Assembly (NCBI GenBank): GCA_005798775.1
Contig: SYIM01000303.1
Span: forward strand, 1-40,426
From: Burkholderiales bacterium
Lineage (GTDB): Bacteria > Pseudomonadota > Gammaproteobacteria > Burkholderiales > Burkholderiaceae_E
Reading direction: 5' to 3'
Length of the DNA stretch: 40,426 bases
Shown: piece after piece, positions 1-40,426 of the stretch
Numbering within the stretch: position 1 is the stretch's first letter
Layout of the letters: each line of letters starts with the position of its first letter
The notes under the pieces: model-generated
What the model was told of the DNA's origin: nothing
The model's database searches: none
What the model saw: the letters and a program-made list of their open reading frames with translations, nothing else
Translations under genes and position numbers: made by a program

Positions 1-283
1 AATACACCCGCATCACGATCTCGAGGTCCCGAGCGAGCCGCGAGCGTTCAGCCACCAACCGGCCCGCGTACTCGCGCGCCGCTTCTGGATCGTGGATGGA
101 ACAGGGTCCGATGATGACCAGCATCCGGTCATCCATCCCGTGCAGAATCCGGTGTATTGCCTGCCTGGAACCCGCCACCACCAGGGCGGTGGTGTCATCA
201 AGCGGATACTCGCGCAGCAGATGAGCGGGCGGGGACAACTCGCGGTAGCCTCGGATCCGGGTGTCATCGGTGGTGACGCTCAT
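1..283 (-). CDS. aroG: 3-deoxy-7-phosphoheptulonate (DAHP) synthase, N-terminal part; gene runs off the left edge
   Basis: Reverse complement from ATG at 283 reads MSVTTDDTRIRGYRELSPPAHLLREYPLDDTTALVVAGSRQAIHRILHGMDDRMLVIIGPCSIHDPEAAREYAGRLVAERSRLARDLEIVMRVY; 'IGPCSIHDP' is the class I DAHP synthase signature. Absent from the ORF track because no stop lies in the window. Confidence 0.93.
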   Translation of the reverse strand, partial: MSVTTDDTRIRGYRELSPPAHLLREYPLDDTTALVVAGSRQAIHRILHGMDDRMLVIIGPCSIHDPEAAREYAGRLVAERSRLARDLEIVMRVY

Positions 284-340
284 GGTGCTCGACTCCAGTG
301 AACATAAAACAGGGCGGGGCCCGCTGCGGCACGGGCGCCG

Positions 341-375
341 GAAAAACAAAACCGCCGGGGGTTGAGGCCGGCGGT
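341..375 (-). terminator. Intrinsic terminator of the aroG attenuator
   Basis: On the minus strand: ACCGCCGG-CCTCAACCCC-CCGGCGGT hairpin (8-bp stem, 351-358 with 368-375) followed directly by TTTGTTTTT, between the leader ORF and aroG. Confidence 0.88.
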
Positions 376-396
376 CTTTGTCGGGTTGGATTCGTG

Positions 397-486
397 TCAG
401 CTGCGAACGCGGTCCCGACTCAGTCCGCCGGCGGGCGGAAAGCCGAAAAACGAATAAAACTCAAAATAACGGGTCGCAGTGCACAT
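397..486 (-). CDS. Phe/Tyr-rich leader peptide MCTATRYFEFYSFFGFPPAGGLSRDRVRS
   Basis: ATG at 486-484, TGA at 399-397; residues 7-16 are YFEFYSFFGF (5 Phe, 2 Tyr in 10). Sits before the terminator and DAHP synthase. Confidence 0.85.
   Translation of the reverse strand: MCTATRYFEFYSFFGFPPAGGLSRDRVRS
425..432 (-). promoter_or_regulatory. Antiterminator arm inside the leader ORF
   Basis: RNA GCCGGCGG (Pro-Ala-Gly-Gly codons of the leader) is exactly complementary to CCGCCGGC in the 5' arm of the terminator hairpin, so the two structures exclude each other. Confidence 0.75.
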
Positions 487-493
487 GCACTCG

Positions 494-523
494 AGTGTAG
501 CCGCAGCCCGCACCGCGCTGCAA
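494..523 (-). promoter_or_regulatory. Candidate sigma70-like promoter for the leader/aroG transcript
   Basis: Minus strand TTGCAG-18 nt-TACACT; expected start about 487-488, next to the leader ATG (486). Confidence 0.5.
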
Positions 524-593
524 GCCGGCGCGGGTTCCGGTCTGCTAGCATCCAACGCCGTTTCCCTGCCTGATGTTCGTTCACGGAGCCGAC

Positions 594-1628
594 ATGCCCA
601 GCCCCGATCGCGAAGCGACCCTGCTCGCCCTCTATCGAACCATGGCGCGCATCCGCGCTTTTGAAGACGCAGCCGAAGTGGCCAGTCGCGGCGGCCTGGC
701 GGCCTGGGGACCGCAAGCCGATCAGGCAACTGGCGGCGTGCCTGCGCAAGTGCGTGGCCCCCTTCACCTGTCCACTGGCCAGGAAGCCGTACCGGCGGGC
801 GTCTGCGCACACCTGAGCCCTGCTGACCCGATCACCTCCACGCATCGCGGACACGGCCACACCCTCGCCAAGGGCGCCGATCTCACCCGGATGATGATGG
901 AGCTCTTCGGCAAGGCGGGCGGTTTCTGCGGCGGCCGGGGCGGCTCCATGCACATCGCCGACTTTTCGGTCGGTATGCTGGGTGCCAACGGCGTGGTTGC
1001 AGCCAGCATCCCCATCGCAGTCGGTGCCGCGCACGCCATCCGGCTGCAGGGCCGCCCGGCGATCGCTACCGCATTCTTTGGCGACGGTGCCATCAACCGG
1101 GGGCCGTTCGCGGAAAGTCTCAACTGGGCAGCCGCCTACCATCTGCCCCTGCTCTTCGTATGCGAAGACAATCAGTGGTCAGCCACCACGCGCACCGATA
1201 CGCTGTCAGCCGGAGGCGGCGCAGCCGCGCGGGCCCGCGCTTACGGTATCGAGGCGGTGGAGGTCGACGGCAATGATGTCGAGGCGGTCCACGCCTGCGC
1301 GGGCGAGCTCGTTGCCAGGGTACGGGCCGAGGCCCGACCCGCGCTGATCCATGCGCGCACCTACCGCTTCAAGGGTCATGTGTCGGTTGACCCGGCCGCC
1401 TACCGCGATCCGGCCGAGCTCGCGCGAGCGCTCGAGCGCGATCCAATCGCCCTCGCCCGCAAACGGCTGAGCGAGCTCGGTGACGCGCTCGCAACAGCCG
1501 CGGTGATCGACGATGAAGCACGCGCCGAGGTCACGGCTGCGCTCGCGGCCGCGGCCGCTGCACCCTGGCCGTCAGTCACCGCGGCCTTCGAAGAGATTCA
1601 AAGCACGGGAGCCGGAAAATGGCTGTGA
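594..1628 (+). CDS. Thiamine-diphosphate-dependent 2-oxo acid/acetoin dehydrogenase E1 component, alpha subunit
   Basis: STGQEAVPAGVCAHL, THRGHGHTLAKGADLTRMMMELFGK, GGRGGSMHIADFSVGMLGANGVVAASIPIAVGAA, FFGDGAINRG (TPP motif). ATG at 594 preferred over upstream 573. Confidence 0.93.
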   Translation: MPSPDREATLLALYRTMARIRAFEDAAEVASRGGLAAWGPQADQATGGVPAQVRGPLHLSTGQEAVPAGVCAHLSPADPITSTHRGHGHTLAKGADLTRMMMELFGKAGGFCGGRGGSMHIADFSVGMLGANGVVAASIPIAVGAAHAIRLQGRPAIATAFFGDGAINRGPFAESLNWAAAYHLPLLFVCEDNQWSATTRTDTLSAGGGAAARARAYGIEAVEVDGNDVEAVHACAGELVARVRAEARPALIHARTYRFKGHVSVDPAAYRDPAELARALERDPIALARKRLSELGDALATAAVIDDEARAEVTAALAAAAAAPWPSVTAAFEEIQSTGAGKWL

Positions 1629-2578
1629 GCACCTACTCTCAAGCAGCGGTCGATGCTCTCTCGACCGCCATGCAGGCTGACCCGTCGGTGATTGCGATGG
1701 GGGAAGATATCGGCCGGGGCGGAATCTTCGGCCAATACCGTGGACTGCAGGCCAAATTTGGTGCCTCGCGCGTGATCGATACACCGATCTCGGAGGCCAC
1801 AATCGTGGGCGCGGCAGTCGGCATGGCACTCACCGGCATGCGGCCGGTCGTCGAACTGCGGGTGGTCGATTTCGCGCTCTGCGCCATGGATGAAATCGTC
1901 AATCAGGCTGCCAAGAACCGCTACATGTTCGGCGGCCAGGGGCGGGTCCCGGTCGTGCTGCGGATGCCGATCGGTATCTGGTCATCATCGGCCGCGCAGC
2001 ATTCGCAGTCACTCGAGAGCTGGTTTGCACACATTCCCGGACTGGTGGTGGTTGCGCCCGCCACGCCGCAGGACAACCACGATCTGCTGCAGGCCGCGCT
2101 CGCGTGTGGCGACCCGGTGGCCTATCTGGAGCACAAGGAGCTGTGGTCGATAGAGGGCGAGGTCGTCGCCTCTGAGGCGCTCCCGATCGGCCGCGCCCGC
2201 ATCGTGCGGCCGGGACGTGGCCTCACCATCGTGAGCTGGAGCCGTTCCGTACACCAGTGCGCAGAGGCCTGCGAGGCGCTCGCATCGCAGGGCATAAGCG
2301 CCGAGCTCATCGACCTGCGCACGCTCTGGCCCTGGGACCGCGAGACCGTTTTGGCCTCCGCCGCCCGAACAGGACGCCTTCTGATTGTCCACGAGGCCGT
2401 GCAGGTCGCAGGCTTTGGCGCCGAAATCGCCGCCACCATCGCCGAACTTGCGCCCGAGGTGCGGCTCGCCCGCCTGGGGGCGCTGCGCATTCCGGTGGGC
2501 TATTCGCCGGGGCTCGAGGCCCAGGCGCGGCTCACCCCAGACGCCATCGCCGCCCGGGCTCGGGCTCTGGCAACCTGA
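1619..2578 (+). CDS. 2-oxo acid/acetoin dehydrogenase E1 component, beta subunit
   Basis: Transketolase beta-like: VIAMGEDIGRGGIFGQYRGL, DTPISEATIVGAAVGMALTGMRPVVE, SLESWFAHIPGLVVVAPATPQD; overlaps the E1 alpha stop. Confidence 0.93.
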   Translation: MAVSTYSQAAVDALSTAMQADPSVIAMGEDIGRGGIFGQYRGLQAKFGASRVIDTPISEATIVGAAVGMALTGMRPVVELRVVDFALCAMDEIVNQAAKNRYMFGGQGRVPVVLRMPIGIWSSSAAQHSQSLESWFAHIPGLVVVAPATPQDNHDLLQAALACGDPVAYLEHKELWSIEGEVVASEALPIGRARIVRPGRGLTIVSWSRSVHQCAEACEALASQGISAELIDLRTLWPWDRETVLASAARTGRLLIVHEAVQVAGFGAEIAATIAELAPEVRLARLGALRIPVGYSPGLEAQARLTPDAIAARARALAT

Positions 2579-2679
2579 TCGAGCGCGGCCAGAGCGCGCC
2601 GCTGCACTAGAATGCCGATTGCAGCATCGGTCTGTGACCGTTGCGTTGCCATCGATCACCGCTAATCAGGAGACAATCC

Positions 2680-3717
2680 ATGGACCGTCGCTCAGTCTTG
2701 AAGGCCGGCACCGCCGGTGCCACCGCGCTCACCGCTCCGTTCATCATCCGCCCGTCACACGCGCAGCAATACCGCGCTGAGTATCGGCTGTCGACCGTGG
2801 TGGGGCCCGCCTTCCCTTGGGGCAAGGGCGGCGAGATCTGGGGCAACCTGGTGCGTGAACGCACCCAGGGCCGGATCAACATCAAGATGTATCCCGGCGT
2901 GTCGCTCATCAACGGCGACCAGACGCGTGAATTCTCCGCCATTCGTCAGGGCGTGATCGATATGTCCATCGGCTCGACCATCAACTGGTCGCCGCAGGTG
3001 AAAGAGCTGAACCTGTTCTCGCTACCCTTCCTGTCGCAGGACCACGCAGGACTTGATGCCATCACCGGCAGCGAGGCGGGTCAACGCACCATTCAGATTG
3101 TCGAAAAAGCGGGCGTGGTGCCGCTTGCCTGGGGCGAAAACGGATTCCGTGAGCTCACCAATTCGCGCCGCGAGATCCGGTCGCCCGCCGACATGAAAGG
3201 GCTCAAGTTCCGAATTGTAGGTTCACCCATTTTCACCGATGTGTTCACCGCGCTCGGTGCCAACCCCACGCAGATGAGCTGGGCCGACGCGCAGCCCGCA
3301 CTCGCCTCGGGTGCGGTGGAGGGTCAGGAGAACCCGATGCACATCTTCACCGCGGCCAAGCTCCACACGCTCGCGCAGAAGTTCGTGACCCGTTGGGGCT
3401 ATGTCGCAGACCCCCTCATCTTCGTGGTCAATCGCGAGGTCTGGCAGTCATGGTCGCCCGCTGATCAGGAAATCGTGCGCGCATCGGCCATTGAGGCCGG
3501 CAAGCAGGAAATCGCCATTGCTCGCAAGGGTCTCACCAAGACCGACACCTCCATGATCCGCGAGGTTGAGGCGCTGGGCGTCAAGGTCACCGAGCTCACG
3601 CCGGCGGAGAAGGCCGAGTTCCAGCGCGTGCTGAAACCGGTCTACGACAAGTGGGCCAAGACCATCGGTTCCGACCTGGTGAAGATCGCTGAAGATGCGG
3701 TCGCGCGCCGCAGCTGA
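2680..3717 (+). CDS. TRAP transporter substrate-binding protein (DctP family) with Tat-like signal
   Basis: MDRRSVLKAGTAGATALTAPFIIRPSHAQ signal; DctP features (MKGLKFRIVGSPIFTDVFTALGANPTQMSWADAQPALASGAVEGQENP). Start set at 2680. Confidence 0.93.
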   Translation: MDRRSVLKAGTAGATALTAPFIIRPSHAQQYRAEYRLSTVVGPAFPWGKGGEIWGNLVRERTQGRINIKMYPGVSLINGDQTREFSAIRQGVIDMSIGSTINWSPQVKELNLFSLPFLSQDHAGLDAITGSEAGQRTIQIVEKAGVVPLAWGENGFRELTNSRREIRSPADMKGLKFRIVGSPIFTDVFTALGANPTQMSWADAQPALASGAVEGQENPMHIFTAAKLHTLAQKFVTRWGYVADPLIFVVNREVWQSWSPADQEIVRASAIEAGKQEIAIARKGLTKTDTSMIREVEALGVKVTELTPAEKAEFQRVLKPVYDKWAKTIGSDLVKIAEDAVARRS

Positions 3718-3729
3718 TCCTCTAGCATC

Positions 3730-4260
3730 GTGACCGAATCCCCGCCGCCCCCGGCTTGTGCGCCTGTCGCCGAGCCGGGACTGGCGCCGGGGCCTTCGAC
3801 CCCGCGGCGCCTTCTGCCCGAAGACCGCATCGGCGCGGTGCTGATGGCACTGCTCGCCCTCATTACCTTTGCCAATGTGGTGGTCCGGTATCTCACGGAC
3901 CAATCGTTTGCCTGGACCGAAGAATTGTCGGTCGTGCTGATGGTGCTGCTCACCATGGTGGCGGCCAGCGCCGCTGTCGTCCGTAACGTGCATGTCCGGA
4001 TCGAGGTGCTGATTGACGGTGCTTCGCCCGCCCGGGCGCGCGCCCTCGAATCGCTCGCCGCACTCGCGTCCGTGATCGCCTGGCTGCTACTCACTGGTCT
4101 GGGCTCGCGACTCGCCTGGGATGACTACCGGTTCGATGTCACTACCCCTGGAATCGGGCTGCCGCAGTGGTGGTACACGATCTGGCTGCCCATCCTGGCG
4201 CTCCTCCTCGCCGCACGCTGCATGCAGCGCCTGGTGAGACTCTGGGCACCCAAATCGTGA
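3730..4260 (+). CDS. TRAP transporter small permease (DctQ family)
   Basis: GTG start; four hydrophobic segments, FANVVVRYLTDQSFAWTEELSVVLMV typical of DctQ; lies between DctP and DctM. Confidence 0.88.
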   Translation: MTESPPPPACAPVAEPGLAPGPSTPRRLLPEDRIGAVLMALLALITFANVVVRYLTDQSFAWTEELSVVLMVLLTMVAASAAVVRNVHVRIEVLIDGASPARARALESLAALASVIAWLLLTGLGSRLAWDDYRFDVTTPGIGLPQWWYTIWLPILALLLAARCMQRLVRLWAPKS

Positions 4261-5540
4261 CCGGTCTGCTTATCTTTGTGGTCTTCATTGCGCTGATGGT
4301 GGCGGGTGTACCGATCGGCATCGCACTGATGCTGGGTGGTGCAGTCGGCATAGGCGTGGGCGGACTCGGCTGGCTCGCGATTCCGAATAATTTTTATTCC
4401 GGGATCGCGAAGTACCCGTTGCTTGCGCTACCCATGTTCGTGTTGGTGGGAGCCATCTTCGACCGCTCCGGGGTGGCTAAACGCCTGGTCGACTTTGCGA
4501 TCGCCATCGTGGGGCGCGGGCCGGGCATGCTGCCGCTCGTTGCGATTGCGGTGGCGATGTTCCTGGGCGGCATCTCTGGGTCGGGGCCGGCAAACGCCGC
4601 AGCCGTCGGTGGCGTGATGCTTGCAGCCATGGCGCGGGCGGGTTATCCACCCGCCTACTCGGCGAGCGTGATCGGTGCGGCTGCGGCCACCGATATCCTC
4701 ATTCCGCCCTCCATCGCCTTCATCGTCTATTCGGTGATGGTACCGGGGGCATCGGTTCCCGCACTGTTCGCAGCCGGGATGATTCCCGGCATCCTCGCGG
4801 GCCTCGCCCTCATCGTGCCGGCAGTCTGGCTCGCCCGGCGACACGGCTTCGGCGCGGCCGAGGCCGACGAGCCACGCCCGCCATTTTGGCGGGCGCTGCG
4901 TGAGGCCACCTGGGGGCTGTTCGCGCCCGTGCTGATTCTGGGCGGGATGCGCGCGGGCTGGTTCACCCCAACGGAAGCTGCGGTAGTCGCGGTGTTTTAC
5001 GGTCTCTTCGTAGGCATGTTCATTCACCGAACCATCCGCCTGCGCGACCTCACCAATATCCTGGTCGAGGCGGCCGAGTTATCGGGCGTGATCATGATCG
5101 TGATCGCGCTTGCAAGCATCTTCGCCTATGCGGTGAACACGCTTGGCATCGTTGATCCGCTCGCCCGCGCGATACTGGACAGCGGTATCGGGTCATTCGG
5201 CGCATTGGCAGTAATCATCATCGTGCTGTTGTTTGTCGGCATGGTGCTCGACGGCGTATCAATCTTTCTGATTTTCGTGCCGCTCCTGATGCCGCTGATG
5301 AAGGCCTACGGCTGGCACCCGGTATGGTTTGGCGTTCTGCTCACCTACATGGTGGCGATCGGCCAGTTCACGCCGCCGGTGGCGGTCAACCTGATGGTCT
5401 CAGCGCGGCTCGCGGGTGTTCGGATCGAACAGACCGTGCCGTGGGTCATGTGGCTGGTCTTTGCGATGGGCGTGGTGTTGGTGGCGGTTGTAGCCATCCC
5501 CGACCTCGCCTTGTGGCTGCCACGGGTGCTCGGTTACTGA
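4257..5540 (+). CDS. TRAP transporter large permease (DctM family)
   Basis: GTGA overlap with DctQ; GGISGSGPANAAAVGGVMLAAMARAGYPPAYSASVIGAAAATDILIPPSIAFIVY is a DctM signature. Confidence 0.93.
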   Translation: MTGLLIFVVFIALMVAGVPIGIALMLGGAVGIGVGGLGWLAIPNNFYSGIAKYPLLALPMFVLVGAIFDRSGVAKRLVDFAIAIVGRGPGMLPLVAIAVAMFLGGISGSGPANAAAVGGVMLAAMARAGYPPAYSASVIGAAAATDILIPPSIAFIVYSVMVPGASVPALFAAGMIPGILAGLALIVPAVWLARRHGFGAAEADEPRPPFWRALREATWGLFAPVLILGGMRAGWFTPTEAAVVAVFYGLFVGMFIHRTIRLRDLTNILVEAAELSGVIMIVIALASIFAYAVNTLGIVDPLARAILDSGIGSFGALAVIIIVLLFVGMVLDGVSIFLIFVPLLMPLMKAYGWHPVWFGVLLTYMVAIGQFTPPVAVNLMVSARLAGVRIEQTVPWVMWLVFAMGVVLVAVVAIPDLALWLPRVLGY

Positions 5541-5567
5541 GGCTGCCACGCCGGCCACCCCGCAGCG

Positions 5568-7028
5568 TCAGCCCGTTCCGCCCACGGTCAGGCCTTCGAT
5601 GCGCAGGGTCGGCTGGCCCACGCCAACCGGTACGCTCTGTCCGTCCTTGCCACAGACGCCGACGCCTGAATCAAGCCGCATGTCGTTGCCGATGAGTGTC
5701 ACGCGCTTGAGCGCCTCCGGGCCGTCTCCAATCAGCGTCGCGCCTTTCACCGGATATTGCAGCTTGCCGTTTTCTACCCACCAGGCCTCGGAAGCGGAGA
5801 AAACGAACTTACCGTTGGTGATGTCAACCTGACCACCGCCGAAATTGGCAGCGTAGATACCGCGATCCACCGACGCGATGATTTCTTTCGGATCACGCGT
5901 ACCCGACAGCATGAAAGTATTGGTCATGCGAGGCATGGGCAGATGCGCGAATGATTCGCGCCTGCCGTTCCCGGTGATCGCCGACCGCGACAGCCGTGCG
6001 TTCAACATGTCCTGCATGTAGCCCCGCAGAATACCGTCTTCGATCAGCACGTTACGCTGTGTGGGATGACCCTCGTCGTCGATGTTGAGCGACCCTCTCC
6101 GGCCGGCGAGGGTGCCGTCGTCGACTACCGTGACCCCGGGGGCCGCTACCCGCTCGCCAACCCGACCCGAAAACACCGACGAGCCCTTACGATTGAAATC
6201 GCCTTCCAGACCATGTCCGACGGCCTCGTGCAGAAGAACCCCTGGCCATCCCGCACCAAGCACCACGGTCATGGTGCCGGCGGGCGCCGGCCGCGCCTCC
6301 AAATTGGTGAGCGCCGCTTTCACCGCCTCGTCGACGTAGCGCGACAGCGCTGCATCATCAAAGACATCGAAACCCGAGCGCCCGCCACCGCCGCTATGCC
6401 CCTGCTCGCGGCGCCCGGCCTGCTCAGCGATGACCGTGACCGACAGGCGAACCAGCGGCCGTACATCGGCTGCGATCAGGCCATCGGAACGGGCCACCAG
6501 CACGACGTCATACTCGCCCGCGAGGCCCGCCATGACCTGCACGACGCGCGGGTCGCGGGCGCGCGCCATGGCTTCGACCCGCTCCAGCAGTGCCACCTTG
6601 GCCGCCGCTTCCATGCCGATGATCGGGTCATCACGACCATACAGCGCGTGACCCCCTGAACCCTTCATCGCCGAGGCCACCTTCACACGCCCGCTACCTC
6701 GCCGGGCAATGGTACGGGTGGCCTGAGCCGCAGAGCGAAGTGCGTCGAGACTGATGTCATCGGAATAGGCGAACGCGGTCTTATCCCCACTCACCGCGCG
6801 CACCCCCACCCCGCGATCGATCGAGAAACTGCCGGACTTAACGATGCCTTCCTCGAGGCTCCAGCCTTCACTGCGCGTGAACTGGAAGTAGAGATCGGCA
6901 TGGTCCACCCGATGCTCGAAAATTTCAGCGAGCACCCGCTGTAACCGCGATTCGTCGAGGCCATAGGGTTCAAGGAGTAGCGATCGGGCGACTGCCAGAT
7001 GCTGGAGGGGGGGGTGCGTAAGTTTCAT
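5568..7028 (-). CDS. tldD: TldD-family metalloprotease
   Basis: [85 protein letters not shown] (HExxxH). Confidence 0.95.
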
Positions 7029-7078
7029 GTTGAGATCCTAACTCAGGCGAGGCGGTGCGCGCAGCGACCACCCGACGG

Positions 7079-10000
7079 TCAGCGGGGCGCAGGCGCCGCC
7101 GGCACATCAAACCGGGGACGGGCGCGCTCCACGACACTCGGGTCGGCCCACGAACCCGTAACGTCGTACTCGTAGGAAAACATGTCCTGGAGCGGCTTGC
7201 GGAATGCCCACTGTGCAAGAAAGGTTCCGAGCCCGATTGCCGGGTTGGCCACGGCGGCATAGGCAAGCGAGGCGAGGCCTGCATTGAGTTCCGGCCGCAC
7301 CTCGACGCGCAGCTTCTGGGTCTCATCGGCAAGGTTCACCGAGCCGCGAATACCTACCTGCGCCTGGACCCCCCGCATGCGGAAATCGTTGGTGGTGGCC
7401 ACGCCCGAAGCGATCGCGGCCCGGCCGCCTATCTGATCGAAGGCAAAGCCCTCGGCAAAGATGTCGCGAAAATCGAGCGATAGCCGCCGCGGCAGCGACT
7501 GCAAGTTCAGTACGCCGATCAGCTTGCTCAGCCCTGGCTCGGTTTTTAGAAACTGCCCCTTACCGGCCTGAAAATCGAGTTCGCCGGTGAGTGACCCATA
7601 ATCGATGGCAAGCGGCGAGCCCTCCCAACGTACGTTTCCAGCGAGCCGCCCTGGACCGCCGCCGCTCACTGCACCGACCACGCCGAAGGTTTCCAGCAGA
7701 CGCGCAGGTTCGCGAATGCCCAGTTCAAAATTGAGCGCGGTCCAGCGTGCCGCCCCCAGCCGGCTCGCTTCCCAGGTGCCGGTTGCGTCAAGACGCCCGC
7801 CCGGATGGTCGATTCGTAGCCGCTCAAGCTGCCACGCCGGGTGGTCGCCGTCGGCCGCGTTGGCGGCGCGCAGACTCATCTGCCCGAGTTCGCGACCGGA
7901 CAGGATCAGCTTGTCGGTCTCAATGTCCAGCGCGGGCAGCCGCGTGGGCGCGGTATCCAGCAAGCGTTCGATGTCGCTCTGACGGTTACGCGGCACATTC
8001 AGCACCGAGAGCCGCGCCTGAACCGCACCGGCGGGCAGACCGACGCGGGCTGGCTGCCATGCCACCAGTCCGTTGATCTCGCGCGCGGCAATACTGGCGC
8101 GCCACATGTTGTCCAGCCGCGTCGCGCCTAGCACCACACCGGTGAAATCTTTTCCGCCGACGATCAGCGAATCGGTGATCAGCGACACACGGTTAAGTGC
8201 GATGCGCTCGGCCAGGCGCCCACCCCGCATGGGGATGTGCGTAGCGTCGGCGCGCGCCGACGCACCGGGTGGCGGCGGCGCCAGGGCGCGCTCCCACTCG
8301 CTCATGTCGAGGCGCGGGATGCGGAGGTCGAGCGCCATGCCCTCCGATGGCAGCTGGGCGGGGGTACCGATGGCAATGACCGCCCTTGCCGCATTCGGCG
8401 CGGCCGAGCGCTCGAAAATTGCTTGAACATCGTCTCGCAAGCTGATGCGAACGGTCTCAGCCCGCTGCGAGTCGCGCGGACGGATCCAGTCGACGGTCAA
8501 GGGCCAGACGCCGCCAGGCTTCTTCGCAAACGGCGCAGGAAAGGCGCTGCCGATCGATTCGAGCCGCGATTCGAGGCGCCCATGAACGCCCTGCGGACCC
8601 ATATCAATGCTCGCCTGCCAGTCAGCATGCCCCGTGATCTGATCGATCCGCAGGTCAGGAAACAAAACCCCCAGTTCGGCCGCCGGCAACGCTCCCTGCG
8701 CGTCGATCCGGAGCGCCCTGCCAATCGGGGCGTTTAGCCTGACCTGTAACGGCCTGCCCAGCCAGCGGGCATTGAGCGACTCCGCACGAATGCCTCGCGC
8801 ATCGAATCGGATCTCGCCCGCAATACCGGTGAAAGCAGGCGCACCGGGCGCCAGGCGCAGCTCATTGCCGTTGAAAACCACCCGGCCGCTGTAGCCGGTT
8901 GCGCCCCCCTGGCCCAGACCGATATCGAGGTCGAGCGCGAGGTCGGCTGCGCCCCCGGTCTGCCAGGCCTTCACCTGAGGATCCACGCCACTCCCGATCG
9001 GGCTGGCGTAGACATAGTGCAGCATCGTGGCGAGTGGCCCCTGCGCCAGGCCACGAATCGCGATCACAGGACGGGCGAGATCAGGAATCCTGGCAGTGAT
9101 CTCGCGAAGTCCAACCCCTAGCGTCGCGGCAGACTCGGCCGTCAGGTCCATGGCCGCGCGGTCAAAGGTAAGCGTGCCACGAATACGATCGATGCCCGGC
9201 CATTGCGGCAAAAAACCGAGCGCCGCCTGATCGAGCTTTGCCTCAACCCTGAACTCGCCCAGGCTCGCCTCGCGAAAAGGGAAATCAGCCAGGTCACCGC
9301 GCAGGCGAAGCCGGGCCTCCGCGCGCCCCGCACCGCCCACAGCGCGGCCCACCCAGCCGCGTACATCGGTATCGATGCTCATCGGAAGGTAGGCCGCTAC
9401 CCGTGCGGGGTTCACTCGATTAAGGGCGGTAGCGACATCCACTTCGCCCAGGGCGGAACGCCCCACGCTTCGCCATCGTCCGTTGAGGGTGCCGGCGAGG
9501 TCGGCGTTCGCAAAATTGAGCCCCGCCGCATACAGCTCGATAACGCCCGCGGCACCGCTTTCATCAGGCGACTCGATCTTCCAGCCCACTGTGCCGGCAA
9601 GGCTCGCAAGCGGCACCAGCGGCTCGGCCAACACCCCCGGAAACCGAATAGACGCCCCGGAGGATTCGAGCTGAAGTTGGCCCGAGTTACCGTGAATGTC
9701 AACGCTACCGCTCAGGTTTGTGACCGCAGGCCAGCGGCTCGCAGGCGCGCCACGACGCTCCACGCGTCGCACACTGAGCCGCTCAAACCCGATATTGATT
9801 GAGGGTTGCTGGCCCGCCATATCCCAGGCCATCGAGGCTCCGGTGACCCGTCCGCTCACCGCGATCTGAGAGAGCGGCGCGAGCCATCGGTCTGGCAGTG
9901 GCAGGCGGCGTGCAGCCTCGAGCATCCGGTTGGCGTCAAACCCCCGCAGCGACAACTGGCCCGAAACCGGCAGCAGCGTCTCAGGCTCGAGGGTGATGCG

Positions 10001-11083
10001 CTGCTCAGCCTGTTCATCGAGCGTCAATACAAACCCGGCTGCGTCGACAGCGGTGAATTTACGCGGATGGAGGGTGATCGGGCCAGCGGGATCGAAGCGG
10101 CCAACCGCATCGATCGAAAGCGAACGCAAGGCGACCCGACCGCCGCCGATCCGCAGATCGATCGATTCGGTAACAGTCTTCAACAGGGCGTCCATCACGC
10201 GCCCCTCGGAAAACCGTAACCACGCCTTAATAGGTCCCTTGCCGCTTTGCACCACCTGCGGCTCGGATTGCGCAGGCGAGAGCCAGCCGCGCAGCGCTTT
10301 CACGAGCGGCACAAACTCGACCTCGCGCGCCGAGGCATAGAGCTCACCGCGCCATTTCCTCCAGTCGGCCAGATCCGATGCCGTAGGGGTGCTGAAGTCG
10401 GCAGCGAATTCGATCCCGCTCAGCCCCAACTCCATGGCCGGTGCACGCAGAGAAAAGTGGTGCCGTACGCCCTGGCTCGTGCTGAGCAGGTCGACGCCTG
10501 CAATCACAGCGGGTTCGGAGCCCAGGCGATCACGCCAATCGAAGCGGGCGTTTCGAACCGAGATTGAACGACTGGCAAGCAGCCACGCGAGCGCCTCTGA
10601 CGAGGCAGTCCGGTCAAGATCGACCAGCGCGCCCGCAACCGCAAAACGCCGTGCTTCCAGTCGCTCGACACGAATGACGGGGCGCAGCAATTCGAGCGAA
10701 GCGAGCCCAGCCTCGCTGCGCGCCAGCGCACGCAGCGACAGCACCGCCGAGACCTCTTCAATGGTGAGCGCCGCGTCGGCGCCTGTGCCAACCCGTACAG
10801 CCCGCGCACGCAGCGAAGGCCGGTAGCCCTCGAAGCCAGAGGAGAGCTCGCCCATCGTGACCGGTGTCTCCAGAGCCGCCGATAGCGCCTGCTCAATCCG
10901 CGGCCGCCACTGATCCACCCCGGGCCAGAACCAATGGCGGAACAAAAGCCACAGACTCACAACAAACACCAGAAGCCCGAGCAACAACCAGCCTGCCCAC
11001 CCCACCGCCCGTCGAACCCAACGCGCACCGGACACAGGAGGCTGTGCCGCTGAAGGCTGGGCAAGGTCAGCAGGGGCGGGCAC
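7079..11083 (-). CDS. YhdP/AsmA-like very large envelope protein (1334 aa)
   Basis: N-terminal transmembrane helix (GWAGWLLLGLLVFVVSLWLLF), long repeat-like beta-rich body, next to tldD as commonly seen for yhdP. Confidence 0.88.
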   Translation of the reverse strand: MPAPADLAQPSAAQPPVSGARWVRRAVGWAGWLLLGLLVFVVSLWLLFRHWFWPGVDQWRPRIEQALSAALETPVTMGELSSGFEGYRPSLRARAVRVGTGADAALTIEEVSAVLSLRALARSEAGLASLELLRPVIRVERLEARRFAVAGALVDLDRTASSEALAWLLASRSISVRNARFDWRDRLGSEPAVIAGVDLLSTSQGVRHHFSLRAPAMELGLSGIEFAADFSTPTASDLADWRKWRGELYASAREVEFVPLVKALRGWLSPAQSEPQVVQSGKGPIKAWLRFSEGRVMDALLKTVTESIDLRIGGGRVALRSLSIDAVGRFDPAGPITLHPRKFTAVDAAGFVLTLDEQAEQRITLEPETLLPVSGQLSLRGFDANRMLEAARRLPLPDRWLAPLSQIAVSGRVTGASMAWDMAGQQPSINIGFERLSVRRVERRGAPASRWPAVTNLSGSVDIHGNSGQLQLESSGASIRFPGVLAEPLVPLASLAGTVGWKIESPDESGAAGVIELYAAGLNFANADLAGTLNGRWRSVGRSALGEVDVATALNRVNPARVAAYLPMSIDTDVRGWVGRAVGGAGRAEARLRLRGDLADFPFREASLGEFRVEAKLDQAALGFLPQWPGIDRIRGTLTFDRAAMDLTAESAATLGVGLREITARIPDLARPVIAIRGLAQGPLATMLHYVYASPIGSGVDPQVKAWQTGGAADLALDLDIGLGQGGATGYSGRVVFNGNELRLAPGAPAFTGIAGEIRFDARGIRAESLNARWLGRPLQVRLNAPIGRALRIDAQGALPAAELGVLFPDLRIDQITGHADWQASIDMGPQGVHGRLESRLESIGSAFPAPFAKKPGGVWPLTVDWIRPRDSQRAETVRISLRDDVQAIFERSAAPNAARAVIAIGTPAQLPSEGMALDLRIPRLDMSEWERALAPPPPGASARADATHIPMRGGRLAERIALNRVSLITDSLIVGGKDFTGVVLGATRLDNMWRASIAAREINGLVAWQPARVGLPAGAVQARLSVLNVPRNRQSDIERLLDTAPTRLPALDIETDKLILSGRELGQMSLRAANAADGDHPAWQLERLRIDHPGGRLDATGTWEASRLGAARWTALNFELGIREPARLLETFGVVGAVSGGGPGRLAGNVRWEGSPLAIDYGSLTGELDFQAGKGQFLKTEPGLSKLIGVLNLQSLPRRLSLDFRDIFAEGFAFDQIGGRAAIASGVATTNDFRMRGVQAQVGIRGSVNLADETQKLRVEVRPELNAGLASLAYAAVANPAIGLGTFLAQWAFRKPLQDMFSYEYDVTGSWADPSVVERARPRFDVPAAPAPR

Positions 11084-11156
11084 GACAGTGTCTCGGGCGT
11101 GGCAAGGCGGGGTGTAGCATCGAACTATCTAGAATACCCTGTTCAGGGTTGGGCCC

Positions 11157-13880
11157 ATGCGATTCGTCTCTGAAGACTATTCCGGCTACTTCCGCCGCTC
11201 GCTCGCCGCGCTCGAAGCGAAAAACGCTGACTCCCCATCGATTCGACGCCTGCTGAGCGAGCGGGTCGCTGCCGCCCTCGATGCCTCAGCAATCGACGCC
11301 CTGCTCGACACCCACGCTGAAGGCCGACCGCTCGCGGCCGACGGCGCACACGCGGCAAGCGTCCTCAGGCGCCTGCGCCAGTGGGTGATGCTGATTTTGA
11401 TGGAGCGCGATATCTCGGGGCATGCCGATCTCGACGAGGTCTGTCAGGCAATGACCTATCTCGCACGGCGCACCACCGGCTGCGCCATGCGCGTTGCCGG
11501 GTCCGAGCTTGCGCAGCAGTTCGGCGCCGCCCTCGATGGCGAGGGTCGCCCACAGGACCTGCTTGCCGTTGCCATGGGCAAAGGCGGTGCGGACGAACTC
11601 AATGTGTCGTCCGACCTCGATCTGGTGTTTGTATTTCGCGATGAAGGTCAGAGCGCAGGTGGCGCAAGCGGCCGAGTCATCGCCAGCAGCGAATGGATGC
11701 ACCGCGCCGCACGCCGTACTATCGAATTACTCTCGGAGATCACCGCCGACGGCTTTGTGTTTCGGGTCGACACCCGCCTCCGACCCAACGGTGACTCCGG
11801 TCCGCTGGTCGCCTCGCTATCCATGCTCGAGCAGTATTTTTATTCCCAGGGGCGAGAGTGGGAGCGGTTCGCCTGGCTCAAGTCCAATGTGATCGCAGAC
11901 ACCGCGCAGGCAGGCGAACAGACGCGGCGCGACGACACTCAGTCGCTCGAACGGATCGTCACGCCCTTCGTATTCAGGCGCTATCTCGACTACGACGCCT
12001 TCGCGTCGCTGCGTGATCTGCATCGGTTGATCCGCTCCGAGGTGGCCCGCCGCTCGGCGCGTGACCTGACCGCGCGCGACGTGAAGCTCGGCCGTGGCGG
12101 CATCCGCGAGATCGAGTTCACTGCACAACTGTTTCAGATCGTCCGCGGTGGCCGCGACCCTGGCCTGCGCGACCGCCGAACGTTGGCCACACTTGCCACC
12201 CTTGCCCGTCGCTCAGTACTCGATCGCGAGGAGTGCGACACCCTCGCGCGGGCGTATCAGTTGCTCCGCCGCACGGAGCATGCGATTCAGTTTCGCGAAG
12301 ATGAGCAGACCCACCGGCTGTCGGGTTCGCCTGATGAACGGGCGCCCATCGCTGCCATGCTGCGCATGGCGCCCGCCGATTTCGATCAGGCCATCACCGA
12401 CGCCACCCAGGCAGTGGCCAACATCTTTGAGCGGTTGCTCGCCCCGGACCCCGACGATCGCGTGCGCGCATCCGACGAAAGCGCGGGCGAGGCGACGCTG
12501 GCTGCAGACGATCCCGATGTTGTTCGCCGGATCGGGCTCCTGCGCGAGGGAACGCGATATGCAGCTGCGCGACCCGACACGCGGGCGGCAATCGAACGTC
12601 TGTTGAGTGAGGCGATCTCGCAGCGCACCGGAAGTGCCGGCATGATCCGCCTGGTGGAGATGCTTGAGTCGGTGTGTCGCCGCCCAGCCTATGTGGCGCT
12701 CCTCGCGCGCTATCCGCTGGTCTTTGGCAGAGTGCTGCGCGTGCTCGATTGGTCTAAGTGGCCAGCCGAGTACCTGATGCGCCACCCGGTGGTGCTCGAT
12801 GAGCTTCTCGACGGCCAGCTTCTTGAAAGCACCACTTTTCCCGATTGGGCAAGGCAGCTTCGGGAACGCGTGGTCGCGGCGCGAATTGGCGAAACACCTG
12901 ATGTCGAGCTTCAGATGGATCTGGTTCGCGAGGCCCACCATGCACAGGTGTTTCGCCTGATGGTCCAGGACCTGGAAGGCCGCCACAGCACTGAGCGTAT
13001 CTCGGACTTTCTGAGTGAGCTCGCCGATCAGGTCCTCGGGCTGGTCATCGATCTGATCTGGTCGCAGCTGAGGCAACGCTATTGCGACCCGCCGCGGTTT
13101 GCCGCGATCGCCTACGGCCGGCTGGGGGGCAAGGACCTCGGCTACGCCTCCGATCTCGATCTGGTGTTTCTTTACGATAACGACGACGAGCGCGCGACCG
13201 AAGCGTATTCATTTCTCGCGCAACGCTTGGGCGGCTGGTTATCGACGCGCACGGCGGCGGGGCTCCTCTTTGAAACCGATCTGCGGCTTCGTCCCAACGG
13301 CCAGGCTGGGCTCCTGGTCTCCACTGTCGAGGCCTTTGAGGGCTACCAGCGCGAGTCGGCATGGGTGTGGGAACACCAGGCGCTGTCGCGGGCGCGCTTT
13401 GCTGCGGGCGACCAGGCCCTTGGTGAACGCTTCGAGCAGGTCCGGCGGTCGGTACTGTCGATCGTACGCGACCCGCAGACGCTCGCGAAAGAGGTCATCG
13501 CCATGCGACGCAAGATGCATGACGGCCATCCTAACCGAAGCGAACTCTTCGATTTGAAACATGACCGCGGCGGCATGGTCGACATCGAATTCAACGTGCA
13601 GTACCTGGTGCTTGCGCACGCCCAACTCCATCCCCAGCTGCTCGACAACGCCGGCAACATCGCGCTACTTGGGCGCGCCGCAGAGGCCGGGTTGATCGAT
13701 CGCACGCTGGCGCAAGAGGTGGCAAACGCCTATCGCCGCTATCGTCAGCTGCAGCACAAGCTGCGCCTCGATGACTCGCAGTACGCACGCGTGGCGCCTG
13801 AGGTCGTGGCGGCGCAGGCAGATTCGGTCGTATCGCTTTGGCGCCAAACCCTGGAGTCGGCCGCGGGCGAGGATCGCTAG
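11157..13880 (+). CDS. glnE: Bifunctional [glutamine synthetase] adenylyltransferase/deadenylylase
   Basis: Two nucleotidyltransferase domains: AMGKGGADELNVSSDLDLVFVF and AYGRLGGKDLGYASDLDLVFLYDND; about 900 aa. Confidence 0.96.
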   Translation: MRFVSEDYSGYFRRSLAALEAKNADSPSIRRLLSERVAAALDASAIDALLDTHAEGRPLAADGAHAASVLRRLRQWVMLILMERDISGHADLDEVCQAMTYLARRTTGCAMRVAGSELAQQFGAALDGEGRPQDLLAVAMGKGGADELNVSSDLDLVFVFRDEGQSAGGASGRVIASSEWMHRAARRTIELLSEITADGFVFRVDTRLRPNGDSGPLVASLSMLEQYFYSQGREWERFAWLKSNVIADTAQAGEQTRRDDTQSLERIVTPFVFRRYLDYDAFASLRDLHRLIRSEVARRSARDLTARDVKLGRGGIREIEFTAQLFQIVRGGRDPGLRDRRTLATLATLARRSVLDREECDTLARAYQLLRRTEHAIQFREDEQTHRLSGSPDERAPIAAMLRMAPADFDQAITDATQAVANIFERLLAPDPDDRVRASDESAGEATLAADDPDVVRRIGLLREGTRYAAARPDTRAAIERLLSEAISQRTGSAGMIRLVEMLESVCRRPAYVALLARYPLVFGRVLRVLDWSKWPAEYLMRHPVVLDELLDGQLLESTTFPDWARQLRERVVAARIGETPDVELQMDLVREAHHAQVFRLMVQDLEGRHSTERISDFLSELADQVLGLVIDLIWSQLRQRYCDPPRFAAIAYGRLGGKDLGYASDLDLVFLYDNDDERATEAYSFLAQRLGGWLSTRTAAGLLFETDLRLRPNGQAGLLVSTVEAFEGYQRESAWVWEHQALSRARFAAGDQALGERFEQVRRSVLSIVRDPQTLAKEVIAMRRKMHDGHPNRSELFDLKHDRGGMVDIEFNVQYLVLAHAQLHPQLLDNAGNIALLGRAAEAGLIDRTLAQEVANAYRRYRQLQHKLRLDDSQYARVAPEVVAAQADSVVSLWRQTLESAAGEDR

Positions 13881-13932
13881 CGTATCCGCGCGCTCTTAAC
13901 AGCCGAGGCCTGTGGCGCGACCAGGATCCCCG

Positions 13933-14268
13933 TCAGCGCCCTAGCAACAGAAACACCGCCGAACCCGCCAGGAGCCCGTACAGCGCGTTTCCGGTGAGCC
14001 TGACCACCACCAGCAGCACGATCGCCGACAGTAGGCGTGGGTCAACCAGGAGCGCAGGCGAGAAGGCCGATGCCGCGAGCCAGGGCTTGAACACTTCTGG
14101 CGCAACCAAAGCGGTGAGCGCTGCGAGGGGCGCATAGCGCAGCGCCCGTTCGAGCAGGCCACGCGGACGCAAGCTCGCCGGTACAAACAGAAACGCGTTC
14201 CGGAGCGCGAAAATGATCACCGCGAGCATCCCCGTGGTGATCCAGATATTCAAGGCGGTCATAGTCAT
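13933..14268 (-). CDS. AzlD-family branched-chain amino acid transport protein
   Basis: 111-aa hydrophobic MTMTALNIWITTGMLAVIIFALRNAFLF...; ATGA overlap with the AzlC-like gene. Confidence 0.87.
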   Translation of the reverse strand: MTMTALNIWITTGMLAVIIFALRNAFLFVPASLRPRGLLERALRYAPLAALTALVAPEVFKPWLAASAFSPALLVDPRLLSAIVLLVVVRLTGNALYGLLAGSAVFLLLGR

Positions 14269-15005
14269 GGCGCCGACCCACGCGACCGAGTACGCGCTTC
14301 GAGGACAAGCGGCGTGACCACCCCAACCAACACCGCGAGCAGCATCCCGGCCCGATGCGGCCACCCGACTCCGATCAGCGCAACCACGGTCGCGGCAATC
14401 ACCACTGGCCAGGCGAGGCTCACCCGCATGGCCTGGGCAATCAGGGCGAGCACGGCCAGTGTGCCCAGAAACCCCAGGTCGCGCCCAGGCTCCACATAAG
14501 CCATCACTGCAATGCCGAGCAGCGAGCCCACCTGCCAGGCGGCCCAAACGGGCAAATTGAGCCCCATGAAGAGCGCCGTGCGCTGGGCCCGGCGTTCGCG
14601 ACCGGACAAGGTCTGGTACACCGCAAGGCCCGAATCGGTCGTCATATAGCCCGCAAACGATCGTAGTCGGGGCGGCAGGCGCGACAGATCGCGCGACAGC
14701 GAAGCGCTATAGATCATGAACCGGAGACTGGTGAGAAACGTGGTGAAACCAATCAGCGCGAACGACGCACCCGATGCCATCAGCGGCAGTGCTGCCAGCT
14801 GTGCGGTACCGGAAAACACAATGAGCGTCATGCCGACAGACTGGCCAACACTCATCCCGGCCTGAATCATGGCGACACCGGCGATGATGCCCCAGACAAA
14901 CGTGCCGACCATGCCGGGCACCGAAAGCCTCGCACCCATCACGAATCGCGCCCGCCGCAAGGCGGCTGCCGGGCGCTGTCCTGCGTCTGCCACGGGCCTC
15001 AGCAA
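14265..15005 (-). CDS. AzlC-family branched-chain amino acid permease
   Basis: SVGMTLIVFSGTAQLAALPLMASGASFALIGFTTFLTSLRFMIYSASLSRDL. Confidence 0.9.
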   Translation of the reverse strand: MLRPVADAGQRPAAALRRARFVMGARLSVPGMVGTFVWGIIAGVAMIQAGMSVGQSVGMTLIVFSGTAQLAALPLMASGASFALIGFTTFLTSLRFMIYSASLSRDLSRLPPRLRSFAGYMTTDSGLAVYQTLSGRERRAQRTALFMGLNLPVWAAWQVGSLLGIAVMAYVEPGRDLGFLGTLAVLALIAQAMRVSLAWPVVIAATVVALIGVGWPHRAGMLLAVLVGVVTPLVLEARTRSRGSAP

Positions 15006-15017
15006 CGCCTGGGAGCC

Positions 15018-16244
15018 TCAGGGCGAAGCGCGCGCCACACGCCCAAGCCCCCATCCGGTTTGTTTTGCCACCCACGCAGCGCCGATCAGGCACACCAGCA
15101 CGAAGGGGAGCGACAGCAGGTTGAGCACCGACCAGCCGTTTACGAAGAGGAGCGCCCCCGAGGCGGCCGAACTGGTGATCATCACCCCAAAGACGCTCAT
15201 GTCCATGAAGCCCTGGACTTTATTTTTTTCAGCGGGCCGATAGCACCGCGTGAGAAGCGCCGTGCCGCTCGTGTACATAAAATTCCAGCCCACGCCAAGG
15301 AGGAAGAGCGAAACAGAGAAGTGCATGAGCTCAACACCCGAAAGCGCCACGACCACGCAACCTGCATTAAGCAGCACCCCGATCACCATGATCGGCAGGA
15401 TGCCGTGGCGGGTGATCAGCGCGCCGGTGAAGAGACCCGGCGCAAACATGCCAATGATGTGCCACTGCAGCACAAACACTGTTTCGTTAAAAGACAGGCT
15501 GCAGACCTCCATGGCAAGCGGCGTCGCCACCATGAGCAGGTTCATCACTCCGTAGGAAAGCGCGGCCGAGGCGATGGCAAGTATGGCCATCGGCTGGCGA
15601 AGGATGACGGAGAGCGGCCGCGCTTCGCCTCCCAGCACCGGTCCCGAGGGCAGTGTGATCCGGAGGAGCTGAATCAGGCCCAGGGACAACAGCCCGAACA
15701 CCATCAACACGAGATAGGTACCGGCAAACTGATGCGACAGGACTGTGCGCGACCACTTTGAAATCTCCGGGCCCAGAATGCCGCCGATCAACCCGCCGGT
15801 GAGCACCAGCGAAATCGCCTTGGTCTTGAATGCCGGCTCGTAAGCGTCGGCCGCATCGGCCGCCGCAAAACGCAGACTCGCACCAAACGCGTTGTAGATA
15901 CCGCAGAGGAAGGTGCCCAGACACAGCAGGGGCAGGCTTTCGATCGTCATGGCCCAGAACGCAACTAGCGCGCTCACCATTGCGGCCACCGAGCCGACGC
16001 TGTAACCCACGCGCCGGCCGTATCGGCGCATGACCGCCGCCGCCGGCATCGACCAGATGGCGCTACCAATCACGTAGGACGTGACCGGGAGCGCGGCGAG
16101 CATCTTGTCGTTGGACAGTTGCAGTCCGGCCAGCACATTGACTGCGATGAGCGTAGCGTTATTGATGAGAAGAAGCGCCTGCAGGGTCGTAAGCAGACCG
16201 ACCTGAAACCTGAGGGTGGCGAGCATGGCGAGGGCCTGAGCCAA
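15018..16244 (-). CDS. MFS transporter
   Basis: About 12 hydrophobic segments; GSAIWSMPAAAVMRRYGRRVGYSVG (MFS loop-like motif). Confidence 0.88.
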   Translation of the reverse strand: MAQALAMLATLRFQVGLLTTLQALLLINNATLIAVNVLAGLQLSNDKMLAALPVTSYVIGSAIWSMPAAAVMRRYGRRVGYSVGSVAAMVSALVAFWAMTIESLPLLCLGTFLCGIYNAFGASLRFAAADAADAYEPAFKTKAISLVLTGGLIGGILGPEISKWSRTVLSHQFAGTYLVLMVFGLLSLGLIQLLRITLPSGPVLGGEARPLSVILRQPMAILAIASAALSYGVMNLLMVATPLAMEVCSLSFNETVFVLQWHIIGMFAPGLFTGALITRHGILPIMVIGVLLNAGCVVVALSGVELMHFSVSLFLLGVGWNFMYTSGTALLTRCYRPAEKNKVQGFMDMSVFGVMITSSAASGALLFVNGWSVLNLLSLPFVLVCLIGAAWVAKQTGWGLGRVARASP

Positions 16245-16383
16245 GAAAACAATCGCTCAGTCTAACAGCCCGAAACTCGGGTCCCTGAACACTTCAGGAC
16301 AGAACGAGACCGGCTTCGCTAGAATAATGCTCTTTACGCAGGTCTCCCGACTGCGTGCCCAAGACACTTCCCAGGAGAACCCC

Positions 16384-17307
16384 ATGTCGATGGCCGACCG
16401 CGACGGACTGATCTGGTTCGACGGCAAGATGGTCGACTGGCGCGATGCCAAGATCCACGTACTCACCCATACGCTGCACTACGGGATGGGTGTCTTTGAA
16501 GGCGTTCGCGCCTACGACGCCGTGGGCGGTACTGCCATTTTCCGCCTTGCAGAGCACACCCGCCGCTTCTTCAATTCGGCAAAGATCTTCCAGATGGCGC
16601 TGCCCTTTGATGAGGCCACGCTCGCCCAGGCGCAAAAAGACGTCGTTCGCGAAAATAAGCTCGCGTCCTGCTACATCCGGCCGATCGCCTGGATCGGCTC
16701 GGCCAAGCTCGGCGTGTCCGCGCGCGGCAACACCGTACATGTTGCAATTGCCGCCTGGCCCTGGGGCGCTTACCTGGGTGAAGACGGCCTGTCGCGCGGC
16801 ATCCGCGTTAAGGTTTCGTCCTTCACCCGTCACCATGTCAACGTGTCCATGGTGCGCGCCAAGGCGAGCGGCTACTACGTCAACTCTATCCTTGCCAACG
16901 CCGAGGTCACCGCCCACGGCTACGATGAAGCGCTTCTGCTCGACACCGAAGGCTATGTCTCCGAGGGTGCAGGCGAAAACGTGTTCATCGTCCGCAACGG
17001 CGTGATTTACACGCCCGACGTCGCCTCGTGCCTGGACGGCATCACGCGCGAAGCCGTCATCACCATCGCTCGCGATCTTGGCATCGAAGTGCGGGAAAAG
17101 CGCATGACACGCGATGAGGTTTACTGCGCCGACGAAGCCTTTTTCACTGGCACCGCCGCCGAGATCACCCCCATCCGAGAGGTCGACGACCGCACTATCG
17201 GTAGCGGGCGCCGCGGCCCCATCACCGAACAACTCCAGAATGTGTTCTTCGATACGGTCGGTGGCCGCGCGCAGCGTTATGCGAGCTGGCTCACCCCGGT
17301 CGCCTGA
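16384..17307 (+). CDS. ilvE: Branched-chain amino acid aminotransferase
   Basis: MSMADRDGLIWFDGKMVDWRDAKIHVLTHTLHYGMGVFEGVRAY; YVNSILANAEVTAHGYDEALLLDTEGYVSEGAGENVFIV. Confidence 0.95.
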   Translation: MSMADRDGLIWFDGKMVDWRDAKIHVLTHTLHYGMGVFEGVRAYDAVGGTAIFRLAEHTRRFFNSAKIFQMALPFDEATLAQAQKDVVRENKLASCYIRPIAWIGSAKLGVSARGNTVHVAIAAWPWGAYLGEDGLSRGIRVKVSSFTRHHVNVSMVRAKASGYYVNSILANAEVTAHGYDEALLLDTEGYVSEGAGENVFIVRNGVIYTPDVASCLDGITREAVITIARDLGIEVREKRMTRDEVYCADEAFFTGTAAEITPIREVDDRTIGSGRRGPITEQLQNVFFDTVGGRAQRYASWLTPVA

Positions 17308-17335
17308 GCCCGATTTCCCTCACTGGGTCCGTGCC

Positions 17336-17545
17336 ATGACAGCTGCCGCCCCCCCTGCCGCGCACGCCGCCGTCGAGCTCGACGGCGCTGCGCTGCCTGC
17401 GTTCTGCCCCAACCCGGCCATGCCCGTCTGGTCTGGTCATCCGCGCATCTTTCTCGACGTCACCACCACCGGCGAAGCCCGCTGCCCGTATTGCGGCACC
17501 ACCTACCGGCTCAAACCCGGCAGCGCGCCGCGCGGTCATCACTGA
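17336..17545 (+). CDS. zf-CHCC-type zinc-finger domain protein
   Basis: FCPNPAMPVWSGHPRIFLDVTTTGEARCPYCGTTYRLKPG; directly after ilvE. Confidence 0.82.
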   Translation: MTAAAPPAAHAAVELDGAALPAFCPNPAMPVWSGHPRIFLDVTTTGEARCPYCGTTYRLKPGSAPRGHH

Positions 17546-17616
17546 TCAGCCGCGTATCACCCAACCCCTCGCACTGTATTCACACCGGATCGCCCGACCC
17601 GATCATGCCCCCGTCC

Positions 17617-18042
17617 ATGCAGACGCCGCTAAGTGCCGAGGCTGTAGAAGAGGCTTTCTATGACGCCATGCGGCGCGGCGACCTTGCCGCCATGATGGCG
17701 CTGTGGGCCGACGATGAAGAGGTAATCTGCGCTCACCCCAACGGTCCACGCCATATCGGTCTCGAAGCGGTGCGTGCCTCCTGGGAGTCAATCCTGTCCG
17801 GCGGTGGGGTGAATGTCGCAATCCGCGCGGTCCGGGGACATGCCGGCGCGGTACTTGCCGTCCACAGCGTCATCGAGACCATCACGGTACAAGGCCAGCG
17901 CGCGACCGAAGCCGTCGAATGCGTCGCGACCAACGTGTTCGTGAAGGGTCCGTCGGGCTGGAAAATCCTGATCCACCATGCCTCGCAGTCGGGCGAGGGC
18001 GAGCCTGCCGCCACAGCGCCCCAGGGCGCGGTGCTTCACTAG
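17617..18042 (+). CDS. SnoaL/NTF2-like (DUF4440-type) protein
   Basis: AFYDAMRRGDLAAMMALWADDEEVICAHPNGPRHIGLEAVRASWESIL...GWKILIHHAS. Confidence 0.82.
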   Translation: MQTPLSAEAVEEAFYDAMRRGDLAAMMALWADDEEVICAHPNGPRHIGLEAVRASWESILSGGGVNVAIRAVRGHAGAVLAVHSVIETITVQGQRATEAVECVATNVFVKGPSGWKILIHHASQSGEGEPAATAPQGAVLH

Positions 18043-19021
18043 AGCCCGATCCGAGTTGTCAGGCTACCTCGCGCCACGCTGGCTGCCAGGCGCTCACCTT
18101 CAGACCATCTGGTCAGCGGTCGCTGCGACCCGTCCCGCCGCGGCGCTGTCCCGAACCCGCTGGATCACCCCTGACGATGATTTCGTCGATCTTGACTCAG
18201 GACCTGCGCCTGCCTCGGAAGACGCCCCCCTGTGGGTGCTGTTCCACGGTCTCGAAGGCAGTTCTCGCAGCCACTATGCACGGGCCTTGCTCGCCCATGC
18301 CACCCGTATCGGCTGGCAGGGCGCGGTGATTCATTTCCGCGGCTGTAGCGGCACGCCCAATCACCGACCGCGCGCGTATCACTCGGGCGACTCGGCTGAA
18401 ATCGACTGGATGCTGCGCCGGCTGCATCGCGAGCACCCCCGGCGCCCGCTCTTTGCCTGCGGGGTCTCCCTGGGCGGCAATGCACTCGTCAAGTGGCTGG
18501 GCGAACAGGGTGAGGCCGCCCGCTTCGTACGCGCGGCAGCGGCGATCTGCCCGCCACAGGACCTGCAGGCGGGCGCCGAGGCCTTATCACGCGGATTCAA
18601 CCGCGTCTACTGCGAATACTTTTTGCGGTCCCTGCGACCCAAGACTTTGGCGATGCTCGAGCGATGGCCAGGTTTGGTCGACGCCCAGCGCGTCCGAAGG
18701 TCCCGCGATTTTTTCGACTTTGATGATGCAGTTACCGCACCCCTTCATGGCTTCGCCAGTTGCTATGACTACTGGTCCCGCAGTTCCTGCCGACGGTTTA
18801 TGGGCGCAATCCGCGTGCCCACCCTGGTTGTGAATGCGCGCAACGATCCCTTTGTCCCGGTGCGAGCGCTGGCATCGCAAGCCGAGGTGAGCCCACTCGT
18901 GACCCTCGACTATCCCGGCGCGGGCGGTCACGTGGGCTTTCCGTCACCGGGCGGCGCTGCTGGATTCGACTGGATCCCGGCACGACTCGAGGCCTTCTTT
19001 CGCCTCAAGGGAGAACTCTGA
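17978..19021 (+). CDS. YheT-like alpha/beta hydrolase
   Basis: GYLAPRWLPGAHLQTIWS, FHGLEGSSRSHYARALLAH, FACGVSLGGNALVKWLGEQG (nucleophile elbow). True start probably TTG 18056, just after the previous stop. Confidence 0.85.
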   Translation: MPRSRARASLPPQRPRARCFTRARSELSGYLAPRWLPGAHLQTIWSAVAATRPAAALSRTRWITPDDDFVDLDSGPAPASEDAPLWVLFHGLEGSSRSHYARALLAHATRIGWQGAVIHFRGCSGTPNHRPRAYHSGDSAEIDWMLRRLHREHPRRPLFACGVSLGGNALVKWLGEQGEAARFVRAAAAICPPQDLQAGAEALSRGFNRVYCEYFLRSLRPKTLAMLERWPGLVDAQRVRRSRDFFDFDDAVTAPLHGFASCYDYWSRSSCRRFMGAIRVPTLVVNARNDPFVPVRALASQAEVSPLVTLDYPGAGGHVGFPSPGGAAGFDWIPARLEAFFRLKGEL

Positions 19022-19022
19022 C

Positions 19023-19592
19023 GTGTCACAGCAATTTGATCCGCTGGTTATCCGAGCGATGGCGCGATGGCCTGATGTTCCTGCCGTGTTCGGGTGGCTG
19101 CGGCTCGACCCACGAGGCAACTGGCTGCTGATCGACCGGGGCCAGCCCGGTTTTAACGAGCAAGCGCACGGCGCTGGCAGCCCGATCACCAATCCAGCCA
19201 TCATTGACTTCATCGGCCGCAACTATGCCGACGATAGTCAGGGGCGCTGGTTCTGGCAGAACGGTCCACAGCGAGTTTTCGTCAGGCTCGACCGCGCTCC
19301 CTGGGTGATCCGGGTCATCGGCAACGGCCCTGGAGTAAGACTCGTCACGCACACCGGCCTCGCCTTCAAAGGGGTGCGGCGCGCGGCATTCGGCCCTGCT
19401 GGCGAGATTCTGCTCAATGCCGACCAAGGCTGCGGTGTAGTGCACGATCTTGACGCATGCTGCCTTCAACTTGATGACGCTGGCGACTCCGAGACGCCGG
19501 TCCTGGTACTGGGCGCAGCGCGTCTGCCCGTGCAGCGCTGCACTGATCCAGAGCGCGAATTCGGATTTGTGACCCAACCAGCCTTCGCCTGA
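19023..19592 (+). CDS. Uncharacterised betaproteobacterial conserved protein (DUF2946/DUF2944-like)
   Basis: WPDVPAVFGWLRLDPRGNWLLIDRG...ITNPAIIDFIGRNYADDSQGRWFWQNGPQRVFVRLDRAPWVIRV; family number from memory and uncertain. Confidence 0.65.
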   Translation: MSQQFDPLVIRAMARWPDVPAVFGWLRLDPRGNWLLIDRGQPGFNEQAHGAGSPITNPAIIDFIGRNYADDSQGRWFWQNGPQRVFVRLDRAPWVIRVIGNGPGVRLVTHTGLAFKGVRRAAFGPAGEILLNADQGCGVVHDLDACCLQLDDAGDSETPVLVLGAARLPVQRCTDPEREFGFVTQPAFA

Positions 19593-19728
19593 ACCGCCCC
19601 CCGCCAAATATTCGATCTGAGGACTCTTCGAATCACCCACAGATCATAGCGGCAAGAGTTACCGTTTTTTTCTGTTGAGGAATCCCGCCCTCATCAGTAC
19701 CCTAACCTTTGGATTTGGTTTTACCAAC

Positions 19729-20145
19729 ATGCACACCGAAAACGTCTGTGCGGTAATCCGCCCCTTCATCCACGCTCGCCAACTGCTGGAAGATGCTCTG
19801 TCGCCCAGCAGCAGTCTCATACCGATCGATCTCCTGCTCGCGGCGTCCTGCGCGGAGACCGGTAGCAGCGGAGGCTTGACAGTCAAGCGACTGTTCTCCC
19901 AACTGTGCCATAGCGATCGTGCGGTCCGCATTCATTTCAAGCGGCTGGTAGCCGATGGCATGCTGATCGCCGAAGCAGGCACCAGCGACCGCCGCACAAA
20001 GATTGTTCGCCTGTCATCGCGCGCTGAAAAGCTGCTGATGCGCGTGGCCTCGACACTCCTGAAAGCGGGGGAGGCTGTCACGCTGGTACCACCCTGCAAT
20101 AAAAAGCCGCCGGGTAGGGCTCGCAAGTCCGCGTCGCGGCGTTAA
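19729..20145 (+). CDS. MarR-like winged-helix transcriptional regulator
   Basis: GGLTVKRLFSQLCHSDRAVRIHFKRLVADGMLIAEAGTSDRRTKIVRLSSRAEKLL reads as a winged-helix DNA-binding domain. Confidence 0.65.
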   Translation: MHTENVCAVIRPFIHARQLLEDALSPSSSLIPIDLLLAASCAETGSSGGLTVKRLFSQLCHSDRAVRIHFKRLVADGMLIAEAGTSDRRTKIVRLSSRAEKLLMRVASTLLKAGEAVTLVPPCNKKPPGRARKSASRR

Positions 20146-20250
20146 TCGCCCCCACCGAGCCTGGGCTGATCGCAGGGGGCTAACCGTTTCTATAGAATCA
20201 CGCCTGCGGTGGGCGGCTGATATCCCCACCCTTCATCCAAGGAGACCATC

Positions 20251-21837
20251 TTGAACATTCAGCGCCTTTTCGCCGGAGCGCGGCTTGTGGCCGCAAGTGC
20301 GGCATTCGCCCTCGCAGCAGGGTCCGTAAGCGCAGCGCAGCTTCGCTGGGCCGCCCAGAACGACATCCTCACGCTTGACCCGCATTCGCAGAATCACGCC
20401 ACCACCAACAACATCGTCGGTCACGCCTACGAGGGTTTGGTGCGCTACGACAAGAAATATCAGGTTGAGCCGGCACTCGCCACCAGCTGGCAGGCGACCT
20501 CTCCCACCTCCTGGCGCTTCAATCTGCGCAAGGGCATCAAGTTTCACGACGGCACCGACTTTACCGCTGATGACGTGATCTTTTCGTTCGAGCGCATCCG
20601 TCAGCCCCAGGGAACGATGCAGATCTATGTGACGGGTATCAAGGAAATCCGTAAGGTCAACAGTCACACCATCGATCTGATTCTCGATAAGCCGGTACCG
20701 ACGCTGCTCAACAATCTCACCACGTTCTACGTGATGAGTCGCGACTGGTCAGCCAAGAACAAGTCCGAACGCATCCAGGACTTCAAAGCAAAGGAGGAAA
20801 CCTTCGCCTCGCGCAACACCAACGGCACTGGCCCCTATGTGATCAAGGAGTGGCGGCCCGACCAGCGAATCGTGATGAGTGCGAATCCGGCCTGGTGGGA
20901 TAAACTCGAGGGCAACGCCACCGACATCGTCTACTCGCCCATCAAGGCTGACGCCACACGTATCGCAGCGCTGCTCGCGGGCGACGTAGACATCGTCACC
21001 GACCTGCCCACTCAGGACGTGGCGAAGCTGCGCTCGAACCAAAATCTGTTCGTGCTCGACGGTCCCGAAGTGCGCACGATTTACATCGCGCTTGATACCC
21101 GCAGCGATGAACTCAAGTACGGTCAGAAAGGCGCAAATCCGTTCAAAGACGTGCGCGTGCGGCAGGCGCTCAGCATGGCAATCGACCGGCAGGCGATTCA
21201 GCGCACCATCATGCGTAATCTCTCTATCCCCGCCGCCATCATGGTTGCCCCAGGGGTCAATGGTCATTCGGCAGAGCTTGACAAGGTAGCGCCCGCCAAC
21301 ATCGACGGTGCCAAAAAATTGCTGGCTGAAGCGGGTCATCCGAACGGCATCGAATTCACACTCGACTGCCCCAATAACCGCTATGTGAACGACGAAGAAG
21401 TGTGTCAGGCCGTGGTGGGCATGTGGGCCAAGCTCGGTGTACGTGCCAAGCTGAACGCCATGCCATTCGGCCCCTTCGGACAGAAGTTCCAGAACTGGGA
21501 CTCAAGCGCCTATCTGCTGGGCTGGGGCGTAGCCACCTACGACGCGCAGTACACGCTACAGTCGCTCATCCGCACCCGCACCAAAGGCGCCGACGGCAAC
21601 TTCAACTTCTCCGGTGTGAGCAATGCGCGCGTTGACGAGTTGGTTGACGCCATGGGGGTTGAAACCGACAAGGCCAAGCGCGACGGCATGATCCGCGAAG
21701 CCCTCACCATTACGCGCGACCAGGTTCTTCTTGTTCCGCTTCATCATCAGATGCGGCCCTGGGCAATGAAAAAAAATGTGAGCATTGCTCACAATTCGAA
21801 CGACGCTCCCAAGATGTACTTCGCCAATATCAAGTAA
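20251..21837 (+). CDS. ABC transporter substrate-binding protein, family 5 (peptide/opine/nickel type)
   Basis: TTG start after AAGGAG; signal ending SVSAAQ; TLDPHSQNHATTNNIVGHAYEGLVRYDKKYQVEPALATSW, FNLRKGIKFHDGTDFTADDVIFSFERI. Confidence 0.93.
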   Translation: MNIQRLFAGARLVAASAAFALAAGSVSAAQLRWAAQNDILTLDPHSQNHATTNNIVGHAYEGLVRYDKKYQVEPALATSWQATSPTSWRFNLRKGIKFHDGTDFTADDVIFSFERIRQPQGTMQIYVTGIKEIRKVNSHTIDLILDKPVPTLLNNLTTFYVMSRDWSAKNKSERIQDFKAKEETFASRNTNGTGPYVIKEWRPDQRIVMSANPAWWDKLEGNATDIVYSPIKADATRIAALLAGDVDIVTDLPTQDVAKLRSNQNLFVLDGPEVRTIYIALDTRSDELKYGQKGANPFKDVRVRQALSMAIDRQAIQRTIMRNLSIPAAIMVAPGVNGHSAELDKVAPANIDGAKKLLAEAGHPNGIEFTLDCPNNRYVNDEEVCQAVVGMWAKLGVRAKLNAMPFGPFGQKFQNWDSSAYLLGWGVATYDAQYTLQSLIRTRTKGADGNFNFSGVSNARVDELVDAMGVETDKAKRDGMIREALTITRDQVLLVPLHHQMRPWAMKKNVSIAHNSNDAPKMYFANIK

Positions 21838-23827
21838 GGCGTGCGCGTCGCGGCCTGGCCTCGAAATCATCGAGGTCAGGCTCGCGGGTGAACCGCCAGT
21901 AGTCCACCAGCCGGAAAGGCATCGGCCCGAACACCCGGCCGCGCCGGTTGCGATACCAGTTGTTCATACCCGGATGCGTCCAGACCAGCTCCGAATGTTC
22001 AGCGTCCACCTTCTTGGTGTAGCGGTCATGTACATCGCGCCTGACCTCCAGCCGCTCGAGGCTGCGCTCAATCATGCTGCGCAGTAGCGTAGTGATGTAG
22101 CGCACCTGGCACTCGATCACGAAAATCAGGCTGCCACCGTGGGCAAGCCCCGTGTTGGGGCCGTAGGTCACGAACAGGTTTGGATAGTCGGGCACGGTGA
22201 TGCCCAGATAGGCGCGCGGGTCATCGTCTCCCCAGGCCTCGGCAAGCGGCTGGCCCGATCGACCGAGCACTGTCATGGAGCCAAGCATCCGCGCGGCCTC
22301 GAAGCCGGTGGCGAGAATGATCGCGTCGACCTCATGCCGCGAACCATCGGCTGCGATCACTGCATCGGCCTCGATCCGGTCAACGGCCTCGGTCACCAGC
22401 TCGACATTCGGGCGCTTGAGCGCCTGGTACCAGCCGTTGTCGATCAAAATCCGCTTGCCATAGGGTGGGTAGTCCGGCAAGCACTTCGCCACCAGGTCGG
22501 GGCGCCCTTCGAGCTGCGTCAGCAGATACTCGGTCATCTGCTGGCGTTGCCGGTCGTTCCGATAGTTCATGGCGCGCTCCGGATGCGGCCACGACGGATC
22601 ACGCCTGACCGTGGGAAGCAGCCCGTCGCCAAAGCGCCACATGAGCCCGAAGCGATACCAGGGGTAGTAGTAGGGGATGTTCTCGAGAAGCCACCGCTCA
22701 CCATGGCTCACGGTGCCGTGATAGTCCTGCGGGGGGCGTGCCCATTGCGGCGAGCGCTGAAACACGGTCACCTTGGCCGCGCGGGCAGCGACGCTCCTCA
22801 GGAACTGCATGGCACTCGCACCGGTCCCGACCACAGCAATACGCTTGCCTTCAAGCGGTACGTCATGACGCCAGCGTGCGCAATGCCAAGCAGGGCCAGC
22901 GAATTGTTCCAACCCCCGGATGGACGCGGTCTTGGGCTGATTGAGTTGCCCGGTGGCCGAAATCACAGCCTGGTAGCGCCGCTGCGACGCCACGCCGTTC
23001 GCATCGCGCAGGCGCACCTCCCAGACGCCCTGCGCGTCGTCCCAGCGCATCTGCTCGACTTGCACGCCGAATTCGATGCTTTCTTGCAAACCAAGCTGGA
23101 CTGCTACCGCCCGCTGATAGGCCACCACCTCATCACGCTTGGAGTAGTTGCTGGTCCAGGCCAGATTGGGCGCGAATGAATAGGAGTAGTAATGATTGGG
23201 TGTGTCGACACCCGCTTCCGGGTAATTGTTTTCAAACCAGGTGCCGCCGAGCTCGGGATTTTTGTCGACGATGTCAAAGGTGATCCCGAGCTCGCGCAGC
23301 CGCCCAGCCACACACAGGCCAGAAAAACCACAGCCCACCACCAGTACTCGAAACCGCGCAAGCTCAGCACTCGGAGGCGGTGCGTTCCAACGCACCTCGC
23401 GGCTTGTAAAGCCCATTTCCTCCATGGTCATCGCAGTGTATTCGCCCGGGACATTTTCGCCAACACAGACGCTCATCATGCGCGCGAGGTCATCGGCAGC
23501 AAGCGGCGGCGGCAGCGACCGTCGGCCGTCAGCCAGTTCGTCAAGCACCCCAGAAATTGCCTCGCGCACCACCTCCTGTGCGGTCTCCGACAACCCGCCG
23601 CTGCGTTCAGCAAAAATCGAGATGTCGCGCTTGGGGCGAAAGGGGTCGTCCAGCCAGCGCGGGTCGCGCGTGATCTGCGCGAGGCACATGAGAAGCGTGG
23701 GCACCGAGGCTTCGCGCAGCGCAGCCGCGCGGGTAGAGGCGGACATGAAAGATTCTCCGGAGAGCTCAACTTCCCCAGGCAGGCTGGCAGGGACAGGTTG
23801 GCAGGCGATCACCATACACTTGGGCAA
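21830..23827 (-). CDS. Flavin-containing Baeyer-Villiger-type monooxygenase (4-hydroxyacetophenone monooxygenase-like)
   Basis: VLVVGCGFSGLCVAGRL (FAD Rossmann), BVMO fingerprint FAGPAWHCARW (FxGxxxHxxxW), second Rossmann VVGTGASAMQ, about 140-aa N-terminal extension as in HAPMO. Start may be 23743. Confidence 0.88.
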   Translation of the reverse strand: MPKCMVIACQPVPASLPGEVELSGESFMSASTRAAALREASVPTLLMCLAQITRDPRWLDDPFRPKRDISIFAERSGGLSETAQEVVREAISGVLDELADGRRSLPPPLAADDLARMMSVCVGENVPGEYTAMTMEEMGFTSREVRWNAPPPSAELARFRVLVVGCGFSGLCVAGRLRELGITFDIVDKNPELGGTWFENNYPEAGVDTPNHYYSYSFAPNLAWTSNYSKRDEVVAYQRAVAVQLGLQESIEFGVQVEQMRWDDAQGVWEVRLRDANGVASQRRYQAVISATGQLNQPKTASIRGLEQFAGPAWHCARWRHDVPLEGKRIAVVGTGASAMQFLRSVAARAAKVTVFQRSPQWARPPQDYHGTVSHGERWLLENIPYYYPWYRFGLMWRFGDGLLPTVRRDPSWPHPERAMNYRNDRQRQQMTEYLLTQLEGRPDLVAKCLPDYPPYGKRILIDNGWYQALKRPNVELVTEAVDRIEADAVIAADGSRHEVDAIILATGFEAARMLGSMTVLGRSGQPLAEAWGDDDPRAYLGITVPDYPNLFVTYGPNTGLAHGGSLIFVIECQVRYITTLLRSMIERSLERLEVRRDVHDRYTKKVDAEHSELVWTHPGMNNWYRNRRGRVFGPMPFRLVDYWRFTREPDLDDFEARPRRARLT

Positions 23828-23845
23828 AGCGCACGACAGACCCCT

Positions 23846-25516
23846 TCAGCCAGGATTTGAGACCCGCGAACGCGCCTCATGCTGAAGGATGAAGCGCTGG
23901 ATTTTACCGGTGCTGGTTCGCGGGAAGTCCATCACGAATTCGACAAACCGGGGAACCTTGTAGTCAGCCATCCGGCTTCGTAGCCGCCCGGCCAGCACCT
24001 CGGTCTGAAGCGTGTGCCCCTCACGTAACTGAACGAACGCAAATCCGACCTCGCCGAGACGACGGTCGGGCACACCCACTACAACGGCCTGCTTCACCTC
24101 GGGCTCGGCTTGCAGCAGGCGCTCGATCTCGGCGGGGTAGGCGTTGGTGCCGCCTACGATGAACATCTCCTTCAGACGGCCGGTAATCTTGAGGTAGCCC
24201 GCGTCATCCAATGACCCGAGATCGCCGCTTCGAAACCAGCCATCGGGCGATCGCACTTCGGCAGTGGCCAGGTCATTACGGTAGTAGCCCTGCATCACCA
24301 CATGGCCGCGAACCCAGATTTCCCCCACCTCGCCCACGGCCAGCGCTCGACTGCCACCCGGTTCGAACACGCCAACCTCGAAGTCGCCGATCGGCCGGCC
24401 TTTGTTGTCGCAAAGAATCTCGAGCGGATCATCGAACCCACTCGCGTTGGTGACCGCCGTGGTCTCGGTCATCCCGTAGACGGCGATCAGCGCCTCGAGC
24501 CCCAGCGCCGAACGCGCAGCCAGCGCAACATCGGGCGTGACTGGCGCACCGCCTATCCATGCCGAGCGCAGGCTGACCGGCGACTGGCCGCGTCGCTCGA
24601 CCGCATCGACACAGTCAATGAAGTGCGTGGGGATGCCACCAAAGATCGACACGCACTCGCGGTCGATCACCTCCAGCGCTTCATCAGGCTGCCAATGCGG
24701 CAAGGTGACGTTGGTGCAGCCCAGCAAAATAGCGGTGGTGCACGCAGTGATCGCCCCGGCAATGTGATAGAAGGGCATGTGCCCCAGGATCACGTCAGAA
24801 GGCGTGATCCGCATCACCCGCGCGATATTGGCCGCGTTGCGAAGCACCCGGTGGTCATGCACAGCCCCCTTGGGATGGCCAGTGGTCCCTGAGGTGTACA
24901 CAATAATCACAGGGTGTTCGACCGACACCCGCGGCAGTTGCACGCCCTGTGCAAGGCGTGCTGCGCCCATCGCGCGGAGCCCGGTCAGGTTGAGTGTGCC
25001 AGGGGGCGCCGTATCGCCCCACAGAACAATCGAACGCAGTTGCGGCAGCCTCGCGCTGCGCCAGCCACCGGCAGGAGCGTGCGCACTTTCTGGCAACATT
25101 TCGCGAATGATCGCCAGAAAGTCGATATTCCAGAACCGATCCATCGCAATCACGAGCTTTGAATCAGACTGCCGGAGGATATACTCAACCTCTTCCTGCT
25201 TGAACCGCGTATTGAGGGTGACCAGCACAGCGCCTACCCGCACGCACGCCATCCAGCACACTACCCACACGGGGCAGTTGGTCATCCAGATGGCCACCTG
25301 ATCGCCCCGCCCGATGCCCTGCGCAGCCAGTCCATGGGCAAGTTCATCCGCTGCGCGGTCAAATTCGGCGTAGGTGAGCGAATGTGCGTGCCCAACCAGG
25401 GCCCGACGCTCGGGGAATCGTCGGGCGCTGTCTCGTAGCGCATCATCGAATGTGAAGCGGGACCATTCTCTCGACAGTTCCGCTTCGGTGACCCAGTCGT
25501 TGTGGCTACTCATCAA
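23846..25516 (-). CDS. AMP-dependent acyl-CoA synthetase/ligase
   Basis: IIVYTSGTTGHPKGAVHDHR (AMP-binding motif), YRNDLATAEVRSPDGWFRSGDLGSLDDAGYLKITGRLKEMFIVGGTNAYPAEIE, PRTSTGKIQRF. Confidence 0.95.
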   Translation of the reverse strand: MMSSHNDWVTEAELSREWSRFTFDDALRDSARRFPERRALVGHAHSLTYAEFDRAADELAHGLAAQGIGRGDQVAIWMTNCPVWVVCWMACVRVGAVLVTLNTRFKQEEVEYILRQSDSKLVIAMDRFWNIDFLAIIREMLPESAHAPAGGWRSARLPQLRSIVLWGDTAPPGTLNLTGLRAMGAARLAQGVQLPRVSVEHPVIIVYTSGTTGHPKGAVHDHRVLRNAANIARVMRITPSDVILGHMPFYHIAGAITACTTAILLGCTNVTLPHWQPDEALEVIDRECVSIFGGIPTHFIDCVDAVERRGQSPVSLRSAWIGGAPVTPDVALAARSALGLEALIAVYGMTETTAVTNASGFDDPLEILCDNKGRPIGDFEVGVFEPGGSRALAVGEVGEIWVRGHVVMQGYYRNDLATAEVRSPDGWFRSGDLGSLDDAGYLKITGRLKEMFIVGGTNAYPAEIERLLQAEPEVKQAVVVGVPDRRLGEVGFAFVQLREGHTLQTEVLAGRLRSRMADYKVPRFVEFVMDFPRTSTGKIQRFILQHEARSRVSNPG

Positions 25517-25546
25517 TGACTCCCGCTACCCACACCATGCCAGCCG

Positions 25547-26734
25547 CTAAGGCTTCTCGCGCAGGTGATCGTGCGCAAGGAGCGCCACGCCCACCCCAAG
25601 CAGCGCCACGGCAGACGCCATACCCGCCACCCAGAGCAGCCCCGACTCGGCAAGGAGGCCTGCGCCCAAGGGGCCAAAGAAGACACCCGCATCGACAAAC
25701 GTGCGATGCAGCGATACACGCAGGGCTGCCGCACGCGGCGATGACGGGCGACCCAGCAGGCTGATGGGCAGCATCCAGGCTGCAAGCCCGATTCCGAACA
25801 ACGCGCAGCCTAACATCGCCCAGGCAAAACTTCCGAAGGCCATCGCAGCAATACCCAAAGCGAGCACCAGCAGAATCACCCCGAGCAGACGGACGCGCGA
25901 GACCCGATCGGCCAGCCTGCCAAGCGGCAGCAGAAAGCACAGATCCACCACCTGCGGTAACGCGAGCATCATCGCCACACCAATCCGGGACAGCTCGAAC
26001 TCGCGTGCGGCGCGAAGTGGCAGGATGAACTGGCCCACGGCGGCCCAGGCTACCGCGAGAACGAAGCCGCTCAGCCAAGCGAGTATCGTGAGGCGATTCA
26101 GGCTGATGAGCTCATGCCACCGGGGCGCGCGAGCCGGATCGTCCGCCTCACCTTCAAGGTGCGCCGCAGGCGGCGCAGACTCGCCAGAGCCCACGACCCG
26201 AAGCAGTCCGGGCAGGAGGAAAAGACCTAACAGCTGGGGGGCAGACGCAAGCATTAATGCCCGCTGCCAAGGCCAGCCATCGGGCAATACCGCCACGAGC
26301 AGCATCCCGAGCAGCATGCCAAGCATGCCGCTGAACTCGACCACGTTGAGTGAGAACGCATGGCCACTCGATTCGGCAAATCGCGAGACCGTGATCAGCA
26401 CGCTGAGGAGAAGCGTCGCATGACCCGCGCCATACAACCCCCGACCCAGCACCAGCATCCAGAGTTCATGCCCGGAAAAAAGGAGCAGATTGCCTGAGGT
26501 GAGTGCGGCAGCGCCCAGCAGGACGGCCGCCCTCAGATAACGTGAAAGAAGCAGGCCCGCTGGCAGATCGCAGAGCAACCGGGCAAATCCGAACGCACCC
26601 GCCAAAACGCCGAGCGCCACATCGTCATAGCCGGTCTGCTCTGCAATATCCGGTAGCAGCACCGGAAAGGCGCCGAGCGCAAAGGTGTTGCAGAACACGA
26701 GCGCCGCAACCAACCTCACCGGCTGCGTTACCAA
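25547..26734 (-). CDS. MFS transporter
   Basis: Multiple hydrophobic segments; GFARLLCDLPAGLLLSRYLRAAVLLG, LLPLGRLADRVSRVRLLGVIL. Confidence 0.87.
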   Translation of the reverse strand: MVTQPVRLVAALVFCNTFALGAFPVLLPDIAEQTGYDDVALGVLAGAFGFARLLCDLPAGLLLSRYLRAAVLLGAAALTSGNLLLFSGHELWMLVLGRGLYGAGHATLLLSVLITVSRFAESSGHAFSLNVVEFSGMLGMLLGMLLVAVLPDGWPWQRALMLASAPQLLGLFLLPGLLRVVGSGESAPPAAHLEGEADDPARAPRWHELISLNRLTILAWLSGFVLAVAWAAVGQFILPLRAAREFELSRIGVAMMLALPQVVDLCFLLPLGRLADRVSRVRLLGVILLVLALGIAAMAFGSFAWAMLGCALFGIGLAAWMLPISLLGRPSSPRAAALRVSLHRTFVDAGVFFGPLGAGLLAESGLLWVAGMASAVALLGVGVALLAHDHLREKP

Positions 26735-26765
26735 GAGCGCCCTCCTGAGAGCGGTTGACTATGAG

Positions 26766-27749
26766 TCACTCGATCCGCACGCCCGCGCGTGCCACCACAC
26801 TGCGCCACTGTTCGATTTCGCTCCGGATGCGGTCGCGAAACTGAGCGGGCGATCCCTCACGCGCAGGCGCCACGCCGTCCTGCGCGAGCTGCTCTGCGGT
26901 TTCACGAAGCGAGAGCGTACGACGGCTCTCGCTCACCAGGCGCGCACCGATATCGGAAGACACTCCGGCTGGGCCGATCATGCCGTGCCAGAGCGGTACG
27001 TCATAGGCAGGCAGCCCCGCCTCGGCGATCGTCGGAATCGCGGCCAGGGTGCCGAGCCGTTCGCGGGTCGTCACCGCGAGCGCGCGCAGCGCCCCCGATT
27101 GCACATGCGGAAGTGCGGTCGCGGTGCTGCTGAAAAACAGCTGCGTCTGTCCCGCCATGGTGTCAGTGAGTGCGGGGCCTGTCCCCTTGTAAGGGATATG
27201 CGTCATCTGGAGCCCCGCCATGTCGGCGAACAGAGCGCACGCGAGATGCGTGATGCTGCCCTGCCCGGCCGATGCGTAATTGAGCGAACCGGGCCGCGCC
27301 CGGGCAAGCGCCACCAGCTCGCTGAAATTTGCGACGGGAAGTGACTTAGGCACCACGACCAGCATCGGCCCTTGAGAAAACTGGATCACCGGCGTGATGT
27401 CAGTGACGGGGTCAAAACGTAATCGATAAAGACTGGGCGTGACGGTATAACTCGAGGCGATCAACCCGAAGGTGTGCCCATCGGGGGGTGCCTTCACCAC
27501 CAGTTCGATCCCGAGCGTACTGCCCGCACCGGGTCGGTTTTCAACCACCATCGGCTGACCCAGCGCCTGGCCGAGACGTTGGGCCATGAAGCGGCCAATG
27601 AAGTCGGAACCGCCACCGGTTGCAAATGGAACAACGAGCCTGATGGGACGGGTGGGCCAGGTCTGGGCGCGCGCGGCGCCGCCCGCGGCAGCAAGGGCTC
27701 CGGCAGCGAGCAGCGCGCGGCCAGCGGTTCGGCGATCGATCGAATTCAT
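26766..27749 (-). CDS. Bug/TctC-family tripartite tricarboxylate transporter substrate-binding protein
   Basis: MNSIDRRTAGRALLAAGALAAAGGAARAQTWPTRPIRLVVPFATGGGSDFIGRFMAQRLGQALGQPMVVENRPGAGSTLG. Confidence 0.95.
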   Translation of the reverse strand: MNSIDRRTAGRALLAAGALAAAGGAARAQTWPTRPIRLVVPFATGGGSDFIGRFMAQRLGQALGQPMVVENRPGAGSTLGIELVVKAPPDGHTFGLIASSYTVTPSLYRLRFDPVTDITPVIQFSQGPMLVVVPKSLPVANFSELVALARARPGSLNYASAGQGSITHLACALFADMAGLQMTHIPYKGTGPALTDTMAGQTQLFFSSTATALPHVQSGALRALAVTTRERLGTLAAIPTIAEAGLPAYDVPLWHGMIGPAGVSSDIGARLVSESRRTLSLRETAEQLAQDGVAPAREGSPAQFRDRIRSEIEQWRSVVARAGVRIE

Positions 27750-29074
27750 GAAGTAACGCCTCCTCCCGTTGACCTGCTCAGCGACGTCACCGGACGCCCC
27801 GGACGAATTCTCCAAAGGAGAACAATGACAATGGCGACGGTGACCATATTCCAGCCGATTCCGTTGACAAACGCGACATCGTAGGAGCCGGTGAGGTCGA
27901 ACACTTTGCCAGACAGCCAGCCACCCAACGCCATGCCTGCCTGCCCGCCAACCAGCACACTGCCGGTCCGAGCGCCAGCCTGTTCTGCCGGAAAGTGTTC
28001 CCGCACAATGATCGCGTAAGCCGGAATGATGCCCCCCTGAAACAGGCCGAACATGGCTGAAATCACGTACAGCGAGGCGAGGGTATCGAAGGGAAGAAAG
28101 AGCGCAAGCGCCACCGCCTGCAGCGCGGTGCCGAGTAGAAGCGTACGCAGGCCACCGATCTGGTCGGAAATCCAGCCCGAGGCCAGGCGGCTCAACACGC
28201 CGCATCCCAGCATGAGTGACAGCATCTCAGCGCCACGCGCGGCACCAAAGCCCAGGTCAGTGCAGTACGCCACGATATGCACCTGCGGCATGGCCATCGC
28301 CACACAGCATCCCACGGCAGCGACGAACAGCACCCACTGGGCCGCATTGACCGAAAGCCCGAACGGGCGATTGGGGGTGATACCCAAGGCCCGGGCGTCG
28401 GCCGATGGCGGGAGCACAACGATCCTCGGTGGGCGGTTGCGGATAAACAGACTCAGCCCCACGATACCAAGCCCGCACACCACTCCCAACCACCAGAATG
28501 TGCCCCGCCAGCCAATTGCTTCGATGCCAGCCTGAACAATGGGCGGCCAGATGGTGCCCGCGAGAAAATTCCCGCTGGCAACCACCGCCACGGCAACCCC
28601 CCTGCGTTTCTGCCACCAGAGCGCGGTGTCCGCCATCAGGGGTCCGTAGGAACTGCCAATGCCCAGAAATCCGAGCAGCACACAGTGCGCGATGACGAAT
28701 ACTGTCAGCCCTGGCGCTGACGCGGCAAGTCCAAACCCGGCAAGGGTTCCTATTCCGCCCAGGGCCAGAACACGCCACACCCCAAACCGGTCTGCCCAGC
28801 GCCCGCACAGATAGCCCCCAGCGCCCAGACCTACCATCATGGCGGTATAGGCAAACGCCGCTTCACCGCGCCCGATACCGAAGTCACTTTGCACCGCAGG
28901 GAGCGCTACCGCGAGGACATACATGGGCGCATTGCCCAGCGTGGCGGCGATCAGGGCGATCGCCAACCGCCAGGCGGCCGCGCGCGAATCAATCAGCGAA
29001 GGATCGGCCGGCTGGTCGTGCACTACCCGCAGCGCGGCGCCCGCCGCACGCAGCCCCCTTCGCACAAGACCCAT
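27746..29074 (-). CDS. MFS transporter
   Basis: GLGAGGYLCGRWADRFGVWRVLALGGIG; ALWWQKRRGVAVAVVASGNFLAGTIWPPIVQ; ATGA overlap with the downstream Bug SBP gene. Confidence 0.9.
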   Translation of the reverse strand: MGLVRRGLRAAGAALRVVHDQPADPSLIDSRAAAWRLAIALIAATLGNAPMYVLAVALPAVQSDFGIGRGEAAFAYTAMMVGLGAGGYLCGRWADRFGVWRVLALGGIGTLAGFGLAASAPGLTVFVIAHCVLLGFLGIGSSYGPLMADTALWWQKRRGVAVAVVASGNFLAGTIWPPIVQAGIEAIGWRGTFWWLGVVCGLGIVGLSLFIRNRPPRIVVLPPSADARALGITPNRPFGLSVNAAQWVLFVAAVGCCVAMAMPQVHIVAYCTDLGFGAARGAEMLSLMLGCGVLSRLASGWISDQIGGLRTLLLGTALQAVALALFLPFDTLASLYVISAMFGLFQGGIIPAYAIIVREHFPAEQAGARTGSVLVGGQAGMALGGWLSGKVFDLTGSYDVAFVNGIGWNMVTVAIVIVLLWRIRPGRPVTSLSRSTGGGVTS

Positions 29075-29188
29075 TGGAACAGCTCTCCGATTGGATTGAC
29101 GGCCGGCCGCGGGGGGGCATTCGCGAAACCCGCGCGCAGCAACATGCTGAGCAGGCGATTATGAGGGGTCCCGTGGCCGGGGCCCTGA

Positions 29189-29689
29189 TCATCTCGTGGC
29201 TGGTGGAATCTCCGGGTTCGGATCCACAAATGTGACCCTTAACGTCGTCTGCCAGCCGCCGCGCGCCAAGGCCCCCTCAGGCGTGACAAAACGAAAGTCA
29301 AGCGCAAGCCGGTGCGCAGCCTCGTCTAGTCGCAAATGACCCGACGATTGAAGCAGGCGGGCGCGACACAGCACGCCATCTGACGCCACCGCAGGCGGCA
29401 ACCTCGCCGAACCCGACTCACGCGCAAGCCTCGAAACCTCCGGGTAATAGCGTTCCTGCTCGGGTCGGTGGCGAACCACCAGCTTGGTGAAATCATGGTG
29501 CGGCAGCCTGGCAAAACGCTCACCCAAGCCGATTCGGTCCAACCACGTATCCAAAAGTCCCATGATCCACTCGCGTAAACCCAAACGTTTTGCTGGGGCA
29601 GGGTCAAGGAAGGATACTCCGTCGCGAAAGACAGATGCATGCGGAGGTAGAGGACTTTTTTCGCCTGCCCCGAAGCGTCTGCACTGCAC
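29189..29689 (-). CDS. Hypothetical protein
   Basis: Open frame including MGLLDTWLDRIGLGERFARLPHHDFTKLVVRHRPEQERYYPEVSRLARES; family not recognised, start uncertain. Confidence 0.45.
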   Translation of the reverse strand: MQCRRFGAGEKSPLPPHASVFRDGVSFLDPAPAKRLGLREWIMGLLDTWLDRIGLGERFARLPHHDFTKLVVRHRPEQERYYPEVSRLARESGSARLPPAVASDGVLCRARLLQSSGHLRLDEAAHRLALDFRFVTPEGALARGGWQTTLRVTFVDPNPEIPPATR

Positions 29690-29741
29690 CGGTACCGGTT
29701 CGCCAATCTCGGCTCACCCAAACCTTTCTGGAGAAAGCGCT

Positions 29742-30050
29742 ATGAACAAACGACGTGTATTTTTAGCCACCACCGTGTGCGGGTTTGCCGGTATCAACGT
29801 GGTGACGGTGGGCCCGGTCAGTGCCCAAACCATGTTGGCCGAGACCGATCCGCAGGCCGCTGCGCTGGGCTACAAGGCCAACACCGCTCAGGTTGATCAG
29901 AAGAAGTTTGCCAAACATAACGCCGAGCAGAAATGCGTCAACTGCCAGCTCTATCAGAGCAAAGCCGCTGATAACGGCGCATGCACGATTTTCCCTGGCA
30001 AGTTGGTCGCAGCAGCGGGTTGGTGCAGCGCTTACCAGAAGAAGGCCTGA
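29742..30050 (+). CDS. High-potential iron-sulfur protein (HiPIP) with Tat-like signal
   Basis: MNKRRVFLATTVCGFAGINVVTVGPVSAQ signal; C-X2-C-X12-C-X13-C (CVNCQLYQSKAADNGACTIFPGKLVAAAGWC), typical HiPIP C-terminus. Confidence 0.92.
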   Translation: MNKRRVFLATTVCGFAGINVVTVGPVSAQTMLAETDPQAAALGYKANTAQVDQKKFAKHNAEQKCVNCQLYQSKAADNGACTIFPGKLVAAAGWCSAYQKKA

Positions 30051-30072
30051 ACGTCTTTCTCAGGACTTCGCC

Positions 30073-31134
30073 ATGAAAATTGTTGTTCTGCCGGGCGATG
30101 GTATCGGTCCGGAAACCATGGCGGTTGCGGTTGCGGTGCTGGAGACCGCTGCGCAGCGCTTCAACCTCGACCTCACCCTCGAGCACGACCTGGCGGGGCA
30201 CGCATCGCTTAAGGTCCATGGCGCCACCGTGACTGAAGATTTGCTCGCAAAGGTCCTGCCCGCTGACGGACTCATGCTCGGCCCTATGTCCACTTATGAT
30301 TTTAAGGACGAGAGCAAGGGAGAGATCAACCCCTCAAAGTTTTTTCGAAAGCGGCTCGATCTGTTCGCCAACATCCGGCCGGCTCGAACGTTTCCTGGTA
30401 TTCCAACCATCAGCCGTCCGTTCGAGCTGGTGGTGGTGCGCGAAAATACCGAAGGGTTTTACGCTGACCGCAACGTCGAATCCGGCAACAGCGAGATCCT
30501 GGTCACCCCGGATGTGGCGATTTCCCTTCGTCGCATCACGCGCGCGTGCTGTGAGCGCGTCGCCCGAAGTGCGTTCGAAATCGCCATGCAGAGACGCCGG
30601 CGTCTCACTCTGGTGCATAAGCACAATGTGCTCAAGATCACCGACGGTATTTTCCTGGACGCGTGCCACCGGGTTGGAAAAGATTTTCCCGAGGTTGAAG
30701 TCGACGACGAGATCGTCGACGCCATGATGGCGCACGTTGTCCGTAATCCCGCACGCTTCGATGTGATCGTGACCACCAACATGTTTGGCGACATTCTGTC
30801 CGACCTAACTGCAGAGCTGTCCGGCAGCCTGGGGCTGGGCGGGTCGCTCAACGCGGGGGCGAACCACGCCATGGGTCAGGCGGCACACGGCTCGGCACCC
30901 GACATCGCGAGTCAGGATCTTGCCAACCCGTTTTCGCAGGTGGTCTCCGCAGCTATGCTGCTTGCCTGGCTGTCACAGCGAAGCGGTCATGCACAGTACC
31001 TGCTGGCCTCGCGTGCGATCGAGACCGCCATGGAGCAGTGCATTGCCGAGCAGCAGGTCACGCGCGACATCGGCGGCCGTCTGGGCACGCGCGCCGTGGG
31101 CCAAGCGCTGGTGAGGTGTCTCCGCGAGGCATAA
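30073..31134 (+). CDS. Isocitrate/isopropylmalate/tartrate dehydrogenase family protein
   Basis: MKIVVLPGDGIGPETM; VVVRENTEGFYADRN; LVHKHNVLKITDGIFLDAC; VTTNMFGDILSDLTAELSGSLGLGGSLNAG. Confidence 0.92.
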   Translation: MKIVVLPGDGIGPETMAVAVAVLETAAQRFNLDLTLEHDLAGHASLKVHGATVTEDLLAKVLPADGLMLGPMSTYDFKDESKGEINPSKFFRKRLDLFANIRPARTFPGIPTISRPFELVVVRENTEGFYADRNVESGNSEILVTPDVAISLRRITRACCERVARSAFEIAMQRRRRLTLVHKHNVLKITDGIFLDACHRVGKDFPEVEVDDEIVDAMMAHVVRNPARFDVIVTTNMFGDILSDLTAELSGSLGLGGSLNAGANHAMGQAAHGSAPDIASQDLANPFSQVVSAAMLLAWLSQRSGHAQYLLASRAIETAMEQCIAEQQVTRDIGGRLGTRAVGQALVRCLREA

Positions 31135-31176
31135 CCTCAGACCTGCGCAAGGGGTATCAACAAATGGACCTGGCGT

Positions 31177-31677
31177 TCACCCCGTCTGGCGTGGTACGCC
31201 CCGGACGCTTGCTGTTCGGCCAGGGAAAAACCGATCGACCATCATCGTGAGCGCATGGGCTTTCTGTCCGGAATCCTCGAGCAGACGCGCGCAGCCGAAG
31301 GCCATCACCGAGCGATAATCAGCCGAATGGTTGCAACCACTCTGCGCAAGGACCAGGCTGTCAAAGTGGGTGACCGTGAGACACGCGCGTTCGCCGTCCG
31401 ACAGGCTTCGAAGCATGCGGCTCGCACTACTGCGGTGCCAGTAGTGGCGCGAGCCTTCTCGCCAGAAAAGCGTGGGCGTACAAAAAGGTTGGCCGTCGAT
31501 CACGCAGGCCGCATGCGCAAGCGCCGCGGCATCCAAAAGCTGGTCCACCGTGGCGTGGTCGTAGTGACCGCGATCATGGCGGCGCCTGATGCGATTCCGG
31601 TCGCTCACCGGAGACTGTTCGGTCGATTCATCCTGCGGTTGACGGGACTCAGCCATGGAAGCCCGCTCAGAGGCCAC
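31177..31677 (-). pseudogene. Pyridoxamine 5'-phosphate oxidase-like FMN-binding protein, apparently truncated at the C-terminus
   Basis: GHYDHATVDQLLDAAALAHAACVIDGQPFCTPTLFWREGSRHYWHRSSASRMLRSL...CLTVTHFDSLVLAQSGCNHSADYRSVMAFG...FFPGR matches the PNPOx-like family, then stops after SVRGVPRQTG where homologues normally continue. Confidence 0.55.
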
Positions 31678-31813
31678 GCTTATGAGTCGTTGCTATCACC
31701 GTACCGCCAGCTGCCCGCAACCCGCGCCTGCAAGGCGCGCGTCCGAAACACCGCGCACGCAGACGATCCGGGTGTGTAATAGTCTGGTGGCCAACCTTGC
31801 ATCGGAAATCATC

Positions 31814-32545
31814 ATGGATGTGTCTTCAGCATTGCGCGCCGAACTCGCACCAACCGGTGTGCTGAGGGCGGGGATCAACCTCAGTAACTTTCTTCTGGTA
31901 CGAGGCCGTACCGAAACAGGCGACCCGGTGGGCGTTGCTCCGGACATGGCCCAGGCGCTTGCCGAAAAACTCGGCGTGGGCGTTCGCTATGTCCCGTTCC
32001 CAAGTCCAGGCGAGCTCGCCGACGCAGCGGACCAGAATATCTGGGATGTCGGCCTGATTGGGGCCGAGCCCCAACGCGCCGAGAAAATCGCATTCAGCCC
32101 TGCCTATGTCGAAATCGCGGCAACTTTCATGGTTCGCGCTGGCTCGCCTATTCAGTCCGTCGAGGACGTCGATCGGGCAGGCGTAAGGATCGCGTCCACC
32201 GCTCGCGCAGCCTACGACCTGTGGCTCGAGCGCAATATTCGTCATGCTGAGGTCATCCGCGCGACCTCCATCGATAGCGCCTACGAGGTGTTTGTCTCCA
32301 CGAACCTCGACGCACTCGCCGGGTTGAAGCCCAGGCTGTTAAGCGATGTGAAGAAACTCTCCGGTGCACGCATCCTTGAGGGCCAATTCGCATCGGTTCA
32401 GCAGGCCATCGGTACCGGCTGTGCCCATCAGGCGGGCGCAGCCTTCATTCGGTCTTTCGTTGAGGAAGCCAAACGCTCCGGGCTGGTGGCCCGCCTCATC
32501 GAAAAGCATGCCGTTCAAGGCCTTTCGGTGGCACCCCCGGCATAA
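31814..32545 (+). CDS. Type-3 (amino-acid family) solute-binding protein lacking a recognisable signal peptide
   Basis: GVLRAGINLSNFLLVRGRTETGDPVGVAPDMAQALAEKLGVGVRYVPFPSPGELADAADQNIWDVGLIGAEPQRAEKIAFSPAYVEIAATFMV. Confidence 0.82.
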   Translation: MDVSSALRAELAPTGVLRAGINLSNFLLVRGRTETGDPVGVAPDMAQALAEKLGVGVRYVPFPSPGELADAADQNIWDVGLIGAEPQRAEKIAFSPAYVEIAATFMVRAGSPIQSVEDVDRAGVRIASTARAAYDLWLERNIRHAEVIRATSIDSAYEVFVSTNLDALAGLKPRLLSDVKKLSGARILEGQFASVQQAIGTGCAHQAGAAFIRSFVEEAKRSGLVARLIEKHAVQGLSVAPPA

Positions 32546-32694
32546 CAGGCAGGTACGTCCTTCGTTTATAACCCCGATCAACGCACCCCCGCTATTGGCG
32601 CGACGCCGCAATCGTTTCGATGATAGGTGACGACCGCTTTCAGCGGGTTACGGCTGCGCCCACGCGAAGCAAGTCATCGGAAACCTAGAGCGGT

Positions 32695-34020
32695 CTACTT
32701 CGTGCGCTCGTCCATCCACTGCTTGGCATGGATGAGGGAATAGGCGTAGGTGGCTCGATGGTCAGCCTGGGCGCCGGCGCTGAAGGCCTCGCCGTTGCGC
32801 TTACCGAGCACCCACTGATAATCGACGGCAAGGCGGGTCATGAAGTCGGGAACCACTTCGTCGCGCTCGCCCAAGTAGGCTCGAAGCGGCGTGCGACTGA
32901 GCCAACGGTAGGAAGCCGCTTCGTCGAGCGCCTGGATGAAAACGCCGCGACCAAGCAGCATCTGCTCGACGAATTCGGGTCGCATCATGTCACGCGGATA
33001 GGTCGGTACGCGCTTTATGAACTCATCGAAGCTGATCATGAAGTCGAAGAGAGCCCTCGCAGTCGGAAAATACTCAGGCCTCAGGGCGTCGCGGGCCGTG
33101 CCTGAAAAGCCACGATAATTTTCCATCGCAAACAGAATATTCGACAGGCCGGTAGCGCGATAGCACGCCTCGAAGGAGCGCGGATTGGTCAGGTTACGCA
33201 TCACAACGAGCCCAACGTCGACCGCGGCGGCAGCGGTAAGTGATGCCGCAACCCGAATGCCCTCTCGCTCAAGCTTACGCAACAGAATTATGGTGTTGTA
33301 GCCGCCCTGAGACCACCCCACAGTGGCCAGCGCGCGGGACCGCTTGCCCTGCTGCTCAATAAACTTCATCGCTGCCACATAGAGATCAAATGTCGAATGC
33401 TCGATACTGTCCCGCTGCCAAAATGCGTTGGGCAGCTCGGAATCGCCAAGCCCGAAGTAGTCCGCCGCGATGACCACATAGCCCTGGCCTCCAAACTGCG
33501 ACAGGATGGGGCGTGTTTCGATCGACTGCTCGGGACGCGAGGGCACGCTGTCTTTATCGAACATAGTGCCGTGCTGATAGGAAATCACTGGCAGGGCAGT
33601 GGCGAGCGTCTCGGGAATCGCCACCAGCCCCGATGCCATCACCGAACGATTACCCATCTCAGGCACGACCGACAGATATCGCAGCCGATAGAGCTTCAAT
33701 CCGTTCACCGGCGCAGCAAACCTGCCCTTGAACTGTTCGTAGCTCATGGTAGAGCCGGTAAGAAATGCCTGCAGGTCGACCTGCGCGGTCTGCGCGAGGC
33801 GCTCCTGACTATAGGTGCCGATGAGTTCGGCAGAAAATACCTGGGGTCGCTCCCCAACAGCAGAAAACGGAGCCTAGGCTGGAGCGGTAGGGGTAGCGCC
33901 CAGCATCTGCCCTTGGGCCTGCGAAATCAGCAAGGAGTTCGCGCACAGCGCCGCTGTAATGACCCATTTGTGGCCAACCAACGCGCGCAACGCGGCGAGT
34001 AATCGCGCGAACGGAGACAC
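32695..34020 (-). pseudogene. Secreted-type alpha/beta hydrolase interrupted by an in-frame TAG at 33874-33876
   Basis: Hydrolase body 32695..33747 (YVVIAADYFGLGDSE, LATVGWSQGGYNTI). Same frame upstream reads ...ALVGHKWVITAALCANSLLISQAQGQMLGATPTAPA*APFSAVGERPQVFSAELIGTYSQERLAQTAQVDLQAFLTGSTMSYEQF. GTG at 34020 is a plausible start. Confidence 0.7.
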
Positions 34021-34189
34021 GGCGAAAGACTCCAGCAAATGACCAAGGGGCGACCGCACACATTCGACGTATCGCGGATTATCCGATAGGGTCCGGTACT
34101 CGCGGAAGGCCACGCGGCAACAACCCCGCCTGGATGCGCGATTCGAAACAAGGCGCACGCACCGCCCTCAACTGGCAACGACTCGCCGG

Positions 34190-34219
34190 TTGACGGCCTT
34201 CTCCACACTCCGGCAATAT
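34190..34219 (+). promoter_or_regulatory. Candidate promoter upstream of the carbamoyltransferase
   Basis: TTGACG-18 nt-CAATAT, about 178 nt before the ATG. Confidence 0.35.
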
Positions 34220-34396
34220 CAAGCGGCGAGCAAACAAACCTTATCGGTGAGGCACAATCGTGAATCGAGACTTTCATGGGGCCTCGGGGGCGGCTATCGT
34301 CGCGACCTGCACTGCGACCCGAATGGCCCGATGGCCTTCCTTGTCGCCAAGTCGTTACCCGCCGGCTGATTTTTCAAGCACAGTACCGTACGGCTA

Positions 34397-35923
34397 ATGA
34401 AGCTTCTGGCCATTGCTGTCGTCGCGCACGACGCCAACGCAGCCTATTTTGATGGTGACCGCGTTCACTACGTGAAGTTCGAACGGCCGCGACAGGAAAA
34501 GCGCTTCAGTTTTCAATCTCCCCCTGACTGGTACGCCGAGACCGAAGCGGTATTTGGGATGGACGTCTCCCAGATCGACCATATCGCGGTTACGTTTGAT
34601 CCGTCTGCACTTCCGGCTTCGGTGAGGCGTCATCTGTCGCCCGACGCGCTGCGACGCCTTGCATCGGGTCAGTCGCTCGCCGAACCGCTTGCGCCAGAGA
34701 TCTGCGCGTATCTGCGGGCGCCCTCTGCAACCTGGCTGAGCCATCATTTCTGTCATGCGCTGAGCGGCTGGATGATCGAGCCCACGCCGATTGCACTTCG
34801 ATTCGTGATCGATGGCTTAGGCGACGGAAGACCCTGGAGTGTGTACCGCGGCGGTAAGACGATCGCGGCTGGCGATATCCGTAACGGCTCGATCGGCTGG
34901 GGGATTCGCGAGGCGGGTAAGGCGCTGGGGATCAAGGCCGCGCACTTCAATGACATCGCCGGTAAGGTGATGGGGGTTCAGGCTTATGGCCGAATCGACG
35001 AAGGCTATCTCGACACGCTTCGCAAGCTCGAATTCGATCGCCTGGACGAAATCTGGTCATTACAAGGATGGTTGCGCTGGAAACATGATCCAACGATCGC
35101 CAGGCTCACGCTTCTCGACTGGGTGGCCACGGTCCACCATCGGACGGCGGAATGGTTAATCGATTTTTTCTCGAGTCATGCGCTGCCGTCCGAACCCGTT
35201 GTTTACTCTGGCGGAGTTGCGCAGAACGTTATCTGGAACTCGGCGTTGCGAAGCCACTTTCCAAACCTGTTTATCGCGCCGCATTGTTCCGATGAAGGGC
35301 TCAGCCTCGGCGCGCTCGAGTGGCTAAGACAGCGTCATGCCCTACCGCCGCTATCGTTTGCCGCCTTCCCGTTCGCCCAAGCCGATACCGATGTGCCGGC
35401 GCCCTCGGACGACACCGTCGAGGAAGTCGCGCAATTGCTCGCAGCGGGCAAGGTGATCGGCTGGTATCAGGGGCATGGCGAAATTGGCCCACGGGCGCTG
35501 GGTCATCGGTCCATTTTGATGGATCCCAGACTCGCGGATGGACGCGCCAGAATTGATCGTATCAAACGGCGCGAGCCGTTTCGGCCCTATGGCGCATCGG
35601 TACTCACTGAAGACTTCGGCCGGTATTTCGAGGGCTCGTCAGATCCCTTCATGCTCTATTCATGCAAGGTGGTTGGGCAGCCACTTCCAGCAATCCGGCA
35701 TATCGACGGCAGTTGCCGGGTGCAGCGCGTAGAGCGTAGCCCGCAGCCGTTGCGAGCGCTACTAGAGCGATTTCGAGCCCTGACAGGCTGCAGCGTTTTG
35801 CTCAACACCAGTCTGAATGTCGCGGGTAAGCCGCTCGCTGCGCACCCAAACCACGCTACGCAGCTTTTTTTGGAGTCGCCGCTCGATGCGGTCTGCGTCG
35901 GCAACGCGATTCACCGCCGCTGA
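34397..35923 (+). CDS. NodU/TobZ/CmcH-type O-carbamoyltransferase
   Basis: HHFCHALSGW, GKALGIKAAHFNDIAGKVMGVQAYGR, VVYSGGVAQNVIWNSAL, GWYQGHGEIGPRALGHRSILMDPR, EPFRPYGASVLTEDFGRYF, LLNTSLNVAGKPL. Confidence 0.92.
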   Translation: MKLLAIAVVAHDANAAYFDGDRVHYVKFERPRQEKRFSFQSPPDWYAETEAVFGMDVSQIDHIAVTFDPSALPASVRRHLSPDALRRLASGQSLAEPLAPEICAYLRAPSATWLSHHFCHALSGWMIEPTPIALRFVIDGLGDGRPWSVYRGGKTIAAGDIRNGSIGWGIREAGKALGIKAAHFNDIAGKVMGVQAYGRIDEGYLDTLRKLEFDRLDEIWSLQGWLRWKHDPTIARLTLLDWVATVHHRTAEWLIDFFSSHALPSEPVVYSGGVAQNVIWNSALRSHFPNLFIAPHCSDEGLSLGALEWLRQRHALPPLSFAAFPFAQADTDVPAPSDDTVEEVAQLLAAGKVIGWYQGHGEIGPRALGHRSILMDPRLADGRARIDRIKRREPFRPYGASVLTEDFGRYFEGSSDPFMLYSCKVVGQPLPAIRHIDGSCRVQRVERSPQPLRALLERFRALTGCSVLLNTSLNVAGKPLAAHPNHATQLFLESPLDAVCVGNAIHRR

Positions 35924-36453
35924 TCCGCTTGCATCGGGTTGATATCCGGGATCAGATTCAGGTTGAGCACCAGACGCGCCGAACAGTCTGTGCAGGAAGC
36001 ACCAGTGTGCCGAAGATTAGCGTTAAAGATCACCAATCGGTTGGCGGCGCTCGCAACGCGTGTCCCGTCTTCAAACAGCGTGTAGCCGTTATTGTCGTTC
36101 AGGTAATAAATCGCGGTCAGTGCATTGCGGTGCCGCGTATCGACATGAAGGCCGTACTCCAGATGGCGCGGCCGGCCCGGTGTCCGGTTGAGCTTGGCCT
36201 TGATCAGCCGCATGGGTCCGAACCAGCTTAGCACCGGCGCGATGACCGGCAGAAACGGGGAACGGTAAAGACTGCGGTTTCGCCACGCGTAGAAGCCGTG
36301 TACGAATTGCAGGTTGTCTTCAGAATCCAGCCCCGGAAACTTTCCCCGCAGGATTTCGCTTCGTTCCCATGGAAACGATTCGGACCGCACCGCCTCGAGG
36401 ATCCCTTGCAGGGCCTCGGGGCTCAACAGCGCATCAATGATTCTTAGAGTCAT
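35911..36453 (-). CDS. Putative 2-oxoglutarate/Fe(II) oxygenase
   Basis: LEYGLHVDTRHRNALTAIYYLNDNNGYTLFEDGTRVASAANRLVIFNANLRHTGASCTDCSARLVLNLNL: H-x-D, distal H and downstream R. Confidence 0.82.
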   Translation of the reverse strand: MTLRIIDALLSPEALQGILEAVRSESFPWERSEILRGKFPGLDSEDNLQFVHGFYAWRNRSLYRSPFLPVIAPVLSWFGPMRLIKAKLNRTPGRPRHLEYGLHVDTRHRNALTAIYYLNDNNGYTLFEDGTRVASAANRLVIFNANLRHTGASCTDCSARLVLNLNLIPDINPMQADQRR

Positions 36454-36531
36454 GAGCTTGGTGAATGCCGGTAGGGATTTAAGAAGGGCTGCGGGAATCG
36501 CCGGACGAAAAGTGCTGGGGCGGCAAATCGG

Positions 36532-36560
36532 TTGGCCAGACTCACAACGTTGGCTATAGT
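36532..36560 (+). promoter_or_regulatory. Candidate sigma70-like promoter for the first GNAT gene
   Basis: TTGGCC-17 nt-TATAGT in the divergent gap 36454-36637. Confidence 0.5.
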
Positions 36561-36637
36561 CTGCGCCTTAGCGCTCGCAGGGCGGGGAGTTTGGCACGCC
36601 GCACCGATGCGCTCCCATTCCGTGGCTCAAATCCCTG

Positions 36638-37456
36638 ATGAATGCACTTGTCGATTCAGTTGCCCCTGACCTGCGCGCCGTATCGGCGTGGGCGGCGCGG
36701 TTACGCCAGAGCGAGGGGGCTGAAGCGGCTTGCCTGGCACTGCAGTCGCTCTGCGAACGCTACCCAGCCAACGCCGCGCTGGCCGCGCTTTACGAGTGGA
36801 ACGACCCGCTCTGGTGGCACAGCTTCCATTTCGGAGCGATCCAGCTTGAGCGGCGGGGTCCCCAGCATTTTGATTTTGTATGGTCGGTCGTTCAGAACCG
36901 GGAGTTCGCGCGCAAGCTCAAACAGATTCCTGGTGAACTGACCCCTGCCGCCGTGCTGGACAACCTGGACCAGGACGCGATTTCACTCCTTTCCGAGCGC
37001 CACAACATCCAGTGGGTAGTTTTTCGCGGAGAGGTTCCGATCGGCCTTTCAATGTTCGTCAATATCAATTTCAGGAACCGGACGGCGGAGCAGATCATGG
37101 GTATTCTGCCGGGGTTCGATACATCGTTTTTGGTGGGCGATGCGTACTGCGCAAGTCTGCTGTTCGCGTTTAATTGCTTAGGCCTGAACAAGGTTCAGGG
37201 GCTGATTTATTCCAGCAATGAATCGATCGCACTCCAGCAGGAGCGCCTGGGTTTCCGGCGCGAGGGGCTCCTGCGCAAAGCCATCTGGGATGAGGAAACC
37301 AACCAGTACAAAGATCTGGTTCAGATTGCGCTGTTAAGAGAAGAGTTTGTCACGAACCGGGTTCTGCAGCGCCATATTCGCCGACAGCCGCACGCTCCGC
37401 TCCTCGATCGCTTCAGGAGCTTTGCCCGCCCGCCCCTGAAGCCAACTCCGGGATAA
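36638..37456 (+). CDS. GNAT-family acetyltransferase, paralogue 1 (272 aa)
   Basis: WVVFRGEVPIGLSMFVNINFRNRTAEQIMGILPGFDTSFLVGDAYCASLLFAFNCLGLNKVQGLIYSSNESIALQQERLGFRREGLLRKAIWDEETNQYKDLVQIALLREEF. Confidence 0.83.
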   Translation: MNALVDSVAPDLRAVSAWAARLRQSEGAEAACLALQSLCERYPANAALAALYEWNDPLWWHSFHFGAIQLERRGPQHFDFVWSVVQNREFARKLKQIPGELTPAAVLDNLDQDAISLLSERHNIQWVVFRGEVPIGLSMFVNINFRNRTAEQIMGILPGFDTSFLVGDAYCASLLFAFNCLGLNKVQGLIYSSNESIALQQERLGFRREGLLRKAIWDEETNQYKDLVQIALLREEFVTNRVLQRHIRRQPHAPLLDRFRSFARPPLKPTPG

Positions 37457-38125
37457 AACGCGACAGGTAGCCCAGGGTGAGGTCGTGCGAGATGATGATG
37501 CGTTCTGACGTTCCGCGATGTAAAACCGAGTGCGGATAAGGCCCCCATCCTTGAACGCCAGGAGCTTGCCCTGTTTCCACGTGCGGGTTTCGTCCCCGAC
37601 CGTGATGCTGCAACCGGGGTCATCCTGAAGGCAAAGGTGGATGCGCAAAAATTCCGATGTCCATCCCCGATGCGGATGAATGATCGAGCCAGGAATCAGG
37701 CGGCTCACAAATACGTTTCGCAGGGCCCCTTGCTGCTCCAGCCCCGAAATCAAACCCGAAACACGTGGGAGCCTGCTGCGGAACATACGAACCAGCGGTT
37801 CGATATTCATCGACAGCTGCGACTTCGAGAGCTCGATATGCTCGCCTTGAAAGATCGACAGCGGAAATGCATCCCAGGTGTTGTCGTAGAGGCTGTCGAA
37901 ATGCGGGATCTTGTATTTCGGGTAAGGCATGAAGGGCCTGAACTTTGCAATGAAGCCCAGGATCTCCTGCCGGATAGCATCAGCCTGATTCTCGAGCTCA
38001 ACGCACCACGGCACGCGATGCAGCTCCTGGTGCCAAAAAGCCGGTTCGTTCACCGCTCGCGGCGCTTCAGGCGAGCGGGTACCCGACACCTGTCCGCTCG
38101 ACACCTTTTCATCAGGGTCAGTCAT
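37413..38125 (-). pseudogene. Aspartyl/asparaginyl beta-hydroxylase-like protein, frameshifted near 37540
   Basis: MTDPDEKV...SRLIPGSIIHPHRGWTSEFLRIHLCLQDDPGCSITVGDETRTWKQGKLLAFKDG in the frame of ORF 37334..38203, then the conserved C-terminus PYPHSVLHRGTSERIIISHDLTLGYLSRFIPEL continues in the frame of ORF 37413..37613. Confidence 0.78.
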
Positions 38126-38256
38126 ACAGTGGATGCGCGTGAATGTGCTGTGGCCTGCCAGCTTGCCGGATGCCGCCCAGGATCGCAACCACCTGCGGTC
38201 CACCGAGGGTAGTTCACAGCGTTTCCCCTAACATCGCTTAGGAAATAGAGGTTGCC

Positions 38257-38922
38257 ATGCCGGATGCCGGTACCGTTCCGGTCATATCGTTGAACGTGCT
38301 GAGCGCGGACGAGTGCGCGCGCTGGACAGCCGAGGTTCTTTCGCTGAAGTCACACTGGACCGCTCGCGACCCGGATCTGCCGTTTTTCACGCCGGGACTT
38401 GCGGCCTACTGTGACGCTTCGCCTGAAGAAGCCAATCCACCTTATCGGGTCGACTCGTATCGTCAATGGAACAATCGGCTCCTCGTTACACACTTCGGCG
38501 GCTTGCTTGAACAGTGCTGTCAGGCGCTCGCGTCGGCGACCGGGGTACCCGCCGTATGCCCTGGGGGCCACGCCGCAATTCCCGGGTTTCACATCCACTT
38601 GCCTCATCCGGTATTCGCCAATGACATTGCCAGCCAGCACGTTGATCTTCAGTTTCAACGCATTTTTGCGGCGACTGATCCCGATCCGGGCGAAGTCCTA
38701 ACCTTTACGCTCCCGGTTTCGATGCCCACCGGCGCTGCGCTTCGGATTTGGCATTCAGACCACCAGTCTTCGGTGTATCCCTACCAGCTCGGGAAAATGA
38801 CGATTCACAGCGGGTTGAGTCTGCATCAAGCCGTGATCAACCCGCATGGCGAGCCGGTTCCGCGGATCATGCTGCAGGGGCATGGATTACGCCTTGAAGC
38901 AAAGTGGAACTTGTATTGGTGA
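38257..38922 (+). CDS. Putative non-heme Fe(II) dioxygenase (2OG-like)
   Basis: GFHIHLPHPVFANDIASQHVDLQFQ...IHSGLSLHQAVINPHGEPVPRIMLQGHG: H-x-D, distal H, downstream R. Specific family not identified. Confidence 0.62.
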   Translation: MPDAGTVPVISLNVLSADECARWTAEVLSLKSHWTARDPDLPFFTPGLAAYCDASPEEANPPYRVDSYRQWNNRLLVTHFGGLLEQCCQALASATGVPAVCPGGHAAIPGFHIHLPHPVFANDIASQHVDLQFQRIFAATDPDPGEVLTFTLPVSMPTGAALRIWHSDHQSSVYPYQLGKMTIHSGLSLHQAVINPHGEPVPRIMLQGHGLRLEAKWNLYW

Positions 38923-38931
38923 CGGGCTCTG

Positions 38932-39750
38932 TCAGGCATGAAATTGCTTGAGCGGCTGACGCGGCCACTCGCGATACGTGTCGAGCCTCGCGTCATGACG
39001 ACGGCGCGCATGCCTTTGGATGGTCGGGTTAAGCAGGAATTCCTCGCGCAGTATCGAAAACACAACTAGATCTTCGTAGCGTTCACCCGACTCAGCCCAG
39101 ATCTCCTGTCTCAAGCGCGCCTCCTCTGCAAAGCCGAGGCGGCTTTGTAACCGAGCCGCGTGAGGGTTTGAGGTCAGCACGCGGCTTTGCACTTTGTTCA
39201 TGCCGAGGCAGTTGAAAGCAAACAGCAGACTTGCGCAGTAAGCGTCTGCAACCGACATCGAACGATCGTGGCCCGGCAACATGCCCATGATCAGTTCTGC
39301 GATTCGATACCGAAAATTGATGTTCACCAGCATTGCAAGCCCGGCTGGAACACCCCGCCTGTAGACGACCCAATGGATAGCGTTGGTCTCAGGGATAAGA
39401 CTCTGCTCGTCGGTCGTCAGTTTTTCGAGCAGGTCTTTTGGCGTGAGCGATTCCGGCAGCTGTTTGAGCTTGGAAGAAAAGTCCCGGTCAAGAACGATAG
39501 TCCAGACGAAGTCGAAGTGTTCCGAGGTTTGCCGCTCGAGCGTCATGCCGCCGAATACGACGGGCTGCCACCACACTTCATCATGCCAATCAGAAAGCTC
39601 GGAGATGGCTGCGTGACCGGGCTGCCGCCGTACAAGAGAGATAAGCGCCTCTCGCGCCGCCTTCACACCTTTCTGGCTGCGCAAGTGGCGGAGCCAGCCG
39701 ACAAGTTCGATCGGCTCCGGCGCTAGGCGGGTTGTGATGGAGAGCGTCAC
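38932..39750 (-). CDS. GNAT-family acetyltransferase, paralogue 2 (272 aa)
   Basis: WVVYRRGVPAGLAMLVNINFRYRIAELIMGMLPGHDRSMSVADAYCASLLFAFNCLGMNKVQ; same length and clearly homologous to 36638..37456. GTG start in a GTGA overlap with the upstream gene. Confidence 0.83.
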   Translation of the reverse strand: MTLSITTRLAPEPIELVGWLRHLRSQKGVKAAREALISLVRRQPGHAAISELSDWHDEVWWQPVVFGGMTLERQTSEHFDFVWTIVLDRDFSSKLKQLPESLTPKDLLEKLTTDEQSLIPETNAIHWVVYRRGVPAGLAMLVNINFRYRIAELIMGMLPGHDRSMSVADAYCASLLFAFNCLGMNKVQSRVLTSNPHAARLQSRLGFAEEARLRQEIWAESGERYEDLVVFSILREEFLLNPTIQRHARRRHDARLDTYREWPRQPLKQFHA

Positions 39751-39992
39751 AACTCGGCGGGTGGCGCGGGCTTGAGCGCAGTTTCAGGCGAAAGCCCGGC
39801 AACCGTCTCTCGCAACAATGAGCGGTCGAGCCGACGCCCAACCTCGTCGCGAGCGAGCTTCAGCATGTCGGCGCGCATCATGAGCCGCTCCAGCTCCGAA
39901 TCGACAAAGGCAAGATAACGGAGATGACCTTTGGATTCTTCGCCCAGGGTATCGAGCTCGTAGGCAAGGCCATTAATTTTGATGATCGGCAT
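39747..39992 (-). CDS. Small DUF6447-like protein (81 aa)
   Basis: MPIIKINGLAYELDTLGEESKGHLRYLAFVDSELERLMMRADMLKLARDEVGRRLDR; the 'INGxxYxLDxLxEExKxxLxxLxFVDxELxRL' pattern is recalled from DUF6447. Confidence 0.7.
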   Translation of the reverse strand: MPIIKINGLAYELDTLGEESKGHLRYLAFVDSELERLMMRADMLKLARDEVGRRLDRSLLRETVAGLSPETALKPAPPAEL

Positions 39993-40027
39993 GGTGTCGC
40001 GTACAGGCTCTTGAAAATGATGAGAAT

Positions 40028-40033
40028 AGTATA
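40028..40033 (-). promoter_or_regulatory. Candidate -10 element (TATACT) for the DUF6447-GNAT2 transcription unit
   Basis: Minus strand CTGACTATACTATTCTC about 36 nt upstream of the DUF6447-like ATG; -35 not clear. Confidence 0.35.
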
Positions 40034-40179
40034 GTCAGCTGGAGCCTATCGAACCGCAGGAGCTCGCGGGTAGGGTAACGATGCTGCCGGCGAGATCTTG
40101 CGTGCGGGCGCAACGCCAACACTATCGCGGGTTTTTAGACTTGTCCGGTTCTGTAGCACATGAATTGTCCGCTTTTTTT

Positions 40180-40234
40180 GTTGAGGGTGGCAATCGGCGC
40201 AGGGTGTAGCCCGGAGCCGATTGCCACCCTCAAC
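40180..40234. repeat. 19-bp perfect inverted repeat with 17-nt spacer
   Basis: GTTGAGGGTGGCAATCGGC (40180-40198) / GCCGATTGCCACCCTCAAC (40216-40234). Confidence 0.95.
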
Positions 40235-40253
40235 AGGGCGCCTGGCGGACGGC

Positions 40254-40426
40254 TCAGGCAGCCTGCTGCATCTCCTCGATAATGAGTTTGCCCTGCGGAG
40301 TGAAGTAAGCCAAGCCGCGCGGTCCGTGAAACAGCGCGATCGCCCCGCTGGCGTAGCGATTCACACGCACCCGCGCCTTCACGTAATGGCAGCGATGCCG
40401 ATCGGCCGGAATCTGCAGAATCATTC
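40254..40426 (-). mobile_element. 3' end of an ISNCY-like transposase gene; element continues past the right edge
   Basis: Reverse complement reads MILQIPADRHRCHYVKARVRVNRYASGAIALFHGPRGLAYFTPQGKLIIEEMQQAA*, resembling the C-terminus of ISNCY-family integrase-like transposases; repeated TTGTCCG motifs at 40141 and 40165 are consistent with an IS end. Confidence 0.7.

Follow-up and report, generated by a model that had tools for sequence, protein, structure and literature searches.

The window analysed here, a 40,426-nucleotide stretch of a Burkholderiales bacterium (contig SYIM01000303.1, assembly GCA_005798775.1), carries seven open reading frames between 34,397 and 39,992, all at the positions reported in a preliminary description, whose claim of seven genes co-located within 5.6 kb is borne out:

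CT, 34397..35923, + strand: short phage-type O-carbamoyltransferase of 508 aa, assigned by Pfam and PHROG_1601
OG1, 35911..36453, - strand: small Fe(II)/2OG oxygenase, prolyl-hydroxylase-like, overlapping the tail of CT by 13 bp
GN1, 36638..37456, + strand: GNAT acyltransferase of 272 aa with a short TPR-like N-terminus, matching Acetyltransf_3
ASPH, 37413..38125, - strand: Asp/Asn beta-hydroxylase-like protein, frameshifted in the assembly near 37,540-37,547, intact in related loci L065 and L066
P5, 38257..38922, + strand: third putative Fe(II)/2OG oxygenase, without a Pfam family
GN2, 38932..39750, - strand: GNAT acyltransferase of 272 aa, paralogue of GN1, slightly below the Acetyltransf_3 cut-off
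SM, 39747..39992, - strand: small protein of 81 aa, distant relative of DUF6447, overlapping GN2 by 4 bp

The strands alternate to form three tail-to-tail pairs, such that the block is not a single operon, and a Pfam scan of the block identified no NRPS/PKS, glycosyltransferase or nod gene, as had been described. The order and orientation of CT/OG1/GN1/ASPH/P5/GN2/SM are kept in two other congeneric species (three species in total), and the CT and OG1 pair alone is found in three further genomes, including other genera; the prospect that no three or more of these families would co-occur elsewhere, raised in the preliminary description, is thus not realised, with 7/7 recurring in three species and CT with OG1 in three more. 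All seven genes are under purifying selection, with dN/dS of 0.07-0.23 at dS of ∼0.2-0.6 between the three species, and this, together with the same-order recurrence, indicates linkage beyond chance. The flanks of the block vary between species, its GC content is 55-60% versus ∼60-68% in the first 19 kb of the window, and CT is patchily distributed among related genomes (one, G455, is without CT). These features, along with the alternating strands, are consistent with a cargo island of functionally unrelated, partly phage-derived genes travelling together, an explanation that is nevertheless quite unlikely given exact synteny of all seven genes across three species, every one under purifying selection at such divergence; the pairing of CT with OG1 outside the genus and, in some cases, in phages; the pairing of ASPH and P5 in cyanophages; and the common context of SM and TPR-GNAT relatives.

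The proposed assignment of CT as a NodU/TobZ-type carbamoyltransferase holds at the level of the family, with both Carbam_trans_C (E=8e-50; 169 bits, cut-off 27) and Carbam_trans_N (E=4e-13; 50 bits, cut-off 24) above cut-off, and CT also matches PHROG_1601, 'Nol-like carbamoyltransferase', end to end (E=1.5e-117). The motif HHxxH (116-120), D139, D299 and G-P-R-A-L-G are invariant in an alignment with phage CTs, and CT is 93, 88, 81, 58 and 56% identical to the CTs of L065-L069 respectively, in all of which OG1 adjoins CT. The Carbam_trans_N and Carbam_trans_C architecture and motifs are common to NodU, TobZ and GdmN, unlike which CT represents a short, 508-aa phage-type branch in a block without nod, NRPS/PKS or aminoglycoside genes; against the nodulation NodU model (NCBIfam NF041651) CT scored 107.9 bits versus a cut-off of 1000, and no nod genes were recognised in the block and scanned neighbours. 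The closest families of CT and OG1 are the PHROG_1601 CTs and 2OG oxygenases (PHROG_274, PHROG_81) of cyanophages and pelagiphages, adjacent in some phages; in contrast, the complete seven-gene block was found in no phage.

Around viral CTs, 2OG oxygenases, which are small where they flank CT relatives, constitute 34% of genes <500 bp away versus ∼1-5% beyond 5 kb, strengthening the earlier proposal that hydroxylases supply hydroxyls to the carbamoyltransferase. Among viral loci found from the OG1 side, CT lies within 6 kb in 4/80; oxygenases of the OG1 type greatly outnumber CT, and the pairing is therefore visible from the CT side only. Matches to the OG1 profile in other Burkholderiales had weak scores at apparently unrelated loci, and were rejected. 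A phage O-carbamoyltransferase using a hydroxyl from a partner enzyme is known from MetaGPA, where 5-hydroxymethylcytosine (5hmC) is carbamoylated by an enzyme encoded beside thymidylate-synthase-type genes (PMC8670742). Phage-derived nucleic-acid or nucleotide modification akin to this would accord with the phage type of CT (PHROG_1601) and with the label 'DNA endonuclease V' attached to the PHROG of OG1, yet it is highly improbable here: the label appears, from the match of OG1 to a 2OG oxygenase Pfam model, to be a mis-annotation; the partners are 2OG oxygenases, unlike the thymidylate-synthase homologue of the 5hmC system; and the block is without a thymidylate-synthase-type gene, TET/JBP match or methyltransferase. 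No thymidylate synthase or dCMP hydroxymethylase-type gene was found in the block, the scanned neighbours in the window, or the ORFs of L065 and L066 (the latter by eye).

The HxD...H metal triad and distal Arg of Fe(II)/2OG enzymes are present in both OG1 and P5. OG1 is barely above the cut-off for Pfam 2OG-FeII_Oxy_3 (E=6e-6), matches PHROG_274 with E=3e-35, and has H103-x-D105...H149...R160 invariant in an alignment of nine relatives, confirming its description as a prolyl-hydroxylase-like 2OG oxygenase with H-x-D...H...R. P5, previously put forward as a third putative Fe(II) dioxygenase, is supported as such by H128-x-D130 (HVD)...H190...R203, invariant with its cyanophage relatives (tblastn E=1e-16 against cyanophage P-HM2), and by an AlphaFold2 (AF2) model of moderate confidence resembling the 2OG oxygenases WelO5, SadA and P4H in Foldseek. 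ASPH matches the Asp_Arg_Hydrox family (PF05118), above cut-off for both the ORF in the window (E=1.7e-18) and the intact L065 protein (E=5e-23), with its start likely at the ATG at 38,125 and dN/dS of 0.07-0.09 over the first 195 codons; the match agrees with the description of an Asp/Asn beta-hydroxylase-like protein, but the copy in the window is frameshifted, and L065 and L066 carry intact genes. DNA alignment with these two related genomes identified a frameshift of one base, so that the 289-aa ORF is misread towards its C-terminus and the second Fe-ligand His, in frame in L065 and L066, falls outside its reading frame. In cyanophages, relatives of ASPH and P5 flank an Ig-like protein on either side in 12/12 loci, annotated as virion structural in P-HM2; these loci are not independent events, since a single broad lineage of cyanophages accounts for all of them, with ASPH 58-100% identical.

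GN1 and GN2 are 49-50% identical, in agreement with the reported pair of homologous 272-aa GNATs, and are assigned through Acetyltransf_3; no GNAT relatives were found in phages or viral contigs. In 5/5 loci their TPR-GNAT relatives directly adjoin a Big_5, RTX or DUF4214 protein; of the generic GNAT loci that this search also yielded, 0/25 do. HlyC-type toxin-activating acyltransferases, which are GNAT-like, modify RTX proteins by acylation in the cytosol ahead of type I secretion, and the relatives of GN1 and GN2 are similarly encoded next to type I secretion system (T1SS)/RTX substrates, presumably acting before secretion. Unlike HlyC, these relatives are TPR-GNATs, hydroxylases and a carbamoyltransferase stand alongside, and the substrates look surface- or S-layer-type; GN1 and GN2 have no match to the HlyC family, with Pfam searches to E=1 returning Acetyltransf models and VirC1 only.

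Characterised bacterial O-carbamoyltransferases act on sugar or small-molecule acceptors, and the PDB structure matches of CT are TobZ, GdmN and the novobiocin carbamoyltransferase. A surface glycan, or the glycan of a surface glycoprotein, could accordingly be tailored by the block, with CT carbamoylating sugar by NodU/TobZ chemistry, the GNATs N-acylating amino sugars in a PseH-like manner, and the hydroxylases oxidising lipid or sugar; weak PseH similarity of GN1 and GN2 (E ∼1e-6, below cut-off), weak similarity of ASPH to the lipid hydroxylases LpxO/OlsC, and one DUF6447-like locus with TPR-GT41 and another glycosyltransferase-like gene nearby are in keeping with this. We consider glycan tailoring unlikely, however, as glycosyltransferase and nucleotide-sugar genes are absent from the block and adjoining genes of full-block loci, surface-protein genes adjoin TPR-GNAT and SM relatives, and a trio of hydroxylases is unusual in glycan tailoring; domain searches do not separate protein from glycan as the acceptor.

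SM, 93-98% conserved and among the most conserved products of the block over its length, is predicted to form a beta-hairpin followed by a long helix (AF2, mean pLDDT 85). The conserved part of DUF6447 (PF20045) aligns gap-free with SM, which differs in its longer C-terminus and in having no direct match, in itself or elsewhere in its own genome, to the Pfam model (curated cut-off 27 bits). The relation is remote and runs via three DUF6447-like intermediates drawn from sub-cut-off PF20045 matches (37% identity to a DUF6447-like protein, hhalign probability 96%), such that the DUF6447-like designation survives as a distant kinship but not as membership of the Pfam family. Relatives of SM were found in 10 other Burkholderiales genomes, adjoining DUF4214/RTX proteins, SapC and type I secretion genes; selected neighbours in these 10 genomes and the three DUF6447-like loci comprise seven DUF4214, four SapC, four TolC-type, four HlyD, three ABC and three CHASE2. 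A single-sequence search of 185 genomes of the class found SM only in the window, and candidate phage homologues from tblastn were rejected as chance matches. Phage contig L314 carries, in order, several 2OG oxygenases (one an OG1 relative), an SM-like protein and a tail-fibre-assembly family protein. Foldseek returned no significant match for SM; a weak resemblance to ZapA was observed.

The combination of hydroxylase and carbamoyltransferase is typical of natural-product tailoring, and many tailoring enzymes here surround one small conserved protein, which would suit a small peptide or metabolite pathway in which the hydroxylases, CT and GNATs act on SM as a RiPP-like precursor or carrier. 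Such a pathway is improbable, given that SM is conserved throughout, shows no evident division into leader and core, has a predicted hairpin and long helix, and has relatives beside T1SS and surface-protein genes, while the block is without peptidase, core synthase or peptide exporter. From its predicted fold and the genomic context of its relatives, SM would fit better as an accessory or adaptor than as a carrier.

We therefore tentatively favour, at a little short of probable, a dedicated cassette whose enzymes would act post-translationally in the cytosol on at least one large secreted surface protein, itself encoded at another place in the genome, by hydroxylation, O-carbamoylation and acylation. 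The block, kept together and with relatives of its components, in other bacteria and in phages, adjoining genes for large secreted surface proteins or virion fibre proteins, may well be an undescribed kit for chemical decoration of proteins of these kinds. The preliminary proposal of a modification system is thereby supported, but a small-molecule, glycan or peptide substrate is not what the surroundings of the relatives point to, since these adjoin surface and virion protein genes, and protein fits better than a small molecule. The genes, their catalytic motifs, their conserved linkage and selection, and the context of relatives are directly established; from these we infer the substrate, the order of steps, the chemistry on a protein acceptor and what SM does, as follows. 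OG1, ASPH and P5, using Fe(II), O2 and probably 2-oxoglutarate, would add hydroxyls to the still unfolded substrate prior to secretion, at Pro, Asp/Asn or other C-H positions of its side chains; CT, with ATP and carbamoyl phosphate, would O-carbamoylate the new or native hydroxyls; GN1 and GN2 would acylate further sites, a role resembling that of HlyC towards RTX proteins; SM may serve as a small helical accessory binding substrate or enzymes; and the decorated protein would then be exported and displayed.

A protein modification class common to bacteria and phages, in which side chains of Ig-like/RTX-type proteins of the cell surface or of virion fibres would be hydroxylated by 2OG oxygenases and O-carbamoylated by a partner CT, assisted by a dedicated DUF6447-like adaptor, is a more doubtful extension. 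We know of no description of enzymatic hydroxyls on protein being O-carbamoylated, and the collection of papers searched contained none on DUF6447 or 'Nol-like carbamoyltransferase'. If true, a common testable function would be assigned to the 'Nol-like' CTs of cyanophages and pelagiphages, DUF6447-like proteins, and the many small 2OG oxygenases that marine phages encode, for which 2OG metabolism or DNA repair had been the earlier explanation (PMC3037559); these families would decorate secreted repeat proteins and phage fibres, with possible consequences for S-layers, adhesion and the recognition of hosts by phages.

Candidate substrates of the cassette, namely type I secreted RTX, DUF4214 or Ig-repeat, S-layer-like or adhesin-like proteins, were sought in sampled parts of the genome. 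No giant surface-protein gene, secreted substrate or TolC-HlyD-ABC set lies within ∼10 kb of the full block in the available L065 and L066 flanks, and a 2,478-aa ORF ∼10 kb to the right of the block in G456 was rejected, its sole Pfam match being a ubiquitin-hydrolase domain. A DUF4214 search of the genus found none, so that this domain is unavailable there as substrate, and RTX repeats are abundant also in the CT-less G455, rendering RTX presence non-discriminating. In Ramlibacter (L068), CT and OG1 adjoin a LEPR-type protein of >2,107 aa, the sole case of the pair beside a giant protein, and the window's own genome encodes RTX proteins on other contigs, among them a 3,016-aa protein whose gene neighbours a set of the TolC-HlyD-ABC type. 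The cassette-bearing bacteria are several lake bacteria.

The seven open reading frames named in the preliminary description are real and present in the window, comprising an O-carbamoyltransferase (CT), three Fe(II)/2OG-type hydroxylases (OG1, ASPH and P5), two paralogous GNATs (GN1 and GN2, 49-50% identity) and an 81-aa distant relative of DUF6447 (SM). Because strands alternate across three tail-to-tail gene pairs, the block is a conserved cluster, not a single operon. Three of its genes read as follows:

34397-35923, + strand: CT, O-carbamoyltransferase with both Pfam domains
35911-36453, - strand: OG1, 2OG oxygenase with invariant HxD...H...R
38257-38922, + strand: P5, without a Pfam family; HxD...H...R invariant with cyanophage homologues

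A match to phage protein family PHROG_1601 spans the entire CT (E=1.5e-117), phage proteins align end-to-end with it at 36-37% identity, and HHxxH, D139, D299 and the G-P-R-A-L-G motif are conserved; most matches from other genomes of the same class exceed it in length, at about 570-650 aa, and align best over the C-terminal half. Judged by sequence, CT is assigned to a short phage branch of O-carbamoyltransferases. The AF2 model of P5 (mean pLDDT 66, moderate) matches WelO5, SadA and a prolyl hydroxylase, and the predicted fold of SM is a hairpin followed by a long helix. ASPH carries a single-base frameshift at a homopolymer run (37540-37547) in the window assembly, either an assembly error or a recent inactivation; the gene is intact in two related genomes (loci L065 and L066), and the intact product gives a better Asp_Arg_Hydrox score than the frameshifted ORF. 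The right contig end (40135-40426) has part of an ORF and, at about 40180-40235, an inverted repeat, features reminiscent of a mobile element that may have caused the assembly break and hidden the right flank of the block.

A CT profile run against about 85,000 species genomes picked up six loci. L065 and L066, from two further species of the genus, hold the complete CT-OG1-GN1-ASPH-P5-GN2-SM set with order and strands identical to the window (83-98% identity); L067 has CT and OG1 and runs to a contig end; and in L068 (a Ramlibacter MAG) and L069 (a beta-proteobacterial MAG) CT and OG1 are convergent, their ends overlapping or nearly touching (48-58% identity). Within the genus, CT of this type occurs in four of five genomes (81-100% identity) and is absent from one complete genome. 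Left of CT lies an ABC transporter in L065 and L066 and an alpha/beta hydrolase in the window, the flank of L067 carries TctC-like and oxidoreductase-like genes, and the GC content of the block (55-60%) is lower than in the contig's first half. With dN/dS of 0.07-0.23 across all block genes, and SM the most conserved product (93-98%), the block looks like a patchily distributed island selected as a unit. At L069:2249-5038, CT and OG1 are followed by a further 2OG oxygenase (2OG-FeII_Oxy_3), an APS kinase and a JmjC_2 oxygenase.

In the 80 viral contigs that carry the nearest CTs, 34% of the genes lying no more than 500 bp from CT encode small 2OG oxygenases, a share that drops to 1-5% beyond 5 kb; the detecting profile was trained on genes within 2.5 kb, which somewhat favours near matches. 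Pfam confirmed these oxygenases as 2OG-FeII_Oxy_5 or _3. Of the 80 contigs, 8 place an OG1-type relative no further than 1 kb from CT; taken from the OG1 side, just 4 of 80 loci include a CT, which makes the pairing one-sided. PHROG_274 goes under the name 'DNA endonuclease V', which looks like a mis-annotation carried from record to record: its tested OG1-type members have the 2OG oxygenase motif, and in some phage records they are named 2OG oxygenase. Every viral ASPH locus for which 2.7 kb or more of downstream sequence was available (12/12, from one broad cyanophage lineage) has ASPH followed by a gene for a small Ig-like protein and, after it, P5 homologues; in Prochlorococcus cyanophage P-HM2 the intervening gene is annotated 'virion structural protein', its product giving a weak, below-cut-off I-set match (E=5e-4). 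The phage contig segment L314:207-8105 is a compact version of the same theme, with a run of small 2OG oxygenases including an OG1 relative, followed by an SM-like protein (E=1e-4) and, after it, a gene with a tail-fibre-assembly family match.

Beyond the genus, the closest GN1/GN2 relatives are mostly TPR-GNAT fusions, with one 279-aa form (L249) resembling GN1/GN2. A Big_5, RTX or DUF4214 protein immediately adjoins the gene in 5/5 such loci; among 25 ordinary-GNAT loci that this order-wide search also found, none had a relative of these surface proteins within 1.5 kb, an indicative control, its reference set being taken from the positive loci. In L068, the next large gene after CT and OG1 encodes a protein of more than 2,107 aa, 'LEPR-type' on our reading of its N-terminal sequence, Pfam assigning no family. 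A combined SM and DUF6447-like profile found members in 11 of 399 Burkholderiales genomes (nine genera, the window's genome included); in the loci retrieved, neighbours hand-picked before the Pfam scan, counted as description of context with no enrichment test and with L215 ambiguous, included DUF4214 (7), SapC (4), TolC-type OEP (4), HlyD (4), T1SS-type ABC (3), CHASE2/cyclase (3) and RTX-repeat (2) proteins and Crp regulators (3). SM in L066 adjoins the gene of a dCache-cyclase, a partly similar regulator. At L217:7040-8488, a DUF6447-like domain is fused C-terminally to a 483-aa ATP-grasp-looking protein, with DUF4214 proteins nearby.

Across these contexts the parts keep company with large secreted repeat or surface proteins in bacteria and with fibre or Ig-like virion proteins in phages, and this recurrent placement favours a cytosolic modification cassette. 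The three oxygenases, each of a different type, would hydroxylate a target in the cytosol, CT would O-carbamoylate and GN1 and GN2 acylate, with SM as a putative accessory and export following modification. Modification of a glycan carried on a surface protein is a serious rival, since characterised O-carbamoyltransferases use sugars and small molecules as acceptors. For the favoured protein-modifying cassette, the nearest functional analogue is HlyC, which acts on RTX proteins ahead of type I secretion; the likeness is one of function, GN1 and GN2 lying outside the HlyC family by Pfam scan. In system-level membership tests the block fell outside NodU, 5hmC carbamoylation, HlyC and DUF6447 systems. 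Dedicated enzymes maturing a secreted protein are a known general kind, and this combination of enzymes had no report in the literature searched; that phages and bacteria share protein O-carbamoylation of enzymatically made hydroxyls is a tentative and rather unlikely proposition. The window's genome encodes giant RTX proteins, one next to T1SS-type genes; as none of these genes adjoins the block and RTX genes are plentiful also in a related genome without CT, they do not identify the substrate of the cassette. A related lake bacterium (L256:12565-19998, contig G456:C7) has, about 10 kb from the block, an ORF that spans at least 2478 aa and encodes a ubiquitin carboxyl-terminal hydrolase domain.
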